The translations under genes were made by a program, and so were the position numbers. From Cytophagia bacterium (lineage in GTDB: Bacteria > Bacteroidota > Bacteroidia > Cytophagales > Microscillaceae): DNA of 41,304 bases. Location of the stretch: NCBI GenBank assembly GCA_004294005.1, contig RDZP01000010.1, positions 1-41,304 of the forward strand, written 5' to 3'. The stretch's first letter is position 1. Every line of letters starts with the position of its first letter. The notes below the pieces were generated by a model. That model was given only the letters and a program-made list of their open reading frames with translations. It had not been told where the DNA came from and ran no database searches. Shown piece by piece: positions 1-41,304 of this stretch.

Positions 1-99
1 ATTTTCAGGATTTACAACAAAAATATTTTGACAGGATTACAAGATTTTCAGGATTTACAACAAAAATATTTTGACAGGATTACAAGATTTTCAGGATTT
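1..99. repeat. 43-bp tandem repeat, 2.3 copies
   Basis: Two identical 43-bp units lie at 1-43 and 44-86, followed by the first 13 bases of a third unit at 87-99. Each unit carries the words ATTTTCAGGATTTACAAC and GACAGGATTACAAG. Within a unit the CAGGATT core occurs twice, so the unit is itself made of two related halves. The array starts at or before the window edge, so its full length is unknown. Similar CAGGATT-type intergenic repeats are common in Bacteroidota genomes as far as I know. No coding function is visible. Confidence 0.85.
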
Positions 100-273
100 T
101 TGTATGTTAGTTTTTCATTTTTTTTGACTTATTTAAAAAAAATAGGTCATTTTTTATGAAATAAAAAAAATTAACAAATTATTTCAAAAAATAAAGCAAC
201 CTTTCAAAAAAACAATGTCTAATCAATAAGAAGAATACTAAAATAATTCACACGTAACAAAAAATTTAATTTT

Positions 274-417
274 ATGAATAACTTATTGTTTAGCCGCCGT
301 TTTTTTGATTCAAATTATAATAATTTTTTATCTGGCTTAGAGTTAGCATGGCAAAATTTTGATGAAGTTGCCCCTGAAACGCAATATAAAAATACGCAAA
401 AACGTAAAAAAAAATAA
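274..417 (+). CDS. Small hypothetical protein, 47 aa
   Basis: An ATG-initiated frame of 47 codons, too short for the ORF track, begins MNNLLFSRRFFDSNYN and ends in a lysine-rich tail (QKRKKK). I do not recognise it. It has no membrane segment or signal peptide. In favour of a real gene, the frame is followed within 7 bases by a good stem-loop terminator, and its amino-acid make-up (LELAWQNFDEV) looks protein-like. Against it are its small size and the lack of a clear TAnnTTTG box just upstream. The basic tail could fit nucleic-acid or ribosome binding, but that is a guess. Confidence 0.4.
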   Translation: MNNLLFSRRFFDSNYNNFLSGLELAWQNFDEVAPETQYKNTQKRKKK

Positions 418-423
418 TAAAAC

Positions 424-455
424 GCTTATCTTTCCAATTATAAAGAAAGATAAGC
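424..455. terminator. Bidirectional stem-loop terminator
   Basis: A perfect 11-bp stem, GCTTATCTTTC / GAAAGATAAGC, has a 10-base loop. It is preceded by A-rich and followed by T-rich sequence, so it can stop both the small plus-strand ORF at 274-417 and the minus-strand hydrolase gene ending at 461. Confidence 0.8.
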
Positions 456-460
456 ATTTT

Positions 461-1243
461 TTATTCTCCTAAAAAATCATTTAAAATTGCTAATAAAGTT
501 TGCGGCTGTTCGGCATGTACCCAATGCCCTGCATCTTTGACGGTAATAATTTCAGCGTTTGGAAAATGTTTTTTGATAATAGGTGTATCATTTTCGAGAT
601 TGATATAGTTAGATTTATCGCCTCTGATAAAAATAGTTGCTCCTTCATAACCAAAATCATTCGAATAATTTTCTCCTACATTGTTAATTTTTTGGCTGAT
701 AACGTCCAAATTCATTCGCCAACCAAAGTTTTGATTATCATTTCTATACAAATTTTTTAATAAAAACTGCCTCGTTCCAATATCTAAACCTTGATTTTCT
801 AATTGCTTTTCTGCTTCTTGCCTTGAGGTTAAGTTTTTTAAATCAATACTTTTTAACGCTTCAATAATATTACTATGGTGTGGTGCATAATATCGAGGTA
901 AAATATCTACAACGATAAGTTTTGATAGTTTCTCAGGGAACTTTCCTGCAAATAACATTGCTGTTTTTCCACCCATTGAGTGTCCGACTAATGCAATATT
1001 TTCTAATTGATGTGTGCTAATAAACTCATTCAAATCTTCGCTCATTTCTTCATAACTCCAATTATCACTCCAGCCCGATTGTCCGTGATTTCTTTGGTCT
1101 ATCAAATAAACGTTGTTTTTTTCAGCTAGTTTTTTGCCAATAGTAAACCAATTATCCGCTGTTCCAAACAATCCGTGTAAGATAATAATATTTGTTATTG
1201 TTTTACTATTTTTAGGTGATAATTTTCTATAAAAAAGTTGCAT
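461..1243 (-). CDS. Alpha/beta-fold hydrolase (YbfF-like esterase)
   Basis: This 260-residue cytoplasmic alpha/beta hydrolase has the oxyanion-hole motif HGLFGTADNW (about 23-32). The nucleophile elbow is GHSMGG, with Ser89 as nucleophile. A candidate acid lies in the IRGD segment (about Asp209), and the catalytic His is in GHWVHAEQP (about His240). The HGLFG and GHWVHAEQP signatures resemble the YbfF / epoxide-hydrolase-like esterase branch. Substrate is unknown. The full length fits the family. It is transcribed alone, ends at a shared two-way terminator, and no convincing promoter box was found upstream. Triad positions come from counting in the translation; only the nucleophile and His are beyond doubt. 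Confidence 0.88.
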   Translation of the reverse strand: MQLFYRKLSPKNSKTITNIIILHGLFGTADNWFTIGKKLAEKNNVYLIDQRNHGQSGWSDNWSYEEMSEDLNEFISTHQLENIALVGHSMGGKTAMLFAGKFPEKLSKLIVVDILPRYYAPHHSNIIEALKSIDLKNLTSRQEAEKQLENQGLDIGTRQFLLKNLYRNDNQNFGWRMNLDVISQKINNVGENYSNDFGYEGATIFIRGDKSNYINLENDTPIIKKHFPNAEIITVKDAGHWVHAEQPQTLLAILNDFLGE

Positions 1244-1587
1244 TTTTTATTATAAGTAGTTAAATAAAATTAATATTATATTTTTGGTTTGAATTTTCAG
1301 CAATATTTTGGAGTTTTTTTTAATATTAATAAAAACATTTTCAGAAAAAAGGCGCTGATTTAATTTTTGAACGGTCAAACCCTTGTTGTATTATGGTATA
1401 AACTATTCAAAAACTAAATTGTGTAGCAACAGTTATAAAAACTCTAAAGTTTTCCTTAAAAATTAAAAAAACAACACAAATTATTTATGTTTGGATACTT
1501 ACTATAAAAAAAGATTTTTACAATTAAAATGTAAAAACCTTTATGAGAAAAATGAAAAATTTTCACTTTTGAATTATATGAAACTTG
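1244..1587. other. Gene-free interval between hydrolase and tRNA-Leu
   Basis: This AT-rich stretch of about 340 bases has no convincing gene. A short stem AAAACT-CTAA-AGTTTT at 1438-1453 could terminate the minus-strand tRNA transcript, but it lies more than 130 bases downstream of the tRNA. The ORF-track frame 1491-1772 covers the tRNA and is not a protein gene. Confidence 0.6.
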
Positions 1588-1669
1588 TACGAATGAAGGG
1601 ACTCGAACCCCCACGCCTCGCGGCACTAGATCCTAAGTCTAGTGTGGCTACCAATTACACCACATTCGC
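1588..1669 (-). tRNA. tRNA-Leu (anticodon UAG)
   Basis: The reverse complement folds as a class II tRNA. The acceptor is GCGAATG / CATTCGT with a G-U first pair, and the D-arm carries AATTGGTAG. The anticodon stem CTAGA / TCTAG encloses the loop CTTAGGA, so the anticodon is UAG. A long variable arm (GCCGCGAGGCG) is followed by a T-arm with GGTTCGAGTCC. The long variable arm together with UAG identifies leucine. CCA is not encoded. A good TTTG / TAnnTTTG promoter lies a few bases upstream on the minus strand. Confidence 0.95.
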
Positions 1670-1683
1670 CTATTTTGAGTATG

Positions 1684-1715
1684 CAAATTTAAAGGACTTA
1701 TTTTTAATTTCCAAA
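1684..1715 (-). promoter_or_regulatory. Promoter of tRNA-Leu
   Basis: On the minus strand, TTTG (plus 1712-1715) is separated by 20 bases from TAAATTTG (plus 1684-1691). This matches the Bacteroidota -33/-7 consensus TTTG-N19-21-TAnnTTTG. Transcription would start a few bases before the mature tRNA 5' end. Confidence 0.75.
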
Positions 1716-1746
1716 TATTTTTTTATTTTTTTTAATTTTTTTATGA

Positions 1747-2724
1747 TTATGCTTGATGTTTTTCATTTTTAAGCAATGATTCTGTTGTCCATTCTAATTT
1801 TTGCATGAATTTTTTTTGTCTTACTTCACAGTTTCCTATCTGACAAATTGCACATGACGTAGGTAAACAAGGGTCAGCGTGAACAAACATTTCTGTTTTT
1901 TGAGGGTGTTTGACAAGCATCATAGCTTCTAATTTTTTGACTTCATTATGTGTTTTTTCTAAATCCCAATAATGAGGAAGTGTAATATGTGTATCTATAT
2001 GAAGATGTTGTCCATATTGAATGATGCGTAGATTATGAATATCAATCCAAGATTGTTCACGATTTTCATTTAAGATTTTTACTACTTCGTTTAATAATGG
2101 TAAATTTGCCTCGTCCATCACACCTGATGTTGCTTTTCTAACCAAAGATATACCCGTATAAATAATAAAAATAGCAAAAGATGCAGCCAAAAAGCTATCT
2201 AACCAATGTAAACCTGTGAAGTGCATCAAAAGAAGTCCTAATAAAAGCCCAAAACTTGAATAAGCATCAGATTGTAAATGATGACCATCTGCTTGCATCG
2301 TCATTGACCTTTGTTTTTTTCCAACAAATACTAAGTAATAGCCCAATAGAAAATTAATCAACGTAGAAATGATTGTAAGAATAATACCCAATAATAATTC
2401 TTCAATTTTATGTGGATAAATAAAAGAGTGAATAGATTTCACTATCATACTCAGACCTGCTAATGCGATTAAACCACCTTCAAAACCCACAGACAAAAAT
2501 TCTATTTTCCCGTGTCCATAAGGATGATTTTCATCTTTGGGTAAATTTGCTAAATATAAACTAAATAATGCAAAAGAGCCTGCCAATATATTGATGATAG
2601 ACTCGAGTGCATCGGTCAATATTGCATCAGATTTTGTAATAAAATAAGCCCAAAACTTAATTAGCATTAAAATAATACTAATAATAAGTGTTTGAGCTAA
2701 TATATATTTTAATTTATGGGGCAT
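1747..2724 (-). CDS. Cation diffusion facilitator (CDF) metal transporter
   Basis: This 325-residue inner-membrane exporter of divalent metals belongs to the CzcD/FieF-type CDF family. Its N-terminal half is hydrophobic with about six membrane segments. The conserved metal-site motif TDALES (Asp38) is in helix 2, HPYGHG is at 67-72, and HxxxD (His149, Asp153) lies in ADGHHLQSDAYSS. A cytoplasmic C-terminal domain follows. The tail has a clustered Cys motif (CLPTSCAICQIGNC), an extension I would not expect in every CDF and a plausible extra metal-sensing site. The start codon directly follows the stop codon of the upstream HisA-like gene, so the two are probably co-transcribed. The metal cannot be predicted from sequence alone. 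Confidence 0.9.
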   Translation of the reverse strand: MPHKLKYILAQTLIISIILMLIKFWAYFITKSDAILTDALESIINILAGSFALFSLYLANLPKDENHPYGHGKIEFLSVGFEGGLIALAGLSMIVKSIHSFIYPHKIEELLLGIILTIISTLINFLLGYYLVFVGKKQRSMTMQADGHHLQSDAYSSFGLLLGLLLMHFTGLHWLDSFLAASFAIFIIYTGISLVRKATSGVMDEANLPLLNEVVKILNENREQSWIDIHNLRIIQYGQHLHIDTHITLPHYWDLEKTHNEVKKLEAMMLVKHPQKTEMFVHADPCLPTSCAICQIGNCEVRQKKFMQKLEWTTESLLKNEKHQA

Positions 2725-3444
2725 TTATAAAAATTTTTTTAAATCACTTAATTGAATTTTACCTTCATAAAAGGATTTACTGAAAATAACACCATATACA
2801 CCTAATTCTTCTAATTTTGCAATATCATCGGCATTACGAATACCTCCACAGGCTAAAAAATTAACTTCTGGAAATTGCGTGATAAGTTCTTGATAAAGTT
2901 CAAATTTAGGACCTAACATTGTGCCATCTCTTTCTATTTCTGTTGTTTTTACATAAGAAACACCCCTTTCTGTAAAGTTAGCAATGTGTTCGAACAAATT
3001 AATGCCTACATTATTTTTCCAACCTTTTGTTCTTACAATATTATCTAAGGCATCAGCTGCCAAAATAATTTTATTTGCACCATAAGAAATCAACCAAGAC
3101 TTAAATTTTTCAGGTTCTTCGATAGCCACAGAAGCAAGTGTCATTGTTTTTGCACCAAATTCGAAGATAGTTCTTACATCACCGTCACTCGAAATACCGC
3201 CTGTATAGTCAATATTAAGTTTTGTATATTTGGCAATAAGTTCTAAAATAGGATAATTAACAACTCGTCTTTGTTTTGCGCCATCAAGGTCAATGATATG
3301 CAAGTGAGTAAGCCCTGCATCTTCAAATTCCATTGCTAAATCCAATGGATTTTTATCATAAATAATCACATCATCAACATCGCCTTTGCGTGTTTTTACA
3401 ACTTTGCCACCTTTGATAGGCATGGCAGGTATTATTTTTATCAT
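2725..3444 (-). CDS. HisA-family TIM-barrel protein lacking the first catalytic Asp
   Basis: This is a phosphoribosyl isomerase-like (beta/alpha)8 barrel. HisA converts ProFAR to PRFAR in histidine synthesis. Family marks are present: EDAGLTHLHIIDLDGAK, the first phosphate loop around TGGISS, TEIERDGTMLGP and the second phosphate loop LACGGIRNADD. The second catalytic Asp is kept (Asp131 in LAADALDN). The N-terminal catalytic Asp is not: the usual IPAIDI reads IPAMPI, with proline at residue 9. The gene stands outside any his operon and abuts a CDF transporter gene. I chose the ATG at 3444 (239 aa, MIKIIPA) over the in-frame GTG at 3459 because it matches the family's N-terminus. It may be a HisA paralogue with another or altered activity. 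Confidence 0.82.
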   Translation of the reverse strand: MIKIIPAMPIKGGKVVKTRKGDVDDVIIYDKNPLDLAMEFEDAGLTHLHIIDLDGAKQRRVVNYPILELIAKYTKLNIDYTGGISSDGDVRTIFEFGAKTMTLASVAIEEPEKFKSWLISYGANKIILAADALDNIVRTKGWKNNVGINLFEHIANFTERGVSYVKTTEIERDGTMLGPKFELYQELITQFPEVNFLACGGIRNADDIAKLEELGVYGVIFSKSFYEGKIQLSDLKKFL

Positions 3445-3524
3445 AGTTGTATATTTCACTCCCTATTCCCCAATCAAAGAGAGATTTGCGATAAGATTAT
3501 ACCTTCTGGGGCAAGGTTTTTTTG

Positions 3525-3532
3525 CAAAGATA
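3525..3532 (-). promoter_or_regulatory. Putative -7 box for the hisA-like/CDF operon
   Basis: The minus strand reads TATCTTTG, a perfect TAnnTTTG box. No clear TTTG lies 19-21 bases further upstream. It would give a leader of roughly 75 bases before the ATG at 3444. Confidence 0.45.
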
Positions 3533-3578
3533 AATTATTTATTGTAGAAATTAAAAAAATATATATATTATTTTTAAC

Positions 3579-4079
3579 TTATTTCTTCGTAATTCTATCA
3601 AAACAAACGATTTCAAAATCAAATTCATTTTTTTCATCTTTTTTATACTCTTGTAAAATAGTTTGATGAAATAAATGAGCATCAAAATCAGGGAAAAAAG
3701 TATCACCTTTGATGGTAGTTTTCACTTTTGTAACCAATAAACAATCTGTAAACGGCAAAAATAAATCGTAAATTTGACTACCACCAATCACAAATAAATT
3801 TTCAATATTTTCTTCTTTTGCTGTATTGATAATTGTTTCTACTGTATAAAACTTTCTTGTATTCTCAACTGAAAAATGTTTTTGTGTTGTCAATATCCAA
3901 TTATCCCGATGAGGAAGTGGTCTTTTTAATGAATCAAATGTTTTTCTACCCATTACTATTGTTTGATGTGTAGTTTGTGCTTTAAAAAATTGCATATCCG
4001 CCGAAAGTTTCCAAGGAATTTCATTATTGATTCCAATTACTTTGTTATCAGACATAGCCACAATGATTGTTATTTTCAT
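3579..4079 (-). CDS. folA: Dihydrofolate reductase
   Basis: This 166-residue cytoplasmic enzyme reduces dihydrofolate to tetrahydrofolate with NADPH, supplying one-carbon units for thymidylate and purine synthesis. The N-terminus MKITIIVAMSDNKVIG, the WKLSADMQFFK segment (the substrate-binding acid is Asp28), the cofactor motif VMGRKTFDSL and FVIGGSQIYD are all typical. Length is normal. It lies 40 bases downstream of pbpC on the same strand with no visible terminator between them, so co-transcription is likely. Confidence 0.96.
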   Translation of the reverse strand: MKITIIVAMSDNKVIGINNEIPWKLSADMQFFKAQTTHQTIVMGRKTFDSLKRPLPHRDNWILTTQKHFSVENTRKFYTVETIINTAKEENIENLFVIGGSQIYDLFLPFTDCLLVTKVKTTIKGDTFFPDFDAHLFHQTILQEYKKDEKNEFDFEIVCFDRITKK

Positions 4080-4119
4080 ATTTTTGGGTTATATTCAAAA
4101 AAAATTATAGAGAAAGCAT

Positions 4120-6426
4120 TTATATTTTTGTTACTTTGATAGCAATTTCAGTAGTTTTTCCATTTTCATCTGCACAAGCAATTTTTGTGATGCCCATTTC
4201 AGGTTTAAAATAAATCTGTTTTTGAGGCGAAACACTTTGATAAAATTTACCATTGATGTACCAATCTACTTTTCGAATCAGAGGTGAAACACGACACGCC
4301 AATATTAACTCTGCTTCGTTTTCTTTTTCAATCAAATATTCTTTATGAGGTGAAGGAGAAAGAATAACTGGTTTTTCATTCGAATTTTTGAAGTGTGTAC
4401 AATTGATATTATGAGCAGGAATTTCGATGATTTTATTGTTTTGTTCTAATAAGAAAGATAAAATTTCGGAAGAATAATTCGGATATAATTTTTTCTTAGC
4501 ATTTTTTAAAGGCAGACAAGCATTACAAAAACTTGTTTTTTCGTCATCACTTACCCAAATTTCTTTCAAATGTTCACATTTTTTGATTGATGAAATGTTT
4601 GGAATATAAGTATCCATTATTTTCTTATCGCAAAATATTTGTGGCAAAAGACCTGTTTCGCTACATACTGTTCTAATTTTTACACTATTAGGTGCATCAA
4701 ACCAAGTATTATTTTGATTGTAAGTCAAAGTTTTAAAAATATCTTTCATCAAAGGCGTTGCTACCTCTGCCCCGACCAGATTATTAGCACCTTCCCCCGA
4801 AAAATTCCCCACCCAAACCCCTACTGTATATTGCGGATTGTAAGCAATACACCACGCATCACGCCTACCCAATGAAGTGCCTGTTTTCCAAGCAATTTTT
4901 AATGGATTTTTAAGAAATTCATTTTTTTGCATATTTGATAAGATTTCTCCTATCATATAAGTACTTTCTTCTTTTAAAATATTGATTTTCTTTGATTTTT
5001 TTTCATTTTTCAAATAGACAAAAGGTGTAAATTTACCTTTATTTGCTAACATTTGATATAAATTAACTAATTCTTCTAAAGTTGCTCCTGCTCCGCCCAA
5101 TGCCATTGACAAGCCTAATTTTTTTTCATCTTTTTTGACTTGTTTAAAAATCAAAAGATTTAGTTTTTGAATCAAAAAATCTTGAGAGACGAGTTGTAAT
5201 ATTTTGACTGCTGGAATATTTAATGACCTTTTCAATGCTTCTTCTGCGGTTACTTCTCCACTAAATTTTTGTGTAAAATTATCAGGAACATAGCCACCAA
5301 AATCAGTTGGAACATCAGCTAAAATAGTTTTAGGCGTAATAATTCCTTTTTCCATAGCCAAAGCATAAATAAGTGGTTTGAGTGTGCTACCAGGTGAGCG
5401 AATTGCCTTGATGGCATCATTTTCTCCTTCGTCTTTTTTATTATCAAAATCAGCAGAGCCAATGTATGCTTCCACTGTTTGCGTTTGATTATTGACTACC
5501 AAAACTGCGGCTTGATGGATATTGTATAATTTTGTTCTTTCTGTAAAATTGCTTGTCAGTTGTTGAATTTTCTCTTGTTTTTGTCTATCCAAATGCGTAT
5601 AAATTAAATTCTGTTCAGGGAACAAATTTTTCATTCTTCTACAAAATTGTGGTGCAATCGCAATAGGTTTTTGTCTTTTTTCAGGTATTTTTTCTGTGAG
5701 TGCAGTATTGATTTCTTTGGTTGGAAATTCATTTTTATTGCCCATTTTCTTGAGCCAATTATTTTTTGCTTCTAATAATTTCTCATTTTTTCTGCCCAAT
5801 GCCCACGTATTAGGTCTATTAGGTACTAAAGTAAGCGTTATTGCTTGTGAAAGACTGAGTTGTGCAGGTGTTTTTTGAAAAAATAACCAAGCCGCAGATT
5901 TTACCCCTTCCACATTCCCGCCATAAGGAATTAAATTAAAATAGAATTGTAAGATTTCTTCTTTTGAGTAATGGTATTCTAATTGAAAAGCCTTAAAAAT
6001 TTCAATTAATTTATTAAAATATGTTCTTTTACGTCTTTCTAACATTCTCACTACTTGCATACTGATTGTAGAAGCACCTGAGTTTCTTTTCCATGTCCAA
6101 ATATTATAAAAAAATGCTTTAGAAATTGCCAAAAAATTAACGCCAATATGACTATAAAAATATTTATCTTCTTTAAAAATCAATGTTTTTTTGAGTGTAG
6201 GGCTGATTTCGTATAACTCAGTTTTCATTCTCCATTTGCTATCTTTGCTCAAATAAGTTTCTAAAATACTGCTATCTTTTGCCATCACAATCGTAGAGTA
6301 TTCTATTTTTGTATCCAAAGGATGTATAAAATCTATGAATAAAAAAATAAAAAACAAACTAATAATGAAAAAAAACATTATTAAAATTTGTTTTTTATAT
6401 TTTTTTAGCAAATAAAATTTATTCAT
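4120..6426 (-). CDS. pbpC: Penicillin-binding protein 1C (bifunctional transglycosylase/transpeptidase)
   Basis: This 768-residue class A penicillin-binding protein is anchored by an N-terminal membrane helix (about 13-33) with a periplasmic body. The glycosyltransferase GT51 domain has the catalytic Glu region FKEDKYFYSHIG (Glu86), GASTISMQVVRML and the NLIPYGGNVEG motif. The transpeptidase domain has SPGSTLKP (Ser347, Lys350), SLN at 401-403 and KTGTS at 514-518. The last about 90 residues form the beta-rich C-terminal domain of the PBP1C branch. All catalytic motifs are intact. PBP1C often sits next to an alpha-2-macroglobulin gene in other bacteria, but none is present here. folA follows closely. 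Confidence 0.95.
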   Translation of the reverse strand: MNKFYLLKKYKKQILIMFFFIISLFFIFLFIDFIHPLDTKIEYSTIVMAKDSSILETYLSKDSKWRMKTELYEISPTLKKTLIFKEDKYFYSHIGVNFLAISKAFFYNIWTWKRNSGASTISMQVVRMLERRKRTYFNKLIEIFKAFQLEYHYSKEEILQFYFNLIPYGGNVEGVKSAAWLFFQKTPAQLSLSQAITLTLVPNRPNTWALGRKNEKLLEAKNNWLKKMGNKNEFPTKEINTALTEKIPEKRQKPIAIAPQFCRRMKNLFPEQNLIYTHLDRQKQEKIQQLTSNFTERTKLYNIHQAAVLVVNNQTQTVEAYIGSADFDNKKDEGENDAIKAIRSPGSTLKPLIYALAMEKGIITPKTILADVPTDFGGYVPDNFTQKFSGEVTAEEALKRSLNIPAVKILQLVSQDFLIQKLNLLIFKQVKKDEKKLGLSMALGGAGATLEELVNLYQMLANKGKFTPFVYLKNEKKSKKINILKEESTYMIGEILSNMQKNEFLKNPLKIAWKTGTSLGRRDAWCIAYNPQYTVGVWVGNFSGEGANNLVGAEVATPLMKDIFKTLTYNQNNTWFDAPNSVKIRTVCSETGLLPQIFCDKKIMDTYIPNISSIKKCEHLKEIWVSDDEKTSFCNACLPLKNAKKKLYPNYSSEILSFLLEQNNKIIEIPAHNINCTHFKNSNEKPVILSPSPHKEYLIEKENEAELILACRVSPLIRKVDWYINGKFYQSVSPQKQIYFKPEMGITKIACADENGKTTEIAIKVTKI

Positions 6427-6551
6427 AATTGTTTTTTATACCAACAACGGAAAAGGTTTGGCGAAAAACAGGAAATGCTTAGCACAAAAGCTTTCTTTTT
6501 TGTTTTAAAGTTTATGACTTTTGCTAAACCTAAATTATTTGTTGTTTTCAT

Positions 6552-7781
6552 TTATTTTTCGCAGACTACAATGTACTCAAATAGCATTGTGTTTACTGTT
6601 TTACCTGTTTTGTTCGTAGGTGAATTTTTTGAGGGCATTGATTTGCTTGTTAAGGCTCTTTCGTAAGTTACCAAGTGTTTTAGTCCGTTTTCCTCAAATT
6701 TTTCTGCAATAAATTGGTCTGTTGGTAATTGAATATTTTTAACTGTTCTGTTCCCAACTACATAAATAGATTTTCCGCCTTTTTTAATGCTTGACGCTAC
6801 TTTTTTGATTGAATTTTCTAAATCAACATAGAAAGATGAAACTTCTAAGGCTCTTTTTTTATCTAATATTCCTACTTCTGCAATGTAATCAGTCATTATG
6901 CCACTTTCATACATTTGTTTTGATTTTACGCCTCCCATTAACATTCCGTCTATTTTCCTTGCGTAATCTATGCCTGTCCATTCGTTTGAAAGCGTAGAAA
7001 ACTGTCCGTATGCAACCGTTGTACGACTATCTCCGTAAGGTGGACTTGTCAAAACAACATCAAAACTATTTTCTGAAACTTCAAATGCTGAATAATTTAC
7101 ATTAACATTCACTTCATTTGTTAGTTTTGGAAAATAAATATTGGTATAAATAAAAATAGTATCATTCAATTTTTTAAAGTAAACACCAAAAACATCAGGA
7201 TTAAATTTTAGAATATCCTCTGCTTTCATTTTAAAAAGTTTAAATTCATTATTTCGAGTAAATGAACATTCTCTTACAGTTTCAGAAAAAGGAAGTATAA
7301 AAAAATTTCTAACTTGTTCATTCTCAATTTGAAAAATGAAATGTTTTAGAATATTTAAGTTATTTAGAACTTCATTTGAAAACCAAAAATGAGGATTGGT
7401 AACATTTGGTAAAGGCAATTTTTCTAAATTATTCTCGTCTTTCACAAATTCGAAAACAGCATCACGCAATTTAATTTTAGTTTCAATAATTGTATCTACT
7501 GAGATTTTTGTAAATTTTACTTTTGAAATCAAAATAGCCAACGGGTTCATATCAAAACCAAACATTTCGGTAATGCCACACTCCAAACCACTCGCAAAAG
7601 AAGAACCTGAACCACAATAAGGGTCAAGTAGTTTGCCTTCTGAAATATTAAACTCTTTCAACAACTCAATACCAATTTGGGGCAACATAGTTGCAGGATA
7701 TTTATGCAAATTTGGGTAATTTGTTGCATAAGATTGTCCTATAAAATCGTACTTTTCATTCCGTGTGATTTCGTATTTCAT
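6552..7781 (-). CDS. Type II DNA methyltransferase (probably N4-cytosine), MvaI/BcnI-type system
   Basis: This 409-residue SAM-dependent DNA methyltransferase should protect host sites from the neighbouring endonuclease. Motif I, DPYCGSGSS, begins at Asp53; motif IV, TSPPYG, is at 245-250. TSPPY is typical of amino-methyltransferases and favours N4-cytosine. Motif I precedes motif IV by about 190 residues, leaving room for a target-recognition region. The N-terminal HKYPATMLPQ segment resembles the HPYPAK region of related methylases. Its ATG overlaps the endonuclease stop codon by one base (TAATG), which suggests translational coupling. The specificity is inferred from the partner: CCWGG or CCSGG-like sites are known for MvaI and BcnI. 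Confidence 0.85.
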   Translation of the reverse strand: MKYEITRNEKYDFIGQSYATNYPNLHKYPATMLPQIGIELLKEFNISEGKLLDPYCGSGSSFASGLECGITEMFGFDMNPLAILISKVKFTKISVDTIIETKIKLRDAVFEFVKDENNLEKLPLPNVTNPHFWFSNEVLNNLNILKHFIFQIENEQVRNFFILPFSETVRECSFTRNNEFKLFKMKAEDILKFNPDVFGVYFKKLNDTIFIYTNIYFPKLTNEVNVNVNYSAFEVSENSFDVVLTSPPYGDSRTTVAYGQFSTLSNEWTGIDYARKIDGMLMGGVKSKQMYESGIMTDYIAEVGILDKKRALEVSSFYVDLENSIKKVASSIKKGGKSIYVVGNRTVKNIQLPTDQFIAEKFEENGLKHLVTYERALTSKSMPSKNSPTNKTGKTVNTMLFEYIVVCEK

Positions 7782-8464
7782 TATGTTAAATCTTGAATAC
7801 TTTTAAATAAAAAAGGCAATTTATCTTCATAAGTTCTAAAACCTGTTCCGTGATTTCTTGCCATAGTACCTTTATCGTGTAAACGTAAATCTACTAAAAC
7901 ATTCTCTTCTCTAAATTGGTCTGCTAATAATTCGGGTGAAGTTTCCCTCATTAATTGGCAACGATAGTAATGAAAATACTCTAAGCCATCTCTTTCCTCT
8001 GTAAATGCAGAAACAAACATTAGCGCAGGCATTTTTTGCATAAATCTTTCTGCAAGAGTTGCAAGTTGCCAAGTAGCAACTACATTGCCTGATGTGTGTC
8101 TAACAGAAATTTCTGTATCCAAAACTTCTAAAAATAATCCTGCACTATTGGGTTTTAACGACATTGTATAGTACAAACCCTGTCTACCATCTTTGTCCAA
8201 AGAGCCATATTTTTTGACTGCTTCGAGTGGTGGCATTTTCCAAACTTTGCTGTTGAAAGTGAACAAAGTAATTAAACTTTTCCCTTTTGTTCTATGTGCT
8301 TTTAGTTCTGCACCTTCTATGTCGGGGTGTGCATCATTGTTTTCACTTATTCCTAAATGAGTTTCCAGAGTATGCCCAATTCCTGTTGGACCCTTTCTCG
8401 TTGTTGAAATGAAACCTTTTGCTTTAATTTCCCTGAATTTAGTCTGAAATTCCTCTATTGTCAT
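7781..8464 (-). CDS. Type II restriction endonuclease, MvaI/BcnI family
   Basis: This 227-residue protein matches the MvaI/BcnI PD-(D/E)xK endonuclease family. Marks are RKGPTGIGHTLE near residues 23-34, a catalytic triad with the same spacing as MvaI (Asp48, Glu53, Lys55 in PDIEGAELKAH), KSLITLFTF, and the C-terminal HGTGFRTYEDKLPFLF. Known members cut CC/WGG or CC/SGG and act as monomers; the exact site here is not predictable from sequence. It is the first gene of a two-gene operon with the methyltransferase. There is no controller (C) protein gene. Base composition is like the surroundings, with no strong sign of very recent transfer. Confidence 0.85.
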   Translation of the reverse strand: MTIEEFQTKFREIKAKGFISTTRKGPTGIGHTLETHLGISENNDAHPDIEGAELKAHRTKGKSLITLFTFNSKVWKMPPLEAVKKYGSLDKDGRQGLYYTMSLKPNSAGLFLEVLDTEISVRHTSGNVVATWQLATLAERFMQKMPALMFVSAFTEERDGLEYFHYYRCQLMRETSPELLADQFREENVLVDLRLHDKGTMARNHGTGFRTYEDKLPFLFKSIQDLT

Positions 8465-8482
8465 TTTTTATAATTTTTTTTG

Positions 8483-8490
8483 CAAATGTA
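8483..8490 (-). promoter_or_regulatory. Putative -7 box for the restriction-modification operon
   Basis: TACATTTG on the minus strand, about 19 bases before the endonuclease ATG, fits TAnnTTTG. The -33 element is not clear. Confidence 0.4.
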
Positions 8491-8543
8491 ATTATCTTGA
8501 TGGCTTGTCGTATAAAGTAAACATAACTAATTACTTTAAATGC

Positions 8544-8909
8544 CTAACATTCACAAACTTTCATTTGATGTTTGATTTTCATGTTACGCCAATAAGCCAC
8601 TAATAAAGATGTCCCTCCCAAAAGAGAAAATAATATGGCTGATTTTTCAAAATAATGACCTGTAATAATCAAACCAAATCCAACAAATGCCCATAACAAA
8701 GGCTCAATATTTTTATGTTTTTTATAATAATCTACTCCCAAAATCCAACCAGCCAATAAAAAACTACCACCCATTAAAAAAAACTCTATGCTTTCGTGAA
8801 ACCAATCTACTCCTAAAAGAGGGAAAAAAGTAATTAAAAATGGTAAAGTAATACAATGAATTGCACAAGCAACAGATAAAGATACGCCTAATTTTTCAGT
8901 TTTTAACAT
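8544..8909 (-). CDS. MerC-domain membrane protein
   Basis: This 121-residue protein has four predicted membrane helices. It carries the MerC-type CAIHC motif at the first helix (about residues 15-19) and a C-terminal CEC tail. MerC proteins of mercury operons import Hg(II). MerC-domain proteins of Bacteroidota are usually stand-alone and of uncertain role, perhaps in metal handling. No mer genes or metal regulator lie next to it here. The mercury function is therefore not supported, only the fold. Confidence 0.82.
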   Translation of the reverse strand: MLKTEKLGVSLSVACAIHCITLPFLITFFPLLGVDWFHESIEFFLMGGSFLLAGWILGVDYYKKHKNIEPLLWAFVGFGLIITGHYFEKSAILFSLLGGTSLLVAYWRNMKIKHQMKVCEC

Positions 8910-8928
8910 ATTTATTTCATTTTATATG

Positions 8929-8962
8929 CAAAGTTAAAACTTTTTTGCAACAAAATTGCAAA
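8929..8962 (-). promoter_or_regulatory. Putative promoter of the MerC-domain gene
   Basis: Minus strand: TTTG (plus 8959-8962), 22 bases, then TAACTTTG (plus 8929-8936). The spacing is slightly long against the N19-21 consensus. Confidence 0.5.
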
Positions 8963-9027
8963 AACTTATAATTTTTTTTCTTTAATCATTGATAAAAGAT
9001 ATATTTATAAAAAAAATGATACTTTTT

Positions 9028-9058
9028 TTTGTAATTGTTAAAATAATAGTTATTTTTG
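9028..9058 (+). promoter_or_regulatory. Promoter of the WGR-like protein gene
   Basis: TTTG at 9028-9031, 19 bases, then TATTTTTG at 9051-9058 is a full Bacteroidota-type promoter, with the ATG 22 bases further on. Confidence 0.7.
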
Positions 9059-9080
9059 TACAAAATAAATCATTACAATT

Positions 9081-10013
9081 ATGTTATTATTAGATTATAA
9101 AATAGTGTCGTCAGTAGCTGAAGAATTGATAGAAAAAAATGGTTCTACTACTACACTGGACGTAAAAAATGCACTTCGTAATAAAAATTATCAAGCTACT
9201 CAAAATGAAGTTTCAGGTTTTATGAGCCGAATGGCTATCGAGGAATCATTACATACAAATCAAAATCAAAACTTTAAAATATACTCTTTTGCAATGGATT
9301 CAAAAGAAAAACTCAATGGTTATTTTCAAAAAGATGATACATTTTGGGCAATCAAAGTTGAAAATGCAACACTTATTATTGAAGAGGGAAAAATAAATAC
9401 TACAGGTATTTTGACTGAAAAATTATTCAAACGAAATATAAAAGCAATCAAAGAAGGAAAAGAACTCATCAAAAAAAAAGAAATAGAAGGTTTTTTTAAA
9501 ACTCCTGATACACGATTACCACTCAATATCAGAAAAAGTATTGGTGGATATGAAAATAAAAAACTAAAAAAAATAATATTGAGTTTTTTTAATGTTATTT
9601 TTGAAACAGAAGAAAATATTGTTTTTGTTGATAATAAAGAAGAAAAAAAAGGTTTATTTATGACAAAAAAACAAGGTGGCTATCAATTTGCGTGGGAAAC
9701 TAATCTTAAAGAAGTAGAAAAAATTACAAAAACTTCCAACCAAAACCTTGAAATAAGTCAATTTCAATTTGACTATTATCAAACTACAGGTGAAAAAATT
9801 AACCAAAAATATATCGTTGATGAGATTGGAAATACTATCCATCATTCGGTCAATATTATAACTCAATTCAATATCAAAAATCATATTTTGATTGATTTAA
9901 AAAATTTATACATCGCTGAATTATTTTTTGAAACAGGTGAAAAGTTGAATTTAAGTAAATTTGATTATGAAAGTATAAGTATTTTTTTTCAAGTAATTAA
10001 CAATTTTGAATAA
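9081..10013 (+). CDS. Hypothetical protein with winged-helix-like N-terminus and WGR-like domain
   Basis: I do not recognise this 310-residue protein as a named family. Residues 1-70 (EELIEKNGSTTTLDVKNALR ... VSGFMSRM) look like a small winged-helix fold. Residues about 83-140 (FWAIKVENATLIIEEGKINTTG, then FKRNIKAIKEGKELIKKKEIEGF) follow the pattern of a WGR domain, the DNA/nucleic-acid-binding module found for example in PARPs, but with EGK where the name-giving W-G-R would be. The last about 170 residues, rich in Ile, Asn and aromatics, are unassigned. There is no signal peptide or membrane helix, so it is presumably cytoplasmic. It has its own strong promoter and is monocistronic. A nucleic-acid-binding role is an inference from the domain resemblance only. 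Confidence 0.7.
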   Translation: MLLLDYKIVSSVAEELIEKNGSTTTLDVKNALRNKNYQATQNEVSGFMSRMAIEESLHTNQNQNFKIYSFAMDSKEKLNGYFQKDDTFWAIKVENATLIIEEGKINTTGILTEKLFKRNIKAIKEGKELIKKKEIEGFFKTPDTRLPLNIRKSIGGYENKKLKKIILSFFNVIFETEENIVFVDNKEEKKGLFMTKKQGGYQFAWETNLKEVEKITKTSNQNLEISQFQFDYYQTTGEKINQKYIVDEIGNTIHHSVNIITQFNIKNHILIDLKNLYIAELFFETGEKLNLSKFDYESISIFFQVINNFE

Positions 10014-10073
10014 TCATCAAAAAAAACAAATTATCTATAAAATTCTTATAAATACAAAAAAAGTTTTAAACTA

Positions 10074-10105
10074 TTTGTTATTTATGTAAAAATAGGCTAT
10101 CTTTG
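10074..10105 (+). promoter_or_regulatory. Promoter of ndh
   Basis: TTTG at 10074-10077, 20 bases, then TATCTTTG at 10098-10105 is one of the best consensus matches in the window. The start codon is 35 bases downstream. Confidence 0.75.
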
Positions 10106-10140
10106 CCAAATATTATTATATAAAGAACAAAAAAACAAAT

Positions 10141-11478
10141 ATGGAAAATCAAAAACAGACTCGCATTCCCAATATTGGCAAGCCAAGAGTGGTAATTATA
10201 GGAGGAGGCTTTGGTGGATTAGAATTAGTAAAAGCACTTAAAAAAGTTGATGTCCAAACGGTTTTGTTTGATAAACATAACCATCATACTTTTCAACCTT
10301 TGCTTTATCAAGTAGCAACTTCAGGTTTAGAAACAAATTCTATCGTTTATCCTTTTAGAAAAAAATTTGATAGGCAAAAAAACTTTTATTTTAGATTAGC
10401 AGAAGTAAAAAAAATCTATCCCGACGAAAAATACATAGAAACTTCAATTGGAGTATTAGAATATGATTTTTTAGTCATTGCCACAGGTGCAACTACTAAT
10501 TATTATGGTGCGAAAGATATTGCTAAAAATTCACTGCCAATGAAAACAATCGAAGATTCTATCCGATTGAGAAACAGAATTATTAATAATTTTGAAGAAG
10601 CATTATTGGTAGAAGATGACGTAAAATTGAATAGTTTGATTGACTTTGTAGTGGTAGGTGGAGGACCAACAGGCGTTGAGGTTGCAGGAGCATTGGCAGA
10701 ATTACGTAATTATGTATTTCCTACTGATTATAAAGAATTGGATTTATTAAAAATGGATATTGATTTGATAGAAGCAAGTCCAAGTTTATTGAATGGAATG
10801 GCACAGCCCGCAGGTCAAAAAGCACAAAAATTTTTGGAAAATATGGGAGTAAGAGTGCACACACAAACTTCCGTAAAATCTTATGATGGTTATACGGTAG
10901 AATTGAGCAATGGCAAACAACTCATTACTCGAAATTTAATTTGGGCGGCAGGTGTTACAGGTTGTGTGTTACAGGGCTTAAAACCTGAAGCAGTTTCAAA
11001 AGGCAATCGTTATTTTGTCAATGAATTTAATCAAATACAAGGACATGATGATATTTTTGCTTTGGGTGATGTAGCGGCAATGGTCAGTGAAGATTATCCA
11101 CGTGGGCATCCACAAATGGCACCACCTGCAATGCAACAAGGAAAATTGTTAGCTAAAAACATCAAAAAATTGATGAATAAACAACCTTTAAAATCTTTTA
11201 AATATTTTAATCAAGGTTCGATGGCAACCATAGGACGTAATAGAGCAGTTGTTGAAATGGGCAAATTCAAAATACAAGGTTTTATTGCTTGGTTTATTTG
11301 GATGTTTGTGCATTTGATGTCATTGGTTGGTTATCGAAATCGTTTATTAGTGTTTTTTAGTTGGATGTGGAGTTATTTTTCTTATGATAGAAGTAATCGT
11401 TTGATTATTGGTAACGCGGGTACAGAGCATCCAGAGATTGAAAAAATAGATGAGGTATTGCCTAAAAAAACCGAATAA
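10141..11478 (+). CDS. ndh: Type II NADH dehydrogenase (NDH-2)
   Basis: This 445-residue FAD enzyme is membrane-associated and passes electrons from NADH to quinone without pumping protons. The FAD-binding Rossmann motif IIGGGFGG is at 19-26, and LVIATGATTNYYG follows. The NADH-binding motif VVGGGPTGVEVAGALAEL lies mid-protein, and DIFALGDVAAM is the C-terminal FAD contact. The hydrophobic segment GFIAWFIWMFVHLMSLVGYRN near the C-terminus fits membrane attachment. Length and motif order are normal for NDH-2. It is monocistronic, with a strong promoter before it and a strong terminator after it. Confidence 0.95.
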   Translation: MENQKQTRIPNIGKPRVVIIGGGFGGLELVKALKKVDVQTVLFDKHNHHTFQPLLYQVATSGLETNSIVYPFRKKFDRQKNFYFRLAEVKKIYPDEKYIETSIGVLEYDFLVIATGATTNYYGAKDIAKNSLPMKTIEDSIRLRNRIINNFEEALLVEDDVKLNSLIDFVVVGGGPTGVEVAGALAELRNYVFPTDYKELDLLKMDIDLIEASPSLLNGMAQPAGQKAQKFLENMGVRVHTQTSVKSYDGYTVELSNGKQLITRNLIWAAGVTGCVLQGLKPEAVSKGNRYFVNEFNQIQGHDDIFALGDVAAMVSEDYPRGHPQMAPPAMQQGKLLAKNIKKLMNKQPLKSFKYFNQGSMATIGRNRAVVEMGKFKIQGFIAWFIWMFVHLMSLVGYRNRLLVFFSWMWSYFSYDRSNRLIIGNAGTEHPEIEKIDEVLPKKTE

Positions 11479-11503
11479 TCATTTATTGTGATAAAAAAAC
11501 ATC

Positions 11504-11549
11504 AAAAACATCATTTTTGTATTTCTAATATTCAAAAAATGATGTTTTT
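11504..11549 (+). terminator. Terminator of ndh
   Basis: A perfect 15-bp stem, AAAAACATCATTTTT / AAAAATGATGTTTTT, has a 16-base loop and is followed by further T residues, just after the ndh stop codon. Confidence 0.8.
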
Positions 11550-11606
11550 TTACATCTGAGTAAATAAAAAAATTGAAAAAAATAAAAAGATTTCAAAAAT
11601 ATTGTT

Positions 11607-11614
11607 TAATTTTG
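11607..11614 (+). promoter_or_regulatory. Putative -7 box for tdk
   Basis: TAATTTTG lies 40 bases before the tdk ATG. A -33 TTTG is not evident. Confidence 0.45.
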
Positions 11615-11654
11615 TAGCTATAATAAAAAATAACAAAGATAATTTTTTTAGATT

Positions 11655-12269
11655 ATGTTTATCGAGCCTACATTCAAGGAAAAAAAACACATAGGTTGGA
11701 TTGAAGTAATTTGTGGTTCTATGTTTTCAGGAAAAACAGAAGAGCTTATAAGACGTATCAATCGAGCAAAAATAGCAAAACAAGAAACAATTATCTTTAA
11801 ACCTGCTATGGATAATCGTTACCATTCTAAACATGTAGTTTCTCATGATGCGAATGCCATTTACGCAACCCCTGTTCAAAAAGCAGAAGAAATTTTGATA
11901 AAAGTAGGCACTGCTAATGTAGTAGGCATCGATGAAGTACAGTTTTTTGATGGCTTTATTGTAGAGGTTTGTAAACAATTAGCCAATCATGGTGTAAGAG
12001 TCATTGTGGCAGGATTGGATATGGATTATAAAGGCGAGCCTTTTGGTTCTATGCCACAATTAATGGCAGTTGCAGAATTTGTTACAAAAGTACACGCCAT
12101 TTGTGTGAGTTGTGGAAGTGTTGCTAATTTTTCACACCGAATCGTATCTTCTGATGAACAAGTTTTGATAGGCGAAACGGATAGCTATGAAGCATTGTGT
12201 AGAAGATGTTTTTGTGAAATAGAAGAAAAACAAATACCTACACATCAAAATGGAAAATCACATACATAA
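11655..12269 (+). CDS. tdk: Thymidine kinase (type II)
   Basis: This 204-residue cytosolic enzyme phosphorylates thymidine to dTMP in pyrimidine salvage. The P-loop is GSMFSGKT at 21-28. The Mg-binding/catalytic segment is GIDEVQFFD at 91-99. A structural zinc site is formed by CVSCG (150, 153) and CRRCF (182, 185), and the thymidine lasso lies between them. Length is normal. It stands alone after the ndh terminator. The acyltransferase gene follows 67 bases later with its own possible promoter. Confidence 0.96.
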   Translation: MFIEPTFKEKKHIGWIEVICGSMFSGKTEELIRRINRAKIAKQETIIFKPAMDNRYHSKHVVSHDANAIYATPVQKAEEILIKVGTANVVGIDEVQFFDGFIVEVCKQLANHGVRVIVAGLDMDYKGEPFGSMPQLMAVAEFVTKVHAICVSCGSVANFSHRIVSSDEQVLIGETDSYEALCRRCFCEIEEKQIPTHQNGKSHT

Positions 12270-12306
12270 AAAAATAAATTAAAAAATTAATACATAATAA
12301 AATCAA

Positions 12307-12314
12307 TAATTTTG
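12307..12314 (+). promoter_or_regulatory. Putative -7 box for plsC
   Basis: TAATTTTG lies 22 bases before the acyltransferase ATG, without a clear -33 element. Confidence 0.45.
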
Positions 12315-12336
12315 TAAAAAATATACTATAAAAAAG

Positions 12337-13113
12337 ATGATAATTTTACGCCGTTTATATTCAATTTGGGGCGTTTTTGCTTTTAGTTTGCCCTTTTTAT
12401 TATTTTTACCTTTTTTTCATTTATTTGCTAAAAAACAACAATGGCATATTTACGCATCAATACTCAATCGTTGGTGGGCAAATATTTTTTGGTTTTTAGT
12501 ATTAATGCCTTATCGAATAGAATATAAAGGTAAAAAAACTGATAAATCTCCTGCAGTCTATTGTGGAAATCATACTTCTTTTTTGGATATTTTGACAATG
12601 GGAACTATTGTAAAAGGTGATTATTTGTTTATTGGAAAAGAAGAATTGGCTACTATTCCTCTTTTTGGAAATATGTTCAAAAAATTACATATTACTGTTA
12701 ATAGAAATAATAAAATAAGTGCTTATCGTACTTTGTTAAAAAGTAAAGAAGCAATAGATAATCATCAAAGCATTGTAATGTTTCCTGAAGGTGGGATTAT
12801 TTCTGAAAATCCACCTGAATTAGCGCCTTTCAAAGAAGGTGCATTTCGTTTGGCAATTGAGAAACAAGTGCCTATTATTCCTGTTACTATTTTTTATAAT
12901 TGGTATGTATTGCCTGATGATGAAAAATATCTTTTGAGTTGGCATAGTGGACGTGCTATTGTACATGAGCCTATTATTACACTTGGAATGACTAACGCAG
13001 ATATCGAAACATTGAAAGAGAGAACATATCAAATTATTCGTCAGCCTTTGTTAGAAGCAGGTATGTTGCATAGTAATAAAAAATTAGCGGTTTCTTCAAT
13101 AGAAAAAAATTGA
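12337..13113 (+). CDS. plsC: 1-acyl-sn-glycerol-3-phosphate acyltransferase
   Basis: This 258-residue membrane-bound acyltransferase of phospholipid synthesis converts lysophosphatidate to phosphatidate. Residues about 10-30 and 46-58 are hydrophobic. The catalytic block NHTSFLD (His79, Asp84) and the acceptor-binding block FPEGG (149-153) are both intact, followed by PIIPVTIFYNW. The closest functional assignment is PlsC. Related enzymes that acylate ornithine lipids or other lysolipids share these motifs, so the acceptor is not certain. No terminator is obvious in the 209 bases to the sigma-factor gene, though the gap suggests separate transcription. Confidence 0.9.
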   Translation: MIILRRLYSIWGVFAFSLPFLLFLPFFHLFAKKQQWHIYASILNRWWANIFWFLVLMPYRIEYKGKKTDKSPAVYCGNHTSFLDILTMGTIVKGDYLFIGKEELATIPLFGNMFKKLHITVNRNNKISAYRTLLKSKEAIDNHQSIVMFPEGGIISENPPELAPFKEGAFRLAIEKQVPIIPVTIFYNWYVLPDDEKYLLSWHSGRAIVHEPIITLGMTNADIETLKERTYQIIRQPLLEAGMLHSNKKLAVSSIEKN

Positions 13114-13322
13114 GCAATTGAAAGCATAGATTAGATTTCTTGGTAAGTAATTCATACAACTAATAAAAAAATAATTATTGTTGAATATATTTAATGCTTT
13201 GTTAATAATGGCAATAAATCTAACAAACTTTATTTTTTTTCGTAAATATCATAAAAATAAAAAAATATTTTTTAAATTATAAAATAAAACTCTTTTCACT
13301 TACGTTTAATTGTTGTACTGCG

Positions 13323-13919
13323 ATGAAAAAAAGCGGGCTTGATGATAGCGCATTAGTTATCAATTATAAAAACGGCGACGATAATGCTTTTGCTGAGCTT
13401 TTAAATCGTCATAAGACAAAGGTCTTTACTACAATATTGATTATTGTAAAAGACCATTATTTAGCCGAAGATTTGATGCAAGATACATTCGTCAAAGCGG
13501 TCAAAACGATTAAGTCAGGACGTTATAATGAAGAAGGTAAATTTTTGCCTTGGGTAATTAGAATCGCTCATAACTTAGCCATAGATTATTTTAGGAAAGA
13601 AAAACGCTATCCTGAGGTAGATTTAGATGACCACATAAAGACACTCAACAATATGTATTTTTCTGAAGATTCAGCAGAGGCATCGCAAATAAAAAAGGAA
13701 ACTTATAGTCGTTTGCGTATGTCTATACAACAATTGCCTGAGAAACAACGTGAAGTGTTAATCATGAGGCATTATGCTGAAATGAGTTTTCAAGAGATAG
13801 CAGATGTAACTGATGTGAGTGTAAATACAGCTTTGGGGCGAATGAGATATGCTTTAATCAATTTGAGAAAGCAAATGATAAAAAACCCTTTACAATATGA
13901 TAAAAATGCTCACCCATGA
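13323..13919 (+). CDS. ECF-type RNA polymerase sigma factor
   Basis: This 198-residue sigma-70 family member has region 2 (about 25-95: LLNRHKTKVF, DHYLAEDLMQDTFVKA, FLPWVIRIAHNLAIDYFR) and region 4 (about 130-180: LPEKQREVLIMRHYAEMSFQEIADVTDVSVNTALGR). Regions 1 and 3 are missing, as in the extracytoplasmic-function class. It should direct RNA polymerase to a specific promoter set; the regulon is unknown. The stop codon overlaps the start of a small downstream gene, suggesting the two work together. No clear TAnnTTTG box was found upstream. Confidence 0.92.
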   Translation: MKKSGLDDSALVINYKNGDDNAFAELLNRHKTKVFTTILIIVKDHYLAEDLMQDTFVKAVKTIKSGRYNEEGKFLPWVIRIAHNLAIDYFRKEKRYPEVDLDDHIKTLNNMYFSEDSAEASQIKKETYSRLRMSIQQLPEKQREVLIMRHYAEMSFQEIADVTDVSVNTALGRMRYALINLRKQMIKNPLQYDKNAHP

Positions 13920-14133
13920 GGATGTTATTCGTTATGCCTACAATGAATGTAATGCAGAAGAAGCCGATATTATTCAGGCTTTGATTGATACGGATAAAAA
14001 ATTGAGGCAATTTTATGATCGCCTCACAAACACAAAAAAGAATTTGGATAGTTTACACCGACAGCCTTCCGCAGAAGTAATTGAGAAGATTTTGAATTAC
14101 TCAAGAAAAGTTGATGATTTGTACTCTGTTTAG
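13906..14133 (+). CDS. Small protein coupled to the sigma factor (possible anti-sigma-like partner)
   Basis: This 75-residue acidic protein (MLTHEDVIRYAYNECNAEEADII...) is encoded in a frame overlapping the end of the ECF sigma gene by 14 bases, or 23 if the ATG at 13897 is used. The overlap implies translational coupling. The N-terminus (HEDVIRYAYNECNAEEADIIQALID) resembles the N-terminal helical part of soluble or membrane anti-sigma factors. There is no zinc HxxxCxxC motif and no membrane helix, so it is not a standard anti-sigma factor. A role in modulating the sigma factor is inferred from position. A good terminator follows. Confidence 0.7.
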   Translation: MLTHEDVIRYAYNECNAEEADIIQALIDTDKKLRQFYDRLTNTKKNLDSLHRQPSAEVIEKILNYSRKVDDLYSV

Positions 14134-14167
14134 ACTTTTTTTGATAATTACTATTTTTTTTATATGT

Positions 14168-14199
14168 AAACTATCCAAAACTAATTTTTTGGATAGTTT
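14168..14199 (+). terminator. Terminator of the sigma-factor operon
   Basis: A perfect 13-bp stem, AAACTATCCAAAA / TTTTGGATAGTTT, has a 6-base loop and runs into a T tract, 35 bases after the small ORF. Confidence 0.82.
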
Positions 14200-14237
14200 T
14201 TTTATTATAATCCTTATAAAAGTCTGTTAAAAAAAAC

Positions 14238-14356
14238 GGTTCTACTAAATTTTATACGAAATTTATCGCAAAAAGCACGCGGATAACACGGATTTTACGG
14301 ATTAAAACAGATTTTTATTTTTGTAAAAATTTATCCGTATAAATGTTAGAAGAACC
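14238..14356. repeat. MITE-like 119-bp element with imperfect terminal inverted repeats
   Basis: The left end GGTTCTACTAAATTTTATACG (14238-14258) matches the reverse complement of the right end (14336-14356) with one substitution and two single-base indels. The interior carries GCGGATAACACGG and the related word GATTTTACGGATT, of the type seen in dispersed Bacteroidota intergenic repeats. There is no ORF. It lies between the sigma-operon terminator and the end of thiL. A clear target duplication cannot be seen because the flanks are A-rich. Confidence 0.6.
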
Positions 14357-14365
14357 AAAAGAACT

Positions 14366-15391
14366 TTAAAAGTGTTTCCAACCTTGTGCTTTGATAGGAA
14401 CAATTGTGCCTGCTTTTGATTGTAATTGAATAATTGATTGATCTTCCAAAATTTTTCCTATTGCAATAATATCAATATGTTTTCTTATTTTTTCATAATC
14501 ATCAGGATTTAATGTAAATAATAGTTCATAATCTTCACCACCATTCATCATACAAGTCAAAGGGTCAATATGAAAATCAATGGCTGTTTGATAGGTGAGT
14601 TGGTCAATAGGTAAATTTTCTTCCATAATCAATGCACCTACGCCCGATTGTGTGCAGATATGAAATAACTCAGAAGCCAAACCATCAGAAATATCTATCA
14701 TAGCTGTTGGAATGATATTTTTTTCGTTTAATTCGTGAATAAAATCCATTCTCGCTTCAGGTTTTAGTTGTCTTTGTAATAAATAATCAAAACCAACAAG
14801 TTCAGGCTGCATAGTAGGATTGGTTTGATAGACTTGTTTTTCTCTTTCTAAGATATGCAAACCCATATATGCGGCACCCAAATCACCCGTTAGGCAGATA
14901 ATATCATCTTTTTTGGCTGTATTTCTATAAGCAATTTTATTTTTATTTACTTTTCCAATCACACTTATCGAAATCATTAAACCTGATATCGAGGAAGTAG
15001 TATCACCACCCACCAAATCTACTTTGTAATTATCACAGGCAATTTTCATTCCTGCATATATTTCTTCTATTGCTTCAATCGAAAAACGATTACTAATTGC
15101 TAAACCGACTGTAATTTGTTCAGGAATGCCATTCATAGCGGCAATATCAGAAACATTGACCGCTATTGCTTTGTATCCTAAATGACGTAGAGGTACATAA
15201 CTCAAATCAAAATGAATTTTCTCGATAAGCATATCAGTAGAAACAATAGTAAAAAAATCAGTACCATTGTCAATTACTGCACAATCATCTCCTATACCTT
15301 TGATAGTAGATTTATTTTGTAAATGAATATTTTTTTTGAGGCGTTCTATCAATCCAAATTCGCCTATATCTTTAAGTTCTGTTCTTTCCAT
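14366..15391 (-). CDS. thiL: Thiamine-monophosphate kinase
   Basis: This ATP-dependent cytosolic kinase converts thiamine monophosphate to thiamine diphosphate. Family signatures are GIGDDCAVI near the N-terminus, STDMLIEKIHFDLSYVPLRHLGYKAIAVNVSDIAAMNG, VDLVGGDTTSS, LTGDLGAAYMGL, IDISDGLASEL and NGGEDYELLFT near the C-terminus. I chose the ATG at 15391 (341 aa, MERTELKDIGEFGLIERL) over the ORF-track start at 15430. It gives the family N-terminus, and the longer frame begins inside an inverted repeat. No TPP riboswitch-like sequence is seen upstream and no other thi gene is nearby. Confidence 0.94.
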   Translation of the reverse strand: MERTELKDIGEFGLIERLKKNIHLQNKSTIKGIGDDCAVIDNGTDFFTIVSTDMLIEKIHFDLSYVPLRHLGYKAIAVNVSDIAAMNGIPEQITVGLAISNRFSIEAIEEIYAGMKIACDNYKVDLVGGDTTSSISGLMISISVIGKVNKNKIAYRNTAKKDDIICLTGDLGAAYMGLHILEREKQVYQTNPTMQPELVGFDYLLQRQLKPEARMDFIHELNEKNIIPTAMIDISDGLASELFHICTQSGVGALIMEENLPIDQLTYQTAIDFHIDPLTCMMNGGEDYELLFTLNPDDYEKIRKHIDIIAIGKILEDQSIIQLQSKAGTIVPIKAQGWKHF

Positions 15392-15420
15392 TATTTTTTT
15401 ATATTGATAATAAATTGATA

Positions 15421-15468
15421 AAACAACCAATTTTCCAAATTTTTTAGAACTTGGCTCATTGGTTGTTT
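15421..15468. other. Inverted repeat upstream of thiL
   Basis: AAACAACCAA at 15421-15430 pairs with TTGGTTGTTT at 15459-15468, followed on the plus strand by a T-run. On the minus strand, the direction of transcription here, it lacks a U tract. Its role as terminator of the M16 gene or as a thiL leader structure is therefore undecided. Confidence 0.4.
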
Positions 15469-15540
15469 ATTTTTTTGTGAATAATTTTGATTATTAACAA
15501 ATATTATAAACTTGGGAAATCTCTAAAATACTTCGCAGAA

Positions 15541-15608
15541 GGTGGCATAAATGCCACCACTATACATAATTTACATTTTTTATGTAAAAAGGTGGCATTT
15601 ATGCCACC
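15541..15608. repeat. Pair of perfect 18-bp palindromes around a third hairpin
   Basis: GGTGGCATAAATGCCACC (15541-15558) and GGTGGCATTTATGCCACC (15591-15608) are both perfect palindromes. Between them TTTACAT (15570-15576) pairs with ATGTAAA (15582-15588). The outer palindromes can also pair with one another. The set lies just downstream of the M16 peptidase stop codon on the minus strand. A diverged copy of one palindrome with its flank lies at about 20790-20819. Confidence 0.85.
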
Positions 15609-15650
15609 ATAAATATCTTTTTTGAAGATTTCCGCAGTTATTAACAAATA

Positions 15651-18600
15651 TTATTTTTGAAATTCTGAATCAGGGATTTCAATGTTATAATCTACTGTAA
15701 AAGTCATTGGCAATTCCATTCCATTAGCATTGACAACTGATTTTTTTGGAAATTTCAAACCTTTTACCTCTTGATATTCTTGGATAGAAACTTCACCCAT
15801 ACGAGAAACAGATTTTAACTCTAAACCTGAGTTAGCATCATACCATTTTGTGTTGATGATTTTATCATCTTTTTTGAAAACGACTTTATGGGCATCACGT
15901 CCATCAACCTTTTCAGTGGTTTCAATTTGTGCTTTCAAACCAATTTTAGCATAATCTAATTCTAAGAAAATAGGATTATTAACCATTTCTGTTACAGCTT
16001 CTGCTGGTAGTTCTTGAGTACCTCTATCAGAAACCATAAATCCTTTTCCATCTGCTATCACAGTTTTAGAAGTTTGTCCCATCATATCTTGTTTCATTGC
16101 AAATTTATCTTTTTTTCTTAACATAGACATAGATGAGGCTTGTCCCATTATTTCCATATCTATTTTTTGAGATAAAGAAGTTACGCTTGCAACTTTTGCT
16201 TTTCCACCAATGGCTTCTAAGTATTTGTCTAATACTTTTTCTACCGTAACACTTCCATCATTTTTGCCTGATGCTTTTTGTCCTTCATCTTTTGTGGTTG
16301 CTTTTTCTTCTATTTTTTCAGGCATCATAGATACTACGATACTTGTTTTTTTATAGTCAAAGTATTTTTTTGAAGTTTTTTGTATGTCTTTTGCAGAAAG
16401 TTTTTCGATGCGTTCTCTTACTTTTGCTTCCAACAATCCTTCAGGTTTTGAGCCATCATAATAAATTCTACGCAAACCGCTTGACCAATAGAAATTTTCT
16501 TTACTATTTTTTTCTATTTCGCGTCTTTGTCCTTCTTTTACTTTGTCTAAATCTTCTTTTGAAGGTCCTTTTTTCGCTAATTTATCAATTTCTTCATAAA
16601 CCGCATCTACCAATTTTTTTACATTCTCAGGGGCGCATGTAAAAGAAACTGTCATTGAATATGTTTTATTAGGTTCTTTTTTGAATGAAGGCGAAACGCG
16701 TGGGCTATACACACCTGCTTTGTCCTCTCTCAAATTTTCAGTAATTTTGATACCTAATAGTTCTGTTGCAGAACGAATTAAATATGCGTCTTCATCATTT
16801 TTCAATTCATCGGTGATAGCAATCATTACTTGACTTTTTGGGTCTTTTCCTTTATTAAATGATTCTACTATTTTTCCTTTGGGCGCTCTGATACCTAAAT
16901 CTTTGCCTTGCTCAGCAGGTTTAGATTTATCTGATGGCAAAGAGGAAATGTATAATTCTACAAATTGTTTTAGTTGTGCTTCTTCAAATGCACCTACAAA
17001 TGTAAATGTAAAGTTAGCAGCATTACCAAAACGTGCTTTGTAAAATTCGAGTGCTTTATCTAAATCTATCTTATCAAAATCCTCAGATTTTGGAATTGTT
17101 CTTGAGCGTGGGTGATTTTGTGACATAATTTGACCTAATTTTTCAGCATAATAGAAATTAGGATTGCTACTCAAGTTCTTGAACATACCTTTGTATTTTC
17201 CTGTAAAAGATTTGAAAGAAGCAACATCTTTTCTTGGAGCAGTAAAATATAAGTTCGCAAGTTGAAACATTGTTTCCAAATCTTTTGGAGAAGACTCGCC
17301 ACTCATTCCGTGATTCATTTCTTCTATAAAAGGACTTACTTCTACATTTTTTCCTGTTAATACTTTTTTCAAGTCAGTAGAAGAAAATACTCTCAAACCA
17401 CCTTCTACTACTACTTGGTCTGCTGCAGAAGCAGAAAAGAAATCAGCGTCAGCCGCCAAAGAATGTCCACCTTTTGCAAATGCACCCATAATAATTTGGT
17501 CATCTTTGAAGTTTGTTTTTTTGTAGATTACTTTTGCACCATTCGAAAGTGTTAATTCGGTAGCATCAATTTCAGTAATTTTTTTCTCACCTGTGATGCT
17601 TCCTTTTGTAGGCATTTGTACCATCAAAGGCTCTTTCACAGATTTATCTTCATAAGCATTTACCTTTATTTTTTCTACTTCTGCCAACAAATCTAATACT
17701 TCTTTTTCAGTAGGTATTTTTACACCTGTTTTTTCAGGCATTACAATAGAAATAACTCTATTTTCATCAACTATCCATTGTTTTGCCAATGGATTTACCT
17801 CATTTAATTGTACAGACGGCAACATTGATTTTACAAAATCATATTCAAACTCAATGCCCGGTGCTGGTTCTTCTTCTAAGAAGTTTTGCACATATTCTGA
17901 TACATAACGCCCGCTTGCAGTTTTGTTTCTTTCATTGTATTGATTTTCATAACGAGAAAGTACATTTTTTTTCGCTCTTTCAAATTCTCCTTCTGTAAAT
18001 CCAAATTGCAAAGCACGTTTATTTTCTAATAATAATGTTTTTAGTCCTGTCAAGGCACCACTTTCACTTACTTGTGCAAAAGCCTGATAAGCATTTTTGA
18101 AACCTAAACCAACTTGACCATAAAAAGCAAATCCGCCCATAAATGGTGCATTTTCTAATTTTGTCAATTCTTCCAAACGGTCATTCAACATTGTGTTATA
18201 CAATTCATAGACGATATTTTGGCGATAATCTGCCAAAGTTTTCATTTTTTTCCCGTCTTTTTTATATAATAATTGTACTTGTCCAAATGCTTGTTCTTTG
18301 TCTGCAAAGATAGCAATTTCAGTTGTTTTATGGTCAGGAATGTCATAATTTTCACGTTTACGTGGGTTTTTGCTTGGAGTAATTCTTCCAAAATGGAATT
18401 TAATTTTCGCTTCCATTTCATTGACATCAATATCACCAACTACCATTACGCCCATCAAATCAGGTCTATACCAATCTTTATAAAAACGTTTGATAGCGTC
18501 ATGTTTGAAATTTTTGATGATACCTGTATCACCAATCGGTAATCTATCAATATAACGTGAACCTTTGAATATTTTTGGTAAGGTTGCTTTTTGAACTCTC

Positions 18601-19127
18601 TCAGAAAGTCCACCTCTACTTCTCCATTCTTCCATAATAATTCCTCTTTCTGCGTCAATTTCTTTTCCGTCAAAAGTAACATTATGCGCCCAATCTTCTA
18701 AGATTTGAAAACCGCCATCTACTATTTCTTTTTTATCAGAAGGAATAGGTAAGATATAAACTGTTTCATCAAAACTTGTATAAGCGTTCAAATCAGCACC
18801 AAATTTCACGCCTAATGATTGTAAGTATTTTACCAATTCATTTTTTTTGAAGTTTTTAGTACCATTAAAACACATGTGTTCTACAAAGTGAGCCAATCCT
18901 AATTGGTCTGGGTCTTCGTTGATAGAGCCTGCTTGTATCGCTAAACGTAGCTCAACACGTTTTTCAGGCTTTGCATTTTTACGAATGTAGTATTTAATAC
19001 CATTCGGTAAAGTTCCCGTTTTGACTTGTGCATCAAAAGGAATCGGTTTGTTTAGGTCTTGTGCTAATGTAAAATTAGCAATACAACTAAAAATAACCAA
19101 AAGTAAGAAATTTTTAAGAATATTCAT
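15651..19127 (-). CDS. Secreted M16 zinc metallopeptidase with extra C-terminal domain
   Basis: This 1158-residue exported protein starts with a signal peptide (MNILKNFLLLVIFSCIANFTLAQ). It contains two M16 (pitrilysin-like) repeats. The first carries the inverted zinc motif HFVEH (His80, Glu83, His84) and the third ligand Glu160, exactly 76 residues after His84, so it should be catalytic. The second half, from about residue 510, is the non-catalytic M16 partner region. From about residue 955, after a low-complexity linker (KDEGQKASGKNDGSV), a further 200 residues (VEKVLDKYLEAIGGKAKVASV ... YQEVKGLKFPKKSV) look like a LolA/lipoprotein-carrier-type beta fold. It likely degrades peptides in the periplasm or at the outer membrane. 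It is monocistronic. Confidence 0.9.
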   Translation of the reverse strand: MNILKNFLLLVIFSCIANFTLAQDLNKPIPFDAQVKTGTLPNGIKYYIRKNAKPEKRVELRLAIQAGSINEDPDQLGLAHFVEHMCFNGTKNFKKNELVKYLQSLGVKFGADLNAYTSFDETVYILPIPSDKKEIVDGGFQILEDWAHNVTFDGKEIDAERGIIMEEWRSRGGLSERVQKATLPKIFKGSRYIDRLPIGDTGIIKNFKHDAIKRFYKDWYRPDLMGVMVVGDIDVNEMEAKIKFHFGRITPSKNPRKRENYDIPDHKTTEIAIFADKEQAFGQVQLLYKKDGKKMKTLADYRQNIVYELYNTMLNDRLEELTKLENAPFMGGFAFYGQVGLGFKNAYQAFAQVSESGALTGLKTLLLENKRALQFGFTEGEFERAKKNVLSRYENQYNERNKTASGRYVSEYVQNFLEEEPAPGIEFEYDFVKSMLPSVQLNEVNPLAKQWIVDENRVISIVMPEKTGVKIPTEKEVLDLLAEVEKIKVNAYEDKSVKEPLMVQMPTKGSITGEKKITEIDATELTLSNGAKVIYKKTNFKDDQIIMGAFAKGGHSLAADADFFSASAADQVVVEGGLRVFSSTDLKKVLTGKNVEVSPFIEEMNHGMSGESSPKDLETMFQLANLYFTAPRKDVASFKSFTGKYKGMFKNLSSNPNFYYAEKLGQIMSQNHPRSRTIPKSEDFDKIDLDKALEFYKARFGNAANFTFTFVGAFEEAQLKQFVELYISSLPSDKSKPAEQGKDLGIRAPKGKIVESFNKGKDPKSQVMIAITDELKNDEDAYLIRSATELLGIKITENLREDKAGVYSPRVSPSFKKEPNKTYSMTVSFTCAPENVKKLVDAVYEEIDKLAKKGPSKEDLDKVKEGQRREIEKNSKENFYWSSGLRRIYYDGSKPEGLLEAKVRERIEKLSAKDIQKTSKKYFDYKKTSIVVSMMPEKIEEKATTKDEGQKASGKNDGSVTVEKVLDKYLEAIGGKAKVASVTSLSQKIDMEIMGQASSMSMLRKKDKFAMKQDMMGQTSKTVIADGKGFMVSDRGTQELPAEAVTEMVNNPIFLELDYAKIGLKAQIETTEKVDGRDAHKVVFKKDDKIINTKWYDANSGLELKSVSRMGEVSIQEYQEVKGLKFPKKSVVNANGMELPMTFTVDYNIEIPDSEFQK

Positions 19128-19164
19128 TTTAAATTGAATAAATAAAAGTTAAAATTTTGAAGTG

Positions 19165-19172
19165 CAAAGATA
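19165..19172 (-). promoter_or_regulatory. Putative -7 box for the M16 peptidase gene
   Basis: Minus strand TATCTTTG, 37 bases before the ATG; -33 element not clear. Confidence 0.45.
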
Positions 19173-19298
19173 TTGTATCTTTACTTTAAATTAGTATATT
19201 TTAATAAAAAAAATTACGAAAAAAGAATACTTTTTATGAAAGTGTATTTTAATAGTTTAAACTTTGTTTTTTATTTGTAAAAAATAAATAAAAAGAAA

Positions 19299-19322
19299 AA
19301 TCCTACAAGTTGTTGTAGGATT
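19299..19322 (-). terminator. Terminator of the ABC permease gene
   Basis: A perfect 10-bp stem, AATCCTACAA / TTGTAGGATT, has a 4-base loop. On the minus strand it is followed by a U-rich tail, about 40 bases after the permease stop codon. Confidence 0.8.
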
Positions 19323-19363
19323 AAAATGATTATCTAAATAGCTTCATATAAAAAATTGTCAAT

Positions 19364-20611
19364 TTATTCATCTTTCAAAGCAACCACAGGATTGACCATT
19401 GAGGCTTTGCGTGCAGGCACAAGTCCTGCTAATGCACCTGAAACAACCAAAACGATAATAGCAGTAAAAGCGACAACAGGACTGATTTCAGGATTAGCAA
19501 AAAAATCATTTTCACTTCCCGTACTTTTTAGTAATTGATTCAAACCTTCAACCAAACCAACACCAATCAATAAACCAATATACCCCGAAACAAGTGTCAA
19601 AACAATAGATTCTTGAATAATTAAACTTATAATAGAATAAGGTGTAGCACCTAAGGCTTTTCTGATACCTATTTCTTTAGTGCGTTCTTTGACTGTAATG
19701 AGCATAATATTACTCACACCAATCACACCTGCAAAAATAGTCCCAATACTTACTAACCAACTAAACCCTGAAATACCTAAAAAAAGACCTTGTACTTGTC
19801 CTATTTCCTCTTCTACATTAGCACTACCAAATGCTTTTAAATCATTAGGAGCAACTGAATGTCTTGCTGCTAATACTTCTTTTACTCTTTTTTCAATGAC
19901 TGCAGATTTGATATTTGGTTTTGGTAAAAATGCAAACCAGTAAATGGCTGTACCTTGATTAAAAGCAGTTTGTAAGGTTTTGTGTGGTAAATGAATTGTT
20001 TTTGCATCTTCCATAATATCTTCACCGCGTCCAAAAGTACGAAAAACACCTACCACTTGAAAATAAATACCTGCAATTGTAATGTATTGTCCAAGAGGAT
20101 TCTCTTCTTTCTGAAACAATGTTTTTTGTACTTCTTCGCCTATAATGGCTACTTTCCTTCGTTCTGACATATCTTTTTCGTTGATAAAACGTCCAGATAA
20201 TAACATCATTTTTTTTACTTTTCTATAATCAGGCACATCACCAAAAACACTAAAACCTGCACTTTTATTTTTGCGTGTAACATTGGCACCATTCAAAACA
20301 TTTCTTGGAGCAATGACATCAACCTCAGGAATTTGTGTACGGAGTGCTTCTACATCATCATTTTGAAATCTGATAAATCGTCCTGCTTTGAGTCCTTTAT
20401 AAGGCTCACTTGTTTTATTTGACCATAAAAAAACGCTATTGGTTGCAATATCCAGTGTACTCATTACGCCATTTTCAAGCCCTTTGCTTGCTCCAAGCAT
20501 TACAATCAACATAAAAATCCCCCAAAAAACACCAAAAGCCGTCAAAAAGGTACGTAATTTGTGTTTTTTTAACGAAGTGTAAATTTCTTGCCATTTATCT
20601 AAATCAAACAT
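19364..20611 (-). CDS. MacB/FtsX-type ABC transporter permease
   Basis: This 415-residue permease has the MacB layout. The first membrane helix (about 20-43, FLTAFGVFWGIFMLIVMLGASKG) is followed by a large periplasmic MacB_PCD domain (about 45-270). Three C-terminal helices form the FtsX-like domain, with the coupling-helix motif VKERTKEIGIRKALGATPYSI. Relatives work with a separate ATPase and often a membrane-fusion protein to export lipoproteins, peptides or drugs, or to send mechanical signals across the envelope. No ATPase or fusion-protein gene is adjacent, so the partner must be encoded elsewhere and the substrate is unknown. Confidence 0.9.
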   Translation of the reverse strand: MFDLDKWQEIYTSLKKHKLRTFLTAFGVFWGIFMLIVMLGASKGLENGVMSTLDIATNSVFLWSNKTSEPYKGLKAGRFIRFQNDDVEALRTQIPEVDVIAPRNVLNGANVTRKNKSAGFSVFGDVPDYRKVKKMMLLSGRFINEKDMSERRKVAIIGEEVQKTLFQKEENPLGQYITIAGIYFQVVGVFRTFGRGEDIMEDAKTIHLPHKTLQTAFNQGTAIYWFAFLPKPNIKSAVIEKRVKEVLAARHSVAPNDLKAFGSANVEEEIGQVQGLFLGISGFSWLVSIGTIFAGVIGVSNIMLITVKERTKEIGIRKALGATPYSIISLIIQESIVLTLVSGYIGLLIGVGLVEGLNQLLKSTGSENDFFANPEISPVVAFTAIIVLVVSGALAGLVPARKASMVNPVVALKDE

Positions 20612-20789
20612 AATTATAAAAAATTTAAGCGGAGTTTCTTCATATTATCAAAAATCTCAAAACTGATAATTTCTTTTCAAAATAGGTAACCAAATAAAAA
20701 CAAAAATTACAATAATAATCCATTACTTTTCTTTTTTAACTTTTTGAGGTTAGAATAAAATGCTATCACTGTATATTATTGGTCTGTTT

Positions 20790-20819
20790 CTTATATAAAA
20801 ATGTGGTATTTATACTACT
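20790..20819. repeat. Diverged copy of the GGTGGCAT palindrome element
   Basis: TTATATAAAAATGTGGTATT and the following TATACTACT align with TTATGTAAAAAGGTGGCATT / TATGCCACC at 15580-15608. One inner C-G pair has changed to T-A on both sides, so that pair is kept. Another pair became a G-T wobble, and the outermost pair is lost. It lies between the divergent ABC permease and carB genes. Confidence 0.55.
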
Positions 20820-20877
20820 TCTAACACAATTTTTATCAAAAAATTAAAAAAATAAAGCACTTGCAAAAAAAAAATAC

Positions 20878-20885
20878 TAATTTTG
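20878..20885 (+). promoter_or_regulatory. Putative -7 box of carB
   Basis: TAATTTTG lies 39 bases before the ATG at 20925. A TTG at 20861-20863 is only 14 bases upstream, short for the consensus. The box overlaps the TTG start used in the ORF track, arguing against that start. Confidence 0.5.
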
Positions 20886-20924
20886 CGAATATTTTTTAAT
20901 TCTTATCATTTATTATCCAAAAAA

Positions 20925-23804
20925 ATGCCTCGTAATCATCAAATAAAATCTGTATTAATCATCGGCTCAGGTCCGATTGTCATTGGGCAAGCCTGCGAGT
21001 TTGACTATGCTGGCTCACAAGCCGCAAGGTCTTTGAGAGAGGAAGGAATAGAAGTGGTGCTTATCAATTCAAATCCTGCTACTATTATGACCGATTCGAC
21101 GGTAGCTGATCATATTTATTTGAAGCCGTTAGAAAAAAAATCTATCATTGAAATCTTAGAAAAACATCAAATTCAAGCCGTTTTACCTACTGTGGGAGGT
21201 CAAACGGCTTTAAATTTAGCCATCGATTGTCAAAAAGCAGGTATCTGGGAAAAGTACAATACACAAATTATTGGTGTGGATATTCACGCCGTAGAAATTA
21301 CCGAAGATAGAGAAAAATTTAGGTTGTTGATGCAACAATTAGGCGCAAATGTTTGCAAAGGTCGCACCGCAACTTCTTTTCTCGAAGGTAAAAAAATTGC
21401 CCAAGAAATTGGTTTTCCATTGGTTTTGCGTCCTTCTTATACATTGGCAGGCACAGGTGGCGGATTTGTTGAAAACCCCGAAAAATTTACGAATGCCTTG
21501 CAACACGCCCTGCAATGTTCGCCTATTCATGAAGTTTTGGTCGAGCAAAGCATTATGGGTTGGAAAGAATTTGAATTGGAACTTTTACGAGATGCCAATG
21601 GAAATGTAATTATTATTTGTTCTATTGAAAATTTTGACCCAATGGGTATTCATACAGGCGACTCTGTAACGGTTGCCCCCGCGATGACTTTATCAGACAA
21701 AGTTTATCAAAAAATGCGTGATTTGGCTATCAAATGTATGAATGGTATTGGGCAATTTGCAGGCGGTTGTAATATTCAATTTGCATTACATCCTGAAACT
21801 GACGAAATTATTGTCATCGAAATCAATCCAAGAGTTTCGCGTTCTTCTGCGTTGGCTTCTAAAGCAACAGGTTATCCGATTGCAAAAATTGCAGCAAAAT
21901 TAGCCATTGGTTATCATTTAGATGAACTCAAAAACCAAATTACCAAAACTACTTCTGCTTATTTTGAGCCAAGTATTGATTATGTGATTGTGAAAATTCC
22001 GCGTTGGAACTTTGACAAATTCAAAGGAGCAGACACTTCATTAGGTTTACAAATGAAATCAGTAGGCGAAGCAATGGGCATTGGCAGAACATTCCAAGAA
22101 GCACTACAAAAAGCTTGTCAATCGTTGGAAAATCGCAGAAATGGATTAGGAGCAGATGGAAAAGAACTCACAGACCAAGCCTCTATCTTAAAAAGTTTGG
22201 AGTTTCCGAGTGCAGACCGTATTTTTCATATCAAAGATGCTTTTATGATGGGAATTTCTCCAAAAACCATTCAAAAACTCACTAAAATTGATAAATGGTT
22301 TCTTTCGCAAATTCAAGAATTGGCAGAAACTGACAAAGAAATTCAAAAATATACCATTGATAATATTACTCCTGAATTATTATTGATTGCCAAACAAAAA
22401 GGATATGCAGACCGACAGATTGCCCATCTTTTGCGTTGTTTGGAAAGCAAAGTTTTTGAAAAAAGACAAATCTTGAATATTCATCGTGCTTATAAAATGG
22501 TAGATACTTGTGCGGCTGAATTTGAAGCCAAAACTCCTTATTATTATTCTACTTTTCAAGGTGTAAATATTGGTGAAACGCAAGCAGACCAAATCAAAAA
22601 CTTAAAAAATGAAGCAGTTAAGACAGATAGAAAAAAAGTATTGATTTTGGGTGCAGGACCTAACCGAATTGGACAAGGCATTGAGTTTGATTATTGTTGT
22701 GTGCATGGCGTTTTGGCTGCCAAAGAATGTGGGTATGAAACGATTATGATTAATTGCAATCCCGAAACGGTATCAACTGATTTTGATATTGCAGATAAAT
22801 TATACTTCGAACCTGTTTTTTGGGAACATATTTATGAAATCATCAAAAATGAGCAACCTGAAGGCGTTATCGTACAATTAGGCGGACAAACTGCCCTTAA
22901 ATTGGCTGAAAAATTAGAAAGATATGACATTAAAATCATTGGTACTAATTACAAAGCCTTAGATTTAGCAGAAGATAGAGAGCGTTTTTCGTCTTTGTTG
23001 CGTGATTTAGATATTCCTTATCCTGAATTTGCAGCGGTCAAAAATGCTGAAGATGCGGTAGAAGTATCCAAAAAAATGGATTTTCCGTTGTTGGTGCGTC
23101 CTTCGTATGTGTTGGGCGGGCAAAAAATGAAAATTGTGATTGATGAGGAGGAATTAGAGCAGCACGTGGTAGAAGTTTTGGCTGATTTCCCTGATAATAA
23201 TATTTTGATTGATAGATTTTTGGATAAGGCAATTGAGGCGGAGGCTGATGCTATTTGTGATGGTGAAAATGTGTATATTATTGGCATTATGGAGCATATC
23301 GAACCTGCGGGCATACATTCAGGCGACTCCAATGCAGTTTTGCCTGCGTTTTCGTTGAGTCCTTTGTTGATGGAACAAATTGCAGTACATACTAAAAAAA
23401 TTGCTTTAGCATTAGAAACTGTTGGTTTGATAAACATTCAATTTGCTATCAAAGACAACAAAGTCTATATTATCGAGGCAAATCCACGTGCTTCGCGCAC
23501 AGTTCCTTTTATTTGCAAAGCCTATCAAAAACCTTATATCAACATTGCTACAAAAATTATGTTAGGAGAAAAAAAATTAAAAGATTTTGATTTGGATAAA
23601 TCTGCTACTTCTTATTTTGTGCCTGTGGGGCGTGGTTATGCGATTAAAGTACCTGTATTTTCTTTTAATAAATTTCCAAATGTCAATAAAGAACTCGGAC
23701 CTGAAATGAAATCTACGGGCGAAGCGATTTATTTTATAGAAAGCCTACAAGATGACTTTTTTCAGAAAATATATGGAGAAAGAAATTTGTATTTGAGTAG
23801 GTAG
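20925..23804 (+). CDS. carB: Carbamoyl-phosphate synthase large subunit
   Basis: This protein makes carbamoyl phosphate from bicarbonate, ATP and ammonia delivered by the small subunit, for pyrimidine and arginine synthesis. There are two ATP-grasp synthetase halves. The first opens with VLIIGSGPIVIGQACEFDYAGSQAARSLREEG and contains LAGTGGGFV and EINPRVSRSSALASKATGYPIA. The second has VLILGAGPNRIGQGIEFDYCCVH, RPSYVLGGQKM and EANPRASRTVPFICK. With the ATG at 20925 the protein has 959 residues. It stops right after the second synthetase half (GPEMKSTGEAIYFIESL ... RNLYLSR) and lacks the about 130-residue C-terminal MGS-like regulatory domain of the E. coli enzyme. I believe this short form is normal in Bacteroidota. 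No carA is adjacent. The last codons are duplicated at 28803-28867. Confidence 0.96.
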   Translation: MPRNHQIKSVLIIGSGPIVIGQACEFDYAGSQAARSLREEGIEVVLINSNPATIMTDSTVADHIYLKPLEKKSIIEILEKHQIQAVLPTVGGQTALNLAIDCQKAGIWEKYNTQIIGVDIHAVEITEDREKFRLLMQQLGANVCKGRTATSFLEGKKIAQEIGFPLVLRPSYTLAGTGGGFVENPEKFTNALQHALQCSPIHEVLVEQSIMGWKEFELELLRDANGNVIIICSIENFDPMGIHTGDSVTVAPAMTLSDKVYQKMRDLAIKCMNGIGQFAGGCNIQFALHPETDEIIVIEINPRVSRSSALASKATGYPIAKIAAKLAIGYHLDELKNQITKTTSAYFEPSIDYVIVKIPRWNFDKFKGADTSLGLQMKSVGEAMGIGRTFQEALQKACQSLENRRNGLGADGKELTDQASILKSLEFPSADRIFHIKDAFMMGISPKTIQKLTKIDKWFLSQIQELAETDKEIQKYTIDNITPELLLIAKQKGYADRQIAHLLRCLESKVFEKRQILNIHRAYKMVDTCAAEFEAKTPYYYSTFQGVNIGETQADQIKNLKNEAVKTDRKKVLILGAGPNRIGQGIEFDYCCVHGVLAAKECGYETIMINCNPETVSTDFDIADKLYFEPVFWEHIYEIIKNEQPEGVIVQLGGQTALKLAEKLERYDIKIIGTNYKALDLAEDRERFSSLLRDLDIPYPEFAAVKNAEDAVEVSKKMDFPLLVRPSYVLGGQKMKIVIDEEELEQHVVEVLADFPDNNILIDRFLDKAIEAEADAICDGENVYIIGIMEHIEPAGIHSGDSNAVLPAFSLSPLLMEQIAVHTKKIALALETVGLINIQFAIKDNKVYIIEANPRASRTVPFICKAYQKPYINIATKIMLGEKKLKDFDLDKSATSYFVPVGRGYAIKVPVFSFNKFPNVNKELGPEMKSTGEAIYFIESLQDDFFQKIYGERNLYLSR
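23783..23803. repeat. carB-terminal direct repeat, left copy (att-like)
   Basis: Twenty-one bases covering the last codons of carB, starting AAATTTGTATTTGAG, recur identically at 28820-28840. Weaker identity extends on both sides (about 23764-23828 against 28803-28867). The two copies bracket the restriction-modification/toxin-antitoxin island. Confidence 0.75.
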
Positions 23805-23823
23805 GAATTTTATTTTTTTGAAA

Positions 23824-23859
23824 AAAAATGCTATAATTGTGTAAAATTATAGCATTTTT
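23824..23859 (+). terminator. Terminator of carB
   Basis: A perfect 15-bp stem, AAAAATGCTATAATT / AATTATAGCATTTTT, has a 6-base loop and further T residues, 19 bases after the carB stop codon. Confidence 0.85.
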
Positions 23860-23863
23860 TTCT

Positions 23864-23871
23864 TAATTTTG
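23864..23871 (+). promoter_or_regulatory. Putative -7 box of the island operon (hsdM-hsdS)
   Basis: TAATTTTG sits directly behind the carB terminator, 37 bases before the ATG of the methylase gene. No good -33 TTTG at standard spacing. Confidence 0.5.
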
Positions 23872-23908
23872 CGGTAATTATAAAAACTATTTCCTATATC
23901 CCAAAAAT

Positions 23909-26653
23909 ATGCAAAGTTGGACAAACTTAATAGAAAACAAATTAGAAAAGCAAAATAATAAAATTGCAAAAATTAGCCTCGAAAAAGAAACTATCGCTTA
24001 TTTTGAAAAAATAAAACAAAATAGAGTGCTAAAATCACTCACAGGCAACGAGGAAATTGTGAGGGCTTTTTTGATAGATAGGCTTGTAAATGATTTAGAA
24101 TATAAACCCGAAAATTTGGAAATTGAAAAAGAATATGCCATAAAAGGCGGACATGGAAAACTTAATCCAAGAATTGATACATTGGTAAAAGACGAACAAG
24201 GAAACCCTTTTTTTTTCATAGAAATAAAAGCACCCGAAAAATACGAAAAAGATAAAAGCGAAATAGAAGGACAACTTTTTGCCTTAGCGCAAGCAGAAGA
24301 AAAAGACCATAAAACCAAAGTAAAATATTTGGTGTACTATACCTGTGAGTTGGTTGAAAATGAAATCGTAGATAAAGCAATTATTATTGATTTTCAAAAA
24401 TATAAAACTTATACAGATTGGGAAAATGAAGGCTTTATCTCGATTGGCACAACTTTAACCGCTGGATACGGAGAACCTAAAAAACAAGCCCTTACAAAAG
24501 GAAATGTAGCACACGATTTGAGAAAAAAAATAAACAGAGATGAAATTGAAAGTTTGGGCAGAAATTTACATAATGTACTTTGGGGTGGCGGTGGCACAAA
24601 TGACAGCGAAATATTTTATTCTTTGGTTAATATCATTTTGGCTAAAATACAAGATGAATATGAAAAAGAAAACGGACAAGAATACGATTTTCAAATATAC
24701 CAATATGGTAACAACATAGAAAGCCAAGAAAAAATATATAATCGTGTAAATGCACTATACAAAAAGGCTTTGAAAGAGCAACTAAATGTATCAGAACAGC
24801 AAAAAATTGACGAGGATAGCGTTATTAACCGCAATAAATTTCCACTTAATAAACTTACTTATACCGTTCAAGCATTAGAAAATCTTTCTTTTTTGGAAGG
24901 TAGAAGTTCATTAGATGGTACAGATATTTTGGGGGATTTTTTTGAAAGTATCACTCGTGATGGCTTCAAACAAAACAAAGGTCAATTTTTTACGCCTACG
25001 CCTATTGTTGATTTCCTATTGTATGCCTTGCAATTAGACAATTTAGCCATTGAAAGGCTAAATACAGATAGAGAACTGCCTTTTATCATAGACCCATCAG
25101 CAGGAAGTGGGACGTATATCGTGCAAGCCATGAAACTCATTACTAAAGAACTCAAATACAAACAAGCGCACAAAATAAAATCAAGTAGACAAATAAAAGA
25201 TACTTTTGAAAATTTGTTTTTGCCTGATTATAAAGAAAATAAATGGGCAAAAGAATATTTGTATGCCTCTGAAATCAATTTTGATTTGGGTACTGCCTCC
25301 AAAGTAAATATGATATTGCATGGCGATGGCTCTACTAATATTTTTGTGAAAGATGGTTTGTTGCCTTTTCGCAATTATGTAAAAGATAATGCGATGAGTG
25401 CTTTAGAAGTAAATTCTCCAGATAGTTTGTATGACAACAAAGAAATAAACGGAAAATTTGATGTGGTGGTAAGTAATCCGCCTTTTAGCGTAGATTTAGA
25501 TACACAAACACAAAGAGAAGTAAAAAATACCTTTGTGTTTGGCGACAAAAAAAATTCTGAAAACCTTTTTATAGAACGTTATTATCAACTCCTCAAAGAA
25601 GGCGGAAGATTGGGCGTTGTATTGCCTGAAAGCGTTTTTGATACCACCGAAAATAAATATATTCGTATGTTTATTTTCAAATATTTTGATGTAAAAGCAG
25701 TAGTAAGCCTGCCACAAATTACCTTTGAGCCTTTTACAAGCACCAAAACAAGCCTACTTTTTGCCCAAAAGAAAACCAAAAAACAAGTAGAACAATGGAA
25801 TATAATTTGGGATAAATACGGGAATGAATGGAGTTTGCTCAAAACACGCATAACCGATTATATCAAATATTTTGTAAATAACGAAAAACTGAACAAAAAA
25901 TGGGCGAAAGATGTTGTAACTGATATCGAACAAAATAACATTGATAATATTTTGCAAAACATTTATCGTTTTTTGAAAGATTATCTCACGCAGGAATACA
26001 AAACGCTTACCATAACCGAAATCTTAACCAAATACGCTGACGAAATAGAAAATATTAGCAAATACGACAAAGATACACACGTTTTTGGGTTTTATAATGC
26101 TTGGTGGGTTTTTGGGGAAGTTACCAAAGAATTGGACTTGGATATATTTATGGCTGAGGCTGAAAATGTAGGGTACAAAAAAACCAAACGTGGCGAAAAT
26201 CCTATGCCAAACGACCTTTACGACTTGGAACACGCACCTACCAAACTCAATACAAATGAGATTTTGGAAGAATATAAAACCAATATTCATAAGCAAAAAG
26301 AACAACAAACCATTGACCTCGCAGAACTTGCCACAGCACAAGCAAAATATGCAGAAAAGGAAAATGAAACCCTCAAACAAAAAATTGAAAAACTCAAAAA
26401 AATCATTGAAAGTAAAAGTAAGAAAATCGAAAAATTGGAAAACGACCACAAAATAGTTGTTCATATTTTTGAAACCTATTACCAAAATAACCTGCTCAAA
26501 AATGAATATGCAGAACGCACCGAAAACGAACTACTACAACATTTCAAAAAAAATGGCTTGCTCGAACACCGCAAAAGCAAGGATATTGTACTCCGAAAAA
26601 ATAATCTTCTCACAATTTTAGACTACATTAGAAACGAAGTATCATGGCAGTAA
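23909..26653 (+). CDS. BcgI-like fused nuclease-N6-adenine methyltransferase subunit
   Basis: This 914-residue restriction-modification protein begins with an HsdR_N-type PD-(D/E)xK nuclease domain (about 40-160, catalytic RID at Asp90 and IEIK at Glu105/Lys107). After a helical linker comes an HsdM-type N6-adenine methyltransferase (motif I DPSAGSGT at about 395, motif IV NPPF at about 523). A long coiled coil follows at about 795-850 (ENETLKQKIEKLKKIIESKSKKIEKL). Nuclease and methylase in one chain with a separate specificity subunit is the layout of type IIB enzymes such as BcgI; there is no helicase/translocase HsdR. The stop overlaps the hsdS start by 10 bases. Calling it simply HsdM is an alternative. 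It is the first gene of the island behind carB. Confidence 0.88.
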   Translation: MQSWTNLIENKLEKQNNKIAKISLEKETIAYFEKIKQNRVLKSLTGNEEIVRAFLIDRLVNDLEYKPENLEIEKEYAIKGGHGKLNPRIDTLVKDEQGNPFFFIEIKAPEKYEKDKSEIEGQLFALAQAEEKDHKTKVKYLVYYTCELVENEIVDKAIIIDFQKYKTYTDWENEGFISIGTTLTAGYGEPKKQALTKGNVAHDLRKKINRDEIESLGRNLHNVLWGGGGTNDSEIFYSLVNIILAKIQDEYEKENGQEYDFQIYQYGNNIESQEKIYNRVNALYKKALKEQLNVSEQQKIDEDSVINRNKFPLNKLTYTVQALENLSFLEGRSSLDGTDILGDFFESITRDGFKQNKGQFFTPTPIVDFLLYALQLDNLAIERLNTDRELPFIIDPSAGSGTYIVQAMKLITKELKYKQAHKIKSSRQIKDTFENLFLPDYKENKWAKEYLYASEINFDLGTASKVNMILHGDGSTNIFVKDGLLPFRNYVKDNAMSALEVNSPDSLYDNKEINGKFDVVVSNPPFSVDLDTQTQREVKNTFVFGDKKNSENLFIERYYQLLKEGGRLGVVLPESVFDTTENKYIRMFIFKYFDVKAVVSLPQITFEPFTSTKTSLLFAQKKTKKQVEQWNIIWDKYGNEWSLLKTRITDYIKYFVNNEKLNKKWAKDVVTDIEQNNIDNILQNIYRFLKDYLTQEYKTLTITEILTKYADEIENISKYDKDTHVFGFYNAWWVFGEVTKELDLDIFMAEAENVGYKKTKRGENPMPNDLYDLEHAPTKLNTNEILEEYKTNIHKQKEQQTIDLAELATAQAKYAEKENETLKQKIEKLKKIIESKSKKIEKLENDHKIVVHIFETYYQNNLLKNEYAERTENELLQHFKKNGLLEHRKSKDIVLRKNNLLTILDYIRNEVSWQ

Positions 26654-26943
26654 AATGGTTTAAGGTGAAATTATCAGATTTGAATTCTGAATATAGCCTA
26701 AGAAATGATTTTAAATATATAAACTCTTTTATAAAAGGGAATAATAGTTTTTATTCTTATAAAGAAGTTTTTGATATTATTTCATATACACCTATCAATT
26801 TAAACGAGTTAGAAGAATTTTTGTATGCAGAAATTGGAGATGTATCAAAAAACGGTGAAGTAATACCTACAAAATTATCTTTTTTGGATAGGAATGAAGA
26901 AAATGAAAATTTATTCAAAAAAATTGAAAAGGTGATATCATAA
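26644..26943 (+). CDS. hsdS: Specificity subunit (HsdS-like), N-terminal fragment, frame-shifted
   Basis: This 99-residue frame begins the specificity gene, overlapping the methylase stop by 10 bases. It encodes the start of the first target-recognition domain (MAVKWFKVKLSDLNSEYSLR ... FLYAEIGDVSKNGEVIPTKL) and runs to LFKKIEKVIS-stop. The next frame, entered by a -1 shift at GAAAAGG, continues as KGDIIKPLKGDILISKIRPYLNK. That is the usual HsdS sequence, so the two frames are one broken gene. As read, this piece alone cannot give a working subunit. Confidence 0.75.
   Translation: MAVKWFKVKLSDLNSEYSLRNDFKYINSFIKGNNSFYSYKEVFDIISYTPINLNELEEFLYAEIGDVSKNGEVIPTKLSFLDRNEENENLFKKIEKVIS
26926..26932 (+). 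other. Frameshift site in hsdS
   Basis: The read ATT-GAA-AAG-GTG-ATA leads to a stop at 26941. One extra A in the run, or a -1 ribosomal slip after AAG, gives I-E-K-G-D-I-I-K-P in frame with the downstream ORF. The run is only four A residues long, with a seven-A run ten bases upstream. A true mutation, phase variation, programmed slippage or a sequencing indel are all possible. Confidence 0.75.
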
Positions 26944-26948
26944 AACCA

Positions 26949-28064
26949 TTGAAAGGAGATATTTTAATTTCTAAGATAAGACCTTATTTAAATAAAATAG
27001 TTTTTATTGATAAAGAAAATGAAAACGTATTTTTTACAAAAGCATTTATTCATATCAGACCAAAGGTAAATGCAGAAATTTTATATTTTGCATTGAGAAC
27101 ATTATTTTTTAATCAATTAAATGCTGTTTCTCGACAAGGGAAAGGATATCCAACTTTGAAAGAAGATGATATAAAATCCATTCGTTTTTCTAAATATATT
27201 ATTGATAGTTTGGAAAAACATAATGATACTATATTGATGAAAATAAATCAACTAAAAACTGAAATTGAGCGATTAAAAAACTCAAAATTAAAGCCTTTGG
27301 ATATTATTAATCAGGTTTTTGGGGAGGAATTTGGGTTTGATTGGCAAGAATTTGAGAAATTGAAACAGCAAAAAATATTCTTTTCAAGTTTATCTGAATT
27401 TGCCAATAACATTGATTGTAGAATGGGTTTAAGATTTCATAATAAAGCAGGAAAATATTTATATAGTTTTTTGTGTTCTAAAACAAAAAGAAATATAAAA
27501 GACTTTATTGATGAACCTATTGTTTTGGGGCAAAGTGTTTCCCCAAACGATTATGATGATGAAGGAGAATATTTTTATATTGCTATGTCAAATATTAAAA
27601 CGTATGCTTTTGAGGAGGAAGATTGTAAAAAAGTTTCAGAAGAATATGCTTTAAATAACATAAAGAAAATAGTTAAAAAGGGTAATATTTTGTTAGCACG
27701 TTCTGGCGAGGGTACTATTGGAAAAGTTGCATTAATTGAAGATGAAGAAATAAACGCTATTTTTGCTGACTTTACGCAACGAATAAGATTGATAAATTAT
27801 AATGTGCTACTTGCTTATTATTATTTTCGGAGTGATTTCTTTCAATATTTAGTTTATATGCACAAAAAAGGTTTAGGAAATAATACTAATATTTTTCCAA
27901 GCCAAATTCAACATTTTCCTATTCCAGATTGGGAAGAAACCAAACAAAACGAAATCGTATTACGCATAAAAACGCAAATAGATGCCCAAAACTTGGTGGA
28001 TTTGGCAATAGAAGCCAAGCAACAAGAAATAAATGAGATAATAGAAAATGCTATAAAAGAATAG
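26949..28064 (+). CDS. hsdS: Specificity subunit (HsdS-like), main fragment
   Basis: This 371-residue frame has no good ATG at its beginning and starts mid-domain (KGDILISKIRPYLNKIVFIDKEN), so it is the continuation of 26644-26943 after a frameshift. It contains the rest of the first target-recognition domain (to about residue 85), a central conserved helix (HNDTILMKINQLKTEIERLKNSKL), a second recognition domain (about 130-325, with GNILLARSGEGTIGKVALI and FPSQIQHFPIPDWEE) and a C-terminal helix. Two recognition domains mean a bipartite target site. Together with the nuclease-methylase it would form a BcgI-like or type I-like complex; the frameshift may switch it off. Confidence 0.82.
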   Translation: MKGDILISKIRPYLNKIVFIDKENENVFFTKAFIHIRPKVNAEILYFALRTLFFNQLNAVSRQGKGYPTLKEDDIKSIRFSKYIIDSLEKHNDTILMKINQLKTEIERLKNSKLKPLDIINQVFGEEFGFDWQEFEKLKQQKIFFSSLSEFANNIDCRMGLRFHNKAGKYLYSFLCSKTKRNIKDFIDEPIVLGQSVSPNDYDDEGEYFYIAMSNIKTYAFEEEDCKKVSEEYALNNIKKIVKKGNILLARSGEGTIGKVALIEDEEINAIFADFTQRIRLINYNVLLAYYYFRSDFFQYLVYMHKKGLGNNTNIFPSQIQHFPIPDWEETKQNEIVLRIKTQIDAQNLVDLAIEAKQQEINEIIENAIKE

Positions 28065-28149
28065 TATCCAAAATTTAGGAGAAAATCAATCTATTTTTAT
28101 CGTTTTAATATAATTCTCAAAAATTCAATTTCTAATCAATATAATTTTT

Positions 28150-28181
28150 TTTGATAATAAAAATACCATTCACTAATTTTG
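28150..28181 (+). promoter_or_regulatory. Promoter of the toxin-antitoxin pair
   Basis: TTTG at 28150-28153, 20 bases, then TAATTTTG at 28174-28181 is a full consensus promoter. It lies 38 bases before the antitoxin ATG and shows the module is transcribed apart from hsdS. Confidence 0.75.
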
Positions 28182-28218
28182 TCCGTTAAAAAATCAATAT
28201 ATAATTATATTTAAAATT

Positions 28219-28407
28219 ATGACAACATTCAATAAAGAACAACTTATCGCAAAAATAAATACTTTGCCTAATGAAAAATTAGCACAAGTGGCGGAACTCG
28301 TTGCAAAACTTACCAAAGAAAAAGAAGATGAAAAACAAGATGAATTTAGTTTGTTAATCGAAACAACCAATAAAAAATATGAAAAAGTGTGGGAGGCGTT
28401 GGCATAA
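28219..28407 (+). CDS. Putative antitoxin of a Doc-type toxin
   Basis: This 62-residue, charged, helical protein (FNKEQLIAKINTLPNEKLAQVAELVAKLTKEKEDEKQ...) ends TNKKYEKVWEALA. Its stop codon overlaps the toxin start codon (TAATG), the usual arrangement of a type II toxin-antitoxin operon with the antitoxin first. It does not look like the Phd DNA-binding fold; the C-terminal helix could clamp the toxin. It is assigned by size, composition and position rather than by a recognised family signature. Confidence 0.75.
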   Translation: MTTFNKEQLIAKINTLPNEKLAQVAELVAKLTKEKEDEKQDEFSLLIETTNKKYEKVWEALA

Positions 28408-28793
28408 TGAAATATCTTACAAAAGAGCAAATCATAGCCATTAATCATAATCAAGTGAAAGTATTTGGTGGTAATTTTATCCCACCTGATAATTTTTTGC
28501 ACGAAGAAAATTTGGATTATCTCATCGAAGCTGTTACCGCTGAAATGTTTGGCGAGTCGATTTATCCTGAAATTTATCAAAAAGCAGGCGTTTATATGTT
28601 TAATATCATTTGTAACCATATTTTTCAAGATGGGAACAAAAGGACAGGATTACAAACATCTATTATTTTTTTACTTCTCAATAAAGTAGAAATAAAAGCA
28701 GACGAAGATTTGCTCATCAATTTCACTATTTCTGTCGCATCAGGTGAACAAACTTTGGAACAGGTGCAAGAATGGTTTAAAAATCATATATGA
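28407..28793 (+). CDS. doc: Fic/Doc-family death-on-curing toxin
   Basis: This 128-residue protein carries the Fic-fold motif in the Doc form: HIFQDGNKRTG (His71, Lys78), against HPFRDANKRT in phage P1 Doc. The Fic glycine/arginine pair is replaced by Lys-Arg. Doc of P1 phosphorylates elongation factor Tu and arrests translation; the same activity is inferred here. The start MKYLTKEQIIAINH is chosen because its ATG overlaps the antitoxin stop; the ORF-track start six codons earlier lies within the antitoxin gene. It is the last gene of the island before the second carB-end copy. Confidence 0.88.
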   Translation: MKYLTKEQIIAINHNQVKVFGGNFIPPDNFLHEENLDYLIEAVTAEMFGESIYPEIYQKAGVYMFNIICNHIFQDGNKRTGLQTSIIFLLLNKVEIKADEDLLINFTISVASGEQTLEQVQEWFKNHI

Positions 28794-28819
28794 TGTTTTT
28801 CTCAAAATATAGGAAGAAA

Positions 28820-28840
28820 AAATTTGTATTTGAGTAGGTA
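28820..28840. repeat. carB-terminal direct repeat, right copy (att-like)
   Basis: This is identical for 21 bases to the carB 3' end at 23783-23803, within a roughly 65-base imperfect match. Here the sequence is not in any gene and begins 27 bases after the toxin stop codon. It marks the right edge of the island. Confidence 0.75.
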
Positions 28841-28904
28841 AAAAATTTTATTTTCCTAAAAAAAATCAGTCTATTTTTATCTTTTTTTTATGCACGTATT
28901 TCTC

Positions 28905-28912
28905 TATCTTTG
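28905..28912 (+). promoter_or_regulatory. Original -7 box of miaE, now cut off from most of the gene
   Basis: TATCTTTG lies 31 bases before the ATG of the stranded miaE 5' codons at 28944. A -33 TTTG is not clear. Confidence 0.5.
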
Positions 28913-28943
28913 CACTTTGATTATAAATTGAATAGCAACGAAT

Positions 28944-28976
28944 ATGTTAAACCTTAAATTAGCCACCGACCGTTAC
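28944..28976 (+). pseudogene. miaE: Stranded 5' end of miaE (11 codons)
   Basis: ATG-led codons MLNLKLATDRY match the expected N-terminus of short MiaE proteins (pattern MLxLKLPTDPRW). They stop matching at 28977, where the mobile element begins. The codon TAC at 28974-28976 is repeated at 30323-30325, after which MiaE continues in frame as PRWVDIAEKN. In the current arrangement the frame runs on into the element and stops at 29078, giving a 45-codon nonsense product. Confidence 0.7.
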
Positions 28977-29110
28977 ATAAAACTTACACAAACTTATACA
29001 TTTGCTGTTTACTTCCTGTTTCATTGCGTCCCCTTGCCGTTCGGCTTGGGTGTTTCGACGCTCCGCAGAGTGGGCTAACTGACCACTTGTTTAGCAAGAT
29101 TTACACTTGC
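28977..29110 (-). ncRNA. Candidate omega/reRNA of TnpB (right end)
   Basis: On the tnpB strand the segment spanning the stop codon and right end is much richer in G+C than its surroundings. It folds into CCC-AA-GCC-GAAC-GGC-AA-GGG (plus 29031-29050) and a second small hairpin around CTC-TGCG-GAG (plus 29059-29072). TnpB systems are known to use an RNA from exactly this place. The 3' guide would be the flanking miaE 5' sequence. No RNA evidence is available and the boundaries are approximate. Confidence 0.4.
28990..29003. repeat. 14-bp inverted repeat, right-end copy
   Basis: AAACTTATACATTT here is the exact reverse complement of 30274-30287 at the other end of the element. The two mark the subterminal regions. 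Confidence 0.65.
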
Positions 29111-30160
29111 ATTCAAATCTCTATCTATTCTCAAACCGCATTTTTCACAATGATAAACACGGTCTTTTAAGGTTAAATTTTCCTTTTTATGCCCACAATT
29201 TGAACATATTTTGGAACTCGCAAAAAAACGATTGACTACTACTAATTTTGAACCATACCATTCGCATTTGTAAGTTAATTGCCTGCGAAACTCATAAAAT
29301 CCACCATCTAAAATCGCACTCGATAATTTGTGATTTTTACTCATGCCTTTCACATTTAAGTCCTCAATGGCTATCTTTTCGTGGTTTTTGGAAAGATAAG
29401 ACGTTAATTTGTGTAAAGCATCTTCACGAATACAAGCAATTTTATAATGTAATTTTGCTACTATTTTTTGTTGTTTGTAATAATTTTTTGATTGCTCTTT
29501 TTTGCCTTTTTGAAACTTTTTAGATAATTTTCTTTGCTCAATTTTTAACTTTCTTTTATAAATTTTGTAAGGTCTGCGATTTTCAAAAGTCATTCCATTC
29601 GATAAAGTTGCTAAGGTTTTTATGCCCAAATCAACACCAACAAAACTATGTTTTTTGAATCTAATTTTTTGTGTTTGATGTTCCATTTTAAAACTCACAA
29701 ACCAAAAATCTGCTTGCCTTGAAATGCTTACATTTTTGATATTTTTTACATCTTTTATTTTTTCACTCAATTTTATCCAACCAAAATGAGGTAATTTAAT
29801 GCGATTTTTTTTGACTTCAATATTTCCCTCTAAATAAAAACTATCTTTTCTTCCTTTTTTCTTAAATTTTGGATATTTGCTAACTTTTTTAAAAAATCTT
29901 TGAAAACCTGTATCCAAATCTCGCAAGGCTTGTTGTGGTGCGCATTTCGAAACTTCGTAATACCAATCGTATTTACTTTTTACTTCTGCTACTAATTTTT
30001 TGTGCAAATCAATGCCTGTAGGTCGTTTTTCTTTGTTTTCAAAAGCTTTATTACATACATCAAGTCCCCAATTATAAGCGTGTCTTGCCACACCTGCGTG
30101 TTTGAGTGCAAGTGTTTTTTGCTTATTATTGAGTTCTAAACGAATTTTAAGGCTTTTCAT
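29075..30160 (-). CDS. tnpB: TnpB, RNA-guided nuclease of IS200/IS605-type elements
   Basis: This 361-residue TnpB, ancestor-like relative of Cas12, has an N-terminal helical/WED region (MKSLKIRLELNNKQKTLALKHAGVARHAYNWGL), the RuvC-like nuclease and a zinc finger. The catalytic acids look intact: Asp177 in VGVDLGIKTLA, Glu266 in IAIEDLNVKGM, and the last Asp in LRIDRDLNAS (346/348). Four zinc cysteines are present, CSNC (319, 322) and CEKC (338, 341). Known TnpBs cut DNA matching their omegaRNA guide next to a short TAM and favour persistence of the element. There is no tnpA partner. Length is on the short side of the family but complete. Confidence 0.92.
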   Translation of the reverse strand: MKSLKIRLELNNKQKTLALKHAGVARHAYNWGLDVCNKAFENKEKRPTGIDLHKKLVAEVKSKYDWYYEVSKCAPQQALRDLDTGFQRFFKKVSKYPKFKKKGRKDSFYLEGNIEVKKNRIKLPHFGWIKLSEKIKDVKNIKNVSISRQADFWFVSFKMEHQTQKIRFKKHSFVGVDLGIKTLATLSNGMTFENRRPYKIYKRKLKIEQRKLSKKFQKGKKEQSKNYYKQQKIVAKLHYKIACIREDALHKLTSYLSKNHEKIAIEDLNVKGMSKNHKLSSAILDGGFYEFRRQLTYKCEWYGSKLVVVNRFFASSKICSNCGHKKENLTLKDRVYHCEKCGLRIDRDLNASVNLAKQVVS

Positions 30161-30241
30161 CTATGTTTTTTATTTGAGCAAAAATAAGTGATTTTCTTAT
30201 AAAATGTAAATATTTTCTTATTTATTTTTTAAAATACTTTA

Positions 30242-30287
30242 AAACTTATATATTTTACATCAAAAAATGATTAAAATGTATAAGTTT
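30242..30287. repeat. Left-end hairpin of the TnpB element
   Basis: AAACTTATATATTTT (30242-30256) pairs with AAAATGTATAAGTTT (30273-30287), 15 bp with one wobble. The outer arm is the inverted copy of 28990-29003. Subterminal hairpins are what TnpA Y1 transposases recognise in this family. Confidence 0.6.
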
Positions 30288-30295
30288 ATCTAAAA

Positions 30296-30880
30296 ATGTT
30301 CAGATATTTGTTTGCTGATTGTTACCCTCGATGGGTAGATATTGCAGAAAAAAACATAGAAGAAATTTTAATTGACCACGCTTTTTGCGAACAAAAAGCA
30401 GCATCAAGTTGTATTTCTTTGATTGTGCATTATCCACAATTAGAAAAATTAGTTGAAGTGCTTACGCCTGTTGTTACAGAAGAATGGGGACATTTTAGAA
30501 TGGTTTTGAAGGAAATGAAAAAAAGAAATATTGCATTGACACAAAAAAGAAAAGATGACTATGTATTACAACTATTGACTTTGGAACGAAAAAATGGAAC
30601 GCCCAACCAAAGACTAATGGATAAACTTCTTATCAATGCTTTGATTGAAGCAAGAAGTTGTGAACGTTTTAGATTGCTTTCTTTGCATATTGCAGACGAA
30701 AACCTAAAAAGTTTTTATCACGAATTGATGATTTCCGAAGCAAATCACTATGTTAATTTTATCGAATTAGCAAAAGAATATTCACCAAAACAAGAAGTAG
30801 AAAAAAGATTTGAAGAAATGTTAGAAGCAGAAGCAAGCATTCTACAAAATTTGGAAATACGAAAAGACAGAGTGCATTAA
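30296..30880 (+). CDS. miaE: tRNA-(ms2io6A)-hydroxylase MiaE, 5' end replaced by mobile element
   Basis: MiaE is a non-haem diiron enzyme that hydroxylates the isopentenyl group of modified A37 in tRNAs reading U-starting codons. Family sequence begins at Tyr10 (YPRWVDIAEKNIEEILIDHAFCEQKAAS). Diiron ligand motifs follow: EQKAAS, EEWGHF (ExxH), EARSCERF and SEANHYVNF (ExxH). The first nine residues (MFRYLFADC) are encoded by the end of the TnpB element and replace the original MLNLKLATDR, which is stranded at 28944. The iron-binding core is complete, so the chimeric protein may be active if expressed. Its native promoter is 1.4 kb away on the other side of the element. Confidence 0.9.
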   Translation: MFRYLFADCYPRWVDIAEKNIEEILIDHAFCEQKAASSCISLIVHYPQLEKLVEVLTPVVTEEWGHFRMVLKEMKKRNIALTQKRKDDYVLQLLTLERKNGTPNQRLMDKLLINALIEARSCERFRLLSLHIADENLKSFYHELMISEANHYVNFIELAKEYSPKQEVEKRFEEMLEAEASILQNLEIRKDRVH

Positions 30881-30935
30881 AAAAAGGTAAAATGGCTTCA
30901 GTAAGCCTGAAATTATAGACCAATATTGTAATACC

Positions 30936-30982
30936 AAAAAAGAGAGAAAAACTTTGGAATACCTTGTTTTTTCTCTCTTTTT
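30936..30982. terminator. Bidirectional terminator between miaE and bcp
   Basis: AAAAAAGAGAGAAAAAC pairs with GTTTTTTCTCTCTTTTT with one bulge, around a 13-base loop. A and T tracts on either side suit both converging genes. Confidence 0.75.
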
Positions 30983-31060
30983 AAATTTGTACCTTGTCCA
31001 AACTCAATAATTACCTACAATTATTTTAATTTTATTTCTAATTTTTCGACAATCAGAGTT

Positions 31061-31519
31061 TTACTCAATTTCTATAATTTGAGCAGTATGTTCTGCGGTT
31101 TTTACCTTATCAATAATATTGGTAATTATTCCATTTTCATCTATCACAAAAGTAGTACGAGCAGTTCCCATATATTTTTTGCCATACATAGATTTTTCTT
31201 TCCAAACGCCATACAATTCATTGATAGATTTATCTACATCAGCAATCAAAGTAAAAGGTAATTCATATTTTTGAATGAATTTTTGGTGCGATTTTTCATT
31301 ATCAGGACTTACCCCTAACACTACATAACCTTCTTTTTCTAATATTGTATGATTATCTTTCAAATTACAGGCTTGTGCAGTACAACCCGAAGTATTGTCT
31401 TTGGGATAAAAATATAAAATTACTTTTTTTCCTAAATAACTTTCAAGGCTGATTTCATCACCATTTTGGTCTTTTGATACAAAAACAGGTGCTTTATCGC
31501 CAATTTTTAATGTACTCAT
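31061..31519 (-). CDS. bcp: Thioredoxin-dependent peroxiredoxin (Bcp/PrxQ)
   Basis: This 152-residue thiol peroxidase reduces hydrogen peroxide and organic peroxides. The active-site segment YPKDNTSGCTAQACNL carries the peroxidatic Cys and, five residues later, the resolving Cys, the mark of the 2-Cys BCP/PrxQ group. GARTTFVIDENGII-type C-terminal strand sequence (TARTTFVIDENG) is present. It is cytosolic and recycled by thioredoxin. The start lies 3 bases after the aldehyde dehydrogenase stop codon, so the two form an operon with the dehydrogenase first. Confidence 0.94.
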   Translation of the reverse strand: MSTLKIGDKAPVFVSKDQNGDEISLESYLGKKVILYFYPKDNTSGCTAQACNLKDNHTILEKEGYVVLGVSPDNEKSHQKFIQKYELPFTLIADVDKSINELYGVWKEKSMYGKKYMGTARTTFVIDENGIITNIIDKVKTAEHTAQIIEIE

Positions 31520-31522
31520 TTG

Positions 31523-32968
31523 TTATGTAAATTTACTAATTTTATTAATCAAACCTTTCTTTTTCGTTGTATAAGGTGGATAAAACATTTTCAAAGTTGT
31601 CCAACCTATTCGTTGCGTTAAAACAGACCTTTCATTAGAGAAAGCCAAAAATCCGTGATAACCATGTGTTTTTCCGATTCCGCTATTGTTCACTCCTCCA
31701 AAAGGTAAATCAGGGTTAGAAATATGTGCCAACGTTTCGTTAATCGCTGTTCCACCTGCAGAAGTATTTTTGATGACTTCGTTTTGAAAATCTTTACTTT
31801 TACTAAAAATATACAAAGCCAAAGGTTTTGGTTTTTGATTGATAAAATCTAAGGCTTCTTTTGTATTTTTATACGTAATCAAAGGCAGAATAGGTCCAAA
31901 AATCTCCTCGTGCATTACTTGCATTTCATTGTTTGCGTTAGTGATAATGGTAGGAGCAATATAATTTTCTTCGGGTTTTGATGTACCGCCAACGGCAATT
32001 TTTGCTCCTTTTTGGAGTGCTTCGTCCAATAAATTTTTAATTCTCAAAAAATGTCTTTGATTGACAATTCTTGGATAATCATTAGAATCTAATACTTCTT
32101 TTCCATACAAAGTTTGGATTTGATTTTTGAGTTCTTCAATGAGTGCAGGTGCAATTTTTTCGTTTACTAACGCATAATCAGGTGCAATACAAGTTTGTCC
32201 GCAATTAAAAAATTTTCCCCAAATAATTTTTTGGGCTGTATCTTTTATATTTGTATTTTCATCTACAATTACAGGTGATTTGCCACCTAATTCTAAGGTT
32301 ACAGACGTAAGATGTTCGGAAGCGGCACGCATTACAACTTTTCCTAACATCGGACTTCCTGTAAAAAATATATGGTCAAAAGGTAGTTTTAACAATGCTT
32401 GTGCAATATTAGCATCACCTTCCAAGACTGCGATTTGATTTTCATTAAAGATAGATGACAACATTCTTTTCATCATTGCTGATGTATTAGGAGTCATTTC
32501 AGAAGGTTTTACAACAGCGGTACAACCTGCGGCAATCGCATACACAAGAGGGTCTATCGCCAACTGAAATGGATAATTCCAAGGAGCAATAATCAAAGAA
32601 GTTCCTTTTGGCTCTACATAAATTTTTCCTTTTGATAAAAACATTGGCAATGGCGTAGGCACATTTTTAGGACGCATCCATTTTTTTAAATGTCTGATTG
32701 CGTGAGAAATAGAACTCAAAACGCCAAAAATTTCACCTAAATCTGCTTCTGCTGAACATTTTTTAAAGTCAGCATACACTGCTTGATGAATTTCATCTCT
32801 ATAATTTAAAATTGTACTTTTTAATGTTTTTAATTGATTGATTCGCTCTTGTGCAGTAGAAAGACGCAGCGTTTCTGTGTATTTTTTTTGTAATTCGAAT
32901 ACTCTCAAAGTTTCCTTTTCAATCATTGAACTATCAATTGGAGCATAAGTATTGGTGATTGTTGCCAT
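31523..32968 (-). CDS. Aldehyde dehydrogenase family protein
   Basis: This 481-residue NAD(P)-dependent aldehyde dehydrogenase is of the compact class-3-like type. The cofactor and folding motif IIAPWNYPFQLAIDPLVYAIAAG, the general-base Glu in VTLELGGKSP, the catalytic Cys in FFNCGQTCIAPDY and EEIFGPILP are all present. The C-terminal NPDLPFGGVNNSGIGKTHGYHGFLAFS is typical of enzymes oxidising medium- and long-chain fatty aldehydes. Substrate is inferred. It is co-transcribed with bcp, which may link it to detoxifying lipid-peroxidation products. A full promoter lies just upstream. Confidence 0.93.
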   Translation of the reverse strand: MATITNTYAPIDSSMIEKETLRVFELQKKYTETLRLSTAQERINQLKTLKSTILNYRDEIHQAVYADFKKCSAEADLGEIFGVLSSISHAIRHLKKWMRPKNVPTPLPMFLSKGKIYVEPKGTSLIIAPWNYPFQLAIDPLVYAIAAGCTAVVKPSEMTPNTSAMMKRMLSSIFNENQIAVLEGDANIAQALLKLPFDHIFFTGSPMLGKVVMRAASEHLTSVTLELGGKSPVIVDENTNIKDTAQKIIWGKFFNCGQTCIAPDYALVNEKIAPALIEELKNQIQTLYGKEVLDSNDYPRIVNQRHFLRIKNLLDEALQKGAKIAVGGTSKPEENYIAPTIITNANNEMQVMHEEIFGPILPLITYKNTKEALDFINQKPKPLALYIFSKSKDFQNEVIKNTSAGGTAINETLAHISNPDLPFGGVNNSGIGKTHGYHGFLAFSNERSVLTQRIGWTTLKMFYPPYTTKKKGLINKISKFT

Positions 32969-32981
32969 AATAAAAAATTAT

Positions 32982-33014
32982 CAAAATTATGATTTATAAA
33001 AAATATTAAACAAA
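32982..33014 (-). promoter_or_regulatory. Promoter of the aldehyde dehydrogenase-bcp operon
   Basis: Minus strand: TTTG (plus 33011-33014), 21 bases, then TAATTTTG (plus 32982-32989). Thirteen bases separate the box from the start codon, a very short leader. Confidence 0.65.
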
Positions 33015-33047
33015 GGAATAAATAAAAATTTGGGCTACTCTACAACA

Positions 33048-33434
33048 TTAACTTTCACTATTTTTCCCTCTATAACTCACGCCTCCGAACCAATGCAACA
33101 TCAAAATTCGTGAATACCTGAATGAAAAAGGCAAAATAACAATATTTGATGTTACGATAGCCACGATATAATACCATAAAGGCGTATCTTGACCTAATAA
33201 AATAAAAATCGCCAAAGACATTCCTACAAATAATGCCGTCGAAAAAGCATAACTGATATACATTGCACCAAAGTAAAAACCGGGTTCAATATCAAATTTT
33301 TGATGACATTTTTCGCAATATTCATTCATTACCATAAATTTAGAATGAAGAATAGGATATTTAAAAACCTTTCCTTCTCTACAACGTGGGCATTTTTCCT
33401 GAAAGATGGCTTGTTGTTTCGATATGTTGGACAT
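33048..33434 (-). CDS. DUF983 membrane protein with zinc ribbon
   Basis: This 128-residue protein of the DUF983 family has a zinc-ribbon-like N-terminus (CPRCREGKVF, then CEKCHQKF) followed by two membrane helices (about 58-80 and 85-105) and a basic end. The family is widespread in Bacteroidota and alphaproteobacteria with no settled function. Its start lies inside the end of the upstream small membrane-protein gene (56-base overlap), suggesting coupled translation. Confidence 0.85.
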   Translation of the reverse strand: MSNISKQQAIFQEKCPRCREGKVFKYPILHSKFMVMNEYCEKCHQKFDIEPGFYFGAMYISYAFSTALFVGMSLAIFILLGQDTPLWYYIVAIVTSNIVILPFSFRYSRILMLHWFGGVSYRGKNSES

Positions 33435-33669
33435 AATTTTTTTGATTTTTTTTACTATTTTTGTACCAGAAATAAATCACGACAACAATGGCTAAATAAG
33501 GAGCAGAAGCCAAATAAATGATACCATAATTAATACCTCTTATTAAATTATCACCATTGCTCATTGAGTTTTCGAGGCTCGCTCTACACATCGCACATTG
33601 AGCAAAGGCAGAAAAATGAGTTAAAAAGTAAGTTATTAATAATAAAACGAATGACTTTTGAATTTTCAT
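33379..33669 (-). CDS. Small exported membrane protein with CxxC motif
   Basis: Starting at the ATG at 33669 (MKIQKSFVLLLITYFLTHFSAFAQ), the protein has 96 residues. It has a signal peptide, then CAMCRASLENSMSNGDNL just after the cleavage site, then one membrane helix (about 48-68) and a polar tail. The ORF-track start 19 codons earlier would spoil the signal peptide and overlap the -7 box. I know similar AQCAMC-type proteins from other Bacteroidota but not their function; the CxxC could bind metal or haem or be redox-active. It overlaps the DUF983 gene by 56 bases. Confidence 0.78.
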   Translation of the reverse strand: MKIQKSFVLLLITYFLTHFSAFAQCAMCRASLENSMSNGDNLIRGINYGIIYLASAPYLAIVVVIYFWYKNSKKNQKNYVQHIETTSHLSGKMPTL

Positions 33670-33692
33670 CTTTAAATAATTGTTTATGGTTG

Positions 33693-33700
33693 CAAATATA
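33693..33700 (-). promoter_or_regulatory. Putative -7 box of the small membrane protein-DUF983 operon
   Basis: Minus strand TATATTTG, 23 bases before the ATG at 33669. Confidence 0.45.
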
Positions 33701-33903
33701 ATGATTTTTTTAAATAGTAACAACAAGATAAGTTTTTTTTTAAGATTTTTGTTTAGTTATTGCTTTTATTTTTATTGTGTTTTGTGTTGTCGCTTCGTTT
33801 TAACAAGTAATTGCATTTCCAGTTTTTTATCACTACTTTTAGTAAATGATTATAAAAAAGAATGTCTAAAATGTTGTGTATGAGAACACAAATAACGAAA
33901 TAA

Positions 33904-34011
33904 GATAAAAAAGGAAAGATACGTTATTATATCAAAGGATATGCTCATCAATCTGATAATTTTGTGGAAAATATGAGCAATGTAATTGAACAATTATTAA
34001 AAGAAAAATAA
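33904..34011 (+). pseudogene. Possible gene remnant (35 codons)
   Basis: A protein-like frame KIRYYIKGYAHQSDNFVENMSNVIEQLLKEK-stop lies in an otherwise gene-free 416-base interval (33670-34085). It has no start codon at its beginning; a stop precedes it at 33901. Its composition looks like the C-terminus of a real protein, so it may be a decayed or truncated gene. I cannot name the family. The rest of the interval shows only the -7 box noted above and a 10-bp hairpin (34038-34066) before the mnmA stop. Confidence 0.35.
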
Positions 34012-34085
34012 TCAAAACAAATTTTTTATCAATTTAATCCTTCAAAAGTTGTAAGTTTTTGAAGGACTAAAAAAAGTATTTTTTC

Positions 34086-35192
34086 CTAATTTTGATTAAA
34101 AGCTTCCATTATCCAACCACCGCCCAATACATCATCGCCCTCATAAAAAACGGCTGCTTGTCCAGGTGCTATGGCAAAAACAGGCTCATGAAAATTAACA
34201 AAAATACTATCATTTTCTTGATGAATTAAGGCAGGTGTACCATCATCATTGTACCTTACTTTTGTAATAGTTTCAATATTACGCCCAATAATACTATCAT
34301 ATTTTGATAAATTAAGTTGCGATACTTTCATTGCATTGCGTGCCAATTGATGTTGTGTTCCTAACACAACACGATTATTGGCTTTGTCTATTGCCGTAAC
34401 AAAAATAGGATAACCAACACTGATGCCTAAACCTTTTCTTTGTCCAATAGTATAAAAAGGATAACCTTCATGTTTACCAATCACAGTGCCATCTTCTAAT
34501 ACAAAATCACCATTTTTGACTTCTTCTTCTAAATTAGGTAAACGTCTTTTCAAAAACCCTCTGTAATCATTATCAGGGATAAAACAAATTTCATAAGATT
34601 CAGATTTATTGACTAATTCAACAAAGCCTTTTTCTGTTGCCATTTCATAAATTTCTTTTTTATGTAAATTACCCAACGGAAAGATAGTTCGGCTCAAGCT
34701 CTCTTGTGATACGCCCCAAAGTGCATACGATTGGTCTTTGTTTTCGTCTAAACCTTTCGAAATGATATATCGACCGTTTTCATAACGCACTTTTGCGTAA
34801 TGTCCTGTTGCAATAAAATCGCAATTTAATTTATCTGCTCTTCTTAATAATGCATCCCATTTAATATGTGTATTACACAAAACACAAGGATTTGGCGTTC
34901 TGCCTGCAATATATTCATTGGTAAAATGGTCTATGACATAATCACCAAATTCATTTCTAATATCTAAAATATAATGTGGAAAACCTAATTGTACCGCAAT
35001 ATTTCGGGCATCGTTGATTGAGTCCAAACTACAACAACCTGTTTCTTTTTTTGTACCGCCTGATGAAGCATAATCCCAAGTTTTCATTGTCATTCCTACC
35101 ACTTCATATCCTTGTTCGTGTAACAAAACAGCTGCTAATGAACTATCAATTCCCCCGCTCATTGCCACCAACACACGTCCTTTTGTACTCAT
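34086..35192 (-). CDS. mnmA: tRNA-specific 2-thiouridylase
   Basis: This 368-residue enzyme puts sulfur on U34 of tRNAs for Lys, Glu and Gln. The PP-loop ATPase motif SGGIDSS is at the N-terminus (about 9-15), where most homologues have SGGVDSS. One catalytic Cys lies in NPCVLCNTHIKW and the partner Cys in SYEICFIPDNDYRGFL. The tRNA-binding and beta-barrel domains follow (GQRKGLGIS, FAIAPGQAAVFYEGDDVLGGG). Length is normal. It is transcribed alone. Together with MiaE it is the second tRNA-modification enzyme in this window. Confidence 0.95.
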   Translation of the reverse strand: MSTKGRVLVAMSGGIDSSLAAVLLHEQGYEVVGMTMKTWDYASSGGTKKETGCCSLDSINDARNIAVQLGFPHYILDIRNEFGDYVIDHFTNEYIAGRTPNPCVLCNTHIKWDALLRRADKLNCDFIATGHYAKVRYENGRYIISKGLDENKDQSYALWGVSQESLSRTIFPLGNLHKKEIYEMATEKGFVELVNKSESYEICFIPDNDYRGFLKRRLPNLEEEVKNGDFVLEDGTVIGKHEGYPFYTIGQRKGLGISVGYPIFVTAIDKANNRVVLGTQHQLARNAMKVSQLNLSKYDSIIGRNIETITKVRYNDDGTPALIHQENDSIFVNFHEPVFAIAPGQAAVFYEGDDVLGGGWIMEAFNQN

Positions 35193-35320
35193 AATTTTAT
35201 TTTTTATTTGATGAAGTTAAAACAATTTATTCAAAAAATATGTTCAAACAAACTTATTTTTTTGATAAAAATATTTAAAAATTAGTCTATATTTTCTATT
35301 CAAGTCAAAATAAAAAATAC

Positions 35321-36553
35321 TTACGACTTTGCCCATTTTCCTCCCCAACCTTGAAATAATTTCAGCAAAAACTCATCCCATTCTGATTTGCTTCTCGAAG
35401 AGGGGTAAGGTTGAGGTTTTACTGCCTTTTCAGAATCCCAAGTAATATCAAATTGTCCTTTACTATTGATTTTTCCTATGCGTGTAGGTCGCCAAGTGTG
35501 TTGTGTTTCACCGTCAATATAGACCAATCCTTCGGGTGCTAAAAAACTCGATTCTGATAAATGTTTTTGAACGTCTTTTGGCTCAAAAGAAGATGCTTTT
35601 CTGACAGATTCAGCCCATAAATAAACTCCAAAATAACCTGTTTCCATCGGGTCATCAAGTACTTTGTCTTGTCCATATTTGGCTTTGTATTTCTTTATAA
35701 ATACTGTATTTTCTATTGATTGATAACTTTGAAAATAAGACCAAGCCGCATAATCACCCACCACATCAGGCACTTGCATAGAGATTAGTTCTGCTTCCGC
35801 TACACTAAAAGAACAAGTTGGTGTTTTTTCAGGCGTAATACCTGCTTTCCTTAATGCCTTGAAAAATTCTACATTTGTATCTCCATTGATATTATTGAGA
35901 ATAAAATCAGGTTTTGCTTTGATAATTTTTTCTACCATTGTTTTCACATCTTTACTCCCTAATGGCACATATTCATCACCTACTACTTTGCCACCTAATA
36001 TTTTGATTTGGTCTTGAATTACTTGGCTGGCAGTTCGAGGATAGACATAATCAGAACCAACGATAAAAACTTTTGTACCAACATTATCAAAAAACCATTT
36101 TACAGCGGGAATAATCTGTTGATTAGGAGCAGTACCTGTATAGACAATATTTTTAGATTTTTCTACGCCTTCATATTGTACAGGATAAAAAAGCAAATGA
36201 TTGTATTTTTCAAAGACAGGTTTCACAGTTTTTCGGCTGGCAGAAGTCCAACAACCAAACACTACTTTTACTTTTGCTTTATCAATCAAACTATCCGCCA
36301 TCTTAGCAAAATGTTCCCAATTTGATTTTCCATCGACAACAATCGGCTCTAATTTTTTACCTAAAATACCACCATTTTTATTGATTTCTTCGATGGCTAA
36401 AAGTGTGGCATCTTTTACATCTTTTTCACTGATAGCCATTGTTCCCGAAAGAGAATGCAAAATACCAACTTTAATCGTTTGATTGCTTTGATTTTGACAA
36501 GCAGTAAAAAAGGAAATAATGATAAGACAAATAAAATAATATATTTTTTTCAT
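35321..36553 (-). CDS. UrtA-like urea/amide ABC substrate-binding lipoprotein
   Basis: Starting at the ATG at 36553 (MKKIYYFICLIIISFFTACQN), this is a 410-residue lipoprotein with a lipobox cysteine at about residue 19 (FFTAC). The type I periplasmic-binding fold follows: IKVGILHSLSGTMAISEKDV, INKNGGILGKKLEPIVVDG and VVFGCWTSASRKTVKPVFE. The YPVQYEGVEKSKNIVYTGTAPNQQ segment is characteristic of urea and short-chain amide binding proteins (UrtA/FmdD). No permease or ATPase genes (urtBCDE) are adjacent. It may serve a transporter elsewhere or act as a sensor. The longer ORF-track start is rejected because the -7 box lies within it. Confidence 0.87.
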   Translation of the reverse strand: MKKIYYFICLIIISFFTACQNQSNQTIKVGILHSLSGTMAISEKDVKDATLLAIEEINKNGGILGKKLEPIVVDGKSNWEHFAKMADSLIDKAKVKVVFGCWTSASRKTVKPVFEKYNHLLFYPVQYEGVEKSKNIVYTGTAPNQQIIPAVKWFFDNVGTKVFIVGSDYVYPRTASQVIQDQIKILGGKVVGDEYVPLGSKDVKTMVEKIIKAKPDFILNNINGDTNVEFFKALRKAGITPEKTPTCSFSVAEAELISMQVPDVVGDYAAWSYFQSYQSIENTVFIKKYKAKYGQDKVLDDPMETGYFGVYLWAESVRKASSFEPKDVQKHLSESSFLAPEGLVYIDGETQHTWRPTRIGKINSKGQFDITWDSEKAVKPQPYPSSRSKSEWDEFLLKLFQGWGGKWAKS

Positions 36554-36568
36554 TGTGTATTTTTTTTT

Positions 36569-36576
36569 CAAAAGTA
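36569..36576 (-). promoter_or_regulatory. Putative -7 box of the UrtA-like gene
   Basis: Minus strand TACTTTTG, 15 bases before the ATG at 36553. It decides against the longer start at 36598. Confidence 0.45.
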
Positions 36577-36634
36577 GATATAATTTTTTAAAATTCAATT
36601 TTTTTATGTCAATTTTTTTAGAATAATTCTAATA

Positions 36635-36679
36635 AAAAAACTCTTAACGATAAGTTTGACTTATTTTTAAGAGTTTTTT
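36635..36679 (-). terminator. Terminator of ald
   Basis: A perfect 13-bp stem, AAAAAACTCTTAA / TTAAGAGTTTTTT, encloses a 19-base loop that can form a small inner stem. It lies 55 bases after the ald stop codon. Confidence 0.8.
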
Positions 36680-36733
36680 AAAAATAATTTATTGAGAATC
36701 AATAAATTGTTATTATCAATTTTGTTATTTTTG

Positions 36734-37849
36734 TTAGTTTAATATATCTTCTACAGGTGTATATTCCAATCCAAAAGCATCAGCAACACCTTTGTAAACA
36801 ATCTTTCCATTGACAACATTCAAACCTAATTTAAGTTCGTTATTATGTTTACAAGCATTTTTCCAACCTTGATTTGCTAACTGTAAAGCATACGGTAAAG
36901 TAGCATTTGTTAAGGCAACTGTTGAAGTATAAGGCACTGCACCCGGCATATTTGCTACACAATAATGTAAAATATCATCAACCACATAAGTTGGATTTTC
37001 GTGTGTCGTAGGTTTACAAGTTTCGATACAACCTCCTTGATCAACGGCTACATCAACTACAACAGCCCCTTTTTTCATCAATTTAAGCATATCTCTTGTA
37101 ATTAAATGTGGTGCTTTTGCGCCTGGAATCAATACTGCACCTACTACTAAATCCGCTACCTGAATTGCTTTTGCAATGGCATATTTATTAGACATCAAAG
37201 TTTCGACATTGGCAGGCATAATGTCAGAAAGATAACGCAAACGTGCCAAACTTACGTCCATAATCATTACATGCGCTCCTAAGCCTGCTGCCATTTTCGC
37301 TGCCTGTGTTCCTACTATTCCTCCACCTAATACTAATACATTAGCAGGTTTTACGCCTGGTACTCCTCCTAATAAAATTCCCCTGCCTCCTGATGGTTTT
37401 TCTAAATATTTTGCACCTTGTTGAATTGCCATTCTTCCTGCTACTTCTGACATTGGAATCAATAAAGGCAAAGAACGGTCAGTTTTTTCCACTGTTTCAT
37501 AAGCCAAACAAACTGCTTTTTTTTCAATCATTGCTTTTGTCAATTCTTCTGAAGAAGCAAAGTGAAAATAAGTAAACAATAATTGATTTTCTTTGATTAA
37601 AGGATATTCAACTGCAATAGGTTCTTTTACTTTAATAATCATTTCAGCAATTTTATAAATTTCTTCAATGGTAGCAAGAATATTTGTACCTGCTTCGATA
37701 TATTCTGCATCTTCAAAACCACTTCCTACACCTGCTGTTGATTGCACATAAACCGTATGACCTGCTGTTTTTAATTCTGCTACGCCTGCGGGAGTTAAAC
37801 CCACACGATTTTCGTTGTTTTTAATTTCTTTGGGTACGCCAATAATCAT
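36734..37849 (-). CDS. ald: Alanine dehydrogenase
   Basis: This 371-residue NAD-dependent enzyme interconverts L-alanine and pyruvate plus ammonia. The N-terminus MIIGVPKEIKNNENRVGLTPAGV is typical. The pyruvate-binding Lys in MIIKVKEP and the catalytic His in FTYFHFAS are present. The Rossmann motif VLVLGGGIVGTQAA, DVAVDQGGCIETCKPTTHENP and CVANMPGAVPYTSTVALTNAT complete the family signature. Length is exactly normal. It is monocistronic. Next to the urea/amide-binding lipoprotein it might share a nitrogen-related role, but they are separated by a terminator. Confidence 0.96.
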   Translation of the reverse strand: MIIGVPKEIKNNENRVGLTPAGVAELKTAGHTVYVQSTAGVGSGFEDAEYIEAGTNILATIEEIYKIAEMIIKVKEPIAVEYPLIKENQLLFTYFHFASSEELTKAMIEKKAVCLAYETVEKTDRSLPLLIPMSEVAGRMAIQQGAKYLEKPSGGRGILLGGVPGVKPANVLVLGGGIVGTQAAKMAAGLGAHVMIMDVSLARLRYLSDIMPANVETLMSNKYAIAKAIQVADLVVGAVLIPGAKAPHLITRDMLKLMKKGAVVVDVAVDQGGCIETCKPTTHENPTYVVDDILHYCVANMPGAVPYTSTVALTNATLPYALQLANQGWKNACKHNNELKLGLNVVNGKIVYKGVADAFGLEYTPVEDILN

Positions 37850-37898
37850 ATTTGTAAAATAGAACTTTTAAATGAAAAAATTGAATTATATTTTGGTG

Positions 37899-37906
37899 CA
37901 AATGTA
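37899..37906 (-). promoter_or_regulatory. Putative -7 box of ald
   Basis: Minus strand TACATTTG, 49 bases before the ald ATG. Confidence 0.45.
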
Positions 37907-37997
37907 ATCAATAATTTGATATTTTTTAATTTATCGTATAAAAATTTGATGAAATTTTTGCAATAGTTGATTTTATTCAAATGAGATATAAATAAAA

Positions 37998-38030
37998 AAA
38001 ATGCTTGTTTTTTTTAATAACAAGCATTTT
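37998..38030 (-). terminator. Terminator upstream of ald, serving the small lipoprotein gene
   Basis: A perfect 12-bp stem, AAAATGCTTGTT / AACAAGCATTTT, has a 9-base loop and a U tract on the minus strand. It lies 208 bases past the lipoprotein stop codon, with a repeat in between. Confidence 0.75.
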
Positions 38031-38160
38031 CAGTTCCTAAGGAACAACGATAATTAAATAAAAAAATAAAATCAGCGTTTGAAAATCAGTTTCATCAGCA
38101 TTCTTGGTTTTGGAACGCTGATGAAGATAATCTAAGCAACGCGGATTGAAGAAGAACTAA
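38031..38160. repeat. Dispersed-type intergenic repeat with hairpins
   Basis: The segment contains the perfect palindrome GTTCCTAAGGAAC at 38033-38045. A second hairpin is TCATCAGCATTCT / GGAACGCTGATGA. The words ATCAGCG and CGCGGATTGAAGAAG follow, more G+C rich than the surroundings. ATCAGCG-type repeats are frequent between Bacteroidota genes. There is no ORF. Together with the terminator it fills most of the 388-base gap between ald and the lipoprotein gene. Confidence 0.55.
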
Positions 38161-38237
38161 GTATTGAACAGAATTATTAAAAAAATGTTAATCTTTAGGT
38201 GGTTTTAACCTGTATTATTTTTTAAAATAAATACTTT

Positions 38238-38645
38238 TTATTGAACATTCACTTGATGAATATCATATTGGTCGGTTATTTTATTAAATAATCTAAATTG
38301 ATAAACTCCTGCCACAGAAGGACGAAAAATATACTCTGTAGAAACAAAAATTGGTATTTGTGTACAAACTTCTGCCCCTCCCTCCATAGTATAATAACCC
38401 TTTAATGTAATTGTAAAACCTTCTTTTTTATCTACTATTCTTGTGCTTCCTACACAAGCGTTTGGTGCATCTATTAATGCTCTAAACCGAATATCTTGAT
38501 TGACAGCAGCCGTTGTTGGCGGTTGAAAAAATTGTATTTTTGAAATATTAAACGGGTCAACAGGTGCTACTTCATTATTATTATTTCTACAGCTATTAAA
38601 AATAATAAAAAACAATACCAAAGATATAAAATATGATATTCTCAT
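38238..38645 (-). CDS. Small hypothetical lipoprotein
   Basis: With the ATG at 38645 the protein has 135 residues and a lipoprotein signal peptide (MRISYFISLVLFFIIFNSC, lipobox Cys19) followed by an Asn-rich spacer (RNNNNEV). The rest is beta-rich (ISKIQFFQPPTTAAVNQDIRFRALIDAPNAC ... YRPSVAGVYQFRLFN pattern), with two further Cys residues that could form a disulphide. It is like small immunoglobulin-like surface lipoproteins of Bacteroidota, with no known function. The ORF-track start at 38696 lies in the aconitase terminator hairpin and is rejected. Confidence 0.78.
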   Translation of the reverse strand: MRISYFISLVLFFIIFNSCRNNNNEVAPVDPFNISKIQFFQPPTTAAVNQDIRFRALIDAPNACVGSTRIVDKKEGFTITLKGYYTMEGGAEVCTQIPIFVSTEYIFRPSVAGVYQFRLFNKITDQYDIHQVNVQ

Positions 38646-38664
38646 TTTAATTTTAATTTTTAAA

Positions 38665-38698
38665 AAATGCCCATAATTTTTAGTGATTATGGGCATTT
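38665..38698 (-). terminator. Terminator of aconitase
   Basis: A perfect 13-bp stem, AAATGCCCATAAT / ATTATGGGCATTT, has an 8-base loop and a U run on the minus strand, 8 bases after the aconitase stop codon. Confidence 0.87.
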
Positions 38699-38705
38699 AG
38701 TTTTT

Positions 38706-40967
38706 TTATTTTCCACCAATCAAATTCAAAGCCGAACCTGCTTTAAACCAACCGATTTGTTGTGTGTTATAAGTATGATTTACTTTAAATTCATCTTTTG
38801 AACCATCTTTATGATTCAAAACGATAGTCAAAGGTGTTCCCTCTGCAAAAGTTGTCAAACCTAAAATATCAATACTATCATCTTCTTGTACTTTGTCATA
38901 ATCTGAATTATTGGCAAAAGTCAAGCCTAACATACCTTGTTTTTTGAGGTTTGTTTCGTGAATACGTGCAAAAGATTTCACTAAAATAGCACGTACACCC
39001 AAGAAACGAGGCTCCATAGCAGCGTGTTCTCTTGATGAACCTTCACCATAATTTTCATCACCGATTACAATACTTCCGATACCTGCAGCTTTATAAGCAC
39101 GTTGCACAGCAGGCACTTCACCATAAGTGCCATCTAATTGATTTTTAACCGAATTAGTTTTGTTATCGTTAAAAGAATTGACTGCACCAATCAACATATT
39201 ATTAGAAATATTATCCAAATGTCCGCGGTATTTTAACCAAGGTCCCGCCATTGAAATATGGTCAGTAGTACACTTTCCTTTTGCTTTAATCAATAATTTC
39301 AAACCTTTTAAGTCTGTACCTTCCCAGGCTTTGAATGGTGCTAAAAGTTGTAAACGGTCAGAGGTTTCACTTACTTTTACTTGTACTTTTGAGCCATCTT
39401 CTGCAGGTGCTTGATAACCATTATCGCCTACTGCATAGCCTTTTGGGGGAGCCATTAAGCCTTTTGGTTCGTCTAATTTTACTTTTTCTCCTTTTTCATT
39501 CGTCAAAGTATCCGTCATTGGATTGAAAGTCAAATCACCTGCTATCGCAAAAGCAGTTACAATTTCAGGAGAAGCCACAAATGCGTGCGTTCCTGAATAA
39601 CTATCATTGCGTTTGGCAAAATTACGATTAAATGAAGTAATAATTGAGTTAGCACGATTAGGGTCATCGATATGTCTTGCCCATTGCCCGATACAAGGAC
39701 CGCAAGCATTTGCCAAAACGACACCGCCCATTTTAGCAAAAACATCTAAAATACCATCTCTTTCTGCGGTAAAACGTACTGTTTCAGAGCCAGGTGTAAT
39801 GGTAAATTCAGCGTTTACTTTCAAATTTTTATCTACGGCTTGTTGTGCCAATGATGCTGCACGTGTCAAATCTTCATAAGATGAATTAGTACAAGAACCT
39901 ATCAAACCTACTTCTAATTTTACAGGATAATTATTATCTTTTACGGCTTGTGCAAATTTTGATAAAGGCCAAGCCAAATCAGGCGTAAATGGACCATTTA
40001 CATAAGGTTCTAATTCTGATAAGTTCAATTCTATTACTTGGTCATAGTATTTTGAAGGATTGGCAATTACTTCCTCATCAGGTCTAAGGTTTGCTTTGTA
40101 TTGATTTGCCAAATCTGCTACATCTTTTCTATCTGTCGAAGCCAAATAATCATACATATTTTGGTCATAACTAAATAATGAAGTAGTTGCACCAATTTCA
40201 GCACCCATATTACAAATAGTTCCTTTGCCTGTAGCTGATAATGAATCTGCACCCTCTCCAAAATACTCTACTATATAACCTGTACCACCTTTTACGGTTA
40301 ATTTACCTGCTACCCATAAAATAACATCTTTAGCAGATGTCCAACCTGATAGTTTTCCTGTTAATTTTATACCAATTAACTTAGGGAATTTTAATTCCCA
40401 CGCCATTCCTGCCATTACATCTACCGCATCTGCACCACCTACACCAATAGCAATCATTCCCAAACCACCTGCGTTAGGCGTGTGTGAGTCTGTTCCAATC
40501 ATCATTCCACCAGGGAATGCGTAATTTTCTAATACAACTTGGTGAATAATACCTGCACCTGCTTTCCAAAAACCAAGACCATATTTGTCAGAAACAGAGC
40601 CAAGAAATTCATATACTTCTTTGTTAGAAACATTGGCAGTATCTAAATCCTGTTTTGCACCTATTTTTGCTTGTACTAAATGGTCGCAATGCACAGTACT
40701 TGGTACAGCTACTTGCGGTTTTCCTGCTGACATAAATTGCAATAAAGCCATTTGTGCAGTAGCATCTTGCATAGCCACTCTATCGGGCGCAAAATCTACA
40801 TAATCTACGCCTCTTTTGTGAGCGTGTTTGGGTGTACCTTCGTACAAGTGTGAGTATAAAATTTTCTCAGCTAAGGTCAAAGCACGACCTTCCAATTTTT
40901 TAGCAGCCTCAATGCGTTCGCTCATGCGTGCATAGACTTGCTTTATCATTTCGATATCAAATGCCAT
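38706..40967 (-). CDS. acn: Aconitate hydratase (mitochondrial-type)
   Basis: This 753-residue TCA-cycle enzyme interconverts citrate and isocitrate through aconitate. [4Fe-4S] ligand cysteines are in [11 protein letters not shown] and [11 protein letters not shown]. Substrate motifs include [29 protein letters not shown] and, in the swivelling C-terminal domain, [15 protein letters not shown]. Length and sequence fit the mitochondrial-type aconitase rather than the longer AcnA/IRP1 type. It is monocistronic with a good terminator. The first residues [12 protein letters not shown] give a clear start. Confidence 0.96.
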
Positions 40968-41004
40968 AATGATAAATATTAATTCGATTTAATTATTTTT
41001 TTCA

Positions 41005-41012
41005 CAAAAATA
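41005..41012 (-). promoter_or_regulatory. Putative -7 box of the aconitase gene
   Basis: Minus strand TATTTTTG, 37 bases before the ATG; no clear -33 TTTG. Confidence 0.45.
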
Positions 41013-41139
41013 AACAATAATTATAAAAAAACTAAATTTATTGATAATTTATTTTTTAGAAGTAATATTTTGAAGTGGTTTTTATCTTTTTTTTGATAAT
41101 AAGTATCCGTTAGTATTTAGTTTATATTATTATTGAATT

Positions 41140-41304
41140 TGCTAAAATTGACCCAACTGGTCATAACTTTGTAAAAAAAAGTTGTAACGAAATAATATTT
41201 TGCAACCCCAACTGGCTTAAGTCTATAAAAAAATCAAAACTATCGCAAGTTTAGCGAAGCGTAACTTGTGATTTTGTATTGATAGAAGTCTCCAGACTTC
41301 ACCA
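41140..41304. repeat. Hairpin-rich intergenic repeat at the window edge
   Basis: The 337 bases beyond aconitase hold no gene. The outer part has CCCAACTGG twice (near 41152 and 41208), an inverted repeat ATCGCAAGTT / AACTTGTGAT around a GCGAAGCG loop, and the palindrome GAAGTCT-CC-AGACTTC at 41285-41300. This is REP- or MITE-like, and it is cut by the window end. Confidence 0.5.

Follow-up and report, generated by a model that had tools for sequence, protein, structure and literature searches.

The gene at positions 2725..3444 (minus strand) of the window, a term used here for the whole 41,304-nucleotide stretch of DNA that was analysed, encodes a 239-residue protein of the HisA fold (termed ‘HisA-K’ in what follows) that belongs to a new, order-wide and strongly conserved family of HisA paralogues with a rebuilt active site. 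The family is marked by a coupled exchange of two residues: the general-base aspartate of HisA, at position 9, is gone, and a lysine (Lys166) is found on strand beta6. HisA-K very probably does a different job from HisA, and it is almost certainly not a ProFAR isomerase. Its reading as a HisA-derived, lysine-dependent enzyme that would act on a phosphorylated substrate, most plausibly through imine chemistry of the class I aldolase kind, is put forward as a close call that falls slightly short of an even prospect.

Identity and fold of HisA-K

The open reading frame and its translation (which begins MIKIIPAMPIKGGK, with the motif IPAMPI at the N terminus) put the start codon, an ATG, at 3444; translation might also begin at an in-frame GTG (3459), but the relatives use the ATG. 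The protein matches PF00977, the HisA/HisF fold, with 199 bits, and its score of 198 bits on TIGR00007 lies under the HisA equivalog cut-off of 228.95 bits, a value exceeded by the HisA of a Cytophagales order-mate that served as a control (259.8 bits). Identity to the HisA proteins of order-mates is 37-44%. An AlphaFold2 model, built from the window sequence together with those of relatives, has a mean pLDDT of 93 and a pTM of 0.90, and the nearest solved structures to it are those of Salmonella HisA (TM-score 0.92).

An earlier note on this DNA had read IPAMPI in place of the usual IPAIDI, so that a proline would stand where the catalytic aspartate is expected. The reading frame bears this out: Pro9 (codon CCT, 3418..3420, minus strand) occupies the general-base position of HisA (Asp7 in Salmonella, Asp8 in Thermotoga), and two congeners share the motif. 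The substitution is no chance event, pseudogene or assembly error, because it recurs in these congeners and the aspartate is missing from every one of 72 non-identical relatives; the ratios of nonsynonymous to synonymous change given below rule out the same explanations. The earlier observation was thus right and also understated, as the coupled gain of Lys166 had gone unnoticed.

A coupled substitution and a single clade

Searches of whole genomes, both among relatives and across the order, yielded a sample of 113 non-identical HisA-like proteins, every one of which belongs clearly to one of two groups. Position 9 is never Asp in 72 of them (being S, A, T, W, Y, P, V, L, F or G) and position 166 is always Lys; the other 41 retain Asp9, with I, F, V, L or T at position 166. 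Among the Bacteroidota HisA proteins compared, Asp9 is present in 40/40 and Lys166 in 0/40, and when the columns of the 72 paralogues are set against those of the 40 HisA proteins (one distant row having been left out), columns 9 and 166 alone separate the two groups completely (JS = 1.00).

A tree of the homologues, which the earlier note had proposed as a check, places all of the proteins that lack the aspartate in one clade (SH-aLRT 100), and the result is the same after removal of columns 9 and 166. That clade is nested among Bacteroidota HisA in a quick tree; a topology that unites all HisA proteins in one clade is not rejected (AU test, p 0.83). Among the genomes searched, the paralogue clade is found solely in this Cytophagales-type order, within which two-copy genomes occur, whereas a class-wide search found two HisA-like copies in 0 of ~280 same-class genomes outside the order. 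Within the order, nearly all genomes of some families carry the paralogue, and in other families it was not found. The best-scoring matches from other orders, among the matches listed, are all canonical HisA.

Between congeners, the dN/dS of the paralogue is 0.04-0.06, as against 0.15 for hisA in the same species pair of the genus. The paralogue is therefore under strong purifying selection, tighter than that on the genus’s own hisA. Its function is probably important. No earlier account of the family was found in the open literature searched, coverage of which was partial, and the available portion of a survey of his genes across this superphylum (PMC8305728) does not report it.

Active-site residues and phosphate-binding loops

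Lys166 (codon AAA, 2947..2949, minus strand) lies on beta6, which in the model of HisA-K comprises residues 164-167, two residues ahead of the HisA Thr. In a profile alignment to solved structures it falls on Leu169 of Salmonella HisA, the residue that is changed in the L169R mutant (PDB 5g2h). That mutation abolishes HisA activity and confers TrpF activity (PMC7591586), and in simulations Arg169 touches both Asp129 and the carboxylate of the substrate (PMC9088769); the side chain at position 166 is therefore expected to reach the active site, beside the equivalent of Asp129. This equivalent is Asp131 on beta5 (3052..3054, minus strand), which is invariant in both groups and is the likely partner of the lysine. 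Lys166 is expected to face the barrel interior alongside it, and there is good reason for confidence that the lysine functions in the active site.

The same background supplies the main rival to an imine-forming lysine, namely that Lys166 acts non-covalently, either by holding an anionic group, carboxylate or phosphate, on a new substrate or by tuning Asp131, much as Arg169 does in HisA(L169R). The alignment places the two residues at the same site, and the gain of TrpF activity by L169R indicates that a positive charge there suffices to admit a carboxylated substrate, PRA, to the active site of HisA (PMC7591586, PMC9088769). However, Arg replaces Lys in 0/72 paralogues, which is stricter than plain charge binding would need, and isomerisation as carried out by HisA or TrpF would depend on the general base that has been lost. 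A non-covalent role is accordingly regarded as possible, on the doubtful side.

The remaining catalytic and phosphate-binding residues have been kept to differing degrees. Asp173 (2926..2928, minus strand), the counterpart of Asp176, which is named as the catalytic acid of Salmonella HisA (PMC9088769), is present in HisA-K, the position being Asp in 86% of paralogues versus 100% of HisA proteins; position 168 in the paralogues is T in 65%, S in 24% and A in 11%. The C-terminal phosphate-binding loop, Gly200-Gly201 (2842..2847, minus strand), is invariant in both groups. The N-terminal loop also retains its glycine pair, Gly82-Gly83 (3196..3201, minus strand), but the column comparison finds positions 81, 85 and 104 unlike those of HisA: residues 81 and 104, Gly in HisA, are Thr and Ala in HisA-K. 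Across the family, position 81 is T/S/G/A (versus G in 95% of HisA), position 104 is A/G/S (versus G in 100%) and position 85 is S/T/R/H (versus Q/K/R), most paralogues having T/S at 81 and A/S at 104, and many having S/T/H at 85. The view of the earlier note that the second catalytic Asp and both phosphate loops remain thus holds for Asp131, Asp173 and the C-terminal loop, and for the N-terminal loop as far as its glycine pair.

Positions 81, 104 and 85 correspond to Salmonella residues 79, 102 and 83, and in Salmonella HisA residues 80, 81, 83 and 102 hold the distal phosphate of ProFAR (PMC7591586). The residues that hold this phosphate are partly changed, so that the second phosphate site, in the N-terminal half of the barrel, has been eroded, and a singly phosphorylated substrate is therefore likelier than ProFAR itself.

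Relation to histidine and tryptophan synthesis

The window derives from a draft MAG, 79.8% complete, whose 217 contigs add up to 2.78 Mb. Besides HisA-K, hisF (on another contig), a GGGPS-like gene and hisG are present; neither hisD nor a canonical hisA was found in this incomplete draft. HisA-K is thus the sole HisA-like gene found in an assembly that has hisG and hisF, as would be expected if it were the organism’s true HisA working by an unusual chemistry. Yet the missing hisA is uninformative, because the draft is incomplete and hisD is missing as well, and two congeners of greater completeness (97% and 91%) each carry hisF, a canonical hisA with an IPAID motif (IPAIDL/IPAIDI) and the paralogue. 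The search for a second, canonical hisA that the earlier note had advised was therefore negative in the window genome and positive in both congeners, an outcome that favours a paralogue. The flanks of the congener hisA are matched on two separate contigs of the window MAG, with a local gene order that differs at both. Matches to a repeat from the congener hisA region are spread over dozens of contigs in the window genome, many of them at contig ends, and ACAGGATTACAAGATTTTCAGGATT is present in two exact copies at the contig end, at window positions 31-55 and 74-98; such repeats are a probable cause of the fragmented assembly.

The wider distribution of the paralogue bears on the same point. 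Seven genomes from four families (G019, G021, G023, G040, G041, G054 and G056) have it together with neither hisA nor hisF, and hisD is absent from eleven paralogue-bearing genomes, namely these seven and G069, G092, G107 and G177. A role in histidine synthesis is ruled out by the presence of the paralogue in genomes that lack hisA, hisF and hisD. With the score under the equivalog cut-off also against it, the idea that HisA-K is the true HisA is scarcely credible. Of the three explanations offered by the earlier note, these data support the first, a paralogue that has acquired a new substrate, given the coexistence of canonical hisA in the congeners, the clade of proteins without the aspartate and the retention of the gene where the histidine pathway is absent; on the same grounds a moonlighting HisA, or a HisA with shifted chemistry, is unlikely.

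A TrpF, or a bifunctional PriA-like isomerase, would make HisA-K the natural counterpart of the L169R experiments in laboratory evolution, with which it shares both the site and the sign of the new charge. The window genome, however, already has a separate trpF of the PF00697 type, on contig C159, and the paralogue is kept even when a genome lacks trpF as well as trpC: in G023 (a single contig, 98% complete), G040 and G056, which also lack hisA and hisF, and in G069 and G107. The base needed for both isomerisations is likewise missing, position 9 being neither Cys nor Asp in any of the 72 paralogues. A TrpF or PriA-like activity is accordingly very improbable; a role in tryptophan synthesis is ruled out by the genomes without trpF and trpC, and the job of HisA-K is neither histidine nor tryptophan synthesis.

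Gene neighbourhood

No his operon lies beside HisA-K, in agreement with the earlier note. Directly downstream is a gene for a cation diffusion facilitator, or cation efflux transporter (1747..2724, minus strand; PF01545, 148 bits), the ATG of which abuts the stop codon of HisA-K with zero gap, and the two genes are probably co-transcribed. The adjacency to a metal exporter that had been pointed out earlier is therefore real, but the zero-gap pair occurs only in the window and at loci L041 and L044, which represent the three members of this genus, and given this confinement a functional link to metal transport is not supported. The upstream neighbour encodes a dihydrofolate reductase (3579..4079, minus strand; PF00186, 185 bits), in the place of which another gene stands at L041, the congener locus where this flank is visible.

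Further along the window are an alpha/beta hydrolase gene near the paralogue (461-1243), a homologue of which (in the congener genome G002, locus L077:1-3714) lies ~2.6 kb upstream of canonical hisA, and a tRNA-Leu gene (1587-1669, minus strand) between the hydrolase and exporter genes. A restriction-modification pair occupies 6552-8464 (minus strand) and consists of an MvaI/BcnI-type endonuclease (PF15515, 142 bits) and an adjoining protein of 409 residues, which is DNA methyltransferase-like in its DPYCGSG and SPPYGDS motifs and has no Pfam match at 1e-5.

A comparison of 67 paralogue loci found a few recurrent neighbours: a divergent lysA-like decarboxylase gene in 9/67 loci (from several families), a sensor kinase with a response regulator directly upstream in 7/67, and purK/purE in 3-4 of 67. 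All three occur together at locus L131, which suggests an ancestral gene order and not a pathway. A single pathway to which the neighbours might point was sought across the 67 loci and rejected, as none is consistent over them; remnants of an ancestral order fit best. Two reduced genomes of 1.5-1.6 Mb without histidine synthesis (G021 and G054; loci L059 and L061) have a two-component system upstream of the paralogue and purK and purE directly downstream.

Varied neighbours, among them in seven loci a two-component system immediately upstream, are what might be seen with a non-catalytic protein of the HisA fold that serves in ligand sensing or regulation (a ‘pseudoenzyme’), as are the loss of the general base and the drift at Thr168 and at Asp173 (86% Asp). 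Against this, a new and invariant lysine beside an invariant Asp131, together with an intact C-terminal loop, would be unusual for a decaying active site, and the constraint on the gene is tighter than that on hisA; a pseudoenzyme is on balance improbable.

A candidate lysine-dependent mechanism

The position of Lys166 on beta6 is also that of the Schiff-base lysine in several class I aldolases of the TIM-barrel type. Lys166 lies on beta6 in the AlphaFold2 model, is invariant, and is in register with the lysine of DERA. For the E. coli DERA the Schiff-base residue is Lys167 (PMC8403123). Comparison by hhalign with a profile of 15 DERA proteins of the same order gives the paralogues a probability of 73.8%, with their VSYVKTT aligned on TDFVKTS in register, whereas a HisA control reaches 24.7% and aligns through the beta7 phosphate loop only, without alignment at beta6. 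The NCBIfam family deoC matches 23/31 paralogues, at a best E of 2.7e-5, and lies outside the top 25 families for 31 HisA proteins in an NCBIfam search. Plain HMM comparison with DERA gives medians of 7.7 bits for the paralogues versus 5.0 bits for HisA, with overlapping ranges. The likeness counts as support and not as proof: its absolute strength is low, a large share of it is the shared phosphate loop, and part comes from the lysine itself.

What DERA and the paralogues have in common is a [YF]-[VIL]-K-[TSC] motif on beta6 followed, in register, by an SGGIR phosphate loop on beta7; outside these motifs the paralogues are HisA-like. The second lysine of DERA (E. coli Lys201, on beta7) has no counterpart in them, the position ahead of the ASGG loop being hydrophobic, and DERA Asp102 has no clear counterpart either. 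A direct replacement of DERA by HisA-K was considered and is ruled out in general, as a separate deoC coexists with the paralogue in many genomes, the window genome included.

The mechanism that is tentatively favoured builds on an active site that has lost the general-base Asp on beta1 and gained an invariant Lys166 on beta6, which would face the barrel interior beside Asp131; ProFAR isomerisation is almost certainly no longer performed. A phosphorylated ligand would be held by the intact C-terminal phosphate loop; an imine would then arise from attack of Lys166 on the carbonyl of this ligand, which would be either a sugar phosphate or a phosphorylated keto acid; and Asp131, Asp173 or both might serve as a proton relay, as in class I aldolases or dehydratases. 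That Lys166 forms an imine is quite possible, by analogy with these enzymes, and is advanced tentatively. The broadest version of the proposal, in which the exchange of one Asp for one Lys on the other side of the barrel turned HisA from an acid-base isomerase into a Schiff-base catalyst, a so far unrecognised class I aldolase-like enzyme in a core pathway of the order distinct from histidine and tryptophan synthesis, is offered with reserve as a possible outcome. The mechanistic case is weakened because Lys201 of DERA has no counterpart and because the gene neighbours give no consistent pathway.

Comparison with known systems

HisA is a textbook scaffold for the creation of new enzymes by duplication and divergence, and L169R is the best-known laboratory step along that route. 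The present family is a natural, ancient and order-wide outcome, in which the general base has been lost, a lysine has been fixed at the site of L169R, and both genes have been kept, the new one under the tighter selection. A practical consequence is that automatic annotation may label such paralogues as hisA, so that histidine auxotrophs seem partly prototrophic. Two residues serve to diagnose the family, and there are complete genomes in which its function could be tested.

With HisA itself (TIGR00007, PF00977), HisA-K shares its fold, its length, both Gly-Gly loops, Asp131 and Asp173; the paralogues differ in the absence of the general-base Asp, the new invariant Lys166, the eroded second phosphate site and the retention without the histidine pathway, and HisA-K scores under the equivalog cut-off. 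Two other members of PF00977, HisF2/AglZ and WbuZ, are likewise paralogues recruited outside histidine synthesis, but these are derived from HisF, and HisA-K scores 79 and 71 bits against their respective cut-offs of 310 and 300. PriA and the laboratory HisA(L169R) have the HisA fold in common with the family, and L169R also places a positive charge at Salmonella position 169; HisA(L169R), however, keeps Asp7, whereas the natural paralogues have dispensed with the base, carry Lys and never Arg at this site, and may be found where trpF and trpC are absent.
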